This document shows positions 1 to 50,421 of a stretch of DNA of 50,421 nucleotides, in pieces. Where the stretch lies: positions 1 through 50,421 of IMG/VR virus record IMGVR_UViG_3300031974_001089. One strand, written 5' to 3'. Under the pieces are notes generated by a model that was given only the letters and a program-made list of their open reading frames with translations, made no database searches and was not told the origin of the DNA. This DNA comes from a virus. The first letter of the stretch is position 1; every line of letters starts with the position of its first letter. Position numbers and translations under genes: made by a program.

Positions 1-360
1 AGACATATTACCAACTGTTTCTCTGTTTTTATATGCATTGAGTTTATTTACAATGTAATCTGAACTTTGACCAGCAAGTTTAGGGAAGACTCCCATACCT
101 TGACCTTCTGCACCGTGACAAGCTGCACAACCACTCCATAGACCTCTAATAGAAGAGAATTCGTCTGCATTTGCAAGTTCTTGTTTTCTCTGTTCAATCT
201 CTGAAGCAGTTCCAAATTGTTCAACATAGTCAACATAACACTGACCCGTGCAACTATGTCCTCCAGTTCCACCTGTATATTCTAAATTTGGATATATCTT
301 AAATCCAAAAAACACACCTATTGCAAGTGTGCATAGTAATGCTTGTCCTAGTTCTCTCAT
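1..360 (-). CDS. Membrane-anchored class I cytochrome c, C-terminus cut by window edge
   Basis: Translating the minus strand from the ATG at 358-360 gives 120 codons with no stop, running off the window. Residues about 6-23 are a hydrophobic signal anchor. Residues 78-82 are Cys-Ala-Ala-Cys-His, the covalent heme c motif, followed by GAEGQGMG and PKLAGQSSDYIVNKLNAYK, which is typical of small c4/c553-type cytochromes. Met119 sits where the axial Met ligand is expected, just before the truncation. A second Cys pair (37 and 41) lacks the following His and is not a heme site. The domain would face the periplasm and carry electrons, possibly to or from a host oxidase. The start overlaps the upstream stop as TAATG. 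What is seen is the heme motif and anchor; the role during infection is inference. An overlapping frame at 48-272 has no recognisable features. Confidence 0.88.
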   Translation of the reverse strand, partial: MRELGQALLCTLAIGVFFGFKIYPNLEYTGGTGGHSCTGQCYVDYVEQFGTASEIEQRKQELANADEFSSIRGLWSGCAACHGAEGQGMGVFPKLAGQSSDYIVNKLNAYKNRETVGNMS

Positions 361-452
361 TATGATATTCCTGTAATTGATATAACGGACACCATGAAGA
401 TACCTACTAATGTAGTTATCTCCAAAGTATCTCTAAGTTTTTCGAAGTTCAT
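360..452 (-). CDS. Tiny membrane peptide (30 aa)
   Basis: A short frame begins at the ATG at 450-452 and ends in TAA at 360-362. It begins MNFEKLRDTLEI and continues with a hydrophobic stretch (residues about 13-28, TTLVGIFMVSVISITG), so it is a predicted single-pass membrane peptide. Its start overlaps the stop of the upstream 58-aa gene (ATGA), and its own stop overlaps the cytochrome c start (TAATG), so the three frames are positioned for translational coupling. I do not recognise a family. It may be a membrane partner of the cytochrome, or merely a coupling peptide. Confidence 0.5.
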   Translation of the reverse strand: MNFEKLRDTLEITTLVGIFMVSVISITGIS

Positions 453-625
453 AATATATTCCACATACTGAAATACATCACTATGAAGGGTAGTAAGAAG
501 GGAAGAGTCATCAGCACTAGAAATTCGATAGTGTCAACCAGTTTTCGTTTTGTTGGACGAATGATATGATTAACTTCTCTAGCTTTTCGTACCATGCTCT
601 TCGCAAAAAAAGTTGCTGTGGTCAT
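449..625 (-). CDS. Small membrane protein (58 aa), unknown
   Basis: The frame runs from the ATG at 623-625, preceded by an AGGAAAA ribosome-binding site, to TGA at 449-451. The N-terminal half is basic (MVRKAREVNHIIRPTKRK), followed by one strongly hydrophobic helix at about residues 34-54. This predicts a single-pass inner-membrane protein with the basic end in the cytoplasm. It is the first gene of the three-gene cluster leading to cytochrome c. No family is recognised. The reading frame is supported by its ribosome-binding site, its stop/start overlap with the next gene, and its membrane topology. Confidence 0.6.
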   Translation of the reverse strand: MTTATFFAKSMVRKAREVNHIIRPTKRKLVDTIEFLVLMTLPFLLPFIVMYFSMWNIL

Positions 626-709
626 GGTTTTCCTAAAAGTTGTTATAAATATTTTGTATAAGTATATATAAGTCTAAATTATACGCACTTATTTAGAAAA
701 AAAGAAATC
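626..709 (-). promoter_or_regulatory. AT-rich spacer with weak late-type box
   Basis: This 84-base gap lies between the Sm-like gene and the membrane-protein cluster. On the minus strand, TCTAAATA at 697-690 resembles the late box with one change, and a GTATAAT host-like -10 follows about 14 bases downstream. Either could start a transcript for the cytochrome c cluster. No clear -35 or hairpin is seen. Confidence 0.3.
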
Positions 710-1198
710 CTAATGAATCTTTTTTGGGTCGGTAGGTTTTATAGCTTCTTCAAACTCACTCTCTACTAGTTCCTCATAGAACTCATCAAATAAATCTTCG
801 TCTTTGACATTCTTAAGAATAGAGTCAACTGCTTTTTTCATGTATTCTCTTGATACACCTTTCAAGTCATTGGTTAATGGAATGGAACCTGTCTCCACCA
901 TCTTCAACCAGTTTGCAGAAGCTTCGTCATAGAACGGAATAAATTGAGAATTCATATTACTTCTATGTAAGACTTGGTCGAATGGAATTTTGACGATAGG
1001 GTCTTCACTCATAGGTGCATAAGGATAGAAGGTTGCAAGTGTTGAATTGATTGGTTGTTGAACCGATAAATGACATATCATAGGAAGTGTAACTTCGAGA
1101 CCTTCTGTTGTGTCTCTAACCATTCCTACAAACTCTGTACCAGTTTTAAGTTTGATAACTTCGTATCTTTGTTTAAGTAAGTCGTTTGGTGTTGCCAT
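710..1198 (-). CDS. Conserved T4-like marine phage protein with Sm-like N-terminus
   Basis: This is a 162-aa soluble protein. Residues about 12-46 (YEVIKLKTGTEFVGMVRDTT followed by GLEVTLPMICHL) read like the first strands of an Sm/Lsm barrel: a strand, a TG turn, a bent strand with G-x-V, then a D-x-x-x-G-hydrophobic strand. The C-terminal third is acidic and helical. The start overlaps the uvsW stop as TAATG, so the two are translationally coupled. A late box lies 53-60 bases upstream (1258-1251), inside the uvsW 3' end, so this gene can also be expressed alone. The Sm comparison is a pattern judgement, not a search result; function is unknown. Confidence 0.75.
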   Translation of the reverse strand: MATPNDLLKQRYEVIKLKTGTEFVGMVRDTTEGLEVTLPMICHLSVQQPINSTLATFYPYAPMSEDPIVKIPFDQVLHRSNMNSQFIPFYDEASANWLKMVETGSIPLTNDLKGVSREYMKKAVDSILKNVKDEDLFDEFYEELVESEFEEAIKPTDPKKIH

Positions 1199-2643
1199 TA
1201 GTCTAAGTCAAATTGTTTTATTTCGTATGAAAAATTTTCCTCGTTGTAAATATTTATACGTTCCTTAAGGTGACCAAGTGTGAAATTATCACATTGCAAA
1301 TCGTCTGCAATATCAAATAATCTCATTTCACTCTTACCTTCAGTTTTCCTTAGACCTCTACCAATAGATTGTAGATTCCTTATCCTTGATTTAGAAGGAC
1401 TTGCAAAAACTACATTATCAATTTTCTTTATATTAACTCCAGTAGAAAAAGTTCCGTATGACGCTAGTATGACACTATCGTTAGATTTTTCTACCACCTC
1501 TCTGACTGTTTCTCTGTCTTCTGTATCTGTTCCACCATAGACATAGTGTAAGTCCTTTACTCTTCCGTCTAACATAGGATATAAGACTTCACCATGTTTC
1601 TGTACATATTGGAACAACACTAAAGTATTACCTTTTAAACTTGCAACTAAATTTGTTATGAATTTGTTTCTACTATCATTCGACACCAAGTAATCCATTT
1701 CTTCTTGGTATGTCAATTTTTTCATTTTAGTATGACGAAGTATGACACAATCTATCTTCAAATTTGCAATTGTACCTTCTTCCATTAACTCGTATGACGT
1801 TATGACTTTTTTTACAGGGCCGAACAAACCTTCAAGTTGTAACCTATGAACTTCTGACCCGTCCAGTGTTCCAGTCGTTCCAAAACGAACACTAGTGTGT
1901 TTCATTTTCTCTAAGATACCTTTTAGTGTTTGTGCTTTGAATAAATGTGCTTCGTCCCCTATCACTACGTCAAATCCCTGTACAACTTCTTTAGGAGCTT
2001 TACTGAATGATTGCCATGTGGTGACCGTAATAGGTGCATCAAATACTTCTTGACCGTGATAGATTTTACAGATAGGTTCTTTGTATCCGTATTCTTTGAA
2101 ATCTTTTGACATTTGTTCTACCAATGAGGTAGTGGGAACGATAATAATAGTCTTACAATTAGGTAGAGACATTTCTCCTTCATACCACCTACACAACATA
2201 TAAATGATTAAAGACTTTCCACTTGCAGTTGGTGAAAGTAATAACTGTCTTCCGTATTGCACTGCAGTTTTGAATGCTTCTATTTGATAATCACGTGGTT
2301 GAAATGGAAGACCCAAGCCTGGGATTAGGTCGTCACCATTAATAAAGAAATCTACGTCTTCGTCTGTAATTGTTGTTTTGTCTCCGATTACTTCTTGTAT
2401 ACCACCAAACTCATAACCACGTTCTCTACAGAATTCGTCAACGTATGGAAGTAATCCAATATAGATTTTATTTGTCTTCATTGAGAAGAGTCTGACTTTA
2501 CCGTCCCAATACTTATTCTTATAAGAAGGCATAAATTTTGCGCCTGGGACTGTATAAGAAAAGAAGTCATATAAGTCTCTTGCAAGTCCATCATCACAAT
2601 GAACTTTCATAAAGACATCATCTAATTTTTCTACTGTAACCAT
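1198..2643 (-). CDS. uvsW: UvsW-like SF2 helicase
   Basis: In T4, UvsW unwinds branched DNA and R-loops and helps switch replication from origin-dependent to recombination-dependent initiation. This 481-aa protein has the Walker A loop SPTASGKS at residues 137-144, the DEAH box at 230-233, a TGTLDG motif III region near 257-262, and the motif VI signature QSIGRGLRK near the C-terminal end. The Q-motif-like RDYQ (117-120) precedes Walker A. The N-terminal about 110 residues correspond to the small DNA-binding domain typical of UvsW. Length is close to T4 UvsW (about 500). It lies downstream of uvsY with an oxygenase gene between them. Confidence 0.93.
   Translation of the reverse strand: MVTVEKLDDVFMKVHCDDGLARDLYDFFSYTVPGAKFMPSYKNKYWDGKVRLFSMKTNKIYIGLLPYVDEFCRERGYEFGGIQEVIGDKTTITDEDVDFFINGDDLIPGLGLPFQPRDYQIEAFKTAVQYGRQLLLSPTASGKSLIIYMLCRWYEGEMSLPNCKTIIIVPTTSLVEQMSKDFKEYGYKEPICKIYHGQEVFDAPITVTTWQSFSKAPKEVVQGFDVVIGDEAHLFKAQTLKGILEKMKHTSVRFGTTGTLDGSEVHRLQLEGLFGPVKKVITSYELMEEGTIANLKIDCVILRHTKMKKLTYQEEMDYLVSNDSRNKFITNLVASLKGNTLVLFQYVQKHGEVLYPMLDGRVKDLHYVYGGTDTEDRETVREVVEKSNDSVILASYGTFSTGVNIKKIDNVVFASPSKSRIRNLQSIGRGLRKTEGKSEMRLFDIADDLQCDNFTLGHLKERINIYNEENFSYEIKQFDLD
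1251..1258 (-). promoter_or_regulatory. T4-type late promoter box
   Basis: TATAAATA on the minus strand, within the 3' end of uvsW. T4 late promoters start 6 bases after this box, which gives an A at about 1245 and a leader of about 46 bases before the Sm-like gene. Confidence 0.5.
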
Positions 2644-2650
2644 ATTGGTT

Positions 2651-3328
2651 TTACTTGAAAGGAGTACCTAACAACCACCCTACTAGTGATGTTCGAGCTC
2701 CTCGTGTGACTGGGGTGACTTGGTGGTGAACGTCTGAAGGGAATAATAAAATACTTCCTCTTGTTTTTGCACTAAAGGGTGCAGTTCTTTTCATTGCATC
2801 TATACCTACAGATTTGTCACCTTGTTTTATTCTATCAAACATACTATGTGGTTCTAACCATTCGAAATGACCACCTTCATATTCATCGGGGTCTGATAAT
2901 TGAATGGTGCAACTTAACTTACGAATAAGGCCTTCTGTACCATGTACCTGTCCAACATGACCCGAATCTGTATGCCATGTATAGAAATCACCTTTTGTAT
3001 TAGGTTGTTCACTATATTGTGTAAATTGGAAATTTTCAAAATGACTTAAATCCCAAGTCCATGCATTATCTCCTTGTGCGAATTGAACTCCTTGTGCAAG
3101 TTTATCATGAAATTCTTGTGGTAACATTTCATGTGTTAACCATTTAACACTTGACCTTCTAATCTCATCATCAGCACGTCCTGATGCTTCTGCACTATCG
3201 GGGTCATTAGCTGCAAATCCAACTCTACCCTCTTCCCATTCTATTTTATTTGCACATGCGATTATAGAATCAACTTCTTGTGATGTAAAGAATGCCTCTG
3301 CAATCCAAACATAGTTTTGATATATCAT
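2651..3328 (-). CDS. PKHD-type 2OG-Fe(II) oxygenase
   Basis: A 225-aa enzyme of the PKHD hydroxylase (PiuC/P4H-like) type. It would use Fe(II), O2 and 2-oxoglutarate to hydroxylate a protein or small molecule. The double-stranded beta-helix signatures are present: His119-x-Asp121 in YTWHTD, a distal His202 in FPSDVHHQVTPV, and Arg212 for 2-oxoglutarate. A longer frame could start at 3355, but I chose the ATG at 3326-3328 because it overlaps the uvsY stop as TAATG, the junction used repeatedly in this genome. The gene sits between uvsY and uvsW, an unexpected metabolic insertion in the recombination module. Substrate is unknown. Confidence 0.87.
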   Translation of the reverse strand: MIYQNYVWIAEAFFTSQEVDSIIACANKIEWEEGRVGFAANDPDSAEASGRADDEIRRSSVKWLTHEMLPQEFHDKLAQGVQFAQGDNAWTWDLSHFENFQFTQYSEQPNTKGDFYTWHTDSGHVGQVHGTEGLIRKLSCTIQLSDPDEYEGGHFEWLEPHSMFDRIKQGDKSVGIDAMKRTAPFSAKTRGSILLFPSDVHHQVTPVTRGARTSLVGWLLGTPFK

Positions 3329-3771
3329 TATGACCCTGCCATGAATTTTCTCCAATCGATTGTATTCTTAATCGTTTGGTGTCTCCAAGTGATATTTTGC
3401 ATACACTCTTTGAGATAATCTATCGTTACTTTTAAATACTCAATCTTTGCATTGAGTTCTTGTATATCTTTATCTGAGTTATAGAAGATTTGTAAATCAG
3501 TTTTCATAATTTTCAATCCGTCTAAAGGGTCGTCTGACCAACCCAACTCTTTGATTTGTTCTTGAGACATTTTTCCGTTATACCACAACCACTTATCCTT
3601 TAGAAGTGTATCGTATTTGTATTGGTATTGTTTCATAACAAGTATCTTACTGGATAGTAAGTCTTGGTATTTTGCATGGAGTTTAGGTATTTCTAAAGAC
3701 GATTTATCTAGTTCGATATCGTCTATCTCACAATCCTTTTCCCACTGGCTCTTAATTTCATCTAATGTCAT
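3328..3771 (-). CDS. uvsY: UvsY-like recombination mediator
   Basis: In T4, UvsY loads UvsX recombinase on single-stranded DNA covered by gp32. This 147-aa protein is close to T4 UvsY (137 aa). It starts MTLDEIKSQWEKDCEID, has a central basic and aromatic region (KQYQYKYDTLLKDKWLWYNG), and ends in a helical segment with ITWRHQTIKNTIDWRKFMAG, matching the helical UvsY layout. The nearby uvsW gene supports the call. No clear Shine-Dalgarno sequence precedes the ATG; a small inverted repeat lies just upstream at 3782-3799. Confidence 0.85.
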   Translation of the reverse strand: MTLDEIKSQWEKDCEIDDIELDKSSLEIPKLHAKYQDLLSSKILVMKQYQYKYDTLLKDKWLWYNGKMSQEQIKELGWSDDPLDGLKIMKTDLQIFYNSDKDIQELNAKIEYLKVTIDYLKECMQNITWRHQTIKNTIDWRKFMAGS

Positions 3772-3781
3772 AATATACTAT

Positions 3782-3799
3782 TATACCACACTTATGGTA
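3782..3799 (-). promoter_or_regulatory. Inverted repeat upstream of uvsY
   Basis: The minus strand reads ATACCA, six-base loop, TGGTAT. This 6-bp stem occupies the short gap between the tube-like gene and uvsY and ends about 10 bases before the start codon. There is no U-tract, so it is more likely an mRNA processing or translation element than a terminator. Confidence 0.35.
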
Positions 3800-3801
3800 T
3801 T

Positions 3802-4344
3802 TTAGGAAGTGGATTCTATGTCGTAATATGTAAATCTAAATTCGACTGTAGCAACCACTGCCTCGGTCTCTGCACCACTCTGTAATTCTATACCACTAAG
3901 AGATATAGGAAATGCATCATGGAATCTAAAAAATTTATTTGGTATGTTTTTGTTAGTGTTAACCACTATTGTAATGTCTGAATATTGTGCAAGGTCGTTA
4001 GTAACGTTACTATACTCACCCGTTGCAGTCTTTTGTGTTCCAGTGAAGTTTGCATAATCAGTAGGGTCTGATACTGGAACGATTGCATTCATCCAATCAT
4101 ACATCTCTTTAAAGTTTGCAAGGTCTTCGTCTACTAAAAATGATACACTTAGTGATTCGAATGACACTTTATCGCCTGGGAAAAATGCATCTAATCCCAC
4201 ACCAGCTGCACTGATTGTTTCAGTGAATGATAAGCCTGGGATATTGACTGATTGAATATAGTATTCCACTGTTGGAACTTTATCAATCAGTAATCTAAAG
4301 TTATTCTTATTAAGAATAGACTTGTTAATTGCAGTTTCAGTCAA
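3802..4344 (-). CDS. Tail-tube-fold protein (gp3 position; gp19/gp54-like)
   Basis: A 180-aa protein with the pattern of the T4 gp19 tube family: an early NNFRLLIDKVP strand, then YYIQSVNIPGLSF, a middle FKEMYDWMNAI segment, and an ending of beta strands (ISLSGIELQ, VATVEFRFTYYDIE). The central and final segments align by eye with the C-terminal half of T4 gp54, the tube initiator. In marine T4-like phages the gene between gp23 and uvsY is usually annotated gp3, the tail completion protein. The fold assignment is firm; choosing among gp3, gp54 and a tube paralogue is inference. It overlaps the upstream 72-aa gene by 8 bases. Confidence 0.75.
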   Translation of the reverse strand: MTETAINKSILNKNNFRLLIDKVPTVEYYIQSVNIPGLSFTETISAAGVGLDAFFPGDKVSFESLSVSFLVDEDLANFKEMYDWMNAIVPVSDPTDYANFTGTQKTATGEYSNVTNDLAQYSDITIVVNTNKNIPNKFFRFHDAFPISLSGIELQSGAETEAVVATVEFRFTYYDIESTS

Positions 4345-4555
4345 GTTTTAATACCCTTTTGTTTACTGAGGTGTCAAAGTAATCACCATCTCTATATTCT
4401 CTAGTGACGATTTCTTCACATAGATATCCGTCCTTTTCATATAGTGTAGTAATTTTTCTACTAATAATACCTTCGGTTGTTTCTTCACCTTGTGGGAATG
4501 CTTTAGTTGACCACGGCCCTTCTAAAACTTTCACTGTTCTTTCATAATCTGTCAT
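4337..4555 (-). CDS. Conserved small protein (72 aa), unknown
   Basis: A soluble 72-aa frame, rich in charged residues, with alternating strands (RKITTLYEKDGYLCEEIVTR) suggesting a small beta protein. It overlaps the next gene by 8 bases, implying co-expression with the tube-fold protein. It has its own late promoter at 4608-4601 and an unusual 5' hairpin in its leader, followed by AGAAGAGA about 7 bases before the ATG. I do not recognise a function; its position suggests a late tail or head accessory protein. Confidence 0.75.
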   Translation of the reverse strand: MTDYERTVKVLEGPWSTKAFPQGEETTEGIISRKITTLYEKDGYLCEEIVTREYRDGDYFDTSVNKRVLKLD

Positions 4556-4573
4556 AATTGTTCTCTTCTAAAG

Positions 4574-4593
4574 GGGGTGAATCATTCCACCCC
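4574..4593 (-). promoter_or_regulatory. 5'-terminal leader hairpin
   Basis: The minus strand reads GGGGTG, eight-base loop, CACCCC. The late box at 4608-4601 predicts +1 at 4595, so this stem would begin two bases from the mRNA 5' end. It is followed by CUUUAG, which is too weak for a good terminator. Confidence 0.55.
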
Positions 4594-4600
4594 ACAATAC

Positions 4601-4608
4601 TATTTATA
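4601..4608 (-). promoter_or_regulatory. T4-type late promoter box
   Basis: TATAAATA on the minus strand, with predicted +1 a G at 4595. It lies directly at the end of the upstream 71-aa gene and serves the gene starting at 4555. Confidence 0.7.
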
Positions 4609-4609
4609 G

Positions 4610-4825
4610 TTACTTCTCGTTTACAAATTCGTTTAATTGTCTTGCAACTGAGATAACGTCTTCCGTTGACACAAATTGGTCACCGTAAGGTTTTCTATCA
4701 TTCGGGAAGTTGTTATTGTGTTCAACAACTGCCTCGTTATTACGATAGATATTACCTTCCAGTATACCTTGTGCTTGGTTTAGTAATTCGGCTCTGATTT
4801 CGAACCCTGATTTTCCGTTTGACAT
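4610..4825 (-). CDS. Conserved small protein (71 aa) downstream of gp23
   Basis: A 71-aa acidic, helical protein starting MSNGKSGFEIRAELLNQAQ. Short proteins with a KS-(A/G)-(Y/F)-EIR start are common hypothetical genes near the capsid genes of marine T4-like phages. An AGGAGG ribosome-binding site stands about 5 bases before the ATG. A weak late-like box (ACTAAATA, 4885-4878) lies between the gp23 terminator and this gene. No function can be assigned. Confidence 0.78.
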   Translation of the reverse strand: MSNGKSGFEIRAELLNQAQGILEGNIYRNNEAVVEHNNNFPNDRKPYGDQFVSTEDVISVARQLNEFVNEK

Positions 4826-4877
4826 AATTTCCTCCTGTGTGTATGTGTGTTTATGTCTGTAACTTAATGTTACCTAT

Positions 4878-4885
4878 TATTTAGT
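4878..4885 (-). promoter_or_regulatory. Weak late-type box (ACTAAATA)
   Basis: It differs from the consensus at two positions. It stands between the gp23 terminator and the 71-aa gene, where a new promoter would be needed. Confidence 0.35.
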
Positions 4886-4889
4886 GCAT

Positions 4890-4917
4890 AAAAAAAGGGG
4901 ACTCGAAAGTCCCCTTT
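4890..4917 (-). terminator. Rho-independent terminator after gp23
   Basis: The minus strand reads GGGGACT, TTCG loop, AGTCCCC, then seven T. The 7-bp GC-rich stem extends by A-T pairs on both sides. It lies 20-40 bases after the gp23 stop and should isolate the abundant capsid transcript. Confidence 0.93.
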
Positions 4918-4936
4918 AGTTCGAAATCTAATTCGA

Positions 4937-6232
4937 TTACAGAATGTTTGATACTGCAAATTTTCTGTAGTATTGGTTTGTTCCTGCTGAAGCAAGTCCG
5001 TCTGCTGGTGTTGAACCAACGAAAGGATTAGATACCATTCCGTATCTTGTTTTGAAACCAATTTTTGGTTGGAATGTATTCTCACCAACTGCACGAACCA
5101 TTTGTAATGGAACGTATGGGCAATAGAATAATCCAGCGTCATAAGGATTTGAACCTCTGTAACCAACTGTTAAGTAGTCTGAAGACGCATATGGGTCAAC
5201 GTATACTTTAACTCTTCCGTTTAATACACCAGCAAAAGTATTACCTGTGTCGTCAACGTTTAAGTTGGTTGAAAGAGCAGGTGCGTAATCTAATACACCA
5301 GCCATTGATAGTGCTGAAGCAACATCAGAAGAACAAAGAATAAAGTTTCCTTTTCCTCTTCTTGTTTCTTTAGCAATAACATTTGATTCTCTTTCGATTT
5401 GGAACAATAGTCCTTTGAACTTTTCTACAGACCATCTACCGTTAGCATCAACGTCCAAGTTGAAAGTACCAGCAACAGCTGTAGCAGCTGCACCTGTTTT
5501 CGCTTGGTTGTTAACACTTCTCACAACTTCCCTGTTTATTTCAGCAAGGATTTCTGATGATAGAATGTTTGCAAGTTCTGATTCTGCATCAAGACCGTGG
5601 ATTGCTTTGAGGTCTTGTGCTAATTCTAATGAATATTCCGCTTTAAGTGCTCTTGACTTTGCTGTCACTGTAGCTTTCTCGATTGAGAATGCCATTTCAG
5701 CAAAATGGTTTCCAGCACCATCACCTAGTGATTCTGCTGAAGCTGTAGACATACCCGCAGAAGTCTGTGACGCATAAGAACCATTGAATGGGTCTCCTGA
5801 GTGGTCGCTTCCTACTGAAGTTGATGTTGTTTGAGCAGATGCTGAGTAATCAGTTCTAGCTTCGTTATGTAAAGCTTCTGATGTATTCAGTCTATCAGCG
5901 TCAACGTCATCGTTATATCTTGCTTTCATAGCAAATATAAGTCCAGTTGGGCCGGTCATTGGTTGAACACCGCAAATGTCGTATGCAACGAGATTTGGCA
6001 TGGCACGTCTTACTAATGAAATCAAGATTGGATCCCAGTTAGAAATACCTGTACCTGTGGAATTTAAAGGTGCTGCTTCTGCAAGAGTAGCTCTGTCTTC
6101 GTTTAGAGCTTTTTCTTGGTTTTCAAGGATAACAGCTGTGACTGCACGTTTGTAGTTATCTTCGATTTTTGGTAAATCGGAGTGTTCTAGAATCGGCGAC
6201 CACTTATCTTGTAAGTTTTCTGATAAAAACAT
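4937..6232 (-). CDS. gp23: Major capsid protein gp23
   Basis: The main hexameric shell protein of T4-like heads, 431 aa, shorter than T4 gp23 (521) as is usual in marine relatives. The N-terminus MFLSENLQDKWSPILEH is characteristic. LAE at residues 50-52 followed by AAPLNSTG matches the T4 maturation site (cleavage after Glu65, before Ala-Ala-Pro), so the mature protein should start at Ala53 with about 379 residues. Later blocks include ISNWDPILISLVRRAMPNL, MTGPTGLIFAMKARY and GRVKVYVDPYA. An AAAGGAGA ribosome-binding site precedes the ATG. A strong terminator follows. gp22 lies immediately upstream. Confidence 0.97.
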   Translation of the reverse strand: MFLSENLQDKWSPILEHSDLPKIEDNYKRAVTAVILENQEKALNEDRATLAEAAPLNSTGTGISNWDPILISLVRRAMPNLVAYDICGVQPMTGPTGLIFAMKARYNDDVDADRLNTSEALHNEARTDYSASAQTTSTSVGSDHSGDPFNGSYASQTSAGMSTASAESLGDGAGNHFAEMAFSIEKATVTAKSRALKAEYSLELAQDLKAIHGLDAESELANILSSEILAEINREVVRSVNNQAKTGAAATAVAGTFNLDVDANGRWSVEKFKGLLFQIERESNVIAKETRRGKGNFILCSSDVASALSMAGVLDYAPALSTNLNVDDTGNTFAGVLNGRVKVYVDPYASSDYLTVGYRGSNPYDAGLFYCPYVPLQMVRAVGENTFQPKIGFKTRYGMVSNPFVGSTPADGLASAGTNQYYRKFAVSNIL

Positions 6233-6252
6233 TGTTTTTATTCTCCTTTAAA

Positions 6253-7605
6253 TTAACCTAATGGTTTAAGTTTTGATAATGCCTCTGAATATCTAGCAAT
6301 TGAAGGGTCTAAAACAGGTTCTTTATCTTCTGATATTTCACCAGTTCCTTCTTCAATTATAGTGTCTTCAGAGATGGACTCACCTTCAACTGGGAAGTAA
6401 GCTTCTTTGATTTCTTGTACTTTCTCTTGAAAGTCTTCGATATCTTTAAAGTCTACACCATTTGATAATGATTCCATTTTCTCTTTTTGTGATTCAGATA
6501 AGTCTTTGCAGGCTTCTCTTATCACGTTACTTCTCTTAAGTTGGTCGTTTTCTTCAACAATTTCCATGTTTTTAGACACTTCACTGTCAAGTTTTTCTTC
6601 CATCTCATCGAGACGATTTGCGAGTTCATCGATAACGTTATACTTATCTTCAGGAACGTCAACATAGTGTTCTACGAACAATGTTTTTAATCCTTCGATA
6701 AAGTTTTCAGTCATCTCAGACCTCAAACCTCTTTCTATAGCAAGTTCGTTTTCTTTCGTCCACTCGTCTGCACAATAAGTAAGATACTTGTCAACTGCTT
6801 CCGCAAGGTCACCTTTAACTTTCTCTACTGAGGTTTTTAATTCTTCTGAGTATTGAGACTCAAGTTGTTCTTTAATTTCTGTAACTTTTGATGTTACAGC
6901 TGCTTTGAAGATTGTTTTAGCTTTTTCTTGATTTTCTTCTGAAAGGTCAAGTGCTTCTGAGATTGCAGATAGGTCGTCTTCTACTTCTATCTCGACTAAT
7001 GAAGATTCTAGAGCTGCAGAAGTTTCCTCGTCAACAGATTCTTCTTTGACTTCTTCTTCGTGTTCTTCTTCTTCTTCGTCTTCATACTTCTCAGCAAACT
7101 TAGCAACTTGTGCTTCGTCCATTGATTTAAGTGTTTCAACGATTTTTCTAGCGACTTCTGCTTTTGTCAAGGTTTCGTCAACTTCGTCTTCTGATATTTC
7201 ACCAAAAGTTTTTTGAAGTTCTTCTTTAGTCATTTCCTTCATATTGTTGACGATAGCTTTAATGTTCTCCATTTTAGATGTTGTAGCAACATCTTTCTTA
7301 GAATCTTCTTCACCTTCTTTGATTTTTTCCATCTTTTCAGGTTTGTCTGCACCTTTCTTCTGAGCGTCACCTTCGTTAGAAGGAGCTTTCTCAGCAGCTT
7401 TTACTGATGCAACAGCTTTGTCAACAGGATTTTCTTCAGGTTTGACGACATCACCCTTTCCGCTTTCGATTTTCTCAGCGTCGGATGACCCTTGTTTTAC
7501 TGGCTTCTTGTCACCATCTTCTGCTTTAGCGTTAGGCTGTTGACCTTCCTCTAATGCATCTACAGTTTCTTCAACTGTATCTAGGTTTGTTTCTAACTCT
7601 GCCAT
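6253..7605 (-). CDS. gp22: Prohead core scaffold gp22
   Basis: The internal scaffold around which the capsid assembles; in T4 it is digested by gp21. At 450 aa it is much longer than T4 gp22 (269). It is extremely acidic and helical, with a Glu run near residues 175-190, long predicted coiled coils (about 210-370), and a low-complexity Lys/Glu/Asp N-terminus. Its place between gp21 and gp23 fixes the identity. A late box 29 bases upstream and a GGAGA ribosome-binding site indicate strong late expression, probably shared with gp23, which starts 20 bases downstream. Confidence 0.9.
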   Translation of the reverse strand: MAELETNLDTVEETVDALEEGQQPNAKAEDGDKKPVKQGSSDAEKIESGKGDVVKPEENPVDKAVASVKAAEKAPSNEGDAQKKGADKPEKMEKIKEGEEDSKKDVATTSKMENIKAIVNNMKEMTKEELQKTFGEISEDEVDETLTKAEVARKIVETLKSMDEAQVAKFAEKYEDEEEEEHEEEVKEESVDEETSAALESSLVEIEVEDDLSAISEALDLSEENQEKAKTIFKAAVTSKVTEIKEQLESQYSEELKTSVEKVKGDLAEAVDKYLTYCADEWTKENELAIERGLRSEMTENFIEGLKTLFVEHYVDVPEDKYNVIDELANRLDEMEEKLDSEVSKNMEIVEENDQLKRSNVIREACKDLSESQKEKMESLSNGVDFKDIEDFQEKVQEIKEAYFPVEGESISEDTIIEEGTGEISEDKEPVLDPSIARYSEALSKLKPLG

Positions 7606-7633
7606 GTTTTTCTCCTGTTTGAGTTTACTTTTT

Positions 7634-7641
7634 TATTTATA
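7634..7641 (-). promoter_or_regulatory. T4-type late promoter box for gp22-gp23
   Basis: TATAAATA on the minus strand, with predicted +1 a G at 7628. The leader of about 23 bases contains AGGAGA. Confidence 0.75.
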
Positions 7642-7643
7642 TG

Positions 7644-8297
7644 TTAGAGACTCTCAACGAACCTCTTCCATTGTCTAATTGTGACTTCTTCCAACTTATT
7701 TGACTTCGCAGACCGTATTTCGTCCCGCATTTGGTCAAATTGTCTTGCAGTAAGTAATCCGTTCTCATATACCCACTCTGTACCTTCCATAATTCCGTTA
7801 ACGAAAGCTTCAGGTGCAGAAGGGTCTGCAACGATATCACCTGCTGTTGCAAGTTGAAAGTCATCTTTTACATATTGAGCACCACCTTTCTGTTCTAGTG
7901 AACCAAGTCCACGAGATGATACTCCCAATTTAGCACCGTCATCGATTAAATTTCTTACGATTTGACCGTTTGGTGTGCTTAAAATCTTTGCACGTCCCAC
8001 ATAATTGTTACCATCTTCTTCTAATTTGGTAATCATATGAGACACTTTGTCTAAATTGATAGTCGGCCCTTCGGGGTGTCCTAACTCACCGAATGCTCTA
8101 TCCTTTTCAACGAATTCTTTTACGTAACGTTTTACTTCTTTCTGCATAACCTCTTTAGGATATACTCTTCCGTTACGGTTTTTAATTTCGGATTGCATAA
8201 AAATACCTTCAATAAAGTATTCTTTTTGTCCTTTTTCGTTCTCCTCTATAATTACTGGAGAAACACTGTAGTCATTAAACTCTGATATTAATTTCAT
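7644..8297 (-). CDS. gp21: Prohead core protease gp21
   Basis: The serine protease that matures the T4-like prohead by cutting after (L/I)-x-Glu. This 217-aa protein matches T4 gp21 in length (212). The catalytic blocks are visible: GELGHPEG with His74, and LGVSSRGLG with the nucleophile at Ser127/Ser128, the herpesvirus-assemblin-like arrangement. The N-terminal block RNGRVYPKEVM is typical. The start overlaps the upstream 101-aa gene by 23 bases, suggesting coupled translation. Confidence 0.95.
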   Translation of the reverse strand: MKLISEFNDYSVSPVIIEENEKGQKEYFIEGIFMQSEIKNRNGRVYPKEVMQKEVKRYVKEFVEKDRAFGELGHPEGPTINLDKVSHMITKLEEDGNNYVGRAKILSTPNGQIVRNLIDDGAKLGVSSRGLGSLEQKGGAQYVKDDFQLATAGDIVADPSAPEAFVNGIMEGTEWVYENGLLTARQFDQMRDEIRSAKSNKLEEVTIRQWKRFVESL

Positions 8298-8580
8298 TGA
8301 AAATTTCCTCTATGTCTATATTTTCTTCTTCTGACATTTGTTTTATGACACTCTTCATGGATTTCATTTCCGTCTCTGCAGATTTTAAATCCTTGTATGT
8401 TGCACCTCCGAAGTCCTGTCCATCTACGTATACATGAACTTTACCCCTATACTCGGTGTAAGTAATCTTAATATTCTTACCACCAATCTTTACAACATCA
8501 GATTTCAGTTCTTTGTGTCCACGAGGTAATTTAAACTTTGCCTCGTTTAACTCAACACTGATTTCTGCAAACGATTTCAT
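8275..8580 (-). CDS. Prohead-associated small protein, conserved in marine T4-like phages
   Basis: A 101-aa protein between the gp67-like and gp21 genes. The start, with KFKLPRGHKELKS, and the following beta-rich block (KITYTEYRGKVHVYVDGQ) with a helical acidic tail recall small proteins found at this spot in cyanophage genomes. It overlaps gp21 by 23 bases and abuts the upstream gene through a TAATG junction. It may be a core protein comparable to T4 gp68, but sequence similarity to gp68 is not obvious. Confidence 0.72.
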   Translation of the reverse strand: MKSFAEISVELNEAKFKLPRGHKELKSDVVKIGGKNIKITYTEYRGKVHVYVDGQDFGGATYKDLKSAETEMKSMKSVIKQMSEEENIDIEEIFNEINIRV

Positions 8581-8765
8581 TACTGAGCTTCACCTGTCGG
8601 TTCATCTTGAGATTTATCCATCCAATCTACTTGCATTTCGACTCTTTTCATGTCGATTGCTTCTGCAGATTTTTGTTTGATTCCGTCAAAGACTTGGTCT
8701 TTTGCAGTATCTAACTTACCCGCTTCAATTGAATTGACTATTTCTTTTGCAATTTCACTACTCAT
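8580..8765 (-). CDS. gp67-like prohead core protein
   Basis: A 61-aa, helical, charged protein directly after the portal gene, where T4 and marine relatives carry gp67, a small core component cut by gp21. It starts MSSEIAKEIVNSIEAGKLD and ends in a Glu/Gln-rich tail. Size (T4 gp67 is 80 aa), composition and position support the call; direct sequence similarity is weak. Confidence 0.65.
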   Translation of the reverse strand: MSSEIAKEIVNSIEAGKLDTAKDQVFDGIKQKSAEAIDMKRVEMQVDWMDKSQDEPTGEAQ

Positions 8766-8768
8766 TTA

Positions 8769-10304
8769 TTAAAATCCTCCGAAGTCATCTTCGCCTTTTT
8801 CATCTGATTGTCCCTCTCCTTCTTTGGAGATTTGTTTATCAATTAATTTAATGTCTTCTTCCGTCTGTCTTAGAATGTATTTTCTAACATATTCTTTAGA
8901 AAAATACTCCCCAACATAGTCGGAAATATTTGAGAGAGTATCTAATCTCTCTCTTATTATCTCTGCATCTTTCAACTCTGTAAAGTGGTTGTCCGTTGCA
9001 AAGTCGTACTGAAGAAAGTCTTTGATTTCATCAAATTCGTCTCCAGTTGTGATTTCCTTAAGAACTAATTGTGTCTTAAGAATATCTGTAAAAACTCTTG
9101 CAAACTTCTTCTGAAGTCTGTTTGTGAACTTATTAAATTTAAGTTCGTCTCTAGAAATTTCAGACGCACGACCCATATTGAATCCATTGTCTGCTTCCAT
9201 TCTAGAGGCAGGAACATTTAGTGATTGATATAGTTTCTTCTTAAAGTATTCTATATCTGCAATATCATCTAAATTCTGTCCGCCTGGAAGTGTAGTAATC
9301 TCTGTTCCTCTACCACCTTCTCTTCTAGGTAACCAAAAATCTTCCAACATACTCATATGTTTTCTATCGTCTTTGATTTCACCTGTATCTGCATTATAAA
9401 CCAATTTGTTTTTGTATCGGTTCATAACGTCTGCAAGATACTGTTCTGCCTTTGCTTTTGGAAGGTTACCTACGTCAATGTAGAATATCCTTCTTTCGGG
9501 AGCTCTTGATATCCTATAGATAACAAGTGCATCTTCCAACATTGCTAACTGATTTGCAGTCTTCAATGCTTTGTGCAGATACCCGATAACTACATTTTTA
9601 GTGTAGTCAAGTAAACCCGAAGTTGTATATGTTACAGCTTCAGGTGCAATTTTAACTGTCGTCCCTTCGGTCGCAGTAGATTTATCGAATCCTCTGTCGT
9701 TAAACATAAAGAATTCTTCAACCCTTTTAATTCTATCTATCTTAGTCTTAGGGTCTTTTTCCTTTTCAATATTTCTAACCTTCTTAATTTTAATCGGGTC
9801 AATATTTCTTAGGTCTACTAATCCTAACTTAGGTCGTTTACTATCAACAACCTTATGGAAGTATATCCTTCCATCTACGTACCATTTTCTGAATAATTCA
9901 TGAGAGTTCTGATTGAACTTCATTAGAGATAAGATGTGATTAAACTCTTCTTGTATCTTCGATTTGATACTGTCAGAGAGTTTTACATCTCTGAGGTCAA
10001 GGGTCACTATCTTATCTGATGTGTCAGAAGTGATACACTCATTGACTATATCTTCGATTGCCGAATCACACTCGGGAACCAAAGAGGTTTCTCGGTATCT
10101 ACGAATGAGTTCTGCCTCATTCTTGACACCACCTTCCATATCGACATACGACCCATAGGCTGCACCCGATACGAAACCACTTTGTTGTTCAATGACGGGA
10201 GTCCCGTCATCGTCAACTGGTGGGACAAAGGACTTTTGATTCTTGTCCTCTGTCGTTCTTAAATCGTCTTTCTTACGATTTATTTCAAAACCTAAAATTT
10301 CCAT
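8769..10304 (-). CDS. gp20: Portal vertex protein gp20
   Basis: The dodecameric portal that nucleates prohead assembly and through which DNA is packaged. It is 511 aa, against 524 in T4. Conserved blocks are RYRETSLVPECDSAIEDIVN, YRISRAPERRIFYIDVGNLP, the AEQYL block with KNKLVYN, and LPGGQNLDDIADIEYFKKK. The C-terminus is acidic. There is no Shine-Dalgarno sequence: the late box TATAAATA ends exactly 5 bases before the ATG, so the late mRNA may be leaderless. Confidence 0.96.
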   Translation of the reverse strand: MEILGFEINRKKDDLRTTEDKNQKSFVPPVDDDGTPVIEQQSGFVSGAAYGSYVDMEGGVKNEAELIRRYRETSLVPECDSAIEDIVNECITSDTSDKIVTLDLRDVKLSDSIKSKIQEEFNHILSLMKFNQNSHELFRKWYVDGRIYFHKVVDSKRPKLGLVDLRNIDPIKIKKVRNIEKEKDPKTKIDRIKRVEEFFMFNDRGFDKSTATEGTTVKIAPEAVTYTTSGLLDYTKNVVIGYLHKALKTANQLAMLEDALVIYRISRAPERRIFYIDVGNLPKAKAEQYLADVMNRYKNKLVYNADTGEIKDDRKHMSMLEDFWLPRREGGRGTEITTLPGGQNLDDIADIEYFKKKLYQSLNVPASRMEADNGFNMGRASEISRDELKFNKFTNRLQKKFARVFTDILKTQLVLKEITTGDEFDEIKDFLQYDFATDNHFTELKDAEIIRERLDTLSNISDYVGEYFSKEYVRKYILRQTEEDIKLIDKQISKEGEGQSDEKGEDDFGGF

Positions 10305-10309
10305 ACTAA

Positions 10310-10317
10310 TATTTATA
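10310..10317 (-). promoter_or_regulatory. Late promoter box abutting gp20 start
   Basis: TATAAATA, five bases, then ATG. Predicted +1 is the A of the start codon. A 5-bp inverted repeat (ACCAC/GTGGT, 10318-10333) lies directly upstream of the box. Confidence 0.7.
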
Positions 10318-10349
10318 CCACATTATAGTGGTCTTTTTCACGGTAAACG

Positions 10350-10847
10350 TTATTGAACTCTTTCCCAGTGAGAAAAAGTAAAGTCAACTGTAAATTCCTC
10401 AAGTGCATCAACTGTATCGTAAGATAGTTCGATTGCACCTATATTTTTAGGGAACATGTTGAAAAACTCGTATCTCGCAAGGACAGAATCATCTTTGTTT
10501 AATTGTTCTACAAAGGCTCTAGAAATAAGATAGTCTGTAGAGGTTGAACCTTCTCCACTATCCATAGCTTGAATCTCTTCTTGCCATGCTTCTAGACCAC
10601 TTCTTACTGAGAACTCAACATCGTTGATTACTGTAATCTGCCAATCTTCGAATGTTCTCTCACCAGCAAGTTTAAGATTGTGTCCTCTGAAAGGAACTAC
10701 AACTTCTCCTAAAGTTCCTGCTGGGATATTAGCAGCTTTACATAAGAACTCAATCTTATTACCAGCTCTTGGTATAAAAACTTTAAATCGGTTAGCACGT
10801 GGGCCTCCACCGATAAGTTGTGCTTTAAATTGGTCTATAGTTGCCAT
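10350..10847 (-). CDS. gp19: Tail tube protein gp19
   Basis: The stacked hexamer subunit of the inner tail tube, 165 aa against 163 in T4. Typical blocks are PRANRFKVFIP, the segment with CKAANIPAGTLGEVVVPFRG, the TFEDWQITVIND strand, and the final FTVDFTFSHWERV. An AAGGAGA ribosome-binding site precedes the ATG. It follows the sheath gene by 10 bases. Confidence 0.95.
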   Translation of the reverse strand: MATIDQFKAQLIGGGPRANRFKVFIPRAGNKIEFLCKAANIPAGTLGEVVVPFRGHNLKLAGERTFEDWQITVINDVEFSVRSGLEAWQEEIQAMDSGEGSTSTDYLISRAFVEQLNKDDSVLARYEFFNMFPKNIGAIELSYDTVDALEEFTVDFTFSHWERVQ

Positions 10848-10857
10848 TTATTTCTCC

Positions 10858-12846
10858 TTAAACTGCACTGTAAATTTCTTCAAACTCGACACCACTTCTA
10901 GCAGCAACAAAGTTTAAAGTTATAAAATTAATACTTCTAGCAGGTTTCACAAAGATAGAACATACAAATTCATTTCTATCTATAACTGTATCAGTGTTGT
11001 TAGTTTCATCACATAATACTGAGAAGTCTACTAGACCTCGTCTGTTCTTAACGTCTCTTAGGAAAGGTTCTACAGCAGCACGGAACTGAGCTCTTGTGAA
11101 TGCATCGTTGAATTCAAAGAGTTGTGATTTCGCTGCAACTGCGATTGCTTTTTCTAATACTATGAACAACCTTCTTACGTTGATTCTATCAAAGGCAGAA
11201 GGTGAAGTTAGTGCTGTTTTATCTCCAAATAATACTGTACCTTGGCCTGGGAAGGTAACAATTGGATTAATCCTTGCACGATATAAGTCATCTCTAGATG
11301 ATTGTGAAGGATTGAACGCAAGTTTAGTAATACCTAGGTATTGACCTCTTGAGAAACCAGCAGGTGAAAACCATGGGTCTCTTAATAAGTCTGACCTTGC
11401 CATAATACCTGCTGTATGACCGTTAGAGGGCACGTAGCAGTATTTGTCGTTATATCTATCATATTGGTACACCCAACCACTGTCTAACACTGCATATGAG
11501 GAAGAAGTGACTGAAGCGTAGTCAGCAATAACGTTTGTTGATTGTGTTGATTCACTTGATACACCAACTACTGATGCACGTCTAGGTGAACATATAACCA
11601 TGCAGTCTTTTCTGTTTTCTGCAATTTGAATAATTTGGTTAACAATTGAATTGTGGTCTGCAAGAATGTCTTGTGAAACTCCTGAACCATTATCTGTTCT
11701 TGTTGAACCTACGATTAAGAATGACACGTCTACTGTTTCTGCATCACCGAAATGGTCTTGATATGCACCATATTTCTCACCAGCAGTAGGAACTCTTCCG
11801 TCTACTCCACCACCAAGTGATGAAATTATAACTGAAGAAGGTCTTCCAAAAGCTGTTGTAGCAGATTGTAAGTGTGTTCTTGTTTCATTTGCAGTTGTAA
11901 GTAGGTCTGTTGAATGACCTGACCAGTAAATGTAGTCTGAACTTCTTGCAACTACGTTTTTGTAGTAGTTTGATTGTCCTTGACTGTCTTTACTATCTGA
12001 TGCAAGTGATACGAAACCATAAGTTTCTAAAATTGTGTTTTTAATTCCTGAGAATTCTCCGTCTTCGTCTGAAACTACTATGTGAATTTCGTCAGCTGAA
12101 CCACCAGCGGCAGTTGCAGTACCCGATGTAGCAGGTGCTTTATCGAATGAACTGTAGAATTCCCAATATCTATCTACGTTAGCACCTGAGGCAACTAATG
12201 CAGTTAGACCTGTTCCAGCAGGTTGACCGATTGCTTCAACTACTATTGAAGTTCCATCGGGTTTTGAAGTTACTCTGTATTCAGTATTATGACCAGCAAA
12301 CTTAACAATGTCTCTTACAAAGAAAACTGATGAATCAGTAACCGAAATGGTTGTCTGTCCAACTGACTCTTGTGAAGAGGTTGTTGTTACTGCATCATTG
12401 AAATATGCGTCTGAAGACCCACATACTGATACTTTTAATGAGTTTCCTAAAGAACCTGCGTATTTTGCAGTCCAATTACCAACTGTTCCAGCTTGTGAAC
12501 CGTCTTGGTAAGTATTGACATAATCGTCATTGTTCTTTAGTAATGCAGTCCCACTTGATGAGTTTGCATTGTTTAATTGAGATGTGTTGATTCTAACGAC
12601 TCTAAGTGATGAACCATACTTTAGAAATGCTTCCGCTGAATAGAAGTCCTCTGCTCCAGCGTCGGAATTAGCAGGTTGATAGAAATTATCAACTAAACCC
12701 TTTGAATCTGAAACTGTTACTACTTCACCAACAGGGCCCCATTGGAAATGTCCAGCAAATGCACCTGTAGTCGATGAAACGGCTGGAACAACATTAGTCA
12801 GGTCTATCTCGGAGACCTGAACGCCTGGTGATACTTGAAATGCCAT
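10858..12846 (-). CDS. gp18: Contractile tail sheath protein gp18
   Basis: The sheath subunit that contracts around the tube. It is 662 aa, almost equal to T4 gp18 (659). The N-terminal SPGVQVSEIDLTNVVP and C-terminal blocks (GDKTALTSPSAFDRINVRRL, VEPFLRDVKNRRGL) are sheath hallmarks; the C-terminal domain makes the handshake between subunits. The central region is variable and Ser/Thr/Gly rich. It has its own late promoter and an AGGAG ribosome-binding site. Confidence 0.96.
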   Translation of the reverse strand: MAFQVSPGVQVSEIDLTNVVPAVSSTTGAFAGHFQWGPVGEVVTVSDSKGLVDNFYQPANSDAGAEDFYSAEAFLKYGSSLRVVRINTSQLNNANSSSGTALLKNNDDYVNTYQDGSQAGTVGNWTAKYAGSLGNSLKVSVCGSSDAYFNDAVTTTSSQESVGQTTISVTDSSVFFVRDIVKFAGHNTEYRVTSKPDGTSIVVEAIGQPAGTGLTALVASGANVDRYWEFYSSFDKAPATSGTATAAGGSADEIHIVVSDEDGEFSGIKNTILETYGFVSLASDSKDSQGQSNYYKNVVARSSDYIYWSGHSTDLLTTANETRTHLQSATTAFGRPSSVIISSLGGGVDGRVPTAGEKYGAYQDHFGDAETVDVSFLIVGSTRTDNGSGVSQDILADHNSIVNQIIQIAENRKDCMVICSPRRASVVGVSSESTQSTNVIADYASVTSSSYAVLDSGWVYQYDRYNDKYCYVPSNGHTAGIMARSDLLRDPWFSPAGFSRGQYLGITKLAFNPSQSSRDDLYRARINPIVTFPGQGTVLFGDKTALTSPSAFDRINVRRLFIVLEKAIAVAAKSQLFEFNDAFTRAQFRAAVEPFLRDVKNRRGLVDFSVLCDETNNTDTVIDRNEFVCSIFVKPARSINFITLNFVAARSGVEFEEIYSAV

Positions 12847-12885
12847 ACTTTTACTCCTGTTAATGTAAAAAGTTGTTTACTGTTT

Positions 12886-12893
12886 TATTTATA
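12886..12893 (-). promoter_or_regulatory. T4-type late promoter box for gp18-gp19
   Basis: TATAAATA on the minus strand in the gap between terminase and sheath genes. Predicted +1 is a G at 12880, giving a 34-base leader with AGGAG. Confidence 0.75.
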
Positions 12894-12912
12894 ACTTTAA
12901 ATAACCCAACAA

Positions 12913-14514
12913 CTATAATTTAATTGGTATATCCATATTTTTATGATACCAACGGTCTCCTTCAGTGTCCACAAAGGTATCTGACTGGGTCTCCCCGTCA
13001 AATATACCAGCTGGTAGTAAATCATCTTCGATTAACCTTTGTTGTTCTGAATACAATAAATCTTTAACTTGTGTATCTGTTAAATGATAAAAGTATTCAG
13101 TCGTTACAAACCAACTGAATAACACCAAATTCATGACCATATCGTCATTATAACCTCTATCCGCTTCCCAACTGTTTCCCTTATGGACAAAAGTCATAAG
13201 TTCTGTAATCGTGTGTCTATCGTTAAGGATAAGTCTATTCTCTTCTAATAACTCTTTCAGTGTGGAACAACCGATACGTTTAATTTTACGGGACATAGTC
13301 ACTCCTATGTCTTCCGCTTTTAATTGTCCTTGGACAAAAACATTCGGATATTCTATGTCATAGTGCAATTGATTTGCTACTGTTCCACCCTCTGCATTAT
13401 TTTCAATAATAACGATTGGTTCATTATAATGTTTAACATACTTATTTATAATATCGGGGAAGAGAAGAGGACTTATCATATTATCTCTATAGCAACACAC
13501 TTGTTTAAAGGGACTTGTAGTCACATCTATAATTGTAAACGAAGAGAAGTCCATACCTCTACCCTTAGATACGTCTACCGTACAAACATATCTATGACCC
13601 TCTTTTGGTTTTTCATAGAGAAACAGATTGTCTTTATTCCAATCAGGTTCTAACGCTCTCATACCAAGTAGTGTATTAGAATTGATAAGTGTATTACCTG
13701 TTCCTAAGAAACTGTTACCATACTCTTGTTCAAATTGTGCTTCTGAAGTGTTTGCAATAGTTTCTTTCTTCCATTCCTCGTCTCTGCCTGGCACGTCATA
13801 CCAGTTGATAAGAAAGGATTTATATTCCGATTGTTCGTGTACTGCACTTTCATATATCTTGTGGAACATATTACCCACACCGTTTGCAGTTGAGGTAATA
13901 ATAACCTTTGAGTCTTTACCTGATGTGACCACGGGATATGTTGCAGTATAGAATGTCTCTGCATCGTCTACGAATGCAAACTCGTCTAGATATAGTAAGT
14001 TAATTGATAGTCCACGAATTGAACTTGAAGAAGTTGCAGCTGCAACGACTTTACTATCATTTGCAAATTCTATTGACCCTTTGTTTAGAATCTTAACACC
14101 AGGCTGTAGGAAGAATGGAACAGACTCTAACATGGTTACGATACGTGCAATCATTTCCCTTGCAATTGCACCTTTGTTAGCAAGAACTGCTACAGTGACT
14201 TCGGGTTTAAATAGTAAGAACCATAACAAATATGCACAAGAAGTAATTGATTTACCACTCTGTCTACTTGCAAGAACCACATTGAAACGGTTTTTATCAT
14301 AGTGTTTGATTAGGTCTTCTTGATATCCACGAAGTGTAAAGGGAACCATACCCTCGTCCAGTGATATAATTTGTGTATAATTTTCTATAAAATGAGCAGG
14401 TTCTTCAGAACACTTTAAGTATTCTGCCATCTGTTTTTTAGTATACTGGGTTTCAATCCCAGCTCTTTTGATTAGATTATTACCTAGATAACCTTCATTT
14501 TTTGAATCAGTCAT
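12913..14514 (-). CDS. gp17: Terminase large subunit gp17
   Basis: The DNA packaging motor. At 533 aa it is shorter than T4 gp17 (610). ATPase motifs: Walker A ASRQSGKS at residues 82-89, Walker B LLYLDE at 173-178. The RNase H-like nuclease has a metal triad of Asp314 (CTVDVSKG), Glu371 (IIENNAEGG) and Asp458 (YNDDMVM). It overlaps the small-subunit gene by 8 bases. Confidence 0.97.
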   Translation of the reverse strand: MTDSKNEGYLGNNLIKRAGIETQYTKKQMAEYLKCSEEPAHFIENYTQIISLDEGMVPFTLRGYQEDLIKHYDKNRFNVVLASRQSGKSITSCAYLLWFLLFKPEVTVAVLANKGAIAREMIARIVTMLESVPFFLQPGVKILNKGSIEFANDSKVVAAATSSSSIRGLSINLLYLDEFAFVDDAETFYTATYPVVTSGKDSKVIITSTANGVGNMFHKIYESAVHEQSEYKSFLINWYDVPGRDEEWKKETIANTSEAQFEQEYGNSFLGTGNTLINSNTLLGMRALEPDWNKDNLFLYEKPKEGHRYVCTVDVSKGRGMDFSSFTIIDVTTSPFKQVCCYRDNMISPLLFPDIINKYVKHYNEPIVIIENNAEGGTVANQLHYDIEYPNVFVQGQLKAEDIGVTMSRKIKRIGCSTLKELLEENRLILNDRHTITELMTFVHKGNSWEADRGYNDDMVMNLVLFSWFVTTEYFYHLTDTQVKDLLYSEQQRLIEDDLLPAGIFDGETQSDTFVDTEGDRWYHKNMDIPIKL

Positions 14515-14914
14515 TTTTCTTTTCTTTCTTCAAAAACTTTTGCAGTTCTGAAGTAGAACCAACGTATAGGTGATTTTCAACTTTACCTATTCTTTGTTCG
14601 TCCTCTTTTTCTAAATCTTTAATTTTTTTCTGAACGTCTAGTAGTTTCTCTGCAGTATCGGCTACAGTCTTTATCAACTGTCCTGCGACTTCATATGCAC
14701 GTGGGTGTTCGGTTTCTTTGGATAGTTCAAGTATTCCATCGATTGCATCTTGACCCCTCTCTACGAGGTTGTAGAGGTTCTCACGAGCATATCTATAGTC
14801 CGTTTCCATGTTCTCTGCTCTAGAGGGTAGTTTGACTACTGCAGTTTCTTTTTTGAGACTGGTGTTAATATCTAAGAGAGAATTTAACTTATCATCTATT
14901 GGTTCTTTTGTCAT
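14507..14914 (-). CDS. gp16: Terminase small subunit gp16
   Basis: It regulates the packaging motor and recognises DNA. It is 135 aa (T4: 164). The signature block DYRYARENLYNLVERGQDA, then LSKETEHPRAYEVAGQLIK, is the central oligomerisation helix pair of gp16; the C-terminus is strongly charged. It overlaps the terminase large subunit by 8 bases and follows gp15 closely. Confidence 0.95.
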   Translation of the reverse strand: MTKEPIDDKLNSLLDINTSLKKETAVVKLPSRAENMETDYRYARENLYNLVERGQDAIDGILELSKETEHPRAYEVAGQLIKTVADTAEKLLDVQKKIKDLEKEDEQRIGKVENHLYVGSTSELQKFLKKEKKND

Positions 14915-14916
14915 AT

Positions 14917-15954
14917 TTAATTGTCATTGGTTTCACTAAAGCTTTCTTTAGCACCGTCATCATAAAATGTCACTGTTTCTGCAACAACGAATGTATCTGT
15001 TGGGTCTACTGAACCTACAAATTTAAGTGTAGTGTTTGCATCTATTGTAACTGCACTTGACACTACGATTGATAATTTATCACTTGCAATTGAAGATACT
15101 GTTGGATTGGTTGCATTTCCTGTTCCAAATACTTCGTCATTTACACTTATCTTTGTATTTATTGCATTTGCAAAAGTGATTGTTGTGGAGTTTGACACTG
15201 CATTACATATCTCTGCAAACGCAGGTTCATAATGTTTAACCTCTTTGACCAATCCACTTGAATTAATTTCTGAAGTTGTGAAACTTGCATTACCAGTGTT
15301 AATGTATTCTCTCTCAATAACACTCTTAATAATGTTTCCAGTGTAAACAGGGCCGAAGAAGTATAATTTCATAGTAAATTCTAGTGTGTATTCAATAACA
15401 CGTCTTTCTTCAAATCCACCTTCATATGTGTCTTCCATTGCAACACTATTCAGTGTTATTGGAACGTCTCTAGTATCTGACATAGAGTCAATCATTTTCA
15501 TTGTGACTGTATATTCGGGTTGAAAATATGGTAAAATTTGTTCTACAATCTGTAATGCATCATTCATATTCTTTGCAAGAATACTAAGTGTAAAGTTTAA
15601 ATTGTATGGTGCTGGATTGTATTGATAAGAACGTTTTACATTATCTGCATCTAATTCAGATTTTGAATGTCTTATTAATTTGTTTTGTTGTCTTGTGGGG
15701 TCATATTCAAAACCACCAAGTTCGAATGCAATTCTTGGTAATGATATTGCACTTCTATTATTATCAGAAAGGTTTGGTTCTTCTTGTAGTCTTTCAAGGA
15801 ACTTTTGTTTTGGGCCGTATGATATAGGAACTTTAACTATACTTAATACAGTTCCGTCTTCCTTTGTTTTCTTTAATGTAATATTATTAAACAGTGTTCC
15901 AAAGATAGACACGGCTCTCTTAATTGTTTCATTATAAAAATGTGTTCCAAACAT
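14917..15954 (-). CDS. gp15: Tail sheath stabilizer and completion protein gp15
   Basis: It caps the tail and joins it to the neck. It is 345 aa, against 272 in T4. The N-terminal block MFGTHFYNETIKRAVSIFGT and IVKVPISYGPKQKFLERL are diagnostic. The extra length is at the C-terminus (about residues 230-345), a Ser/Thr/Val/Asn-rich beta region that looks like an added decoration module. The start overlaps the gp14 stop as TAATG. Confidence 0.94.
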   Translation of the reverse strand: MFGTHFYNETIKRAVSIFGTLFNNITLKKTKEDGTVLSIVKVPISYGPKQKFLERLQEEPNLSDNNRSAISLPRIAFELGGFEYDPTRQQNKLIRHSKSELDADNVKRSYQYNPAPYNLNFTLSILAKNMNDALQIVEQILPYFQPEYTVTMKMIDSMSDTRDVPITLNSVAMEDTYEGGFEERRVIEYTLEFTMKLYFFGPVYTGNIIKSVIEREYINTGNASFTTSEINSSGLVKEVKHYEPAFAEICNAVSNSTTITFANAINTKISVNDEVFGTGNATNPTVSSIASDKLSIVVSSAVTIDANTTLKFVGSVDPTDTFVVAETVTFYDDGAKESFSETNDN

Positions 15955-16796
15955 TACGTAACCTCACCGAAAGGGTTCGTCTCTGAGAAGTCTAAGTAAT
16001 TATCTGCTTTATCTTCGAAGTCTTTGTTTTGTGCAGAACCATCGTTGTTCATATTCAATACGTCATTGATAGCTGCAATTGTATCTGATACACCCGAATC
16101 TACACCAACAAGTGTATCTCCAACTGTAAGTGTTGCAGAATTATGTATAAGTGTGGTTGCATTACCTAATGAGGTCTGAACCTCACCAACCACAACTCCA
16201 CCTTTAGTTACGTTCTCACCAATATTGTATGCTGTTGTACCATTCATTGTCAATCCTAATGAATATGCTTGGTCTAGTTCTATTAAGTCTGCACCTGTAC
16301 CAGTATCAAAATCTTCTCCACTATATTCAAATAGTTCACACTGTAATTTAAATACAAATAGTTTTCCAACTTGATAGAATGGGTCTTCGTGTTCTACGAA
16401 TTTGATTTCAAACATTGAACCACTAAGAGGGAAGTATATTAAGTCTCCTTCATTGGGTCTTAGTGATGTTGCAAGATTGGAGTCTAATGATATGAATCTC
16501 TCCCATGTTCTCAAAGAAAGAACAAAGGTAGCTTGGTCTCTTACTTGGACACCAAACTTAGACATGAGGTCTCCTTCTCCTTCGAAACCTTCAGTATTTT
16601 CTAAGTACATTTCAACTGAATATGCATCACCAAAAGTTGATTGTACGTCTTCTCCTAGTATAGAATCCTCTTCTACAATCTCTCTTGGTAGATAATAAGT
16701 TTCATGACCATACATTCTAAGTGACTCAACAACCAAATCCTCATAAAGGTGTTGTTCAGTATTTACTGCATGGTTAAAAAATACATTTGTAGGCAT
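15954..16796 (-). CDS. gp14: Neck protein gp14
   Basis: Head completion and neck protein that prepares the filled head for tail joining. It is 280 aa (T4: 256). Blocks include YEDLVVESLRMYGHETYYLP, FGVQVRDQATFVLS and IYFPLSGSMFEI. Residues about 195-250 hold a Gly/Val/Thr-rich beta segment that is extra relative to T4. It lies 4 bases after gp13 and is coupled to gp15 by TAATG. Confidence 0.94.
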   Translation of the reverse strand: MPTNVFFNHAVNTEQHLYEDLVVESLRMYGHETYYLPREIVEEDSILGEDVQSTFGDAYSVEMYLENTEGFEGEGDLMSKFGVQVRDQATFVLSLRTWERFISLDSNLATSLRPNEGDLIYFPLSGSMFEIKFVEHEDPFYQVGKLFVFKLQCELFEYSGEDFDTGTGADLIELDQAYSLGLTMNGTTAYNIGENVTKGGVVVGEVQTSLGNATTLIHNSATLTVGDTLVGVDSGVSDTIAAINDVLNMNNDGSAQNKDFEDKADNYLDFSETNPFGEVT

Positions 16797-16800
16797 TCAA

Positions 16801-17616
16801 TTACCCCATCATATCCATGACTGGCATCTCAAAATTCAGTCGGGATTCTTCTTCTAATTTAGTTATCTCGTCTTGTGCTTCTTGTTTCATTGCAGAACCG
16901 TCAAGTGTTACCCCGCCTGGAAGTGCAATACCCGAAAACTTCGATAAGTTTTCACCCCACTGATACTTAACTAATGCAGTTGCATATTTTTTCAACCACA
17001 TATCATTGTAGATATCAGTCATATCTGTTGGGTCTAATTTTCTATAACACTCAATAATGATATACTCACCAGCACTCAATTTACTTGCACTGTAGTCCAT
17101 GTAGAGTCTGTTAGAGTGCATATTATATCTAATAGGTATCTGACCTACCAATATGTCGTTTAACATTGAAAGGTGTGATTGAACTTGTGAGTAATATAAA
17201 ACACTCGTTGACGTTAAATCCCATAAATCATTTAATCTTAATTGATACTGAATATCAAACATACTTGAAGTCTGACCCGAATTGAAAGGGAAAATATTGA
17301 TTACACTTAACACATGCTCGGGTAGTGTAATGTAGTTTTGACCTTCTCCATAAGTTTGACCTGAGATTGCTTGTGTTCCAGTTGTCGCTGCATTATGAGT
17401 TTCATTCGTTTTAAATGAATCAATCTCTGCCTGAGTGATTTGGTGTTTAAGATATGTTTTTATCGAACCATCGTAGTGATATTCACGGAAATACTGGAGT
17501 GCTTCGTCCATTCTATCGTCAAATTGGTCATCGTCCACGTTGATTTCTAGAACAGGAGCTCCAAGTTTTCTTTTTATATACTCTTTAAAGGTTGCTTTTG
17601 AATTTGGTTCTGCCAT
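16801..17616 (-). CDS. gp13: Neck protein gp13
   Basis: Head completion protein that binds the portal and gp14. It is 271 aa (T4: 309). Blocks are FKEYIKRKLGAPVLEINVDD, DRMDEALQYFREYHYDGS and YRKLDPTDMTDIYNDMWLKK. Its start region is unusual: a late box and a perfect 8-bp hairpin overlap, with the CAGGA ribosome-binding site in the hairpin loop and the ATG touching the stem. Confidence 0.95.
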   Translation of the reverse strand: MAEPNSKATFKEYIKRKLGAPVLEINVDDDQFDDRMDEALQYFREYHYDGSIKTYLKHQITQAEIDSFKTNETHNAATTGTQAISGQTYGEGQNYITLPEHVLSVINIFPFNSGQTSSMFDIQYQLRLNDLWDLTSTSVLYYSQVQSHLSMLNDILVGQIPIRYNMHSNRLYMDYSASKLSAGEYIIIECYRKLDPTDMTDIYNDMWLKKYATALVKYQWGENLSKFSGIALPGGVTLDGSAMKQEAQDEITKLEEESRLNFEMPVMDMMG

Positions 17617-17639
17617 AGTAGTATTCCTGTTATACTACT
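17617..17639 (-). promoter_or_regulatory. Translation-initiation hairpin before gp13
   Basis: The minus strand reads AGTAGTAT, loop AACAGGA, ATACTACT, then ATG. The 8-bp stem is perfect, the loop holds the AGGA, and the stem overlaps the late promoter so that most of its 5' arm lies upstream of the predicted +1 at 17633. Confidence 0.7.
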
Positions 17640-17646
17640 ATTTATA
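17639..17646 (-). promoter_or_regulatory. T4-type late promoter box for the gp13-gp17 neck/packaging genes
   Basis: TATAAATA on the minus strand, with predicted +1 an A at 17633. The leader is about 17 bases with CAGGA. Confidence 0.72.
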
Positions 17647-17652
17647 ACGATT

Positions 17653-17913
17653 TTAATCTTGGAAATACGTTTTGTTTTGCAGTCTGTCTATCTTTGCATC
17701 TATATTGTTGATTGAGTCCAAAATTCTTTGAAAATCAGCTTCAATCTGTTCTCTTGTTGCATAATCTCTTGCAATTTCTTCACGTGTTTTATTGATTAAG
17801 ATATCAATTCTTTTTTGTTCTGATAGAACATTTCTAACTAAGAAACCTATGGGTAGGATTACGACTGTCATAATGACATTCCACAAGATATAAGGTGATA
17901 CTACTATTTCCAT
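17653..17913 (-). CDS. Membrane-anchored coiled-coil protein (86 aa)
   Basis: The N-terminal segment (residues about 8-26, YILWNVIMTVVILPIGFLV) is one membrane helix. Residues about 30-80 are a charged heptad-like coiled coil (KTREEIARDYATREQIEADF, then DSINNIDAKIDRLQ). The topology recalls small phage membrane proteins of lysis or superinfection type, but no family is recognised. The late-like box CATAAATA ends 5 bases before the ATG and there is no Shine-Dalgarno sequence, so the mRNA may be leaderless. Confidence 0.75.
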   Translation of the reverse strand: MEIVVSPYILWNVIMTVVILPIGFLVRNVLSEQKRIDILINKTREEIARDYATREQIEADFQRILDSINNIDAKIDRLQNKTYFQD

Positions 17914-17918
17914 ACCAG

Positions 17919-17926
17919 TATTTATG
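17919..17926 (-). promoter_or_regulatory. Late promoter box abutting a start codon (CATAAATA)
   Basis: One mismatch to the consensus. Five bases separate it from the ATG at 17913, so the predicted +1 is the start-codon A. Confidence 0.55.
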
Positions 17927-17934
17927 AAAGTCGA

Positions 17935-18651
17935 TTAGTCGTTACTGTTTAATTGTGGAAATAAATGAACTAATTTCCCGTCTTCGTCTGTAGTAAAAGT
18001 AAGTTCATCGGGGTGATATCCTTTAGGATTCCCTAATCTAGCTTGTAGACCAGCAGTTAAGTAGGTGACATTCATATTGAAGGAAATACTATATCTATCT
18101 TTTTGAGTCATATTGGGTTCCACCATATGCATCAAACCACTTGGAAATAGAAACAATGTACCAGTTGTTGGTGATACTTTAAAATTTGCTTGTTCTCTTG
18201 GTGAATGTGGAAAGTCTGATACCACTTTTGGGTCTTTATCAACTGCTATAAAGTCTCCTTCGTCTCCATCTGCATGGATATAGAACACACCACTATACCA
18301 ACAACCATTGTGTAAGTGTGGAGCATTCCATGCTGTATTGTCGTTTATGTTTGCCCATGAATTACCCATTGTTAGTTGAACCTGTCCTCTATCAAGTCCA
18401 TTCCAATCTAATAATTCAGTATCAAAAGTGTTTTTAATTATCCTCATTATTTTTTGAAATGCTGGGTGACTTTCACAACCATCATTTGACTGCCAACCAG
18501 TGTATTGATTAGAAATACTTCTACCAACTGTGTCTTTCTTTCTCATTCCGTCCACAGCGTCTTTGAGAATTTTAATATAGTCTTCACTGATTGCACCTTC
18601 TTTTAAAAGGTCTCTTTCAATACAGACATATGGGAATAATAATCTAATCAT
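17935..18651 (-). CDS. Putative 2OG-Fe(II) oxygenase (TIGR02466-like)
   Basis: A 238-aa protein of the phage-common 2OG-Fe(II) oxygenase type. Key blocks are NAPHLHNGCWYSGVFYIHAD (His112/His114), the strand TTGTLFLFPSGLMHMVEP with His175, and DRYSISFNM with Arg186, matching the metal and 2-oxoglutarate binding scheme. The likely reaction is a hydroxylation; the substrate is unknown. It overlaps the probable DUF6065 gene by 8 bases, and a second oxygenase lies one gene upstream, so the three look like one accessory operon. Confidence 0.82.
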   Translation of the reverse strand: MIRLLFPYVCIERDLLKEGAISEDYIKILKDAVDGMRKKDTVGRSISNQYTGWQSNDGCESHPAFQKIMRIIKNTFDTELLDWNGLDRGQVQLTMGNSWANINDNTAWNAPHLHNGCWYSGVFYIHADGDEGDFIAVDKDPKVVSDFPHSPREQANFKVSPTTGTLFLFPSGLMHMVEPNMTQKDRYSISFNMNVTYLTAGLQARLGNPKGYHPDELTFTTDEDGKLVHLFPQLNSND

Positions 18652-19540
18652 CTTTTAAGTTTAACTCCAATTGTATTTCGGGTGAATCCTCACTTACATG
18701 ATAAGGACACTCGGGTGGTGGATTCTCTTGTTTATATAGTTTACCTTTATTAGAATGTAAATTACCACCACGATAACCACCAACTGTCATTTCATTTTTT
18801 CTATATTCATCAGAAGTTGCTGGGTCTCTTGAAAACTCGTCCATAGTTTTATTTTCACGGTTACTAGTAATATGACTTCTATTCTTTGTCCAATCATTAG
18901 ACTTATACGTAAGGTATGTGGCTTGCCATTCTTCTCTTTTATATGGTATAATTTGACAAAGAGGTGTTCCTTTTGGTATAACGAATGAATGTCCAACACG
19001 AGGATAGAATATTACTTGTGCATTATCATAGTTTGCATTAAACTTGTCTGTATCAATAATACCTTGCCATGTTGCAAAGAATTTATTTTGAAATAGAAAT
19101 GGGTCTAGATATAAACAAGAATATCCAGGCGGTGTTGTAATATTCCATGGATTTCTAAACTTAAATGCACCCCTTATTGGTGCTTCGTCATCAGGAATAT
19201 ATTGAAATGCATATCCCATTTGACCACTAGGGTGTGCTGGTGAAGGGTGTTCATAACCTTCACCAAATTCATGTGTTGACATATAAATTTCATCATCGTC
19301 ATCTGAATCTGTAATACTACCATTCTTAACAATCATATCTCTGTTTGCAAGTAAATACCAACCACTTTTTAACCAATCGTCCATAGCTGGACATGCACGA
19401 ATAGTTGTTATTAGATTTCCACGATTATATTCACTAAATTTCATCTGTTTCCACCAATCGGGTGAAACAGATTTTGCAAGAACGGGTTTTACATCTTTAA
19501 GTGTTTGTTCGTTATATGTGTTAAATTCTATCGTGGGCAT
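18644..19540 (-). CDS. Probable DUF6065 family protein
   Basis: A 298-aa soluble protein. Recognisable blocks are SPDWWKQMKFSEYN, CPAMDDWLKSGWYL, NPWNITTPPGYSCLYLDPF and SFVIPKGTPLCQIIPYKREE, which resemble the DUF6065 family seen in phages and in bacterial clusters beside 2OG oxygenases. The IPKGTPLCQIIP strand suggests a beta-barrel core. The C-terminal about 90 residues are polar and probably disordered. It overlaps oxygenase genes on both sides (8 and 13 bases), so it probably acts with them. Function is not established. Confidence 0.65.
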   Translation of the reverse strand: MPTIEFNTYNEQTLKDVKPVLAKSVSPDWWKQMKFSEYNRGNLITTIRACPAMDDWLKSGWYLLANRDMIVKNGSITDSDDDDEIYMSTHEFGEGYEHPSPAHPSGQMGYAFQYIPDDEAPIRGAFKFRNPWNITTPPGYSCLYLDPFLFQNKFFATWQGIIDTDKFNANYDNAQVIFYPRVGHSFVIPKGTPLCQIIPYKREEWQATYLTYKSNDWTKNRSHITSNRENKTMDEFSRDPATSDEYRKNEMTVGGYRGGNLHSNKGKLYKQENPPPECPYHVSEDSPEIQLELNLKDD

Positions 19541-20274
19541 TGTTTAAAAAACTCCTCATCTTCTACCAGTCTAATTTCATCGCCTCTAATAACTATGGAC
19601 TTTCTGTCCATATAACGTGCCTCGGGTGTAGGTGCATCTGCACCATGTGGTATTCTTCCGTCAAATATTAACAATCTATTTGGTTTAAATTCTATTTCTG
19701 CAATTTGGTGATTCTTTATATGATTTGCACGACCATGTAAACCCTGTTGCATTTCGTCATATATTCTCAAAGGGCCTCCCCAATGTTTCTCCCAAAACTT
19801 ATTGGTATAATATAAAAACGATAGATTCCACTCATCTTCATCTTCACAATCTGCATGTGTTGTTCCGTGTAAACCTTGTGTTTGTGAATTCAGTCCCATG
19901 TATTGAAATCTTTCCCACTTAAAACCAAAGTCTGTTTGTAATTTTCTATCTAAATATCTTGCGACTGCTCTACAATCATATAACTCAGACCAAGAATCTT
20001 CGTGCATCTCTTTTGCAAAATTAGGATATTCATACTTCTTTCCACTCCGTCCAGCGTCAAAGAGTCCAACACCCCAAAACTGATGATGAGGTAATCCAGT
20101 AGGACTACCAGCATTCACTTGGTTTTGTTTAGACCATATTTGATTTCTAGAAAATGTATTATCAATCCAATGGTGTATTTGTACAGGTAACCAATTATCA
20201 ACAATGTGAATGTCTTTAAGTGGGAATCCTATGTCTTGTAACTTGAAGGACTCATCATGGTAAATGAGTTCCAT
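19528..20274 (-). CDS. 2OG-Fe(II) oxygenase (prolyl-hydroxylase-like)
   Basis: A 248-aa enzyme with the P4H-like facial triad His140-x-Asp142 (GTTHADCEDEDEW), His210 in FDGRIPHGADAP, and Arg224 in YMDRKSIVIR. The middle strand FWEKHWGGPLRIYDE is typical for this family. It lies 4 bases after the 186-aa gene and overlaps the DUF6065 gene. Together with the 17935 and 2651 genes it makes three Fe(II) oxygenases in 17 kb. A glycan or structural protein of the virion or host envelope is a possible substrate, but this is inference. Confidence 0.83.
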   Translation of the reverse strand: MELIYHDESFKLQDIGFPLKDIHIVDNWLPVQIHHWIDNTFSRNQIWSKQNQVNAGSPTGLPHHQFWGVGLFDAGRSGKKYEYPNFAKEMHEDSWSELYDCRAVARYLDRKLQTDFGFKWERFQYMGLNSQTQGLHGTTHADCEDEDEWNLSFLYYTNKFWEKHWGGPLRIYDEMQQGLHGRANHIKNHQIAEIEFKPNRLLIFDGRIPHGADAPTPEARYMDRKSIVIRGDEIRLVEDEEFFKQCPR

Positions 20275-20277
20275 GCA

Positions 20278-20838
20278 TTAACCTGTTCTTGAATCGGGTG
20301 TTACCATTGGGTCGGGGAACGCTGCAAGATAATCGTCTAATGGTTTTAAAGTATCTTCTCTTGTTTGCTGAATCTCATTTGCAACAGTTTCAAACACTGA
20401 CCAAATTGCATCAAAATATTCTAATGTTCTTCTTGCATCTGCACGTCTAGGGTGATTAGACCCCTCTCTTCCAGCAATATTTGCATAATTTAAATCATAC
20501 ATACCGTATTGTTGTGCAGTGGAATTTGTATAATCAATTACTACACTTTCAAGTCTATTGATAAATTGTGTATTTAAGTTATAACCTAAAGGTGGTTCTG
20601 CATTATCAATATACAATTCGATTGCATCTTTTTCAGAATCAGATATAGGTTCTTTCTCTTGGTCGTCAAAACACTTTCCGTCTTCCCATTTAAGTATTTT
20701 TACTTCAATGTCTTCATATATCAACACCTCATAATCAAATCCTAAATCAGGCTTATCAACATTATCGTAATCCCACTCTAATCCGTTAGGTTTTCTTATA
20801 GTAAGTCTACTATCTTGGTTATATATTAATGCATTCAT
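20278..20838 (-). CDS. Hypothetical protein, possible fiber-assembly partner
   Basis: A 186-aa soluble acidic protein. The N-terminal half is beta-rich (VLIYEDIEVKILKWEDGK); the C-terminal half is helical with RRADARRTLEYFDAIWSVFE, and the end is Pro/Asp rich. The general layout, a beta N-terminus followed by a helical AR-x-L-x-Y-x-D-x-x-W block, resembles phage tail-fiber assembly chaperones, but I cannot name a family with confidence. A GAGGA ribosome-binding site precedes the ATG. Confidence 0.6.
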   Translation of the reverse strand: MNALIYNQDSRLTIRKPNGLEWDYDNVDKPDLGFDYEVLIYEDIEVKILKWEDGKCFDDQEKEPISDSEKDAIELYIDNAEPPLGYNLNTQFINRLESVVIDYTNSTAQQYGMYDLNYANIAGREGSNHPRRADARRTLEYFDAIWSVFETVANEIQQTREDTLKPLDDYLAAFPDPMVTPDSRTG

Positions 20839-20866
20839 ATTTTGTTCCTCTATTCATTATATACTA

Positions 20867-22441
20867 TTATTGGTTTTTTTGCAAGTTGGTTTTTGCAGTT
20901 AACCAGTCATCTAAGTTATTTATGTTGGAATAATCCATGTCTTTTACCCATGGGCCTCCCCTTGTATAATGGATACCATGATAATCCCATTTCTCATCAG
21001 GGTCATCATACCCCTCAGTAAAGACATACTTTTCGGGTATTTTACTAATCTTATCAGTCCATTCAAACTGGTGTAATTGTTTTCCAGTCCAAGTGTTTAC
21101 TACTTCGGGTGTTAATTTCTTACAGTCTTCATGTCCATTATTGAATACCATAAGACTTGACCATAGTTTTTTCGGATAGTCTATATTAACCTCACCATTA
21201 AACTTGGTTTCATCGTGTTCTATTTGTTTGTATTGAATACATGCAACTGCATCATCCAAGTTCAAATAATAGAATAAAGGTAGTATAGATTTTCTCCATA
21301 TGAAATCATTATCCATAAAAATACTATAACCTTCATAATTTTCTAAATGTGGAATTAAGAATCTACTATAAGTAAATTCAGTAGATTGATTTGCATACTC
21401 TCTATTATAATCGGGAAGTTTGGAAATGTCAAGAAACTTAATCTCAGGTTTCCACTCTGTTTCTTTAATTAAGTGTCCAAGGTGTTGGTTACTCAGAGTT
21501 TTGAGAATTGAATCTTTACTAACTTCATGTAAGTCTCCATGGCTACTATCATACCCAATGTAAATGTTGAGAGGTTTACCTTTGGATTGAAGTGTTGCTT
21601 TTTTACTATGTTCCCAAACTTCTTTTCGAAAGTCTAAATCCATTAATGCATGGTTGTATTCTATGTTTCCATTACATAGTGTTACTGACATGTTATAATT
21701 ACCGATAGTATCTTTTCTCTCTTCTAGTTTCTTACACCAATATTCTAACACCTCGTCACAAGTCAAAGGTTTTGAATCAAAGATATCGTGTATATCTGTT
21801 GCAAATATTTCGAAATTTGGGTCTTCTAATTCTTCAAACACTTTAGACCTAATAGAGCCTGGGTGGATTCTAAAACCAAATCTATCGTCAACTTTAAATG
21901 TCACTCCTTGTATAGGGTGTCGTAATCCTTCTTCTTGTATACTTTGAACCAACCAATGTGCTTTTGCACTATGATAATACATAGAGTTTAATGATATACC
22001 TATATGGTCTTGGTCTTTCTGTTCTTGTGTTAATAGAGGTGTGAATTCCGTAATATCTGCATATTCACCATCAGGTGTCTTACAATCCATATTTCCTATC
22101 TGTTTACCAGTTCTCTCTTTGTCGGTATATACGTGTGGTAAATATTTGTGATAATGCATGGCTTCCAATGAAGTTCCTTGGAATCCTATGAATGTTTTAT
22201 TCTTACGTAATTCTAAAATATCTCCCCACTTAATGATTTTTGTGGGTGGTATAATGTTCTCAAAGACATATTTAAAGGATTTATATACTTCAGTATCTTT
22301 GTCTATGGTTCGTATATCATTAAAAGCACCGAAGTGATAATCTTCTTTTTGATATAATTCTTGTGTAGTTAGTGTTTTAAAGTCCCAATCTTCGGGTTTG
22401 AGTTCTTCTAAAACTTCTGTATAGTATTTCAAGTTTTTCAT
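20867..22441 (-). CDS. ParB-like domain fused to GT8-like glycosyltransferase
   Basis: A 524-aa protein with two recognisable parts. Residues about 145-215 resemble a ParB/sulfiredoxin-fold domain: a helix (SAKAHWLVQSIQEEGLRHPI) followed by the FRIHPGSIRS loop at 190-199. Residues about 291-524 resemble a GT-A glycosyltransferase of GT8 type: LNIYIGYDSS at the nucleotide-sugar strand, YSRFLIPHL, the metal-binding D-x-D in FMDNDF (Asp377, Asp379), and HYTRGGPW near the C-terminus. It probably transfers a sugar to a virion or host surface molecule. The late-like box CCTAAATA ends 6 bases before the ATG and no Shine-Dalgarno sequence is present. It lies between a terminator and the oxygenase cluster. 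Confidence 0.75.
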   Translation of the reverse strand: MKNLKYYTEVLEELKPEDWDFKTLTTQELYQKEDYHFGAFNDIRTIDKDTEVYKSFKYVFENIIPPTKIIKWGDILELRKNKTFIGFQGTSLEAMHYHKYLPHVYTDKERTGKQIGNMDCKTPDGEYADITEFTPLLTQEQKDQDHIGISLNSMYYHSAKAHWLVQSIQEEGLRHPIQGVTFKVDDRFGFRIHPGSIRSKVFEELEDPNFEIFATDIHDIFDSKPLTCDEVLEYWCKKLEERKDTIGNYNMSVTLCNGNIEYNHALMDLDFRKEVWEHSKKATLQSKGKPLNIYIGYDSSHGDLHEVSKDSILKTLSNQHLGHLIKETEWKPEIKFLDISKLPDYNREYANQSTEFTYSRFLIPHLENYEGYSIFMDNDFIWRKSILPLFYYLNLDDAVACIQYKQIEHDETKFNGEVNIDYPKKLWSSLMVFNNGHEDCKKLTPEVVNTWTGKQLHQFEWTDKISKIPEKYVFTEGYDDPDEKWDYHGIHYTRGGPWVKDMDYSNINNLDDWLTAKTNLQKNQ

Positions 22442-22447
22442 ACAATG

Positions 22448-22455
22448 TATTTAGG
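22448..22455 (-). promoter_or_regulatory. Weak late-type box (CCTAAATA)
   Basis: It lies just after the repeat-gene terminator and 6 bases before the glycosyltransferase ATG. A promoter is expected here because a strong terminator lies directly upstream. Confidence 0.4.
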
Positions 22456-22459
22456 ATAC

Positions 22460-22486
22460 AAAAAAGGGACTCGAAAGTCCCTTTTA
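22460..22486 (-). terminator. Rho-independent terminator after repeat protein 1
   Basis: The minus strand reads AAAAGGGACT, TTCG, AGTCCC, then six T. Its stem is nearly the same sequence as the gp23 terminator. Confidence 0.92.
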
Positions 22487-22501
22487 AATTTGTGAATGAG
22501 A

Positions 22502-23311
22502 TTATAGAGCTCCCACGTTCTTCGTACCATCTCCCTGTGGTAAGAAATTTCCTCCACCAGTTTGATAGAAGTACACCATTGGGAATCTATAGTTATAGAT
22601 TGACGGTGACCTTGCAATGTTAGGTTGTCTAGCATTAGCAATATATGGAACACGATATGTAAACGGATTCCTTGCACTGTTAGGTTGTCTAGCATTAGCA
22701 ATATATGGAACTCTGTATGTGAACGGGTTCCTTGCACTGTTAGGTTGTCTAATATTCGCAGGATACCTTGCACTATATGTAAATGGTGACTGTTTATTAC
22801 TAGGACTCTGAGCATTCGCAGGATATCTAGCACTATAAGTGAACGGTGACTGTCTATTTCTTATATTAGGTTCTTGTGCATTTACAGGATTTCTGTAAGT
22901 GAACGGTGACCTATGTTGATAGGTTGACGGTTGTCTAGCATTACTTGGGTTTTGATAAGTAAATGGTGACCTATGACTATATGTAGAAGGTTGTCTTGCA
23001 TTACTTGGGTTTTGATAAGTAAATGGTGACCTATGTTGATAGGTTGACGGTTGTCTTGCATCTGCAATATATGGTTGTTGTGCATTTGCAATATACGGTT
23101 GTTGTGCATCTGCAATATAAGGATTCTGAGCATTTGCAATGTAAGGATATGGAATTTGTGTTAATTCTTGTCCTGATGCATTATTCCACCCTGAAGGTGT
23201 TTTTACATATATTTGGTCTACTGCATTCCAACCAGCTGGTGTTTTTACCCATGCACCACGTGTTGCATTCCAACCTGTAGGTGTTTTGACGTTTTGATTT
23301 CCTGATGCCAT
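22502..23311 (-). CDS. Pro-Phe-Thr-Tyr repeat protein 1 with VKTPxGWN modules
   Basis: A 269-aa protein in two parts. Residues 1-50 contain three copies of a (Y/N)VKTP(T/A/S)GWN motif spaced about 14 residues apart, a short module seen at the ends of phage structural proteins. From about residue 50 it is built of tandem 6-8 residue steps, each starting at Pro (PYIANAQQ, PSTYQHRS, PFTYQN, PSNARQ), which combine into 20-residue units such as RQPSTYQHRSPFTYQNPSNA. There are no Cys and few charges apart from Arg. A fibrous beta spiral or adhesive filament is likely. A near neighbour (23322) and a distant gene (32465) share the repeat. The gene ends in a strong terminator. Confidence 0.8.
   Translation of the reverse strand: MASGNQNVKTPTGWNATRGAWVKTPAGWNAVDQIYVKTPSGWNNASGQELTQIPYPYIANAQNPYIADAQQPYIANAQQPYIADARQPSTYQHRSPFTYQNPSNARQPSTYSHRSPFTYQNPSNARQPSTYQHRSPFTYRNPVNAQEPNIRNRQSPFTYSARYPANAQSPSNKQSPFTYSARYPANIRQPNSARNPFTYRVPYIANARQPNSARNPFTYRVPYIANARQPNIARSPSIYNYRFPMVYFYQTGGGNFLPQGDGTKNVGAL
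22621..22740 (-). repeat. Tandem 60-bp repeat, two units
   Basis: Two consecutive 60-base units, nearly identical, encode RNPFTYRVPYIANARQPNSA-type blocks in repeat protein 1. Confidence 0.85.
22905..23060 (-). repeat. Tandem 60-bp repeat, about 2.5 units
   Basis: Units begin near 22921 and 22981 and encode RQPSTYQHRSPFTYQNPSNA with few substitutions. The spacing is exactly 60 bases. Confidence 0.85.
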
Positions 23312-23321
23312 TATCTTATTC

Positions 23322-23975
23322 CTATGTTATTGGTTGAGCAGGCCACTGCTGTGTTACTACTCCGTCCCATCTCGCTTCTGGCGTTCTACCTTGTGTCGCA
23401 TATGTAGAAGGTTGTCTATTCTGATATGTGAACGGTTGTCTGTTCTGATACGTAAATGGTTGTCTATTCTGATACGTAAACGGTGTTTGTGCATTTCTAA
23501 TATTAGGTTCTTGACCATTCACTGGGTTTCTATAAGTGAAAGGTGTTTGTGCGTTTCTAATGTTAGGTTCTTGACCATTCACTGGGTTTCTGTAAGTGAA
23601 AGGTGTTTGTGCATTTCTGATATTAGGTTCTTGTGCAGATACAGGATTTCTATAAGTGAAAGGAGACCTATGTTGATAGATTACTGGTTGTCTAGCATTT
23701 GCAATATATGGAACCCTATATGTAAATGGGTTTCTATAAATTACTGGTTGTCTTGCATTAGCAATATAAGGCACCCTATATGTAAATGGTGACTGGAACG
23801 TAAACGGTTGTTGAGCATTCGCAGGATATCTTGCACTATATGTAAATGGTGATTGGAACGTATACGGTTGCTGAGCACTTGCTGGATATCTAGCATTATA
23901 AGTGAACGGTGTTTGTGCATTAACCGCCGTTTGTGCTGACCCCGAATTAGGTTGTTGAAAGAATCCTGTAGCCAT
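23322..23975 (-). CDS. Pro-Phe-Thr-Tyr repeat protein 2
   Basis: A 217-aa protein that is repeat for most of its length. The N-terminal 12 residues (MATGFFQQPNSG) lead directly into units such as TPFTYNARYPASAQQ, then three almost exact copies of PFTYRNPVNGQEPNIRNAQT, then short PFTYQNRQ units. Its end (GRTPEARWDGVVTQQWPAQP) differs from repeat protein 1. It has a late-like promoter (CATAAATA) and an ACGGAGA ribosome-binding site, and is 10 bases from repeat protein 1, so the two are probably expressed together as virion or fiber components. The family is not recognised. Confidence 0.78.
   Translation of the reverse strand: MATGFFQQPNSGSAQTAVNAQTPFTYNARYPASAQQPYTFQSPFTYSARYPANAQQPFTFQSPFTYRVPYIANARQPVIYRNPFTYRVPYIANARQPVIYQHRSPFTYRNPVSAQEPNIRNAQTPFTYRNPVNGQEPNIRNAQTPFTYRNPVNGQEPNIRNAQTPFTYQNRQPFTYQNRQPFTYQNRQPSTYATQGRTPEARWDGVVTQQWPAQPIT
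23482..23661 (-). repeat. Tandem 60-bp repeat, three units
   Basis: Three consecutive 60-base units starting at about 23482, 23542 and 23602 encode the 20-residue block with PFTYRNPVNGQEPNIRNAQT. Most differences between units are synonymous or single changes. Confidence 0.88.
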
Positions 23976-24001
23976 TTATATTGTCTCCGTTAACATACTA
24001 T

Positions 24002-24009
24002 TATTTATG
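24002..24009 (-). promoter_or_regulatory. Late promoter box (CATAAATA)
   Basis: One mismatch to the consensus; predicted +1 is an A at 23996. The leader is about 21 bases with GGAGA before repeat protein 2. Confidence 0.6.
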
Positions 24010-24028
24010 TGCAACACTTTACCCCGTA

Positions 24029-25630
24029 TTAGGAGTAAAGAATCCACATATCACCAACTGCACCATCACCTGAAGCAGGAGCTGATGTTGATTGGTACAT
24101 ATTTCTTGCAGTTCCACCAGCATTCGTTGCATTGGTGATTGTAATTGCACCTGAAGCTATAGTTCCTAATGATACGTTATCTCCACTCTCATATTTTGTA
24201 TCTAATGCAGTTTGTAATCCGTCTACATTTGATATTACGTGATTATGAGAATCGTCTGCAATTGTTGCTGAGATTGAAATATCTGCAGAACCATTGAATG
24301 AAGCAGAACCCGAAAGGTCACCACCTAAACTAATTGTTCTTGCTGACTCTAAGATTGTTGCTGAACCAGCATTTCCTGAAACTGTTCCTGTAACATTACC
24401 TGTTAATGCACCTTCAAAAGTGGCTGCAACAAAAGTTTCTGAACCTACTGTCCATTTGTCATTTGTTTCGTCCCAAAGAAGTGTCTTAGCAGCAGAACCA
24501 CCACGAGTTACACTGATACCAGTGTCTTCTGTTGGTGAACCTGAAGTGAAATTACTGTTTAATGCAATAATGTTATCTGCAAGTGAAATTGTTTCTGAGT
24601 TTACAGTTGTTGTAGTTCCTGAAACTGTTAGGTCACCTGTGACTGCTAAAGAGTCATTAATTGTAACATTACCTGTTCCATTTCCTGTCAACACTAAGTT
24701 AGTGTCTGTACTTCTTGACTCGATTGCATCTACGTCAATTGAGTTTGAGAATTGAATTGCATTTCCGTCTGATGAAGATATAGCATTTGAAGCTTGTATC
24801 TGCATAGGTGATTTAATTTGGACATTACCTGTTCCAGTTGCATCTAATTCGATATCACCCGAACCACTTGTTTGAACACTAACATTTTGGTCTGAATCAG
24901 CAGAAACAGTAATTGTTCCTGAGTTGTCTGAAACCACTTGTTGTCCATTAACATATAATGAACCTGGCCCGACATAGATATCTCTCCATTGTTTTGAAGA
25001 AGAACCTAAGTCGTATGTTACGTCTGTAGTTGGTACAATATGTGCATCTACAGTTGCTAGTGAAGTCATCACACGTGCATCTGTAAAATAGAGGTTTGTT
25101 GACCCCTCTGCAGTTTCGTCTGTTGTTTGTGCATCAACATATGCTTTTGTTGATTCAGCAGAAGGAACGTTAGTAGATAACGCACCAGTAAATGTATCTG
25201 AATCTAGTATTGCATTTGAAATTCTTGCGTCTGCTCTTGTATCTGTATAATAAAGGTTTGAACTTCCTTCTGATAATGCATCTGTATCGAATGAAGAAAG
25301 ACTTACAGTTATGTCTATTGCACCATCACCAGCATCGTCATATGCGACTGATAAACCAGTATGTGTACCATTAGTTGCTAAAGCAGCACCAATGATATCT
25401 TGTATTTCTTCTTCAGTTTTTCCTGTTGATGAGATTGTAATTGTATCAGCATCGTCATCATAAGTCACGGTTGTTGAACCTGACCCTTGAATTATCGAAC
25501 CGATTTTGTCTGCGATTGCTTCTTGAACCGCTGCACCTACTCCACCTGCGGCAATATTACCACTGGAGTCGATTACCTCTACACCACCAATGGATAAACC
25601 ATTTTTGATATTAAAATTCTTAGCTGTCAT
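24029..25630 (-). CDS. Tail fiber-like structural protein
   Basis: A 533-aa Ser/Thr/Gly/Asp-rich beta protein with the marine T4-like fiber start FNIKNGLSIGGVEVIDSSGN. It contains tandem blocks ending in SNLYYTD-(T/A)-RA-(D/R)-A and a module GDLTVSGTTTTVNSETISLA that recurs in two other fibers here. The end is GAVGDMWILYS, a common C-terminal tag of cyanophage fibers. Its start overlaps the upstream stop as TAATG, and the GGAGG that encodes the upstream DGG serves as its ribosome-binding site. Confidence 0.82.
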   Translation of the reverse strand: MTAKNFNIKNGLSIGGVEVIDSSGNIAAGGVGAAVQEAIADKIGSIIQGSGSTTVTYDDDADTITISSTGKTEEEIQDIIGAALATNGTHTGLSVAYDDAGDGAIDITVSLSSFDTDALSEGSSNLYYTDTRADARISNAILDSDTFTGALSTNVPSAESTKAYVDAQTTDETAEGSTNLYFTDARVMTSLATVDAHIVPTTDVTYDLGSSSKQWRDIYVGPGSLYVNGQQVVSDNSGTITVSADSDQNVSVQTSGSGDIELDATGTGNVQIKSPMQIQASNAISSSDGNAIQFSNSIDVDAIESRSTDTNLVLTGNGTGNVTINDSLAVTGDLTVSGTTTTVNSETISLADNIIALNSNFTSGSPTEDTGISVTRGGSAAKTLLWDETNDKWTVGSETFVAATFEGALTGNVTGTVSGNAGSATILESARTISLGGDLSGSASFNGSADISISATIADDSHNHVISNVDGLQTALDTKYESGDNVSLGTIASGAITITNATNAGGTARNMYQSTSAPASGDGAVGDMWILYS

Positions 25631-25890
25631 TAGAATGTTCCTCCATCTAATTGTGGTAATGATAATTCACCATTTGATGAATTATAACTTAAATTTGTTT
25701 CACCTGACGCAAGTGATATAGCACCCCTTGCGAGAGAGTTTGAAAAGTATTGATTCACTGACCCTTCTGCAAGATTATCTGTATCTAATAAAGATAATGC
25801 TGATGCAGCAAGTTTACCAGCACTTGATATGATTTCAGTAGTACCTACTGTTAAACCATACTCAATTACGAATGTATTTTGTGTTGCCAT
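25630..25890 (-). CDS. Small fiber-associated protein ending in DGGTF
   Basis: An 86-aa protein with an N-terminus (FVIEYGLTVGTTEIISSAGK) parallel to the start of the adjacent fiber, and the C-terminal tag DGGTF shared with two other genes in this window. It contains the fiber block DNLAEGSVNQYFSNSLARGA. It looks like a shortened paralogue of the downstream fiber: the first domain with its own end. A late promoter (25934-25927) and AGGAGA precede it. Confidence 0.72.
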   Translation of the reverse strand: MATQNTFVIEYGLTVGTTEIISSAGKLAASALSLLDTDNLAEGSVNQYFSNSLARGAISLASGETNLSYNSSNGELSLPQLDGGTF

Positions 25891-25926
25891 TGAGTGGAAT
25901 CTCCTAACTTTTGATATTTACCTGAA

Positions 25927-25934
25927 TATTTATA
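25927..25934 (-). promoter_or_regulatory. T4-type late promoter box
   Basis: TATAAATA on the minus strand, with predicted +1 a G at 25921. It serves the DGGTF protein and the downstream fiber. Confidence 0.7.
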
Positions 25935-25937
25935 AAG

Positions 25938-25960
25938 TCTCACTCCCTAATAGAGTAAGA
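25938..25960 (-). terminator. Possible weak terminator after S74 fiber
   Basis: The minus strand reads TCTTACTC, seven-base loop, GAGTGAGA (8 bp with one G-U pair), then CTTTAT. The U-tract is poor. It sits just upstream of the late box. Confidence 0.4.
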
Positions 25961-25990
25961 AAGATGGGTTTATTGAAATTAATTTAAAAT

Positions 25991-28465
25991 TTATTCAGAT
26001 TCTAGTGTTGCAATACGGACTTCTAGTGCATCTATTTCGTCTTTCTGATTTTGTATGAGTTTTAACATAGGTGCAACCATAGATTCGTAATGAATACCTT
26101 GTAATTCACCTTTTGTAAAGGTATCTAACTCGTTTCCGTCTGCATCAACATCTCTTGTATATCCATAGAAACAAAGTTCAGGTGCTAATGCTTCTAAATC
26201 CTCTGCAATAAAACCATATTCCGTTATACCACTATGTTCAGTATCACTATAGGAGTAAGAATATGTTCCATCTGATTGTTTTTCACCTTGAATTTTTTTG
26301 CGTTTATTGAATGTCTTTGCATTTAGATTATATAACCAACTAACATCATCGACATCTGTAATATTTGTTTTTGATGCTCTTACAGATGCATTGTATCCAA
26401 GTTCACCTTGGTCTTCTGCATACACAGCTCTGTTAGTTGCATATGTATCATTTGAAAATGCAGACTGTATTCTTACAAGATTACCATCTCTCAATTCTAT
26501 ATTAGCTGCATCACCAAAAGCTACATCACCATCTCCGTCAAACTGTAATCTACCGATACTATTGGTTCCATTTGAAACAACTGCTAAACCAAACATAGCA
26601 TTATTTGCACCACTTCTACCTATCTTTATTCCAGTATCAGCACTATTTCCTGTAATTATTGTCATTCCATAATTATCTGTTGCTGATGAAGGTATAACAT
26701 TAAGTTTACCATCAGATGCAAGGTTCATTTTTTGTGAACCATTTACTTCATATACAAAAGAACTTGAAGCACCACCTGCGTTGAACATTAATTGATTTCC
26801 TGATGCTCTCATATTATGAGATGAATTACCACCAGTTAATCCACCATTTGAACCTAGATAGAAGAACACATCCGAATCAGATGCCCCAAGATGCATGTCA
26901 CCACTACTTGTAAGACGCAATCTCTCAGGCCCATTGGTTGAGAAGAACATATAATCACTACTATGGTCATAACCAATAATGCCCTTTCCATCGTCTTGTG
27001 GGTCTGCAAATCTTATTTGTGCTTGAGATGTATTTGGAGTTAGGAAATTCATTGCAACATCTGAAGCACTTTCAATATTGAATGCTGAGATACTATGTGG
27101 TGTAGCTGTAGAATCTCCTGCAAAAACATGAAGCAAATCGTCAGGAGCATTTGTGCCTACACCGACATTGCCTGTGGCTCTTTCAATCGTAACCAAATCT
27201 GCATTTCCTGAGTAATCACGAATGTTCATGGCACTAGCAGTATCAGTTGTCTGAATAGACATATAAGCTGATGAACCATCACCAATGATTAAATCTATTT
27301 TATCACTACCACCATCAAATAAAACATTGCTTCCGTATGCTTCAAAAGCTCTTGTTCTATTTCCAAAAGTACCCATGTCTACAGTACCCGAAAATACAGG
27401 ACTTGCTAATGGAGCTTTAAGTGCAATACTATTTGTTACTGTTGTACTAAAGTTTGCATCATCACCTAGTGCAGCTGCAAGTTCATTTAGAGTATCTAAT
27501 GTTGCTGGTGCTGAATCGGTAATCGCTGCAACTATAGTAGATTGTGTTGCATATCCGTTTGAAGAAAGATATGTTCCAACATCTGAATCAGTATATTGAG
27601 TTATATTATTACTGAATGTTGTTCCTGTTAAAGTTAATCCAGTTCCAGCACTATATGTTGTATCAGTATTTGAAACTGTATTTGTTATTACTCCAGTTGA
27701 ACTGTCATATGATATTCCAGTTCCAGCACTTATTGCACTTCTAGCGTCTGAGTCTGCATACATTGTAGGTTCTGAGTAAGATATAACACCCGTTGAACTA
27801 TTATATGCAAGATTTCCACTAACACTTATTGCACTTCTAGCGTCCGAGTCTGCATACATGGTTGGTTCAGTATACGAAATGACACCAGTTGAACTATCAT
27901 ATGCAAGATTTCCACTAACACTTATTGCACTTCTAGCGTCTGAATCAGTATATCCTGCTGGGATATCACCGAATGATAAAACACCACTTCCATTTGTTTT
28001 TAAAACTTGTCCGTTTGTTCCGTCTGAAGTAGGATAGGTGATAGAAGACCCTGTAAGGGCGTTGGTTGCAGTCAAAGTAGTTGCAGTTAAGTCACCCACC
28101 TGTAAGTCTGCAAGTGTATAACCTGTCCCACTAGTATTGACTGTAGTTGTAGGTTCTGCTTCTAATCCGTCAAATAATTTCCAAGTTGAGTCTGATGCAT
28201 CTCTAAAGAAACCAGTATACTCTGATACTCCGTCACCCAATCCGTCATCATAGTTTCCGTAAATACCAATATCTAAAGTGTCTGAAGATAAGTTTGCATT
28301 TGCAAGCTCCAACATTGAATCTTCCACTGAAGTTGTAGTGGAATTAACTGTTGTTTGGGTTCCGTTGACTGTTAGGTTGCCTGATACAGTGACGTTTCCG
28401 TCTACTTGTAAATCTGCATCGGTTTGTATACCTAAATCAGCACTGAATTTCGAATTAGTTGCCAT
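25991..28465 (-). CDS. Tail fiber with C-terminal peptidase S74 chaperone
   Basis: An 824-aa fiber. The N-terminus carries the shared VSGNLTVNGTQTTVNSTTTS module. The first half has repeats of YADSDARSAISVSGNLAY (32-residue period). The C-terminus is the intramolecular chaperone found in endosialidase-like fibers: the ASVRASKTNI motif provides Ser694 and Lys699, the expected five-residue spacing of the autocleaving Ser-Lys pair, followed by YGFIAEDLEALAPELCFYGY and a terminal coiled coil. After trimer folding the last about 130 residues should be released. Because of this processing it is a good candidate for a receptor-binding trimer. Confidence 0.88.
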   Translation of the reverse strand: MATNSKFSADLGIQTDADLQVDGNVTVSGNLTVNGTQTTVNSTTTSVEDSMLELANANLSSDTLDIGIYGNYDDGLGDGVSEYTGFFRDASDSTWKLFDGLEAEPTTTVNTSGTGYTLADLQVGDLTATTLTATNALTGSSITYPTSDGTNGQVLKTNGSGVLSFGDIPAGYTDSDARSAISVSGNLAYDSSTGVISYTEPTMYADSDARSAISVSGNLAYNSSTGVISYSEPTMYADSDARSAISAGTGISYDSSTGVITNTVSNTDTTYSAGTGLTLTGTTFSNNITQYTDSDVGTYLSSNGYATQSTIVAAITDSAPATLDTLNELAAALGDDANFSTTVTNSIALKAPLASPVFSGTVDMGTFGNRTRAFEAYGSNVLFDGGSDKIDLIIGDGSSAYMSIQTTDTASAMNIRDYSGNADLVTIERATGNVGVGTNAPDDLLHVFAGDSTATPHSISAFNIESASDVAMNFLTPNTSQAQIRFADPQDDGKGIIGYDHSSDYMFFSTNGPERLRLTSSGDMHLGASDSDVFFYLGSNGGLTGGNSSHNMRASGNQLMFNAGGASSSFVYEVNGSQKMNLASDGKLNVIPSSATDNYGMTIITGNSADTGIKIGRSGANNAMFGLAVVSNGTNSIGRLQFDGDGDVAFGDAANIELRDGNLVRIQSAFSNDTYATNRAVYAEDQGELGYNASVRASKTNITDVDDVSWLYNLNAKTFNKRKKIQGEKQSDGTYSYSYSDTEHSGITEYGFIAEDLEALAPELCFYGYTRDVDADGNELDTFTKGELQGIHYESMVAPMLKLIQNQKDEIDALEVRIATLESE
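27730..27955 (-). repeat. 96-bp repeats in fiber gene
   Basis: Units with starts near 27736, 27832 and 27928 encode the YADSDARSAIS block followed by NLAYNSSTGVISY. Only a few bases differ between units. Confidence 0.8.
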
Positions 28466-28493
28466 AAAATACTCATTTATATTTGTCTAAATC

Positions 28494-28501
28494 TATTTAT
28501 G
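28494..28501 (-). promoter_or_regulatory. Late promoter box (CATAAATA)
   Basis: One mismatch; predicted +1 is an A at 28488. It lies between the 28513-28546 terminator and the S74 fiber, where a new start is needed. Confidence 0.6.
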
Positions 28502-28512
28502 GTTTTTTTCAA

Positions 28513-28546
28513 GCCAAAAAAAAGGGGAACCGAAGTTCCCCTAAAA
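28513..28546 (-). terminator. Rho-independent terminator with C(UUCG)G loop
   Basis: The minus strand reads AGGGGAAC, TTCG, GTTCCCCT, then a run of eight T. The 8-bp stem is capped by the very stable cUUCGg tetraloop. It follows the 136-aa gene. Confidence 0.95.
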
Positions 28547-28565
28547 AGATTTTCTTTTATTAGAT

Positions 28566-28976
28566 TTAAGCGTCTACCACTGTTCTATCAAATTTAACGA
28601 TTGTGCTATTTGCACTCGCAGGTGTTATTAACAACCTTACATTATCACCACTAATATCTGCATCAAAAGTTGCAAGATTGGTGTCTTTCAACGTTCCATA
28701 TGAAGTCATAGTTACTGTAGAACCATCGTGAACTAACATAATTTCGGTTGAGTGGAAGTTTGTTCCCTCGTCCATTGCAATAACGTATCTTGCAGCTCTA
28801 TACGATGCGTGAGCAAATGTATCGAGTGCAACTTCTGTTGTTGCAGTATATGTTGTTCCACCAGTCTGTTTATTCTTAGACTGTATGGCTTTAGTTGTGA
28901 CTATTTCATCATTCGCAACATCAAAAGTGATAGCACGGATTAACTCAGCAATTTTAAAAGCATTTGTTTTAGCCAT
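28566..28976 (-). CDS. Small structural protein with LLITPA module
   Basis: A 136-aa beta-rich protein starting MAKTNAFKIAELIRAITFDV. Its second half (residues about 50-130: YVIAMDEG, then STEIMLVHDGSTVTMTSYG and NVRLLITPASANSTIVKFDR) matches the domain present twice in the upstream 28989 gene. It is likely a fiber or virion surface protein made of one copy of that sandwich. It ends in a strong terminator and follows the 28989 gene by 12 bases. Confidence 0.78.
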   Translation of the reverse strand: MAKTNAFKIAELIRAITFDVANDEIVTTKAIQSKNKQTGGTTYTATTEVALDTFAHASYRAARYVIAMDEGTNFHSTEIMLVHDGSTVTMTSYGTLKDTNLATFDADISGDNVRLLITPASANSTIVKFDRTVVDA

Positions 28977-28988
28977 TTTCTATTCTCC

Positions 28989-30110
28989 TTACAATGTTGT
29001 TTTCTTAACTGAAACAGTTGTGTTAGTATTCGCAGGTGTAATCAGAAGTCTCTGTGAGCTTCCTGATACGTCTGCACTTAATGTAAACAATGATGCATTT
29101 GTGTATACGTCTCCAAATTGGACGAAGTATGCGTCTGAACCATCGTTAGTTAATGTCACCTCTGCAAAATGTGAACCCGCACTCGCATGAGTTGCGACTA
29201 ATTCAAATTTAACTCCCTTAATTCCTGTTGAAACACTAGACAACACTTGGTCTGCTGTAGTAGCAGAGAATGTTGTAGAATTTCCAGCAGCTGGAAGTTT
29301 AATATATGAACTGGATACACTTGTATTAGTATTTGCTGGAGTAATTAACAATCTCATGTCACCACCACTGATATCAGTAGAAAGTGAGAACAGACTTGCA
29401 TTCGTAAATGTGTCTGCAAATTGTGAGATATAAGAATTACTTCCGTCATTTACTAAAACGACTTCTGCAAAGTGATTACCCGCACTTGAGTGGGTTGCAA
29501 CTAGATTGATTTTCACCGCTCTATTTGCAAGTGGAACTGACAATAACACTTGGTTTGAATCTGTTGTTGTCAAATCTGAACTTCCTGTGGAAGCAGAACT
29601 TGACGCAGAACCAGGCGTTCTAACTACTAATACGTCACCACTTACAGCATTTGCTTGTAATGTGATTGTTGAAGTGTTAGTTGTTGCATAGTCAGCACCC
29701 CCATCTACTAATAAGACACCGTTCAAGAATACTTGTTCGTCACCAATTGAATAGGACAATGTTTGTCCGTCATCATCTGTTCCTGAGAACACTGTTTGGT
29801 TAGAAGTAACAGTAAAAGTGTATAGGTTATCTCCTGCTGACGCGGAGTCTGCAAAAGAAAGTGAACCACTTCCGTCTGTTTGTAATACTTGTCCTGATGT
29901 TCCATCACTAGTTGGGAAAGTTATAGCATCATTAATTGTCAAAGAGGCTGGGATTGACCCTACCTCTACAACGGCAGCCGAACCATCATTCTTCTCAGTA
30001 TAAACCCTACCGTGGTAAGTGTTTAGTGCTAATTCACCGACTACTAAATCACTAGTAGTAGGGACTGCATTCTGAGTAGAACTCTTTTTAAATGTAATTA
30101 CAGTTGCCAT
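28989..30110 (-). CDS. Fiber-like structural protein with two LLITPANTNT modules
   Basis: A 373-aa protein. The start (VITFKKSSTQNAVPTTSDLV followed by GELALNTYHGRVYTE) is the N-terminal module of many phage fibers. Residues about 100-165 hold the FTVTSNQTVFSGTDDDGQTL block also seen in the 33950 gene. The C-terminal half contains two about 92-residue copies of a beta domain with HFAEV-x-L-x-NDGS and RLLITPANTNT. A single copy forms most of the next gene. AGGAGAG precedes the ATG. Confidence 0.8.
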   Translation of the reverse strand: MATVITFKKSSTQNAVPTTSDLVVGELALNTYHGRVYTEKNDGSAAVVEVGSIPASLTINDAITFPTSDGTSGQVLQTDGSGSLSFADSASAGDNLYTFTVTSNQTVFSGTDDDGQTLSYSIGDEQVFLNGVLLVDGGADYATTNTSTITLQANAVSGDVLVVRTPGSASSSASTGSSDLTTTDSNQVLLSVPLANRAVKINLVATHSSAGNHFAEVVLVNDGSNSYISQFADTFTNASLFSLSTDISGGDMRLLITPANTNTSVSSSYIKLPAAGNSTTFSATTADQVLSSVSTGIKGVKFELVATHASAGSHFAEVTLTNDGSDAYFVQFGDVYTNASLFTLSADVSGSSQRLLITPANTNTTVSVKKTTL

Positions 30111-30145
30111 TTGACTCTCCTATTGATTGATTGATTTAACTATTA

Positions 30146-31711
30146 TTAAAATGTTCCACCATCAATAGCTGTAATTGCAACGTCACCTGAAGTGAGTGTA
30201 AAATTACTTGAGTCGAATGAAGCTATACCTTTACTTGATGTAGTTGCATCGTTGATAGCAACATCACCACTAGTCACTGTGTAGTAAGAAGCAGAGAATG
30301 AAGCAATACCTTTGTTTGCATCTGTTGCGTCTTCAGCAGAAAGTGTTATACTTCCGTCAGCGTTTGTGACATCAAGTCCTTCACCAGCAGTTAAAGTTGC
30401 AAGTTCCATGTCTCCATTAGAACCATTACCAATTAAGACTTGTCCAGCTGTTGGAGCTGCACCGTCTACTGAAGTAATAGAACCTGTAAGAGCTAAACCA
30501 CCAAATTTAACATTACCAGCTGTACCCGAGAATGTTGAAGATGAATCAGTTGCATCAGGTATAAATGTAAATGCAGCGTCTGTATCATCGTAACCGAAGA
30601 AACCTACTTTTGCACCACCTGAGTTATACTTAAATTTCAAACCTCTATCAAGGTTATCGTCTGAAGCATCATCACCGATTTCAAATACTGGGTCAGCAAC
30701 TGATGTAGTTGTTGAGTTTACAGTTGTAGTAGTTCCGTTAACTGTTAAGTTTCCAGTTACAACAACGTTTCCTGAAGCAGTCATTGTTGTTGCAGTGATG
30801 TCATCTGAGTTTAAGACACCTGAAACTGTCAAGTCATTTGTAACTGTTAAATCGTTTCCGATTGTTACGTTACTAGGTAAACCTACTGTTAAAGTTTGTC
30901 CTGAAGCAGAAGTTTCGATTTCGTTAGTTGTTCCAGCAATCGTTAATGATTGTGAATCTAAATCGACTGAACCACTGTTGGAACCGTCTGAGAAATCTAA
31001 GTCTTCTAAAGTTGCAGTTGCTTGGATTTTATCCAAGATAGCTGCAGATGTCATTAATGATACGTCATCATCAGAGAAAGTTTCCCCTGAAGTTTGGACT
31101 ACCGCACCATCTAACATTGCGAATTCAACAGTTCCAGCACCTATTACAGTGACACCTGATGAGTTCATTGTTACATCACCACTCATTGATACGTTGTCAA
31201 ATGAATCAGTTCCGTCATGGACAAGTATTTGTCCTGTTGAAGGAGTATTGATATCAGTATCCGACGCACCTGCTAATGAAGATGTTGTTGAGACAAAAGA
31301 TAGGTTTCCTGAACCGTCTGTTGCCATAACTTGGTTTGCACTACCGTCTGTTGAAGGTAATACGAAAGCTAAGTCTGCTGCTAATGAATCGGGAGCTTTC
31401 AAAGCAACGGAATGTACACCGTTGTCTGAATCTTCCATTAACTTTAATGAACCACCTGAAGTGGAACCATTACCGACTTTTAAGTCAGCAGGGGTTGCAG
31501 AAGTTCCAGCCAATATATCCGTATAATACTTACCACCGATGGCTTGTATTAAAGGAGTTGAATTGTCTGAATCTACTGATTCAATAAAGAGTTTTGCACT
31601 AGCACCTGAATTCGCTCTATCCTGTACATACGCTAATTCACCTTCCGATAAGTCTGAGACTGTTGGAGCTGAAAGGCCTGTACTTCTTTTGATTTGAATT
31701 ACTGTTGCCAT
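30146..31711 (-). CDS. Fiber-like structural protein ending in DGGTF
   Basis: A 521-aa Ser/Thr/Asp/Gly-rich beta protein. The start (VIQIKRSTGLSAPTVSDLSE, then GELAYVQD) is an Mtd-N-type fiber N-terminus. Near the middle is the shared VTGNLTVNGTTTTVNSTTTS module followed by the GLKFKYN/VGFFGYDD block. The end has two copies of KGIASF(S/D)-x-S-x-(Y/F)-x-(V/L)-TSGDVAI and the tag DGGTF. It is preceded by an unusually long structured leader (31712-31866). Confidence 0.78.
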   Translation of the reverse strand: MATVIQIKRSTGLSAPTVSDLSEGELAYVQDRANSGASAKLFIESVDSDNSTPLIQAIGGKYYTDILAGTSATPADLKVGNGSTSGGSLKLMEDSDNGVHSVALKAPDSLAADLAFVLPSTDGSANQVMATDGSGNLSFVSTTSSLAGASDTDINTPSTGQILVHDGTDSFDNVSMSGDVTMNSSGVTVIGAGTVEFAMLDGAVVQTSGETFSDDDVSLMTSAAILDKIQATATLEDLDFSDGSNSGSVDLDSQSLTIAGTTNEIETSASGQTLTVGLPSNVTIGNDLTVTNDLTVSGVLNSDDITATTMTASGNVVVTGNLTVNGTTTTVNSTTTSVADPVFEIGDDASDDNLDRGLKFKYNSGGAKVGFFGYDDTDAAFTFIPDATDSSSTFSGTAGNVKFGGLALTGSITSVDGAAPTAGQVLIGNGSNGDMELATLTAGEGLDVTNADGSITLSAEDATDANKGIASFSASYYTVTSGDVAINDATTSSKGIASFDSSNFTLTSGDVAITAIDGGTF

Positions 31712-31866
31712 TTTTATATTTTCCTATTATAGTTTTAGTAAAAATTAATTAATTAATTCTCGTTCACTATCCCGAGAGACTCATAATATATTAAACTATC
31801 CTCTCACTATGAGGGTCGATACCTTCACTGGTCGGTATCCTTGATTTTTGTCTTTTATTTAGTGTT
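31712..31866 (-). promoter_or_regulatory. Structured 155-base spacer/leader
   Basis: The longest non-coding stretch in the window. In minus-strand order it holds an ACTAAATA late-like box (31863-31856) right after the upstream stop, a GATACC/GGTATC hairpin (6 bp, 10-base loop), a CTCA/TGAG hairpin, a CTCG/CGAG hairpin, a TTAATTAATTAATT run, and finally AGGAAAA before the ATG. No reading frame is supported. Confidence 0.5.
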
Positions 31867-32109
31867 TTAAAACGTTCCACCGTCTAAAATAGTGGTTGTT
31901 GTCCATTTATCTGTTGTTGCATCATAAGATAAAAGTCCGTCATCTGTTTCTGTTGCATCTACGTCTGATAATTCGTTGATTGATTTAGCAGATAGATTTA
32001 CGTTTGAAGATGAATTACCAATTGCAACTTGTTTTGCACGAATATTACCCTGTCCTTGGACTTTACCTCCAATCGTTGCAACTCTACTTAATGTTCCTTT
32101 AATTGCCAT
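31867..32109 (-). CDS. Small structural protein ending in DGGTF
   Basis: An 80-aa protein with a basic N-terminus (MAIKGTLSRVATIGGKVQGQ) and the block ELSDVDATETDDGLLSYDA followed by TTDKW and the end DGGTF. The ELSDVD...DG-x-L-x-Y motif is common in cyanophage and T4-like virion proteins of this size. It directly follows the 110-aa Ig-like gene (5-base gap) and has a GAGGTAA ribosome-binding site. Confidence 0.75.
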   Translation of the reverse strand: MAIKGTLSRVATIGGKVQGQGNIRAKQVAIGNSSSNVNLSAKSINELSDVDATETDDGLLSYDATTDKWTTTTILDGGTF

Positions 32110-32113
32110 ATGA

Positions 32114-32446
32114 TTACCTCGTTACGCCTGGGGTGACAATCGCTTGACCTTCTACCACACGAGTAGTCTGTCCACCACTACTTGTCACATTTAAATCGTA
32201 AACATATCTACCCGACTCCAATGCAGTTGTTTGAGTATCACTTAAAGTTAATGTAACTTGACCTGTTGCTTCTGAAATGGAAGTTCCAAAGGTAGCACTA
32301 ACAGTAGAAGAACCATAAGTCTTTCTAATTTGTGCAGAGGCAGTGTAACCACTCATGTTTAAAACCCCACCACTAGTATCAGTCACATCTACAGTAATAC
32401 TGAAATCTGTTCCTTGGTCGATGAATATGTTTGCAATAATAGCCAT
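32114..32446 (-). CDS. Ig-like virion protein (110 aa)
   Basis: A 110-aa beta sandwich: IFIDQGTDFSITVDVTD, then LNMSGYTASAQIRKTYGSS, the strand GQVTLTLSDTQTTALESGRY, and VVEGQAIVTPGVTR. This arrangement matches the small conserved structural protein of marine T4-like phages and resembles the N-terminal domain of BppU-type baseplate proteins. No Shine-Dalgarno sequence is present; TATAAATA ends 5 bases before the ATG, so a leaderless late mRNA is predicted. Confidence 0.82.
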   Translation of the reverse strand: MAIIANIFIDQGTDFSITVDVTDTSGGVLNMSGYTASAQIRKTYGSSTVSATFGTSISEATGQVTLTLSDTQTTALESGRYVYDLNVTSSGGQTTRVVEGQAIVTPGVTR

Positions 32447-32451
32447 ATAAC

Positions 32452-32459
32452 TATTTATA
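32452..32459 (-). promoter_or_regulatory. Late promoter box abutting a start codon
   Basis: TATAAATA, five bases, ATG; predicted +1 is the start-codon A at 32446. Confidence 0.7.
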
Positions 32460-32464
32460 CAAAA

Positions 32465-33940
32465 TTATACTTGAGTGTTTGAAGGATTTTTAGAGAATCT
32501 TGCAGCGGGGACTGTTTGGTGTATTTTCTCGGGTGTAGAGTTTTCATTTGTATAAATCTCTTGAACCTTTCTTACAGTTCCACCGTCATTCAAATAAACT
32601 CCCTTCACTTTGGCAACTGGGCCGATACTTCTAGTTGTTGTATATGGTGTCTGATATATGTATGGTGACCTATGTTGATAATTTACTTGGTAAGGTGTCT
32701 GATAAATGTTAGGTTGTCTTGCAACATTTTGTGTACTTGTTTGTGCATTCACTGGGTTTCTATATGTGAATGGTGACCTAGTCTGATAAATTATAGGTTG
32801 TCTAGCGTTTGCAATGTATGGATTTGATTCTTGTGCATTAACAGTTTTTTGAGCAGTTGTTTGTGAACTTACATTTGCAATCGGTGTTTGATTATTAAGA
32901 GGCTGTCTATGTTGATAAGTAAACGGTTGTCTATGTTGATAGATTACTGGTTGTCTTACAGGTTGCTGATATTGATAGATTAATGGTTGTCGTGCATTTC
33001 TAATATTAGGTTCTTGACCTTGTGCAGTTGCAATAGGTGTTGTAAACGGACTCTGAAACGTAAATGGTTGTTGTGCATTTACAGGATTCGAGGAACGATA
33101 TATTGTATAAGGTTGTTGTGTAGCTGGTGCAATATATGGATACGGTATATTTAATCTAACATTCTCACCGAGATAGATATATGGGAGCTGATAGAAACCA
33201 GTCGCGGCACCACCTGCTACTGGTGTTCTAGCGGGTTGTAAATACCCTTGTGCAATCACTGGAGTTCTAGCTTCTGTAAACCATTGTTTACTTCCAGTAA
33301 CGTCATAACCGTCACCCTGAGGCCCTTGATAAAAATCTATTTCTTCGGGGTCAGCAAATTTTGCTTGTTGTATTTGATACCAATAGATAAATGGTGAACG
33401 TGCAAACCCAACCTGTTGATAAGAAACTGGGCCGACATTCTGATACGTGAATGGATTTCTAGCATCCACAGGTTGTCTAGCAGGTTGCTGATACGAGTAA
33501 GGAAATGGAGACCTGTATTGGTATGTAAATGGACTTTGTTTACTTACATTTGAAATAGGTGTTGTAAATGGACTTTGTTTACTTACATTTGCTTGATTAG
33601 TTTGTCCATTAGCAATATAAGGACTTTGTGTCGTACTTGGTTGTCTATATGAATAAATTGCTGGGTGTTGATAAGTCACCTGATATGTAAAAGGTGACTG
33701 ACTTTGTGCTTGATATGTAAATGGAGTTTGTTTGTTTACATTAGTTAAAGGTTGTTGTCCAGCAACTGGCGACCTATAAGTTGAAGGTGTTTGACTCGGA
33801 CTTCTATATGAGGTCTGAGAACTCGCAGGAGTTCGTTTTACTATCTGTTTCGTTTCATTAGACTGAGCAGAAGCAGGTGTTTGACCTTGATACGGTTGTT
33901 GTATCGTTGACCCTATATTAATGTATATTTCGTCTGACAT
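32465..33940 (-). CDS. Pro-Phe-Thr-Tyr repeat protein 3
   Basis: At 491 aa this is the largest of three repeat proteins. It consists of short Pro-led steps (SPFTYQ, TPFTYQ, RQPVIYQH, NPVNAQ, SPYIANGQ) interrupted at about residues 200-280 by a non-repeat insert with PEEIDFYQGPQGDGYD and QLPYIYLGENVRLNIPYPYI. The C-terminal about 50 residues (VAKVKGVYLNDGGTVRKVQE, then IYTNENSTPEKIHQT) form a small module related in pattern to the VKTPxGWN module at the N-terminus of repeat protein 1. There are no Cys. A GAGATG ribosome-binding site is weak. Confidence 0.78.
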   Translation of the reverse strand: MSDEIYINIGSTIQQPYQGQTPASAQSNETKQIVKRTPASSQTSYRSPSQTPSTYRSPVAGQQPLTNVNKQTPFTYQAQSQSPFTYQVTYQHPAIYSYRQPSTTQSPYIANGQTNQANVSKQSPFTTPISNVSKQSPFTYQYRSPFPYSYQQPARQPVDARNPFTYQNVGPVSYQQVGFARSPFIYWYQIQQAKFADPEEIDFYQGPQGDGYDVTGSKQWFTEARTPVIAQGYLQPARTPVAGGAATGFYQLPYIYLGENVRLNIPYPYIAPATQQPYTIYRSSNPVNAQQPFTFQSPFTTPIATAQGQEPNIRNARQPLIYQYQQPVRQPVIYQHRQPFTYQHRQPLNNQTPIANVSSQTTAQKTVNAQESNPYIANARQPIIYQTRSPFTYRNPVNAQTSTQNVARQPNIYQTPYQVNYQHRSPYIYQTPYTTTRSIGPVAKVKGVYLNDGGTVRKVQEIYTNENSTPEKIHQTVPAARFSKNPSNTQV

Positions 33941-33949
33941 TTCATCTCA

Positions 33950-35176
33950 TTATATAACAAACCACAAGTGACCAGTTGATGTAGAACCAGCACTAGCGGG
34001 TGCAGAATTGACTATTTCATAATCTAATTCTATACTATCACTATTTATTTCGATACCATTTGAAGTGTTTGCACTAAAGACACCTGTTGAACTATTATAT
34101 GCAAGTCCGTTTCCACCTGACACGGCAGCTCTTGCGTCTGAATCAGCATATGTTGCACCAGCAGTAAATGTAAGTGTACCCAATCCGTCATCATATGATA
34201 CTGATATGTTACTATGTGCGGCACTTGTAATCATTTGTGCAGCTGCATCTTGAATTCTTTCTGTAGTTGAAAACAGATTTGTTGTTCCTTCTGTAAGGTC
34301 GTCTGTATCACCACTTAATGAAGAAAGAGATTGATTATCTGCTGGTTCCCAATACTGATTTGCATTATCCCATGTAAGGATTTGACCGTTAGAAGGTGTT
34401 GTGGTATAATTAATGTCTGATAATGCACTTGCACTATGTGTAGATATACTTGTGACTGTTCCAGCACTACCTGAAGTATTTCCAGTGACATTACCAGTGA
34501 GGTTTCCAGTGACATTTCCAGTTAAATCACCAGTAACGTCTCCAGTTAGATTTCCAACAAAATTCTTACCAGCTGCAAGTGTAATATCTTCTTGTGAATA
34601 GATACCTGTTCCAGCAGAATCAAATTCTATTTTTGCACTTGTAGAAAGTGTAGTTGTTCTTCCAGTTGAAGAACCATTTAATATTACACCATTTGTATTT
34701 TTGTTGTAAATAGTGTTTGCAGCGGTTTCAGTAAACTGACCGTCTGTTCCACCACCAGTTCCAATTGCACTTCCTAAGTATGAACCTGTATATGCATAAA
34801 CAGTGATAACATCACTAACTGATGCACCTACGTTAAGTGTAATTTCTGTATGTTTGTTTCCGTTTACACCACCGATTGTATAATCTGTTCCTAAAAGTAA
34901 ATGAGTTGCATTTTTAAATACTTGGATTCTTCCACTTCTGAATACTAAAGAGTTACCAGCAGAATCATTACCCGAGAATACAGTTTGACCACTCGTTGCA
35001 CTATACTTAAACTCTTGAAAGAAGAATGCTTTATCTTCAAGGCTGTTAAGTGCATCAACTACATTTGAAGTTGATTCAGTTCTTAAACCTGATAACTCAC
35101 CAACGTCAACGGCAAGTTCATTATACTTGGTTCTGAAATTTTCTATCGTTGAAAATTGGTCTACTGTTTTTGCCAT
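33950..35176 (-). CDS. Fiber-like structural protein with GNVTGNLT repeats
   Basis: A 408-aa protein. Residues 1-55 are helical (FSTIENFRTKYNELAVDVGE), likely the virion-attachment part. Then comes FKYSATSGQTVFSGNDSAGN and a block ending in GTDYTIGG, a module frequent in marine fibers. Around residue 210-230 is a run of four-residue steps (GD/GN-V/L-T). The end, STGHLWFVI, resembles the GDMWILYS end of the 24029 fiber. It follows the 69-aa coiled-coil gene closely. Confidence 0.8.
   Translation of the reverse strand: MAKTVDQFSTIENFRTKYNELAVDVGELSGLRTESTSNVVDALNSLEDKAFFFQEFKYSATSGQTVFSGNDSAGNSLVFRSGRIQVFKNATHLLLGTDYTIGGVNGNKHTEITLNVGASVSDVITVYAYTGSYLGSAIGTGGGTDGQFTETAANTIYNKNTNGVILNGSSTGRTTTLSTSAKIEFDSAGTGIYSQEDITLAAGKNFVGNLTGDVTGDLTGNVTGNLTGNVTGNTSGSAGTVTSISTHSASALSDINYTTTPSNGQILTWDNANQYWEPADNQSLSSLSGDTDDLTEGTTNLFSTTERIQDAAAQMITSAAHSNISVSYDDGLGTLTFTAGATYADSDARAAVSGGNGLAYNSSTGVFSANTSNGIEINSDSIELDYEIVNSAPASAGSTSTGHLWFVI
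34480..34555 (-). repeat. 12-bp minisatellite in fiber gene
   Basis: About six imperfect 12-base units encode the G-(N/D)-(V/L)-T steps of the 33950 fiber. Confidence 0.75.
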
Positions 35177-35177
35177 T

Positions 35178-35387
35178 CTATCTCTCTATAAGTTTGGTTA
35201 ATAAGGATTTAATTTCTTCCATATCACCTTTTAATGTATTTATCTCTTCACGAGTTGTTTTCATAAGTTCTCTACGTTTCATTGTTAATTTAAAATTTTC
35301 TATATCTGTATTAACAATTCCGTGAGAACTTTCGTCTCTCACTAAGTGTGAGTGACCTTCAACTTTTACATACTCAATATCTTTCAT
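35178..35387 (-). CDS. Small coiled-coil virion-associated protein (69 aa)
   Basis: It starts MKDIEYVKVEGHSHLVRDES with SHGIVNTD, followed by a charged coiled coil (RREELMKT-like stretch, then EEINTLKGDMEEIKSLLTKL). The VEG-x-x-HLVRD-x-x-(S/T)-x-(G/A)-I-(V/I)-N-T/D pattern is a conserved small protein beside structural genes in marine T4-like phages. A longer frame from 35405 is possible, but the ATG at 35385-35387 overlaps the upstream stop as TAATG and is preferred. Confidence 0.75.
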   Translation of the reverse strand: MKDIEYVKVEGHSHLVRDESSHGIVNTDIENFKLTMKRRELMKTTREEINTLKGDMEEIKSLLTKLIER

Positions 35388-38300
35388 TATGCAAGTGCCA
35401 TACATCTAAGTGCAGTAATCAATGGTACTACTGATGTATTTGTTCCTTGTCCAACTATTTTCACAGCAAATGCACTGAATTCAGGCAAGTCGTTTGCAGT
35501 GAATTCGTATTCTTTAAAGTTTCTTCCGTCATTCTCAACTGAGACATCGGGACTTCCATTAGTATTGAAGAATTGGAATCCAATATCATCTAATGGTGTA
35601 TCTTCGTCATTTTTAATTATCTTATACATGACTTTGATATCTGTTGTTGGCGGTCTGAAGAAATCTCCAATAACTTTAAGACTTGTAGCAGGTGTTTTAA
35701 GGTTCACTTTACGTGTTACATATACCATTGCATTAGAATCCCCTTCGGGTTCAGTAGAAGGGATATATGTGGTTCCTGTAGGGACATCTGCACTACTATC
35801 TATGTTGTTTAATCTGTTTGCAATACCTATACAACCAATTGTTCCCACGTCTATAACTGGAGAAATGTTTTGGTTAAATGATGCAAGTTGTAAGTTAACA
35901 CTAAATGATTTTGTACTAGACATTTCATTTTGTTCATTGATTGTTGATGCAACAATACTTGGTGCATCAAAGAATGCATTATCATTCAATGTGATAAATG
36001 TACTTGTTGTACTCTTAGTGTATGCAGTTCCACTGATTACACCTTCGGGTGAACTCATTCCAGTCCCTTGAATACTTGCAAGAATTTGTGTATTCTTAAC
36101 TGCAATAGAAGGAATCATTGTATGAATTGCATCAAAGTAATAGTTTCTAGTTGATAGTGCATTACTTCCACCACTAACTGTTGATACTAATGCAGTGTAT
36201 CCTGACACAAAATTAAATGAAGATAAATCGGGTATCACTGTATATGAATCAATTCCTCTATTACTGATTTGTGTAAACGTTGTATTTAAAGCTGCAACTG
36301 GAATTGAACCTAATGTTTCACCAACCGTACCAATCTCTACTGATAGGGTTGTTCCATTTGCATCGAAATTGTTTATGACTAAGGTTTCTGTATCTAGATA
36401 ACCACCGCCTGGGTTGCTAATTAGACAACTAGTAACAGCACCACTTGCAACTACGACACTAAGTGTTGCACCTGTTCCACTAGTAGAACCTGAACTAATT
36501 GCTAAATTATTATATGTTCCGTCTGTAGGTGTTGCATTAACTGAATTACTACCCAAGGTTAATATTGAACCTGTCTTATCTCCTGTTAAACCTGACATGA
36601 CTACATTATCTTTATTTCCTACTGAATCATACATTCCATGTAAGTAGTTGTATACTTTAACATAGTTTTGACCAACAAAAGTTTCTATTGGATTGTTTTG
36701 TAGTTTAGTTGAAGGTAATGCATCATTCTCAAATTTTAAGTTTGAAATTTTTGAAGTATCAAATCTACATGTTTTGATTTTGATTTTCATATCATCAGTT
36801 TGTTCTGCAGTCCATGTGGAAGCATTCTGAGATAAGAATAGTGAACCAGCATATGGTTGACCTGCGATTGTTTGTCCTGTTGCAAGGTCTTTCTCACCCA
36901 TTCTTGAAATGAACATGTTGTATTCATTTGAGTTTGAGTATACAACCAATGCATACTCTACGTTTTCTTCTACGTATACTGGGGAATCAAAAGTAAATGT
37001 TGTTGCAACTGACCCATCTGCAGACGTATTGACGGCAGAAGGATTATGTGTTACAGTAGAGAAAGGAAGAACAGTCTGGCCGGGATATCCGTTTACCATA
37101 GTTCTAACTTCTACTGAAACAGGCATTGAAGTATCTTTAGTTTCAAAGAACACGTCTACTGAAGATAAGAACATACCTCCGTCTGCTTCACATAAGAATG
37201 ATTGTGCAAGTGGGTCTCCCCAACCTCTATCTAATCTTGAACTTCTTCCAATTCTATCAACAAATCTATCTCTCATATCGTCAATGATTATTGGAACCTC
37301 AATAGGTGGTTCAGGCCACGATACTACTGGTGGGGTAAACACTAGTGGTGATTCGACTGGTATTACTGCTACAGGGTCGGGAACCGCTGGAGTTGGGTCG
37401 GGTATCACTGGTGGTGTCATATCTTGTGGTGGGTCATTTACCCTCACAATTTCAGCAGGTGCTTGAGGTAGTGGTGGTGCAGTTGTGTCTGTTGGTGCAG
37501 AGTTTAAATTCTCACCCCTTCTAGACATTGACCTTGAACCTTGTAATCTTTCCATAACCACTCTACCATTTCTTGTAGATACGATTTCTGTTTGTGATGC
37601 TTGTAATAGTCCTTGTGCTTGATATACTGCACTACCATTTGAAGCAGGATTACTTAAATTGTTTGCAGAAGATGTTATTCTTAATTCTCTTTGTCCTGTT
37701 GCAAACTTGTCTATTGAATTATTCGGTAATTCAAAGTATGCACGTAATCTTCCGTTTCCGTCTGTTTTACAATTTGATGTAACTGTTGTTCCACCGTCTT
37801 GTGAATAAGTTCCACTGTAAGGTCTTACGAATCTGTTTACGTCTATGTTGTCAAAGAAGAAGTAATGATTCGAACCAGGCTTTAAGTTGGTTGCATCTAT
37901 CTCAATAGTCCTTGCACGCATGAAAGGAACAATTGATACTGACACGATTCTATCGTTTCTTGTTTCTACAAAGTCTTCTACGACACTTGTTGTTACACCT
38001 GTTCTTGTTTGAATCTCAGGTGTCTCTGTAATTTCTCTTGTTATCTCTAAACCAGCAACCCATTCACCACCTTGTGCTGGGTCTCCTGACCATGAACCAT
38101 TAGAAGTTGCTTGAACTTCTGAAGACACTACACTTGGTTCACCTGCCCATGTGGTTTGCCACGAGTTCCAAACTGTTCCTAGTGCATTTGTGTTGTCCGA
38201 TAATACTGCATCAAAGTTTCCTTCTCTATTGATTCTAACTTCGGGTAGTTGTTCTGTATCTTGCCATATATCTGTTTCGGGTGTCAACTTGACATTACCT

Positions 38301-41300
38301 ACGAATGCAAATACATGGTATGGGTTAACATTGATTGAACGAGACGCTTTATTTTGGTCTACATATGCAAGTTCTGTAAATGGTAATGTTATTAAGTCAC
38401 CAGTTTTTGTAAAGTTTGAAGATGCACCTGAGTTTAATCCAATATCAAAGAACTGTTGATAAGACTGAGGTCTTAACATACCCATTTTTGTATCGATAGA
38501 ACACTTATAGTCGGGGTGATTTACGTCACCAATCTTATGACCTCTAAAGTTATCTACTAAGAAACCTGACTTATATCTATCGAATCCGTCTGCATCTAAA
38601 ATCTGTTTTGATTGAGTATCTTTCTCAAGTAATGATAGTGAAGTAATTCTTTCTAAGTTAGTGACCCTGTTATTAATCTTTCCGATATCTTTCATAGTAT
38701 ATCGTCTATGGTCTTGTGACCTTACTCTGATTTGGTTTAACTTATTAGTGTAAGGTGGTATTGACAATTCAAACATTTCGATTGATTCGTCAATGGCTTT
38801 AGGTTTAGTTGGTGATAAGGAAGGATTTCCAGTTGATACTTGGAACATTCCTGACTTATGTAAAAATACTTTATCTATTCTACCAACATAGAATGATATA
38901 TCACCCACAACACTTGAACCACTTACTGGGGTATCAACTGCACTTGCGTTGGTTGTTGCAATATTTGTTCTTGTTCCTAAGAAAGAACGTCCACTCTCAT
39001 ATCCGAATGGAGCATATCTTGCACCTTCTCCACTTGTATCTGATAAGTCAACAATACTTGTGGAATCTGTTGGGTCTTGTGAAGTGTTTGTTGCAAAAGT
39101 TGTAGACCCTAATATCTGACCAACTAATGGTCTGAAATCGACTGAGTCTGATAACTCAAAAGTTCCATCAGGTTCTAATCCACCCAAGTCTACTTTGTTT
39201 GGTGAGTAAACTGGTATCTCTGAATACGGAATTGAGTTATATGAATTTACGTCAAAGTAATCACCACCACCTGATGATTGGAAGTAATCAAAGATTACTA
39301 GAATTTTATTGTTTGGAGTTGGTTCACCAGGCTTCAATACTAGTTTTGAAAGGTCATAGTATCCGTCTCTCTGACCATTGTCAAAGAAGTATCTGTTTTT
39401 AATATTTGGTGACCCTGCTGTTACTGATGCAATAGTTCCGACTGCACCTGAAGTCTGACCAATAATACTTTCTGTATTAGTAAATACTTTATCGTTAGTG
39501 TAATAGAACCATGACACAGCTGGGTTTGAACCTAGTGTTACTATATTTGCACGTGCATCTGAAGTTTGTCCTACAATTTCTTCATTAACAACAAAGGTTC
39601 CAGTTGTAGTAGTAATAACTCCTGAAGGTGGTACTGCATCTCCTGATACTCCTTCGTATATTCCACGAACTTTATATACATCAGGAACACCTAGTGTAAT
39701 TTCTTTGTTATCGTATGCAGTTCCATAGAATACTGTATTTGTAGCAGAACTAGTTCCGACTTTTAACATTCTTCCACTTCTTAGTGTTTTAGTTCTGTTA
39801 ACTGGGTCTGTTATTGTAACCGTGTATGAAACTTTTACTGTTGCACCACTGTTATTTGCATTAATACCACTGAATGTAATCTGTTGTCCTGAACCTGAAG
39901 GTGAAACCGAATTTGTAAGTGTATCGGGGTCAACTAAGTCTCCAGCAGATAATGTTCCACCAGCACCTTGAATACATGCAATTGTAAAGTTGTCTTTGTT
40001 TACTGCACCGAATGTACCATTAGAACCAGTGTCTATAGTAAACGTACCCGTATTGGTAAGTGCAACTGTAAATTGTCTTCGTATTTGAATTGATTCACCT
40101 GTATGTGTTTTAACCCAGTTTCTTGGCCATGCGAATATGTTTGCAGTTTGGTTTTGGTCGTATAACGTTGCACGTAATCTCGAACAACCACCTTGATATT
40201 CACCACTTGAGGCAACTGTTACTGTTGCAAGTATATCACTTGTGACTGCACTGATAATTAAATTTTGACCTGAAGTAGGATTGTGAATAACGTCTCCTTC
40301 TTTAAGTTCTGTAGTAAATTTAGTTCCGAAACCTGTAATAGTTGTAGTTGAACCGAATATTACTGTTCCTGTTAAGTTAAATACACTATCTAAAACTACA
40401 CTTGCAGTAAATCTTTCATTGTTAGAGTCATTTGATTCTTGTATTACACCTCTAACTCTATCAATGTTATATGTTCTAACTCCAGTGATTGCACCAGCTG
40501 ATTTAGTTGTACTTGTTAAACCTTTTGAGGATAAACCATTTCCAACTGTAAATGTACCAACCACATCATGCAACATAAGAATATTATTAGTTGCATCTAC
40601 GACTGAAACAATACCTGTTGCACCTGTTGTGTCTTCTGTTATTTTATCTCCAACACTGAATTCACTTGAAGAGGAAATACTAGTTAAATTAATCTTTGTG
40701 AACATTTTGATATCAAACAAGTATAAATTGTATACACCTGTTGTATGTTCATCAACATTTCTAACTCTACATAAACCGATTGGATTTCCAGTAACAGCTG
40801 CACCAGCACTTGGTGTATAATCTACTAAGTTTGCAACTTGGAATGGGTCTAATGCAGTGTTACCTACGTCATTACCAAATTCGGGTAATGAATGTACACT
40901 TGTAACTCTTAATTTGTTACCTAATCTAATAGGTGTGTTTGCATTGTCTAAAGAAACTACTGACCTTGCTTTATTTAATGGAACTGTTGTTGTTCCTATT
41001 TTATCAATCTCATATCCTTTAACATATGCTTTACCAGGCGATACTTGCATGACAAATTTAGATTCGTCACCACCATTTGATTTTGTATAGACTCCACCAT
41101 TGATTGAAGTGTCTAAGTGTTCCTTTAAATTTGGAACGAATTGTCTTACAACAAAATCACCATTTGCATCGAAAGTTCTTCGTGCCATTGTATGTTCGAT
41201 TTCATTGTATATTGGTTTATCTACTTTGAGTTCGATTAAACCTTTGTTAACTCTAACGAGTTCTACGAAGTCTGTATCAGTGGTTGTAGTAAGTGCATAC

Positions 41301-42103
41301 TTACTTAATACCACATCAAACTTAAGTCTATCTGCACCAGCAGCGTTTTCGTTTGTTGTTCCTTGTGAGTTATCTAATAAAGAATTATCTTCTGCAGAGG
41401 AGATTAACTTTTCTGTAATAGTTAAACCAACTCTATATGAAGGAGCACCCGAGTATTTTTCTAATATAAGTTCTTGTGCTGGAACTTTTACAAAGAATCC
41501 TCTTAAGAATAGAACACCTTCTGATATGTTTGCAATTGAAGCTCTTCCTGTTGGATTTGAGTCTACTGTTAATGAGTCTACTGTAAATTCATTATTGTTT
41601 GAACCTACTGATGAAATAGCACCATTTTCGTCTACTGTAACTTCTTGTAGTTCTTCACCAGCAGAGAATGTAAATGAGTTTGATGTATCTGTTCCTTGTG
41701 ATTGATATCTAACAAAGAGTGTAGTTTTATCGTCTGTTGTTTCTGCAGTAGAAGTAACAACCTTACCTACAACACCTGTAGTTTTACCTTGTATTATTTT
41801 TCCGTGAAAGGATTTTCTGTATGTCTCAACTGAAGAATCACCACTAACATTTGGATTGGAAGACTTTACCTTAACAAAGTAAAGTTCCATATCGACATCA
41901 GTTTGAGCACCAGTAACAATCGAACCCTCTTCAAATATATGATTACCAAATCTTTCAATTTGGTTTTGTAGGATTGATTGAGACTGAGTTAATTCCCTTG
42001 CTTGTAAAGGTCGACTTGCACGAAATAAGACCTTGTGGAAATTTTTATCCTGACTGTAGTCGTCATAATAGGGTGATATATTTAAATCAGTTTTCTCTGC
42101 CAT
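35387..42103 (-). CDS. Giant DUF4815 baseplate/fiber protein (2238 aa)
   Basis: The longest gene in the window. The N-terminus (SPYYDDYSQDKNFHKVLFRA, then PLQARELTQSQSILQNQIER) is the DUF4815 signature of large marine phage tail proteins. Residues about 1535-1605 are a proline-rich linker (PPLPQAP, PPVIPDPTPAVPDP). After it comes the conserved block WGDPLAQSFLCEADGGMFLS followed by SSVDVFFETKD, typical of this family's C-terminal jelly-roll region. Gly-Gly-Gly-Tyr-containing beta segments resemble those in the gp7- and gp8-like proteins. It probably connects the baseplate to fibers, in the role of T4 gp9-gp12; an exact T4 counterpart is not evident. It lies between gp8 and the coiled-coil gene. 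Confidence 0.87.
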   Translation of the reverse strand: MAEKTDLNISPYYDDYSQDKNFHKVLFRASRPLQARELTQSQSILQNQIERFGNHIFEEGSIVTGAQTDVDMELYFVKVKSSNPNVSGDSSVETYRKSFHGKIIQGKTTGVVGKVVTSTAETTDDKTTLFVRYQSQGTDTSNSFTFSAGEELQEVTVDENGAISSVGSNNNEFTVDSLTVDSNPTGRASIANISEGVLFLRGFFVKVPAQELILEKYSGAPSYRVGLTITEKLISSAEDNSLLDNSQGTTNENAAGADRLKFDVVLSKYALTTTTDTDFVELVRVNKGLIELKVDKPIYNEIEHTMARRTFDANGDFVVRQFVPNLKEHLDTSINGGVYTKSNGGDESKFVMQVSPGKAYVKGYEIDKIGTTTVPLNKARSVVSLDNANTPIRLGNKLRVTSVHSLPEFGNDVGNTALDPFQVANLVDYTPSAGAAVTGNPIGLCRVRNVDEHTTGVYNLYLFDIKMFTKINLTSISSSSEFSVGDKITEDTTGATGIVSVVDATNNILMLHDVVGTFTVGNGLSSKGLTSTTKSAGAITGVRTYNIDRVRGVIQESNDSNNERFTASVVLDSVFNLTGTVIFGSTTTITGFGTKFTTELKEGDVIHNPTSGQNLIISAVTSDILATVTVASSGEYQGGCSRLRATLYDQNQTANIFAWPRNWVKTHTGESIQIRRQFTVALTNTGTFTIDTGSNGTFGAVNKDNFTIACIQGAGGTLSAGDLVDPDTLTNSVSPSGSGQQITFSGINANNSGATVKVSYTVTITDPVNRTKTLRSGRMLKVGTSSATNTVFYGTAYDNKEITLGVPDVYKVRGIYEGVSGDAVPPSGVITTTTGTFVVNEEIVGQTSDARANIVTLGSNPAVSWFYYTNDKVFTNTESIIGQTSGAVGTIASVTAGSPNIKNRYFFDNGQRDGYYDLSKLVLKPGEPTPNNKILVIFDYFQSSGGGDYFDVNSYNSIPYSEIPVYSPNKVDLGGLEPDGTFELSDSVDFRPLVGQILGSTTFATNTSQDPTDSTSIVDLSDTSGEGARYAPFGYESGRSFLGTRTNIATTNASAVDTPVSGSSVVGDISFYVGRIDKVFLHKSGMFQVSTGNPSLSPTKPKAIDESIEMFELSIPPYTNKLNQIRVRSQDHRRYTMKDIGKINNRVTNLERITSLSLLEKDTQSKQILDADGFDRYKSGFLVDNFRGHKIGDVNHPDYKCSIDTKMGMLRPQSYQQFFDIGLNSGASSNFTKTGDLITLPFTELAYVDQNKASRSINVNPYHVFAFVGNVKLTPETDIWQDTEQLPEVRINREGNFDAVLSDNTNALGTVWNSWQTTWAGEPSVVSSEVQATSNGSWSGDPAQGGEWVAGLEITREITETPEIQTRTGVTTSVVEDFVETRNDRIVSVSIVPFMRARTIEIDATNLKPGSNHYFFFDNIDVNRFVRPYSGTYSQDGGTTVTSNCKTDGNGRLRAYFELPNNSIDKFATGQRELRITSSANNLSNPASNGSAVYQAQGLLQASQTEIVSTRNGRVVMERLQGSRSMSRRGENLNSAPTDTTAPPLPQAPAEIVRVNDPPQDMTPPVIPDPTPAVPDPVAVIPVESPLVFTPPVVSWPEPPIEVPIIIDDMRDRFVDRIGRSSRLDRGWGDPLAQSFLCEADGGMFLSSVDVFFETKDTSMPVSVEVRTMVNGYPGQTVLPFSTVTHNPSAVNTSADGSVATTFTFDSPVYVEENVEYALVVYSNSNEYNMFISRMGEKDLATGQTIAGQPYAGSLFLSQNASTWTAEQTDDMKIKIKTCRFDTSKISNLKFENDALPSTKLQNNPIETFVGQNYVKVYNYLHGMYDSVGNKDNVVMSGLTGDKTGSILTLGSNSVNATPTDGTYNNLAISSGSTSGTGATLSVVVASGAVTSCLISNPGGGYLDTETLVINNFDANGTTLSVEIGTVGETLGSIPVAALNTTFTQISNRGIDSYTVIPDLSSFNFVSGYTALVSTVSGGSNALSTRNYYFDAIHTMIPSIAVKNTQILASIQGTGMSSPEGVISGTAYTKSTTSTFITLNDNAFFDAPSIVASTINEQNEMSSTKSFSVNLQLASFNQNISPVIDVGTIGCIGIANRLNNIDSSADVPTGTTYIPSTEPEGDSNAMVYVTRKVNLKTPATSLKVIGDFFRPPTTDIKVMYKIIKNDEDTPLDDIGFQFFNTNGSPDVSVENDGRNFKEYEFTANDLPEFSAFAVKIVGQGTNTSVVPLITALRCMALA

Positions 42104-42118
42104 TTTAACTCTCTTGTA

Positions 42119-42135
42119 GGGGACGTTGTGTCCCC
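42119..42135 (-). promoter_or_regulatory. Intercistronic hairpin between gp8 and DUF4815 gene
   Basis: The minus strand reads GGGGAC, ACAAC loop, GTCCCC, with no U-tract. It lies 6 bases after the gp8 stop and 16 before the next ATG. Likely an mRNA stability or partial termination element. Confidence 0.5.
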
Positions 42136-42140
42136 ATTAA

Positions 42141-43601
42141 TTACATTTCGATTATCAGTTTGATATCTTCGATTTGGTCTGCAGCTCTTGTTACTGCACC
42201 TCTGTTTTCAACATACATTATTTGACCTGAATATCTTTCAACTTCGGGGAATGCAGCGTTAACAGAATTTACAGTTCCTACGGAAGAACCACTTACGTAA
42301 ACTGAATCTGAAGATGCAAAGTCTACATATCCACCAGCACTATTTGCAACTGGGACATGTGAAACGACTAAACCACTAATTGATACAACTCTTGATACTG
42401 CAACTCCACTTCCGTCTGCAGCTGCAGATAGTATTAGGTTATCTACTGCAAGACCACTAACACTTGAAAGTGTCATTTGTGAATATGCAGCTAATGAAGT
42501 TGAGGTTGCAACTGTTGTTGTTCCAACATTGAATGGGTCTTGAATTAAACCAATTCTTCTGAAATCATTATCGATTGGGAAGTCACCCGAACCTTCTGCA
42601 AACTCTAATCTTGCATTAACACAAACAAAGTTTCCACCAAGTTCTTGAACTGGGTCTGCACCGTGTCCTAATAAAGGTGATATGATTGGTTTCAATGTTC
42701 CACCCGAACCACCACCGATACCTGAGATACCCGATACACTAATAGAAGCACGTTTGTATCCTGACCCGACTGTAGTTACGGTAACATGAGTAATTGCACC
42801 TGAAGATACTACAACAGTACATACTCCACCCGAACCATCTCCAACGATAGGTACACTTGTGTATGTTCCGTCTGTATAACCACTACCACCAGCTGTTACT
42901 GATACATGGTTGATTCCTCCGTTTACTGCAGAGTTCTCTACGTCCCACTGAGCAGAACCATCGTCTGTTGCAGTTGAACCTATTGCACCACCTGAACCTG
43001 TTCCGTCTACTGATGCAATTGCACCAATTGTTTTAACTGGTATGAAATCGTTTGTGACAAACTTAATTGTTTCTGAGGCAGAAATAGTATACATGTACTT
43101 CCATAGATAACCACGACCTGAGGCAGCAGTCGAGTCAGCAGTTTCTACTAAAGTTGTTGCACTTGTTCCAGTTGGTTTTACGTCTGATACTACTACAGCA
43201 CCTGAAGAATTTCTACCAGTTCTGATACACTTGTACACATTGTATTCATCAGTGATTACATAGAATCTTGAATCATATAAATTGTTTGAACTTGACGCAG
43301 GACTTAAATTAGTTGCACTGTAATCATGTGAGTATTCGTCATATGAAGTACCTGAAGTCCAATCATGTCTTGTTAGTCCGTGTGATACGTCTGATGTAGA
43401 AACCTTTTTCATTGCAATCATGTCTGCATATGAATCTATCTCCTCTCCAACTGCATTCGCAGGTGCAGGCGGGTTGTTCTCATCAGTCCAATCGAATGAA
43501 CGTCCTATGAATATGTAACTCGATGAGGCACTCTCACCAAAGTCTTCCTTAAATTGTTTCGCATTGTGGATTCGAAACTTTTCCGTTATTATTGCTGCCA
43601 T
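42141..43601 (-). CDS. gp8: Baseplate wedge protein gp8
   Basis: A wedge subunit of the T4-type baseplate. At 486 aa it is longer than T4 gp8 (334). The N-terminal part (IITEKFRIHNAKQFKEDFGE, then SYIFIGRSFDWTDENNPPAP) and the end (YSGQIMYVENRGAVTRAADQ, then IEDIKLIIEM) match gp8. The extra length is a Gly-rich beta insert (VTAGGSGYTDGTYTSVP and VTTVGSGYKRASISV, about residues 230-290) of the kind also seen in the neighbouring structural genes. A GAGGAG ribosome-binding site and two tandem late boxes precede it. Confidence 0.92.
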   Translation of the reverse strand: MAAIITEKFRIHNAKQFKEDFGESASSSYIFIGRSFDWTDENNPPAPANAVGEEIDSYADMIAMKKVSTSDVSHGLTRHDWTSGTSYDEYSHDYSATNLSPASSSNNLYDSRFYVITDEYNVYKCIRTGRNSSGAVVVSDVKPTGTSATTLVETADSTAASGRGYLWKYMYTISASETIKFVTNDFIPVKTIGAIASVDGTGSGGAIGSTATDDGSAQWDVENSAVNGGINHVSVTAGGSGYTDGTYTSVPIVGDGSGGVCTVVVSSGAITHVTVTTVGSGYKRASISVSGISGIGGGSGGTLKPIISPLLGHGADPVQELGGNFVCVNARLEFAEGSGDFPIDNDFRRIGLIQDPFNVGTTTVATSTSLAAYSQMTLSSVSGLAVDNLILSAAADGSGVAVSRVVSISGLVVSHVPVANSAGGYVDFASSDSVYVSGSSVGTVNSVNAAFPEVERYSGQIMYVENRGAVTRAADQIEDIKLIIEM

Positions 43602-43620
43602 TTTTTTAATCTCCTCAGAC

Positions 43621-43639
43621 TATTTATATACTATTTATA
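43621..43639 (-). promoter_or_regulatory. Tandem late promoter boxes for gp8
   Basis: Two TATAAATA boxes (43628-43621 and 43639-43632) separated by 3 bases, giving predicted +1 sites 11 bases apart. The proximal start (A at 43615) leaves GAGGAG in the leader. Confidence 0.7.
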
Positions 43640-43642
43640 ACA

Positions 43643-46600
43643 CTATGCAGACTTAATGTAAGAACTAAATGCAATATTAGACCTTAAATTAGGAACGTCT
43701 GAATAATAGTTAACTGTATGTTGTGGGAAGTAGGTTTCAAGGTCTGAAATTCGTAAACCTTCGGGTTTAGATTCTTCAGTCATTATATTACCTGTTCCAT
43801 TTTCTAAAATTAAATCGTCATTATCTGTTTCGTCTTTTAGATAATACGATATGTTATAAACTTGTTGTCCTGTTATGGTATTTAGACTCCTTAATGAGCT
43901 ACCTAATGGTGCATGACTTATGATTGAAGTCCTTTCCGTTGAGATATAGTTATCTTGTACATCATCAAACGTTGCATCTTCCATTATAATCAAATCATTA
44001 TTCTCCATGATTAACTTATCACCTATAATTTGACCAGCTGCTTGTTCTACAATACTTGGTTCTAAACCAAAGTGATAAACTTCTTCTTCATATAAGAATC
44101 TATTTCCGTTTTCTAATAAGAAAACTTCGTCTTGTTGACTTCCGACTGATACTACTTTACCTTTATCGGAAGGTCTTCTCTCGTTACTTGTTATTAAGTA
44201 ACCATTATCTGCAGTGTCTATTGATATAACAGTCGGCATGGTGTCTGAACTGTCTTTATTTGCAGTTCCACCCATTCCTGAATGGTTTCCACAATAATAA
44301 TAGAATGTATCTTCGTGTGTATCTCCTATTTTTATCTCAAGTGTCAAACCAATATCTCTTACACCTAGTCTGTACTCTGAACCACCACCATGTGTTCCGT
44401 CTGCAGTCGTTGAAAATCTAAATGGGTGTGATTGTGGGTATACAAAGTGATAAGTATGTCCTCTTTTTAAAGTTAGAGTTGCATTTTGTTCACCATTTAT
44501 TTCGTATACGTTTTGTGAACCATTATTAACAACACTTACTATGAATGTTTCTACACCACTTCTTTGTTCTTGTCTTCTCGTTTTATATGAACTTGTTGCA
44601 ACAAACGACTTTATTCTGAAAATATTTAAGTGTCTGTTTCTATGAGACGAATCACCATACTCTGTAAATGGTTCGGTGATTGCAAGTCCAGTTCTTGGGT
44701 CTGTACTAACTGTTGGAACCCCTGCGTCTTTTAGAACAACTAATGGTTCATTCATTTCTTCATCAGTAGTCCAAAGAAGTATTTGTCTCATTGAATTTGC
44801 AAATGCTTGTGGATTAGTTAAGACTGGTGCTTCGTTTATAACAATTGTAGGTCTAAATTTAATTTGTTTTTCTACAGTTGTGTCAACTGTTTGTTTAATT
44901 GCAACCTCACCAAAGAATACGTGTCCAGCTGGGTGTAATAAATCCTTGACAACTGACCTATATTTGTTTATACTTTCTCCGACCTTAATAACATATGAAT
45001 GTGTTTGGTAGTATAAACTGTCTTGTATATTAGATGCACTTGCATCAAGTGTAGACCTATCACCTAATAATTGTTCTTGTATTACACCTTCACCTGATAC
45101 CAAACCTCTTGCTTGATATGGGTTAGATTTTAAAATCTTAAATGTGTCGACTGAATTGAAATCTACCATTTCATTAGATAAGAATAAACCGTCTAATGAA
45201 GTGTATGTCAATATGTGTCTATCTGCATCATATGATACAACCTTTCCAGTAGTACCTGACACTCTTCCTGTTATTACTAAATCCTTTGTTAAGTTTGCAC
45301 TAGGTGTAGTAATTAACATAGGGAAGTGTGATGTTCCACTTAGAACAGAGTCTTCTGTAAATTCATGTCCTTGTTCTTGAATGTTAATCGAACCAACTCC
45401 ACCAATCGTATCAGAATATGCATATAGTTTTGCACCTGTTCCACTTGATACTGTTGATTGAGTGTTTAGTTTTACAGTAGTAGAAGTTCCACCAGTGATT
45501 TCTTCACCAGTTACGAATGCACCTGTATCAGTGGATAATCTTTTTATGATTAGACGTTTGTTTTTTGAATCATTTTTTAGAATTGTACCAGTTGCACCCG
45601 AGTTTGTTCCAGTAACAACCTCACCTTCTACGTATCCTGTCGTATCTGTAAAGTAAAGATAACCGCCTGGGAATACTTTAGGAACTTCTGTATAACCAAT
45701 ACCACCCGATTTAATAAAGACACTTCTAATATTTGAGTTAGTAGTTTCCATTTGAACTGGTTCACCGTCTTCACTAAGTAATCTCATTTTCTTAGTATAG
45801 ATTTCAACCAACTCACCACCATTTAGTGGAGTTGTAAATACAACTCTATCGTTTTTATGTGTATAATCGGTAACGGATATTTTTTCTATTCCGTCTACAT
45901 ACACTTCAACACTTTCGTCATTGAAAATGATTTGATTACCATTGTTGTCTGCACCAGTGAAAAGTGCTTGTCCAGCAGTTGCAGTAATTTCATACTGACC
46001 CCAAACAGTTGCACCCTCTAATATGATTTCATCACCAACGGAACCAAGTACAGCTTCTGCACCACTTCCTCTATTACTAGATTCGAATACTACAAGGTCT
46101 CCCCCTTTATATCCTGTTCCACCGTCTTCAATAAAAATTTCATCAACTTGTCCTTCTAATAGACCATTGACTACTGCTTTTGAAATGGTTGCATTAGTAT
46201 TTGATTTTGCACCTGTGAATTCTATTGCATCATTAAGTGAATACATAGAACCTACACTAGATTGTTCTAATAATATACCACCACCATGACTAGATTCTGT
46301 ATTTGATTGAGTTCCATCATAGGTACCAACATATACTGCTGGTAGACCTGACTCAAATAATATGTCTCCGTTATCGTCATGTTGAATGTATGTTGAAGAA
46401 GAAGTATTAGTGATATCTGAAACGATACCCTTTAATGTTCCTGTTGTGGTAGTAACTCCGTCTCTATCTACTAATGTGACCTGTTGGTCTTTTAAGAATG
46501 TACCTTTATGATTATCTGTAATCTCTAGTGAGTATTCACCTGTTTCTGCATCGATTGGGAATACATTTTCTATGATTGATTCTGCTTGTATTCGATTACT

Positions 46601-47425
46601 TGCAGTGTATTGTGTTATCTTATCTGTAGCACTTGGTGCAACTCTTAAGTCTGACATCAAAATGTTTACTCTTCTCTTCTGAGAGTAATCTGATTCTGAT
46701 GCATAAATTGTTTCGTTGTCGGGATATCTAATCTCTGCATCTTCGTTATAAAGAATCCTCATTAAGAATTTTAATGATTCTGCAGTTCCCTTTTCTTTGT
46801 ATAAATCTGATATACCTTTAATCGTTAACCTTTTATTTTGTGTTTGTTTAAGGTCTAACGAAGGTAAAAAATCTGTTTGGAAATGTTGTAGAAAATCTTC
46901 AGAAGTCCTATCGATATCTGAATAGTCTAGTATCTTATTGTTTGCAGCTATTGTGTTTTCTTTGTAACCACTAACTACACCTGTTTGTTTTGACTCTCTT
47001 CCTGTAAGTGTCTCTCCTTCTGAGAAACCAGTTCCGTGTATGGAAGATACATAAATTTGTAATCCATTTATTGAATTAACTTTTGCAACTGACTTTGATA
47101 CTGAACCAACTACATACTCACCCACTTTCCATGGTTCGGCAGTTGCATTAGGGTTTGCACCCGTTGATTCGTATATTAATTTTGATGTCTCTGCATCAGA
47201 AGATGGTTTGACAGTCTGAGGTTCTACTAAAATAGACCCCAAACTGTCTTCCATCAAGATTCCGTCTAACTCACTTTCGGAACTTAGTGTTACTATCTCC
47301 GATTCTAAGTATTCAAAATACGATTTTAAAAATAGTTCAAAGACGGGTGCCTCGTGCTGAATATATTCAGGCAGTAATGAGGTTAACCTATCTGATAGTT
47401 TTTCTATCTTAAAATCGTTAGACAT
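43643..47425 (-). CDS. gp7: gp7-like baseplate wedge protein with cupredoxin-like domain
   Basis: 1260 aa (T4 gp7: 1032). The N-terminal part matches the C-terminal third of T4 gp7: PVFELFLKSYFEYLESE, then KEKGTAESLKFLMRILYNED with EIRY, and later DLLHPAGHVFFGEV near residue 825. The T4 gp7 beta-propeller-rich N-terminal region has no visible counterpart. Instead there are many Gly-Gly-x-Gly-Tyr beta modules. Residues about 960-1060 look like a cupredoxin: a Thr-Leu-Lys-Arg-Gly strand, SHPFRFSTT with His1000, and FYYYCGNHSGMGG with Cys1045, His1048 and Met1051, in the ligand order of type 1 copper sites. In T4, gp7 links inner and outer baseplate wedges. Confidence 0.78.
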   Translation of the reverse strand: MSNDFKIEKLSDRLTSLLPEYIQHEAPVFELFLKSYFEYLESEIVTLSSESELDGILMEDSLGSILVEPQTVKPSSDAETSKLIYESTGANPNATAEPWKVGEYVVGSVSKSVAKVNSINGLQIYVSSIHGTGFSEGETLTGRESKQTGVVSGYKENTIAANNKILDYSDIDRTSEDFLQHFQTDFLPSLDLKQTQNKRLTIKGISDLYKEKGTAESLKFLMRILYNEDAEIRYPDNETIYASESDYSQKRRVNILMSDLRVAPSATDKITQYTASNRIQAESIIENVFPIDAETGEYSLEITDNHKGTFLKDQQVTLVDRDGVTTTTGTLKGIVSDITNTSSSTYIQHDDNGDILFESGLPAVYVGTYDGTQSNTESSHGGGILLEQSSVGSMYSLNDAIEFTGAKSNTNATISKAVVNGLLEGQVDEIFIEDGGTGYKGGDLVVFESSNRGSGAEAVLGSVGDEIILEGATVWGQYEITATAGQALFTGADNNGNQIIFNDESVEVYVDGIEKISVTDYTHKNDRVVFTTPLNGGELVEIYTKKMRLLSEDGEPVQMETTNSNIRSVFIKSGGIGYTEVPKVFPGGYLYFTDTTGYVEGEVVTGTNSGATGTILKNDSKNKRLIIKRLSTDTGAFVTGEEITGGTSTTVKLNTQSTVSSGTGAKLYAYSDTIGGVGSINIQEQGHEFTEDSVLSGTSHFPMLITTPSANLTKDLVITGRVSGTTGKVVSYDADRHILTYTSLDGLFLSNEMVDFNSVDTFKILKSNPYQARGLVSGEGVIQEQLLGDRSTLDASASNIQDSLYYQTHSYVIKVGESINKYRSVVKDLLHPAGHVFFGEVAIKQTVDTTVEKQIKFRPTIVINEAPVLTNPQAFANSMRQILLWTTDEEMNEPLVVLKDAGVPTVSTDPRTGLAITEPFTEYGDSSHRNRHLNIFRIKSFVATSSYKTRRQEQRSGVETFIVSVVNNGSQNVYEINGEQNATLTLKRGHTYHFVYPQSHPFRFSTTADGTHGGGSEYRLGVRDIGLTLEIKIGDTHEDTFYYYCGNHSGMGGTANKDSSDTMPTVISIDTADNGYLITSNERRPSDKGKVVSVGSQQDEVFLLENGNRFLYEEEVYHFGLEPSIVEQAAGQIIGDKLIMENNDLIIMEDATFDDVQDNYISTERTSIISHAPLGSSLRSLNTITGQQVYNISYYLKDETDNDDLILENGTGNIMTEESKPEGLRISDLETYFPQHTVNYYSDVPNLRSNIAFSSYIKSA

Positions 47426-47429
47426 AATC

Positions 47430-47894
47430 TTAGCTTAATGTAGCACCTAGGTTTGAAATTGGGAACCAATTTGAACCATTCCAAATACAAATAACTGCAT
47501 CACCTTGTCCACTAAGAATGATTTGGTCTGTTGTATCTGCTGAGTAACCCCAAGATGAAACAGTAACCTCTGCATTTGCAGTTGAACTATCTGTCTTGTA
47601 AATTACTTTAATCTGACCTGTATCTGTTCCGTCATCTAACACGAATTCAACTGCTGTAGAACCAGTCAGTGTGATTTCACTTGCAAAAGATGATGCAAGG
47701 TTAGACGCAGTTGCAGTTAATACTGTTATATCGTCAACTGCTAAATGAGTTGGGATATTTTCGAATAACTGACCTATGGTCATTTTTTTGTTGACGGGTG
47801 TTCCGCCTGGGTTATCTACTATGTGTAGTAAATCATCAGCACCTATATCTGTATCTGATACTTGTGTTAATGCACTTATCTTCTTATCTGCCAT
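47430..47894 (-). CDS. Small virion structural protein (154 aa)
   Basis: It starts MADKKISALTQVSDTDIGAD and continues with LLHIVDNPGGTPVNKKMTIG, a fiber/virion N-terminal module common in phages. The rest is a beta sandwich ending in GDAVICIWNGSNWFPISNLG, similar to small cyanophage surface proteins. A longer frame could begin at 47918, but AGGAGGA lies 8 bases before the ATG at 47892-47894, so the shorter start is chosen. It sits between gp6 and the gp7-like gene. Confidence 0.8.
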   Translation of the reverse strand: MADKKISALTQVSDTDIGADDLLHIVDNPGGTPVNKKMTIGQLFENIPTHLAVDDITVLTATASNLASSFASEITLTGSTAVEFVLDDGTDTGQIKVIYKTDSSTANAEVTVSSWGYSADTTDQIILSGQGDAVICIWNGSNWFPISNLGATLS

Positions 47895-47934
47895 TTTAAT
47901 TTTCCTCCTATAATCCAATTAAATGGGAAACTAC

Positions 47935-47949
47935 TCGGGGGACTCCCGA
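47935..47949 (-). promoter_or_regulatory. Small hairpin after gp6
   Basis: The minus strand reads TCGGG, five-base loop, CCCGA, with no U-tract; 18 bases after the gp6 stop. Confidence 0.35.
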
Positions 47950-47967
47950 CCACTTGTTTCATGTTTA

Positions 47968-49839
47968 TTAATATGAACTGGTTGAGGTAGAAGTATACCC
48001 TACACCAGCACTGCTTTCACCACTACTAATGGTGTCTACTTCACCAGTTACCTTAATATCTTCAGAAGAAATGTCTACTAGATTACCTCTAGTTGCAACG
48101 ACATCATTTCCCGAAGGGATAACCGTGAAGTCAATCGATGAATCAGTATTAACCGTTGAGGTTATATTGATGGCATTGATTGTAATCTTTCCTGTAGAGT
48201 AGGCAACTGTTCCAGCTGTACTACTCTGATAAATTCTTGTTGACCCTGATAGGTAATATCTTCTTAAATTACCTTTTCCATCATCGTCAAAATATTGTAT
48301 GTTGGCTGAATCACCTTGAACATAGAAACCTGTTGAGGTTGTTATACCTCCACTCTCCGAACTATGTCCTGAATGTGGATTGTATAATGCATTACCAAAA
48401 GTTACTGAGTAACCTTTAGTCTCTCCTATGTTGATAGACCCCCTTTTCTTTAATCTGATATTACATGTGTTAGATAGTATTGCAGTGTTACTATCGTCAA
48501 CTGCTTTTAATAAGTTTGAATGTCTAAAGATTGCATCAAAATTGTTAAGATTAGTTGTGTCAAACTTTTTAATTGCAGTGTTTACGATTGCTTCTAACTC
48601 ACCTATTGATAAGTCTGTTGCATTCTCATTGTATTTGAATACGCATGTGATTAGAATCTTGACAATCTCTGCATCAATTATCTTAGGTCTAACAGTTAAC
48701 ATGTTTAAATCATTTAACTTCTTTGTGACCAATGTTTTTTCTGTATCAGATAGATAGTCTGAGTTTTGTGGTTTAAGTGCAACGAACACTTTACCATATT
48801 CGGGTGGGTCATTGTCTTCACCACCCCACACTGCAACAGCATCAGCATTCGGATAATACTCTTGTACTTTTGCTTTATAGTCGTTAAGTGTTACAAGTCT
48901 GTTTTGGGAAGTGTAAAACTTCGTGGCTTTAAACTTGATTGAGTCGATTGATTCTTTCTCTGCACCACCACTTGCTTTTGTTACATTAGTAACTTGTGAA
49001 TTTGAGAAACCATTGATTGTTCCATTTAAAATAAATTGAGTAGCACCATTTGCATGAACTTTGTCCACTATTATATAAGTTACGTCAATAGTGTCTCCGT
49101 CCAATAATGACTTACCTAATGTTCCGTCACCAAAGTAAATTTCTACATATCCCTCTTCGTTCTCTTGTGCATAATACACCTTAGAAGTTGTTGTGATATT
49201 TGATATACCTGTTGAAAGTGTGTAAGTTTCTGTCACTCCATTCGAAGTTACGGTTACTATCATTCGTGATTTGTCTACTCTTTCATTAGATAATACAAAC
49301 TTTGGATTTGATAACTGATTATCAAATATGAATGAGTCGTTTGCATATGTTCCTTGAACAACCTCTACGTTATTATAGTTGTATGAGGTTCCATTTTGAG
49401 TTGGTCTTTTAGTGGAAGTCACTACAAAGTTGTATGAACTTCCGTCAAATACAGTCACAAAGTTTGTTCCTCTAAGTAATTGCATTTCTGTAGTTGTTGG
49501 TTGAGTTCCGTCTGCATTTCTTACATTCTTCATTTCTAAATCAATGAATGCAGAAGAAGAAACTTCTGAAGCAGGAACAAATCCTAAATCCTTTGCACGT
49601 GATACAACGTTCTTTCTGATTTGTGCAGAATCTAAAAATAATTCTGAAGCTGCAATGTTTGTGTTTACTGCACCAATGTGAGATGCATATGCGAGAAGGT
49701 CGACAAGAACTGACATACTTGAACCTTCAAAGTTATAATCCTTGAATTGTTCTTGACCTTTAAGATAATTCTTAAGGTTATCTGCAATGTTATCGAAATC
49801 TAAATCGGTTATGTTTAATTGTGAACTTTTTACTGCCAT
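47968..49839 (-). CDS. gp6: Baseplate wedge protein gp6
   Basis: The ring-forming wedge subunit of the T4 baseplate (Baseplate_J-like fold). It is 623 aa against 660 in T4. Diagnostic blocks are DNIADNLKNYLKGQEQFKDY with NFEGSSMSVLVDLLAYASHI, NTNIAASELFLDSAQIRKNV, and later TLNDYKAKVQEYYPNADAVA. Its start overlaps the gp25 stop as TAATG. Confidence 0.96.
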   Translation of the reverse strand: MAVKSSQLNITDLDFDNIADNLKNYLKGQEQFKDYNFEGSSMSVLVDLLAYASHIGAVNTNIAASELFLDSAQIRKNVVSRAKDLGFVPASEVSSSAFIDLEMKNVRNADGTQPTTTEMQLLRGTNFVTVFDGSSYNFVVTSTKRPTQNGTSYNYNNVEVVQGTYANDSFIFDNQLSNPKFVLSNERVDKSRMIVTVTSNGVTETYTLSTGISNITTTSKVYYAQENEEGYVEIYFGDGTLGKSLLDGDTIDVTYIIVDKVHANGATQFILNGTINGFSNSQVTNVTKASGGAEKESIDSIKFKATKFYTSQNRLVTLNDYKAKVQEYYPNADAVAVWGGEDNDPPEYGKVFVALKPQNSDYLSDTEKTLVTKKLNDLNMLTVRPKIIDAEIVKILITCVFKYNENATDLSIGELEAIVNTAIKKFDTTNLNNFDAIFRHSNLLKAVDDSNTAILSNTCNIRLKKRGSINIGETKGYSVTFGNALYNPHSGHSSESGGITTSTGFYVQGDSANIQYFDDDGKGNLRRYYLSGSTRIYQSSTAGTVAYSTGKITINAINITSTVNTDSSIDFTVIPSGNDVVATRGNLVDISSEDIKVTGEVDTISSGESSAGVGYTSTSTSSY

Positions 49840-50255
49840 TATCGTGTCCTTGTAACGTTTATTTCAACCTCTTGTTGTGGGGCTCCGTTTTTGATATTAT
49901 AAAATATCATTATATTCAATGCATTTGAATCTTCGTCCCCAAATACAATATCAACGTTCTCTACACGAGGTTCAAACTGTTCTATTTCTTTTGCAAGATT
50001 CCTTCTCATTCTGTTTAGTTGTCTATCAGTATTTAATTCAAATAATTTATTTCTGACTGAACCACCAAAGTTGGGTTTAAAAGGTCTTTCATACTTGTTG
50101 GTCATGACTATATTTCTAACAGACCTTTTGATTGCATCTGTATCAGTCTTTCTGACTATATCACCAGTGATTGGGTGTTTACGAAAAAAGATGTCTAAAT
50201 CTGAATAGATATCTTTCGTTGCAACCGTTTTTCCGTTATTTACTAAGTCTACCAT
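49839..50255 (-). CDS. gp25: Baseplate wedge protein gp25
   Basis: A lysozyme-related (gp25/TssE-like) inner wedge protein, 138 aa (T4: 132). The N-terminal DLDIFFRKHPITGDIVRKTD, the core NIVMTNKYERPFKPNFGGSV and the family motif FEPRVENVDI are all present. No Shine-Dalgarno sequence is visible: TATAAATA ends 5 bases before the ATG, so the late mRNA is predicted to be leaderless. gp6 follows, coupled through a TAATG junction. Confidence 0.96.
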   Translation of the reverse strand: MVDLVNNGKTVATKDIYSDLDIFFRKHPITGDIVRKTDTDAIKRSVRNIVMTNKYERPFKPNFGGSVRNKLFELNTDRQLNRMRRNLAKEIEQFEPRVENVDIVFGDEDSNALNIMIFYNIKNGAPQQEVEINVTRTR

Positions 50256-50260
50256 ATATC

Positions 50261-50268
50261 TATTTATA
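50261..50268 (-). promoter_or_regulatory. Late promoter box abutting gp25 start
   Basis: TATAAATA, five bases, ATG; predicted +1 is the A at 50255. It stands directly after the stop of the truncated upstream gene. Confidence 0.72.
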
Positions 50269-50272
50269 CAAA

Positions 50273-50421
50273 CTAATCAGGTTTCTTTGTCTTACCAGCA
50301 GAAGAACCTGAAGTAATTGTATGTGTATGTGTTGAAAGTTTGACACCCTTACCTTTGACTTCTCCACTTGCAGTAATACTACTTGAATTTGTCTGTTTAC
50401 CAGTGACATCTAATGTCGATT
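50273..50421 (-). CDS. C-terminus of baseplate hub/spike protein (gp5/gpV-like), partial
   Basis: A frame entering from the right edge gives 48 residues and TAG at 50273-50275. It contains DVTGKQTNSSSITASGEVKG, then KGVKLSTHTHTITSGSSAGK and the end TKKPD. The GVKLSTHTHT step is typical of the C-terminal end of gp5/gpV-type spike proteins (x-LxxHxH before a terminal Gly/Ser tail). Position upstream of gp25 fits the marine T4-like order. The rest of the gene is outside the window. Confidence 0.75.
   Translation of the reverse strand, partial: STLDVTGKQTNSSSITASGEVKGKGVKLSTHTHTITSGSSAGKTKKPD

Follow-up and report, generated by a model that had tools for sequence, protein, structure and literature searches.

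A membrane-anchored class I cytochrome c predicted from the genomes of T4-like phages

The cytochrome gene and its neighbourhood

The window (the whole IMG/VR record analysed, 50,421 bases) carries at its left edge, on the minus strand (1..360), the first 120 of the 147 codons of a gene predicted to encode a membrane-anchored class I cytochrome c; the contig edge truncates the rest. The open reading frame (360..1, left end open) begins with MRELGQALLCTLAIGVFFGFKIYP and specifies a hydrophobic N-terminus, CTGQC at residues 37-41 and CAACH at residues 78-82, the latter as an earlier sequence-only reading had placed it on the reverse strand. Two other IMG/VR contigs (L002 and L006) encode exactly the same 120 residues and complete the protein to 147 amino acids. 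The residues past the window edge are STMWAQAGMLSDEDINMIGKFIEVELK, followed by a stop codon, with one residue different in L006. Because both contigs match all 120 residues and read on to this stop, no frameshift or stop lies just past the left edge, and the domain extends leftward as that reading had expected. Its suggestion that an overlapping frame hides the gene does not hold: the overlapping ORF (48..272, minus strand, 74 amino acids) is shorter than the cytochrome ORF, which the contig edge merely truncates.

Immediately before the cytochrome, a 30 amino acid single-TM ORF (MNFEKLRDTLEITTLVGIFMVSVISITGIS; 360..452, minus strand), read directly from the window, ends in a TAA that overlaps the cytochrome ATG (TAATG), an arrangement that suggests coupled translation of the two. 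Similar ORFs occur in relatives both with and without the cytochrome. Next to it are a 58 amino acid single-TM ORF of this small-membrane-protein cluster (449..625, minus strand) and a gene for a 162 amino acid protein (710..1198, minus strand), which gave no match in Pfam, has 120 viral relatives and serves as the syntenic marker of the slot. The upstream flank is formed by a UvsW-like helicase (1198..2643, minus strand) that matches the UvsW of HTVC008M. A T4-type late-promoter-like motif, TATAAATA (1251..1258, minus strand), lies upstream of the 162 amino acid gene and of the run of small ORFs and cytochrome, and suggests that this run may be transcribed late. Across the window, TATAAATA/CATAAATA motifs number 16 on the minus (coding) strand versus one on the plus strand; such sites (for example at 50268, 43639, 32459, 12893, 7641 and 1258) mostly stand directly before genes. 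A 2OG-Fe(II) oxygenase (2651-3355, minus strand; PF13640, 51.8 bits) has UvsY on one side and UvsW on the other.

The major capsid protein gp23 (4937..6232, minus strand) is 65.8% identical to that of Melnitz and 65.4% to that of HTVC008M in tblastn comparisons, and its sequence identifies the window as part of a T4-like (Kyanoviridae-related) phage. Judged by this protein, the cultured phages nearest to the window phage are Melnitz, which infects OM43, and HTVC008M and Mosig, which infect SAR11, rather than cyanophages. The cytochrome slot lies between uvsW and the 162 amino acid gene on one side and gp55 on the other, and is thus outside the virion module to which the gene had previously been assigned.

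Architecture and class of the predicted protein

The protein is predicted to have three parts. An N-terminal transmembrane helix or signal anchor (residues 2-25; 286..357, minus strand) is hydrophobic, is preceded by an Arg and is modelled with a pLDDT of about 90 for residues 1-20; in several relatives a signal-peptide-like start replaces this anchor-type N-terminus. It is followed by a periplasmic linker or helical spacer of about 41 residues (26-66; 163..285, minus strand), in which C37-x3-C41-Y42 are invariant columns of the alignments, and by a single heme domain of about 80 residues (67-147) with the heme-attachment motif CAACH (residues 78-82; 115..129, minus strand). We rejected lipoprotein anchoring, as an LLGC-like stretch is found in some members only, is unconserved and is positioned too early.

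Pfam PF00034 matches the 120 amino acid fragment with 30.3 bits and the 147 amino acid protein with 36.9 bits, versus a gathering score of 21.3. It also matches all 24 members of a diverse phage alignment, with the window's own protein over the cut-off. A search of PDB sequences with the fragment retrieved cytochromes c552, c4 and c554, and the 24-member profile matched 8yts, 2zzs, 1h1o, 8uf3, 1etp and 6q2u with 65-73 bits. The CxxCH heme-binding motif is present, and its C78, C81 and H82 are invariant in 53 of 53 sequences. By itself the motif is not significant (two six-frame matches in the window versus about 3.4 in shuffled sequences). Since this count is at chance level, we base the assignment on the HMM score together with the conserved family and the fold. 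The 147 residues contain only one CxxCH, and the two tandem heme domains of cytochrome c4 are absent.

Among the 24 phage proteins, C37, C41, Y42, C78, C81, H82, M119 and M123 are invariant. The sequence-only reading had proposed Met119 as a candidate axial ligand. When membrane-anchored cellular homologues are added, however, column 119 is Gln in them and M123 is still invariant; Met123 also shares its column with a Met in 8yts and in 2zzs, structures in which column 119 is His or Leu, respectively. We therefore rejected Met119, and the alignments make Met123, just beyond the window edge, the most likely axial ligand.

An AlphaFold2 model built from 53 sequences has a mean pLDDT of 86.1 and shows helices at residues 2-25, 37-49 and 52-65, after which the cytochrome domain starts near residue 67; an earlier model from 24 sequences was weaker (pLDDT 63.6). 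In the model, residues 67-147 adopt the all-helical cytochrome c fold of 8yts, 1cno and 2zzs. In VIA-align comparisons the model superposes on 8yts with Z 14.4 and 1.4 Å over 81 residues, on 2zzs with Z 12.7 and 1.7 Å, and on 1cno with Z 12.7. For 8smr_K, the c4 chain in the bc1-cbb3 supercomplex of P. aeruginosa, the values are Z 12.1 and 1.6 Å. These c4, c552, c554 and c546-556 chains (1etp, 8smr_K, 1cno, 2zzs and 8yts) share the heme-domain fold at about 28-38% identity and 1.4-1.7 Å, but they align with phage residues 66-147 only, not with the anchor or the CxxxC linker. Further, cytochrome c4 is diheme and c552, c554 and c546-556 are small soluble proteins, whereas the phage protein is monoheme and anchored. 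A structure search of BFVD returned no significant viral homologue, and the best match in PHROGs was only phrog_4101 at E 0.05. The profile score and the modelled fold both bear out the earlier assignment, and we regard the protein as a confirmed membrane-anchored class I cytochrome c, by sequence and model, with predicted heme binding.

Viral family, optional cassette and cellular relatives

Scanning IMG/VR with the window protein revealed 115 matching viral loci. In seven contigs (L163, L164, L168, L171, L173, L205 and L208) the genes run gp20-gp21-gp22-gp23-...-UvsY-2OG oxygenase-UvsW-cytC-gp55-gp47-gp46, so that phage hallmark genes flank the cytochrome on both sides; in contigs read closely, the UvsW-cytC interval contains a gene for 148-162 amino acids and small TM ORFs. 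In a second context (L176, L178, L182, L216 and L083) the cytochrome lies between nrdB and glutaredoxin, overlapping the nrdB stop or starting just downstream, and in L176 overlapping one or both neighbours. Small TM proteins join this arrangement as nrdB-small TM protein-cytC-grx in G010 and nrdB-cytC-small TM protein-grx in L085. A third context is found in the 130-kb record G002, where the cytochrome adjoins a ferritin-family gene. G002 has no Gp23 match at threshold and is more distant, with 22 of 159 ORFs matching HTVC008M. In a phage lineage lacking a Gp23 match, the ferritin-family gene (PF00210, 61 bits) lies directly downstream of cytC, at L179 (10457-10894). Given the uvsW-gp55, nrd and ferritin contexts, the cytochrome clade occupies at least three places and seemingly at least two phage lineages.

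A 57-68 amino acid single-TM protein with the motif VEVHPMKQ (EVHPMKQVAVMSVVQVLVFGFMLLSFW) adjoins the cytochrome in L168 (10444-10647), L085 (2013-2219) and G010 (32557-32715). It spans the uvsW-gp55 and nrd contexts, occurs also without the cytochrome and gave no match in Pfam; it is possibly a membrane partner of the cytochrome. Four loci (L083, L084, L085 and L086) sit in MAGs assigned to Sphingobacteriales, Synechococcus and Planctomycetaceae. Because those that were read have a phage-type cytC and phage neighbours (NrdB and others), they look like phage DNA mis-binned with cells. In HTVC008M, I899_gp068 (L225, 1809-2450) is annotated as ferrochelatase and has a homologue in L176 (7898-8908). 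We rejected a "ferrochelatase next to cytochrome c" and claim no link to heme synthesis, since the gp068 homologue has 2OG-Fe(II)-oxygenase-like HxD...H motifs and no Pfam match, making the annotation doubtful.

Catalogued phages lack the gene: a tblastn search of 50,697 phage records with the window protein came back empty at E 0.01, and a relative as query gave only insignificant matches (E 1 or worse) in phage records at an E limit of 10. In the uvsW-gp55 slot of Melnitz and HTVC008M, no cytochrome is annotated. Even within the window's lineage the gene is dispensable, because more than half of the scorable loci are without it. Of 80 loci found via the 162 amino acid gene, 61 could be scored; 27 have the cytochrome and 34 run to gp55 without it. 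One clean empty site, L333 compared with L331, has about 83-87% identity beside the insertion and is near-identical further downstream, and the segment occupied by the cytochrome is bounded by a shared TCATAATG and the beginning of the following small TM ORF. The cytochrome is therefore an optional cassette in this lineage.

Other electron-transfer genes occur in the same slot. An alternative oxidase occupies it in L358 (5495-6058) and is 88% identical to the L178 protein (11191-11769, plus strand; 233 bits versus PF01786), whose gene lies 0.75 kb downstream of cytC in L178, as its counterpart does in L026. The L026 gene spans 7191-7769, and L084 (9399-9971) has another one near cytC or in its slot; together with L358 these are 88-100% identical to that of L178. 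Phage C48C1 (OQ984149, 26249-26815) encodes a homologue with 61% identity that is annotated as hypothetical. A two-cluster [4Fe-4S] ferredoxin (44 bits versus Fer4_7) lies between the 162 amino acid gene and gp55 in L370 (4472-4729), with equivalents in L371-L375; these six loci have no cytochrome.

The closest cellular proteins with the same three-part architecture come from marine Pseudomonadales, including Halieaceae (L258-L260 and L291-L317). These monoheme cytochromes share with the phage protein an N-terminal anchor, a CxGECYxxW/Y-type linker, a CxACHG heme domain and an MW/MY axial-Met motif; the Halieaceae homologue, for instance, has 145 amino acids, a TM anchor, CVGECYxxW, CIACHG and SAMMW. 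They are homologous to the window protein over nearly full length at about 27-37% identity, but their genes are not in phage contexts and the phage proteins form a separate long-branch clade. Among 391 genomes of the same order as the Halieaceae genome G027, 28 match at E≤1e-15 with 41-90% identity to the query, most of them over nearly full length, and in a phylum-wide sample only G027 matches from the linker onward. No conserved bc1 or oxidase gene was found in the neighbourhoods of the cellular homologues, whose metabolic role is putative.

In a tree from 148 columns, which is therefore coarse, a long branch (1.11 changes per site) leads to a single cluster of the 43 phage sequences (100/99), which neighbours 27 membrane-anchored cellular sequences (98/86). 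The tree thus places the phage group beside anchored cellular cytochromes; with its long branch, that group falls outside the cellular sequences, and the tree therefore fails to assign a host. Median dN/dS among the phage sequences is 0.22 (218 pairs), with 0.18 in the heme domain and 0.44 in the TM helix; these values are approximate, as dS is about 1. By this sequence measure, the phage cytochrome is kept under purifying selection. Viral synteny, the HMM match, the fold and purifying selection, along with the existence of a similarly built cellular family, support the original claim of a phage-encoded, membrane-anchored cytochrome c.

A proposed role in host respiration and its rivals

We propose that the gene is probably an auxiliary metabolic gene encoding a phage version of a periplasm-facing anchored class I cytochrome c, matured by the host, that shuttles electrons from the bc1 complex to a terminal oxidase and sustains respiration for replication. 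The host Sec and Ccm systems would place the protein in the inner membrane and load it with heme at C78 and C81, His82 and Met123 serving as the axial ligands. The heme domain, tethered in this way, could then move electrons from cytochrome bc1 to the terminal oxidase, as c4 and cytochrome cy do, so that respiration and the supply of ATP and proton-motive force would continue after host gene expression stops and support phage replication. This scheme assumes that the host possesses bc1, cytochrome c oxidase and Ccm, and we infer heme loading, topology and location, redox partners and benefit to the phage. A manipulation of host respiration during infection, as first suggested for this gene, is plausible.

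We favour a tethered respiratory shuttle because the protein has a cy-like architecture with a linker of about 41 residues and the fold of the c4 carrier that is part of the bc1-cbb3 supercomplex (8smr). Cytochrome cy of Rhodobacter capsulatus (CycY) consists of a 30-residue TM helix, a 69-residue linker and a 100-residue domain and shuttles electrons between bc1 and cbb3; with about 45 residues, a linker still allows proficient respiratory transfer (PMC7876108). Both proteins thus combine a TM anchor, a flexible linker and one heme domain, with a longer linker and larger domain in cy. The likeness is architectural, since the profile search against PDB sequences listed no cy protein at E≤0.001; the CcoH/cy chain 6xkw_p matched the model only with a Foldseek E of 0.46.

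Small c-type cytochromes can also feed peroxidases. The protein could thus serve detoxification from the periplasm, donating electrons for example to a cytochrome c peroxidase and limiting oxidative stress in infected cells, and in one lineage it does lie beside a ferritin-family gene. We consider this unlikely, as no peroxidase gene was noticed adjoining cytC in the neighbourhoods read, and the membrane tether and the co-carried alternative oxidase and ferredoxin suit a respiratory chain better. It is rather improbable that the protein is a fixed CcoP/CcoO-like subunit that replaces or adds to part of a terminal oxidase instead of shuttling: TIGR00782 (ccoP) matches 23 of 24 members weakly and the 3mk7_C heme domain gives Z 7.6, but the window's protein scores 18.4 bits, far under the cut-off of 179.95, it has one heme rather than two, and its sequence and fold are nearer to c4, c554 and c552 carriers.

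The position directly between nrdB and glutaredoxin in one large context, with overlaps in L176, might point to ribonucleotide reduction or thiol redox instead of respiration. This is very unlikely, given that c-type heme attachment demands a periplasmic domain whereas ribonucleotide reductase and glutaredoxin are cytosolic, and that the window's lineage carries the cytochrome without nrd neighbours. Metabolic genes in viromes can be contaminants (PMC3877843), and the gene could be a non-functional hitchhiker or cellular DNA misassembled into viral contigs. That possibility is largely refuted and now extremely improbable: the gene sits among phage hallmark genes in many contigs, is monophyletic away from cells, has a dN/dS of about 0.2 and shows clean presence or absence in otherwise matching phage sequence. 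We give just as little credence to a virion component; the gene shares its strand with structural genes and has a late-type motif upstream, yet the protein has a membrane anchor, is missing from close relatives and is encoded outside the structural modules.

Cyanophages carry electron-transfer cargo, including plastocyanin, ferredoxin, PTOX and NDH genes. The cargo described here is alike in being a phage-borne carrier or oxidase of a host energy chain, with alternative oxidase and ferredoxin also found in slot relatives; it differs in that a c-type heme protein depends on Ccm and the nearest cultured phages infect heterotrophs. By this analogy, the phage cytochrome is best read as what would be the respiratory counterpart of cyanophage plastocyanin. 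Tentatively, and with somewhat more doubt than confidence, we suggest that an exchangeable respiratory module travels with T4-like phages that infect marine heterotrophs: in the window's lineage the slot, set among small conserved membrane proteins, takes cytochrome c, alternative oxidase or ferredoxin, the same cytochrome appears in nrd operons of related phages, and the parts would jointly rebuild electron flow from quinol to O2. Viral links of such genes have been described as a putative multiheme c in a microvirus, annotated by fold (PMC10190252), and as cbb3 CcoN reads from the viral size fraction, which are metagenome sequences (PMC3474794); neither report concerns a conserved family of monoheme carriers in tailed phages. 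The open-access literature and phage records that we searched contain no report of such a family in T4-like phages.

Since none of the 50,697 catalogued phage genomes matches, culture-based work would miss this gene. The phages that bear it probably infect marine heterotrophs. The best-known cases of phages controlling host energy metabolism concern cyanophages and photosynthesis. If our reading is true, a conserved and recurrent cytochrome c, joined in some relatives by an alternative oxidase, would extend such control to aerobic respiration and imply that these phages depend on host heme-c maturation. The respiratory shuttle predicts that infection maintains or re-routes O2 uptake.
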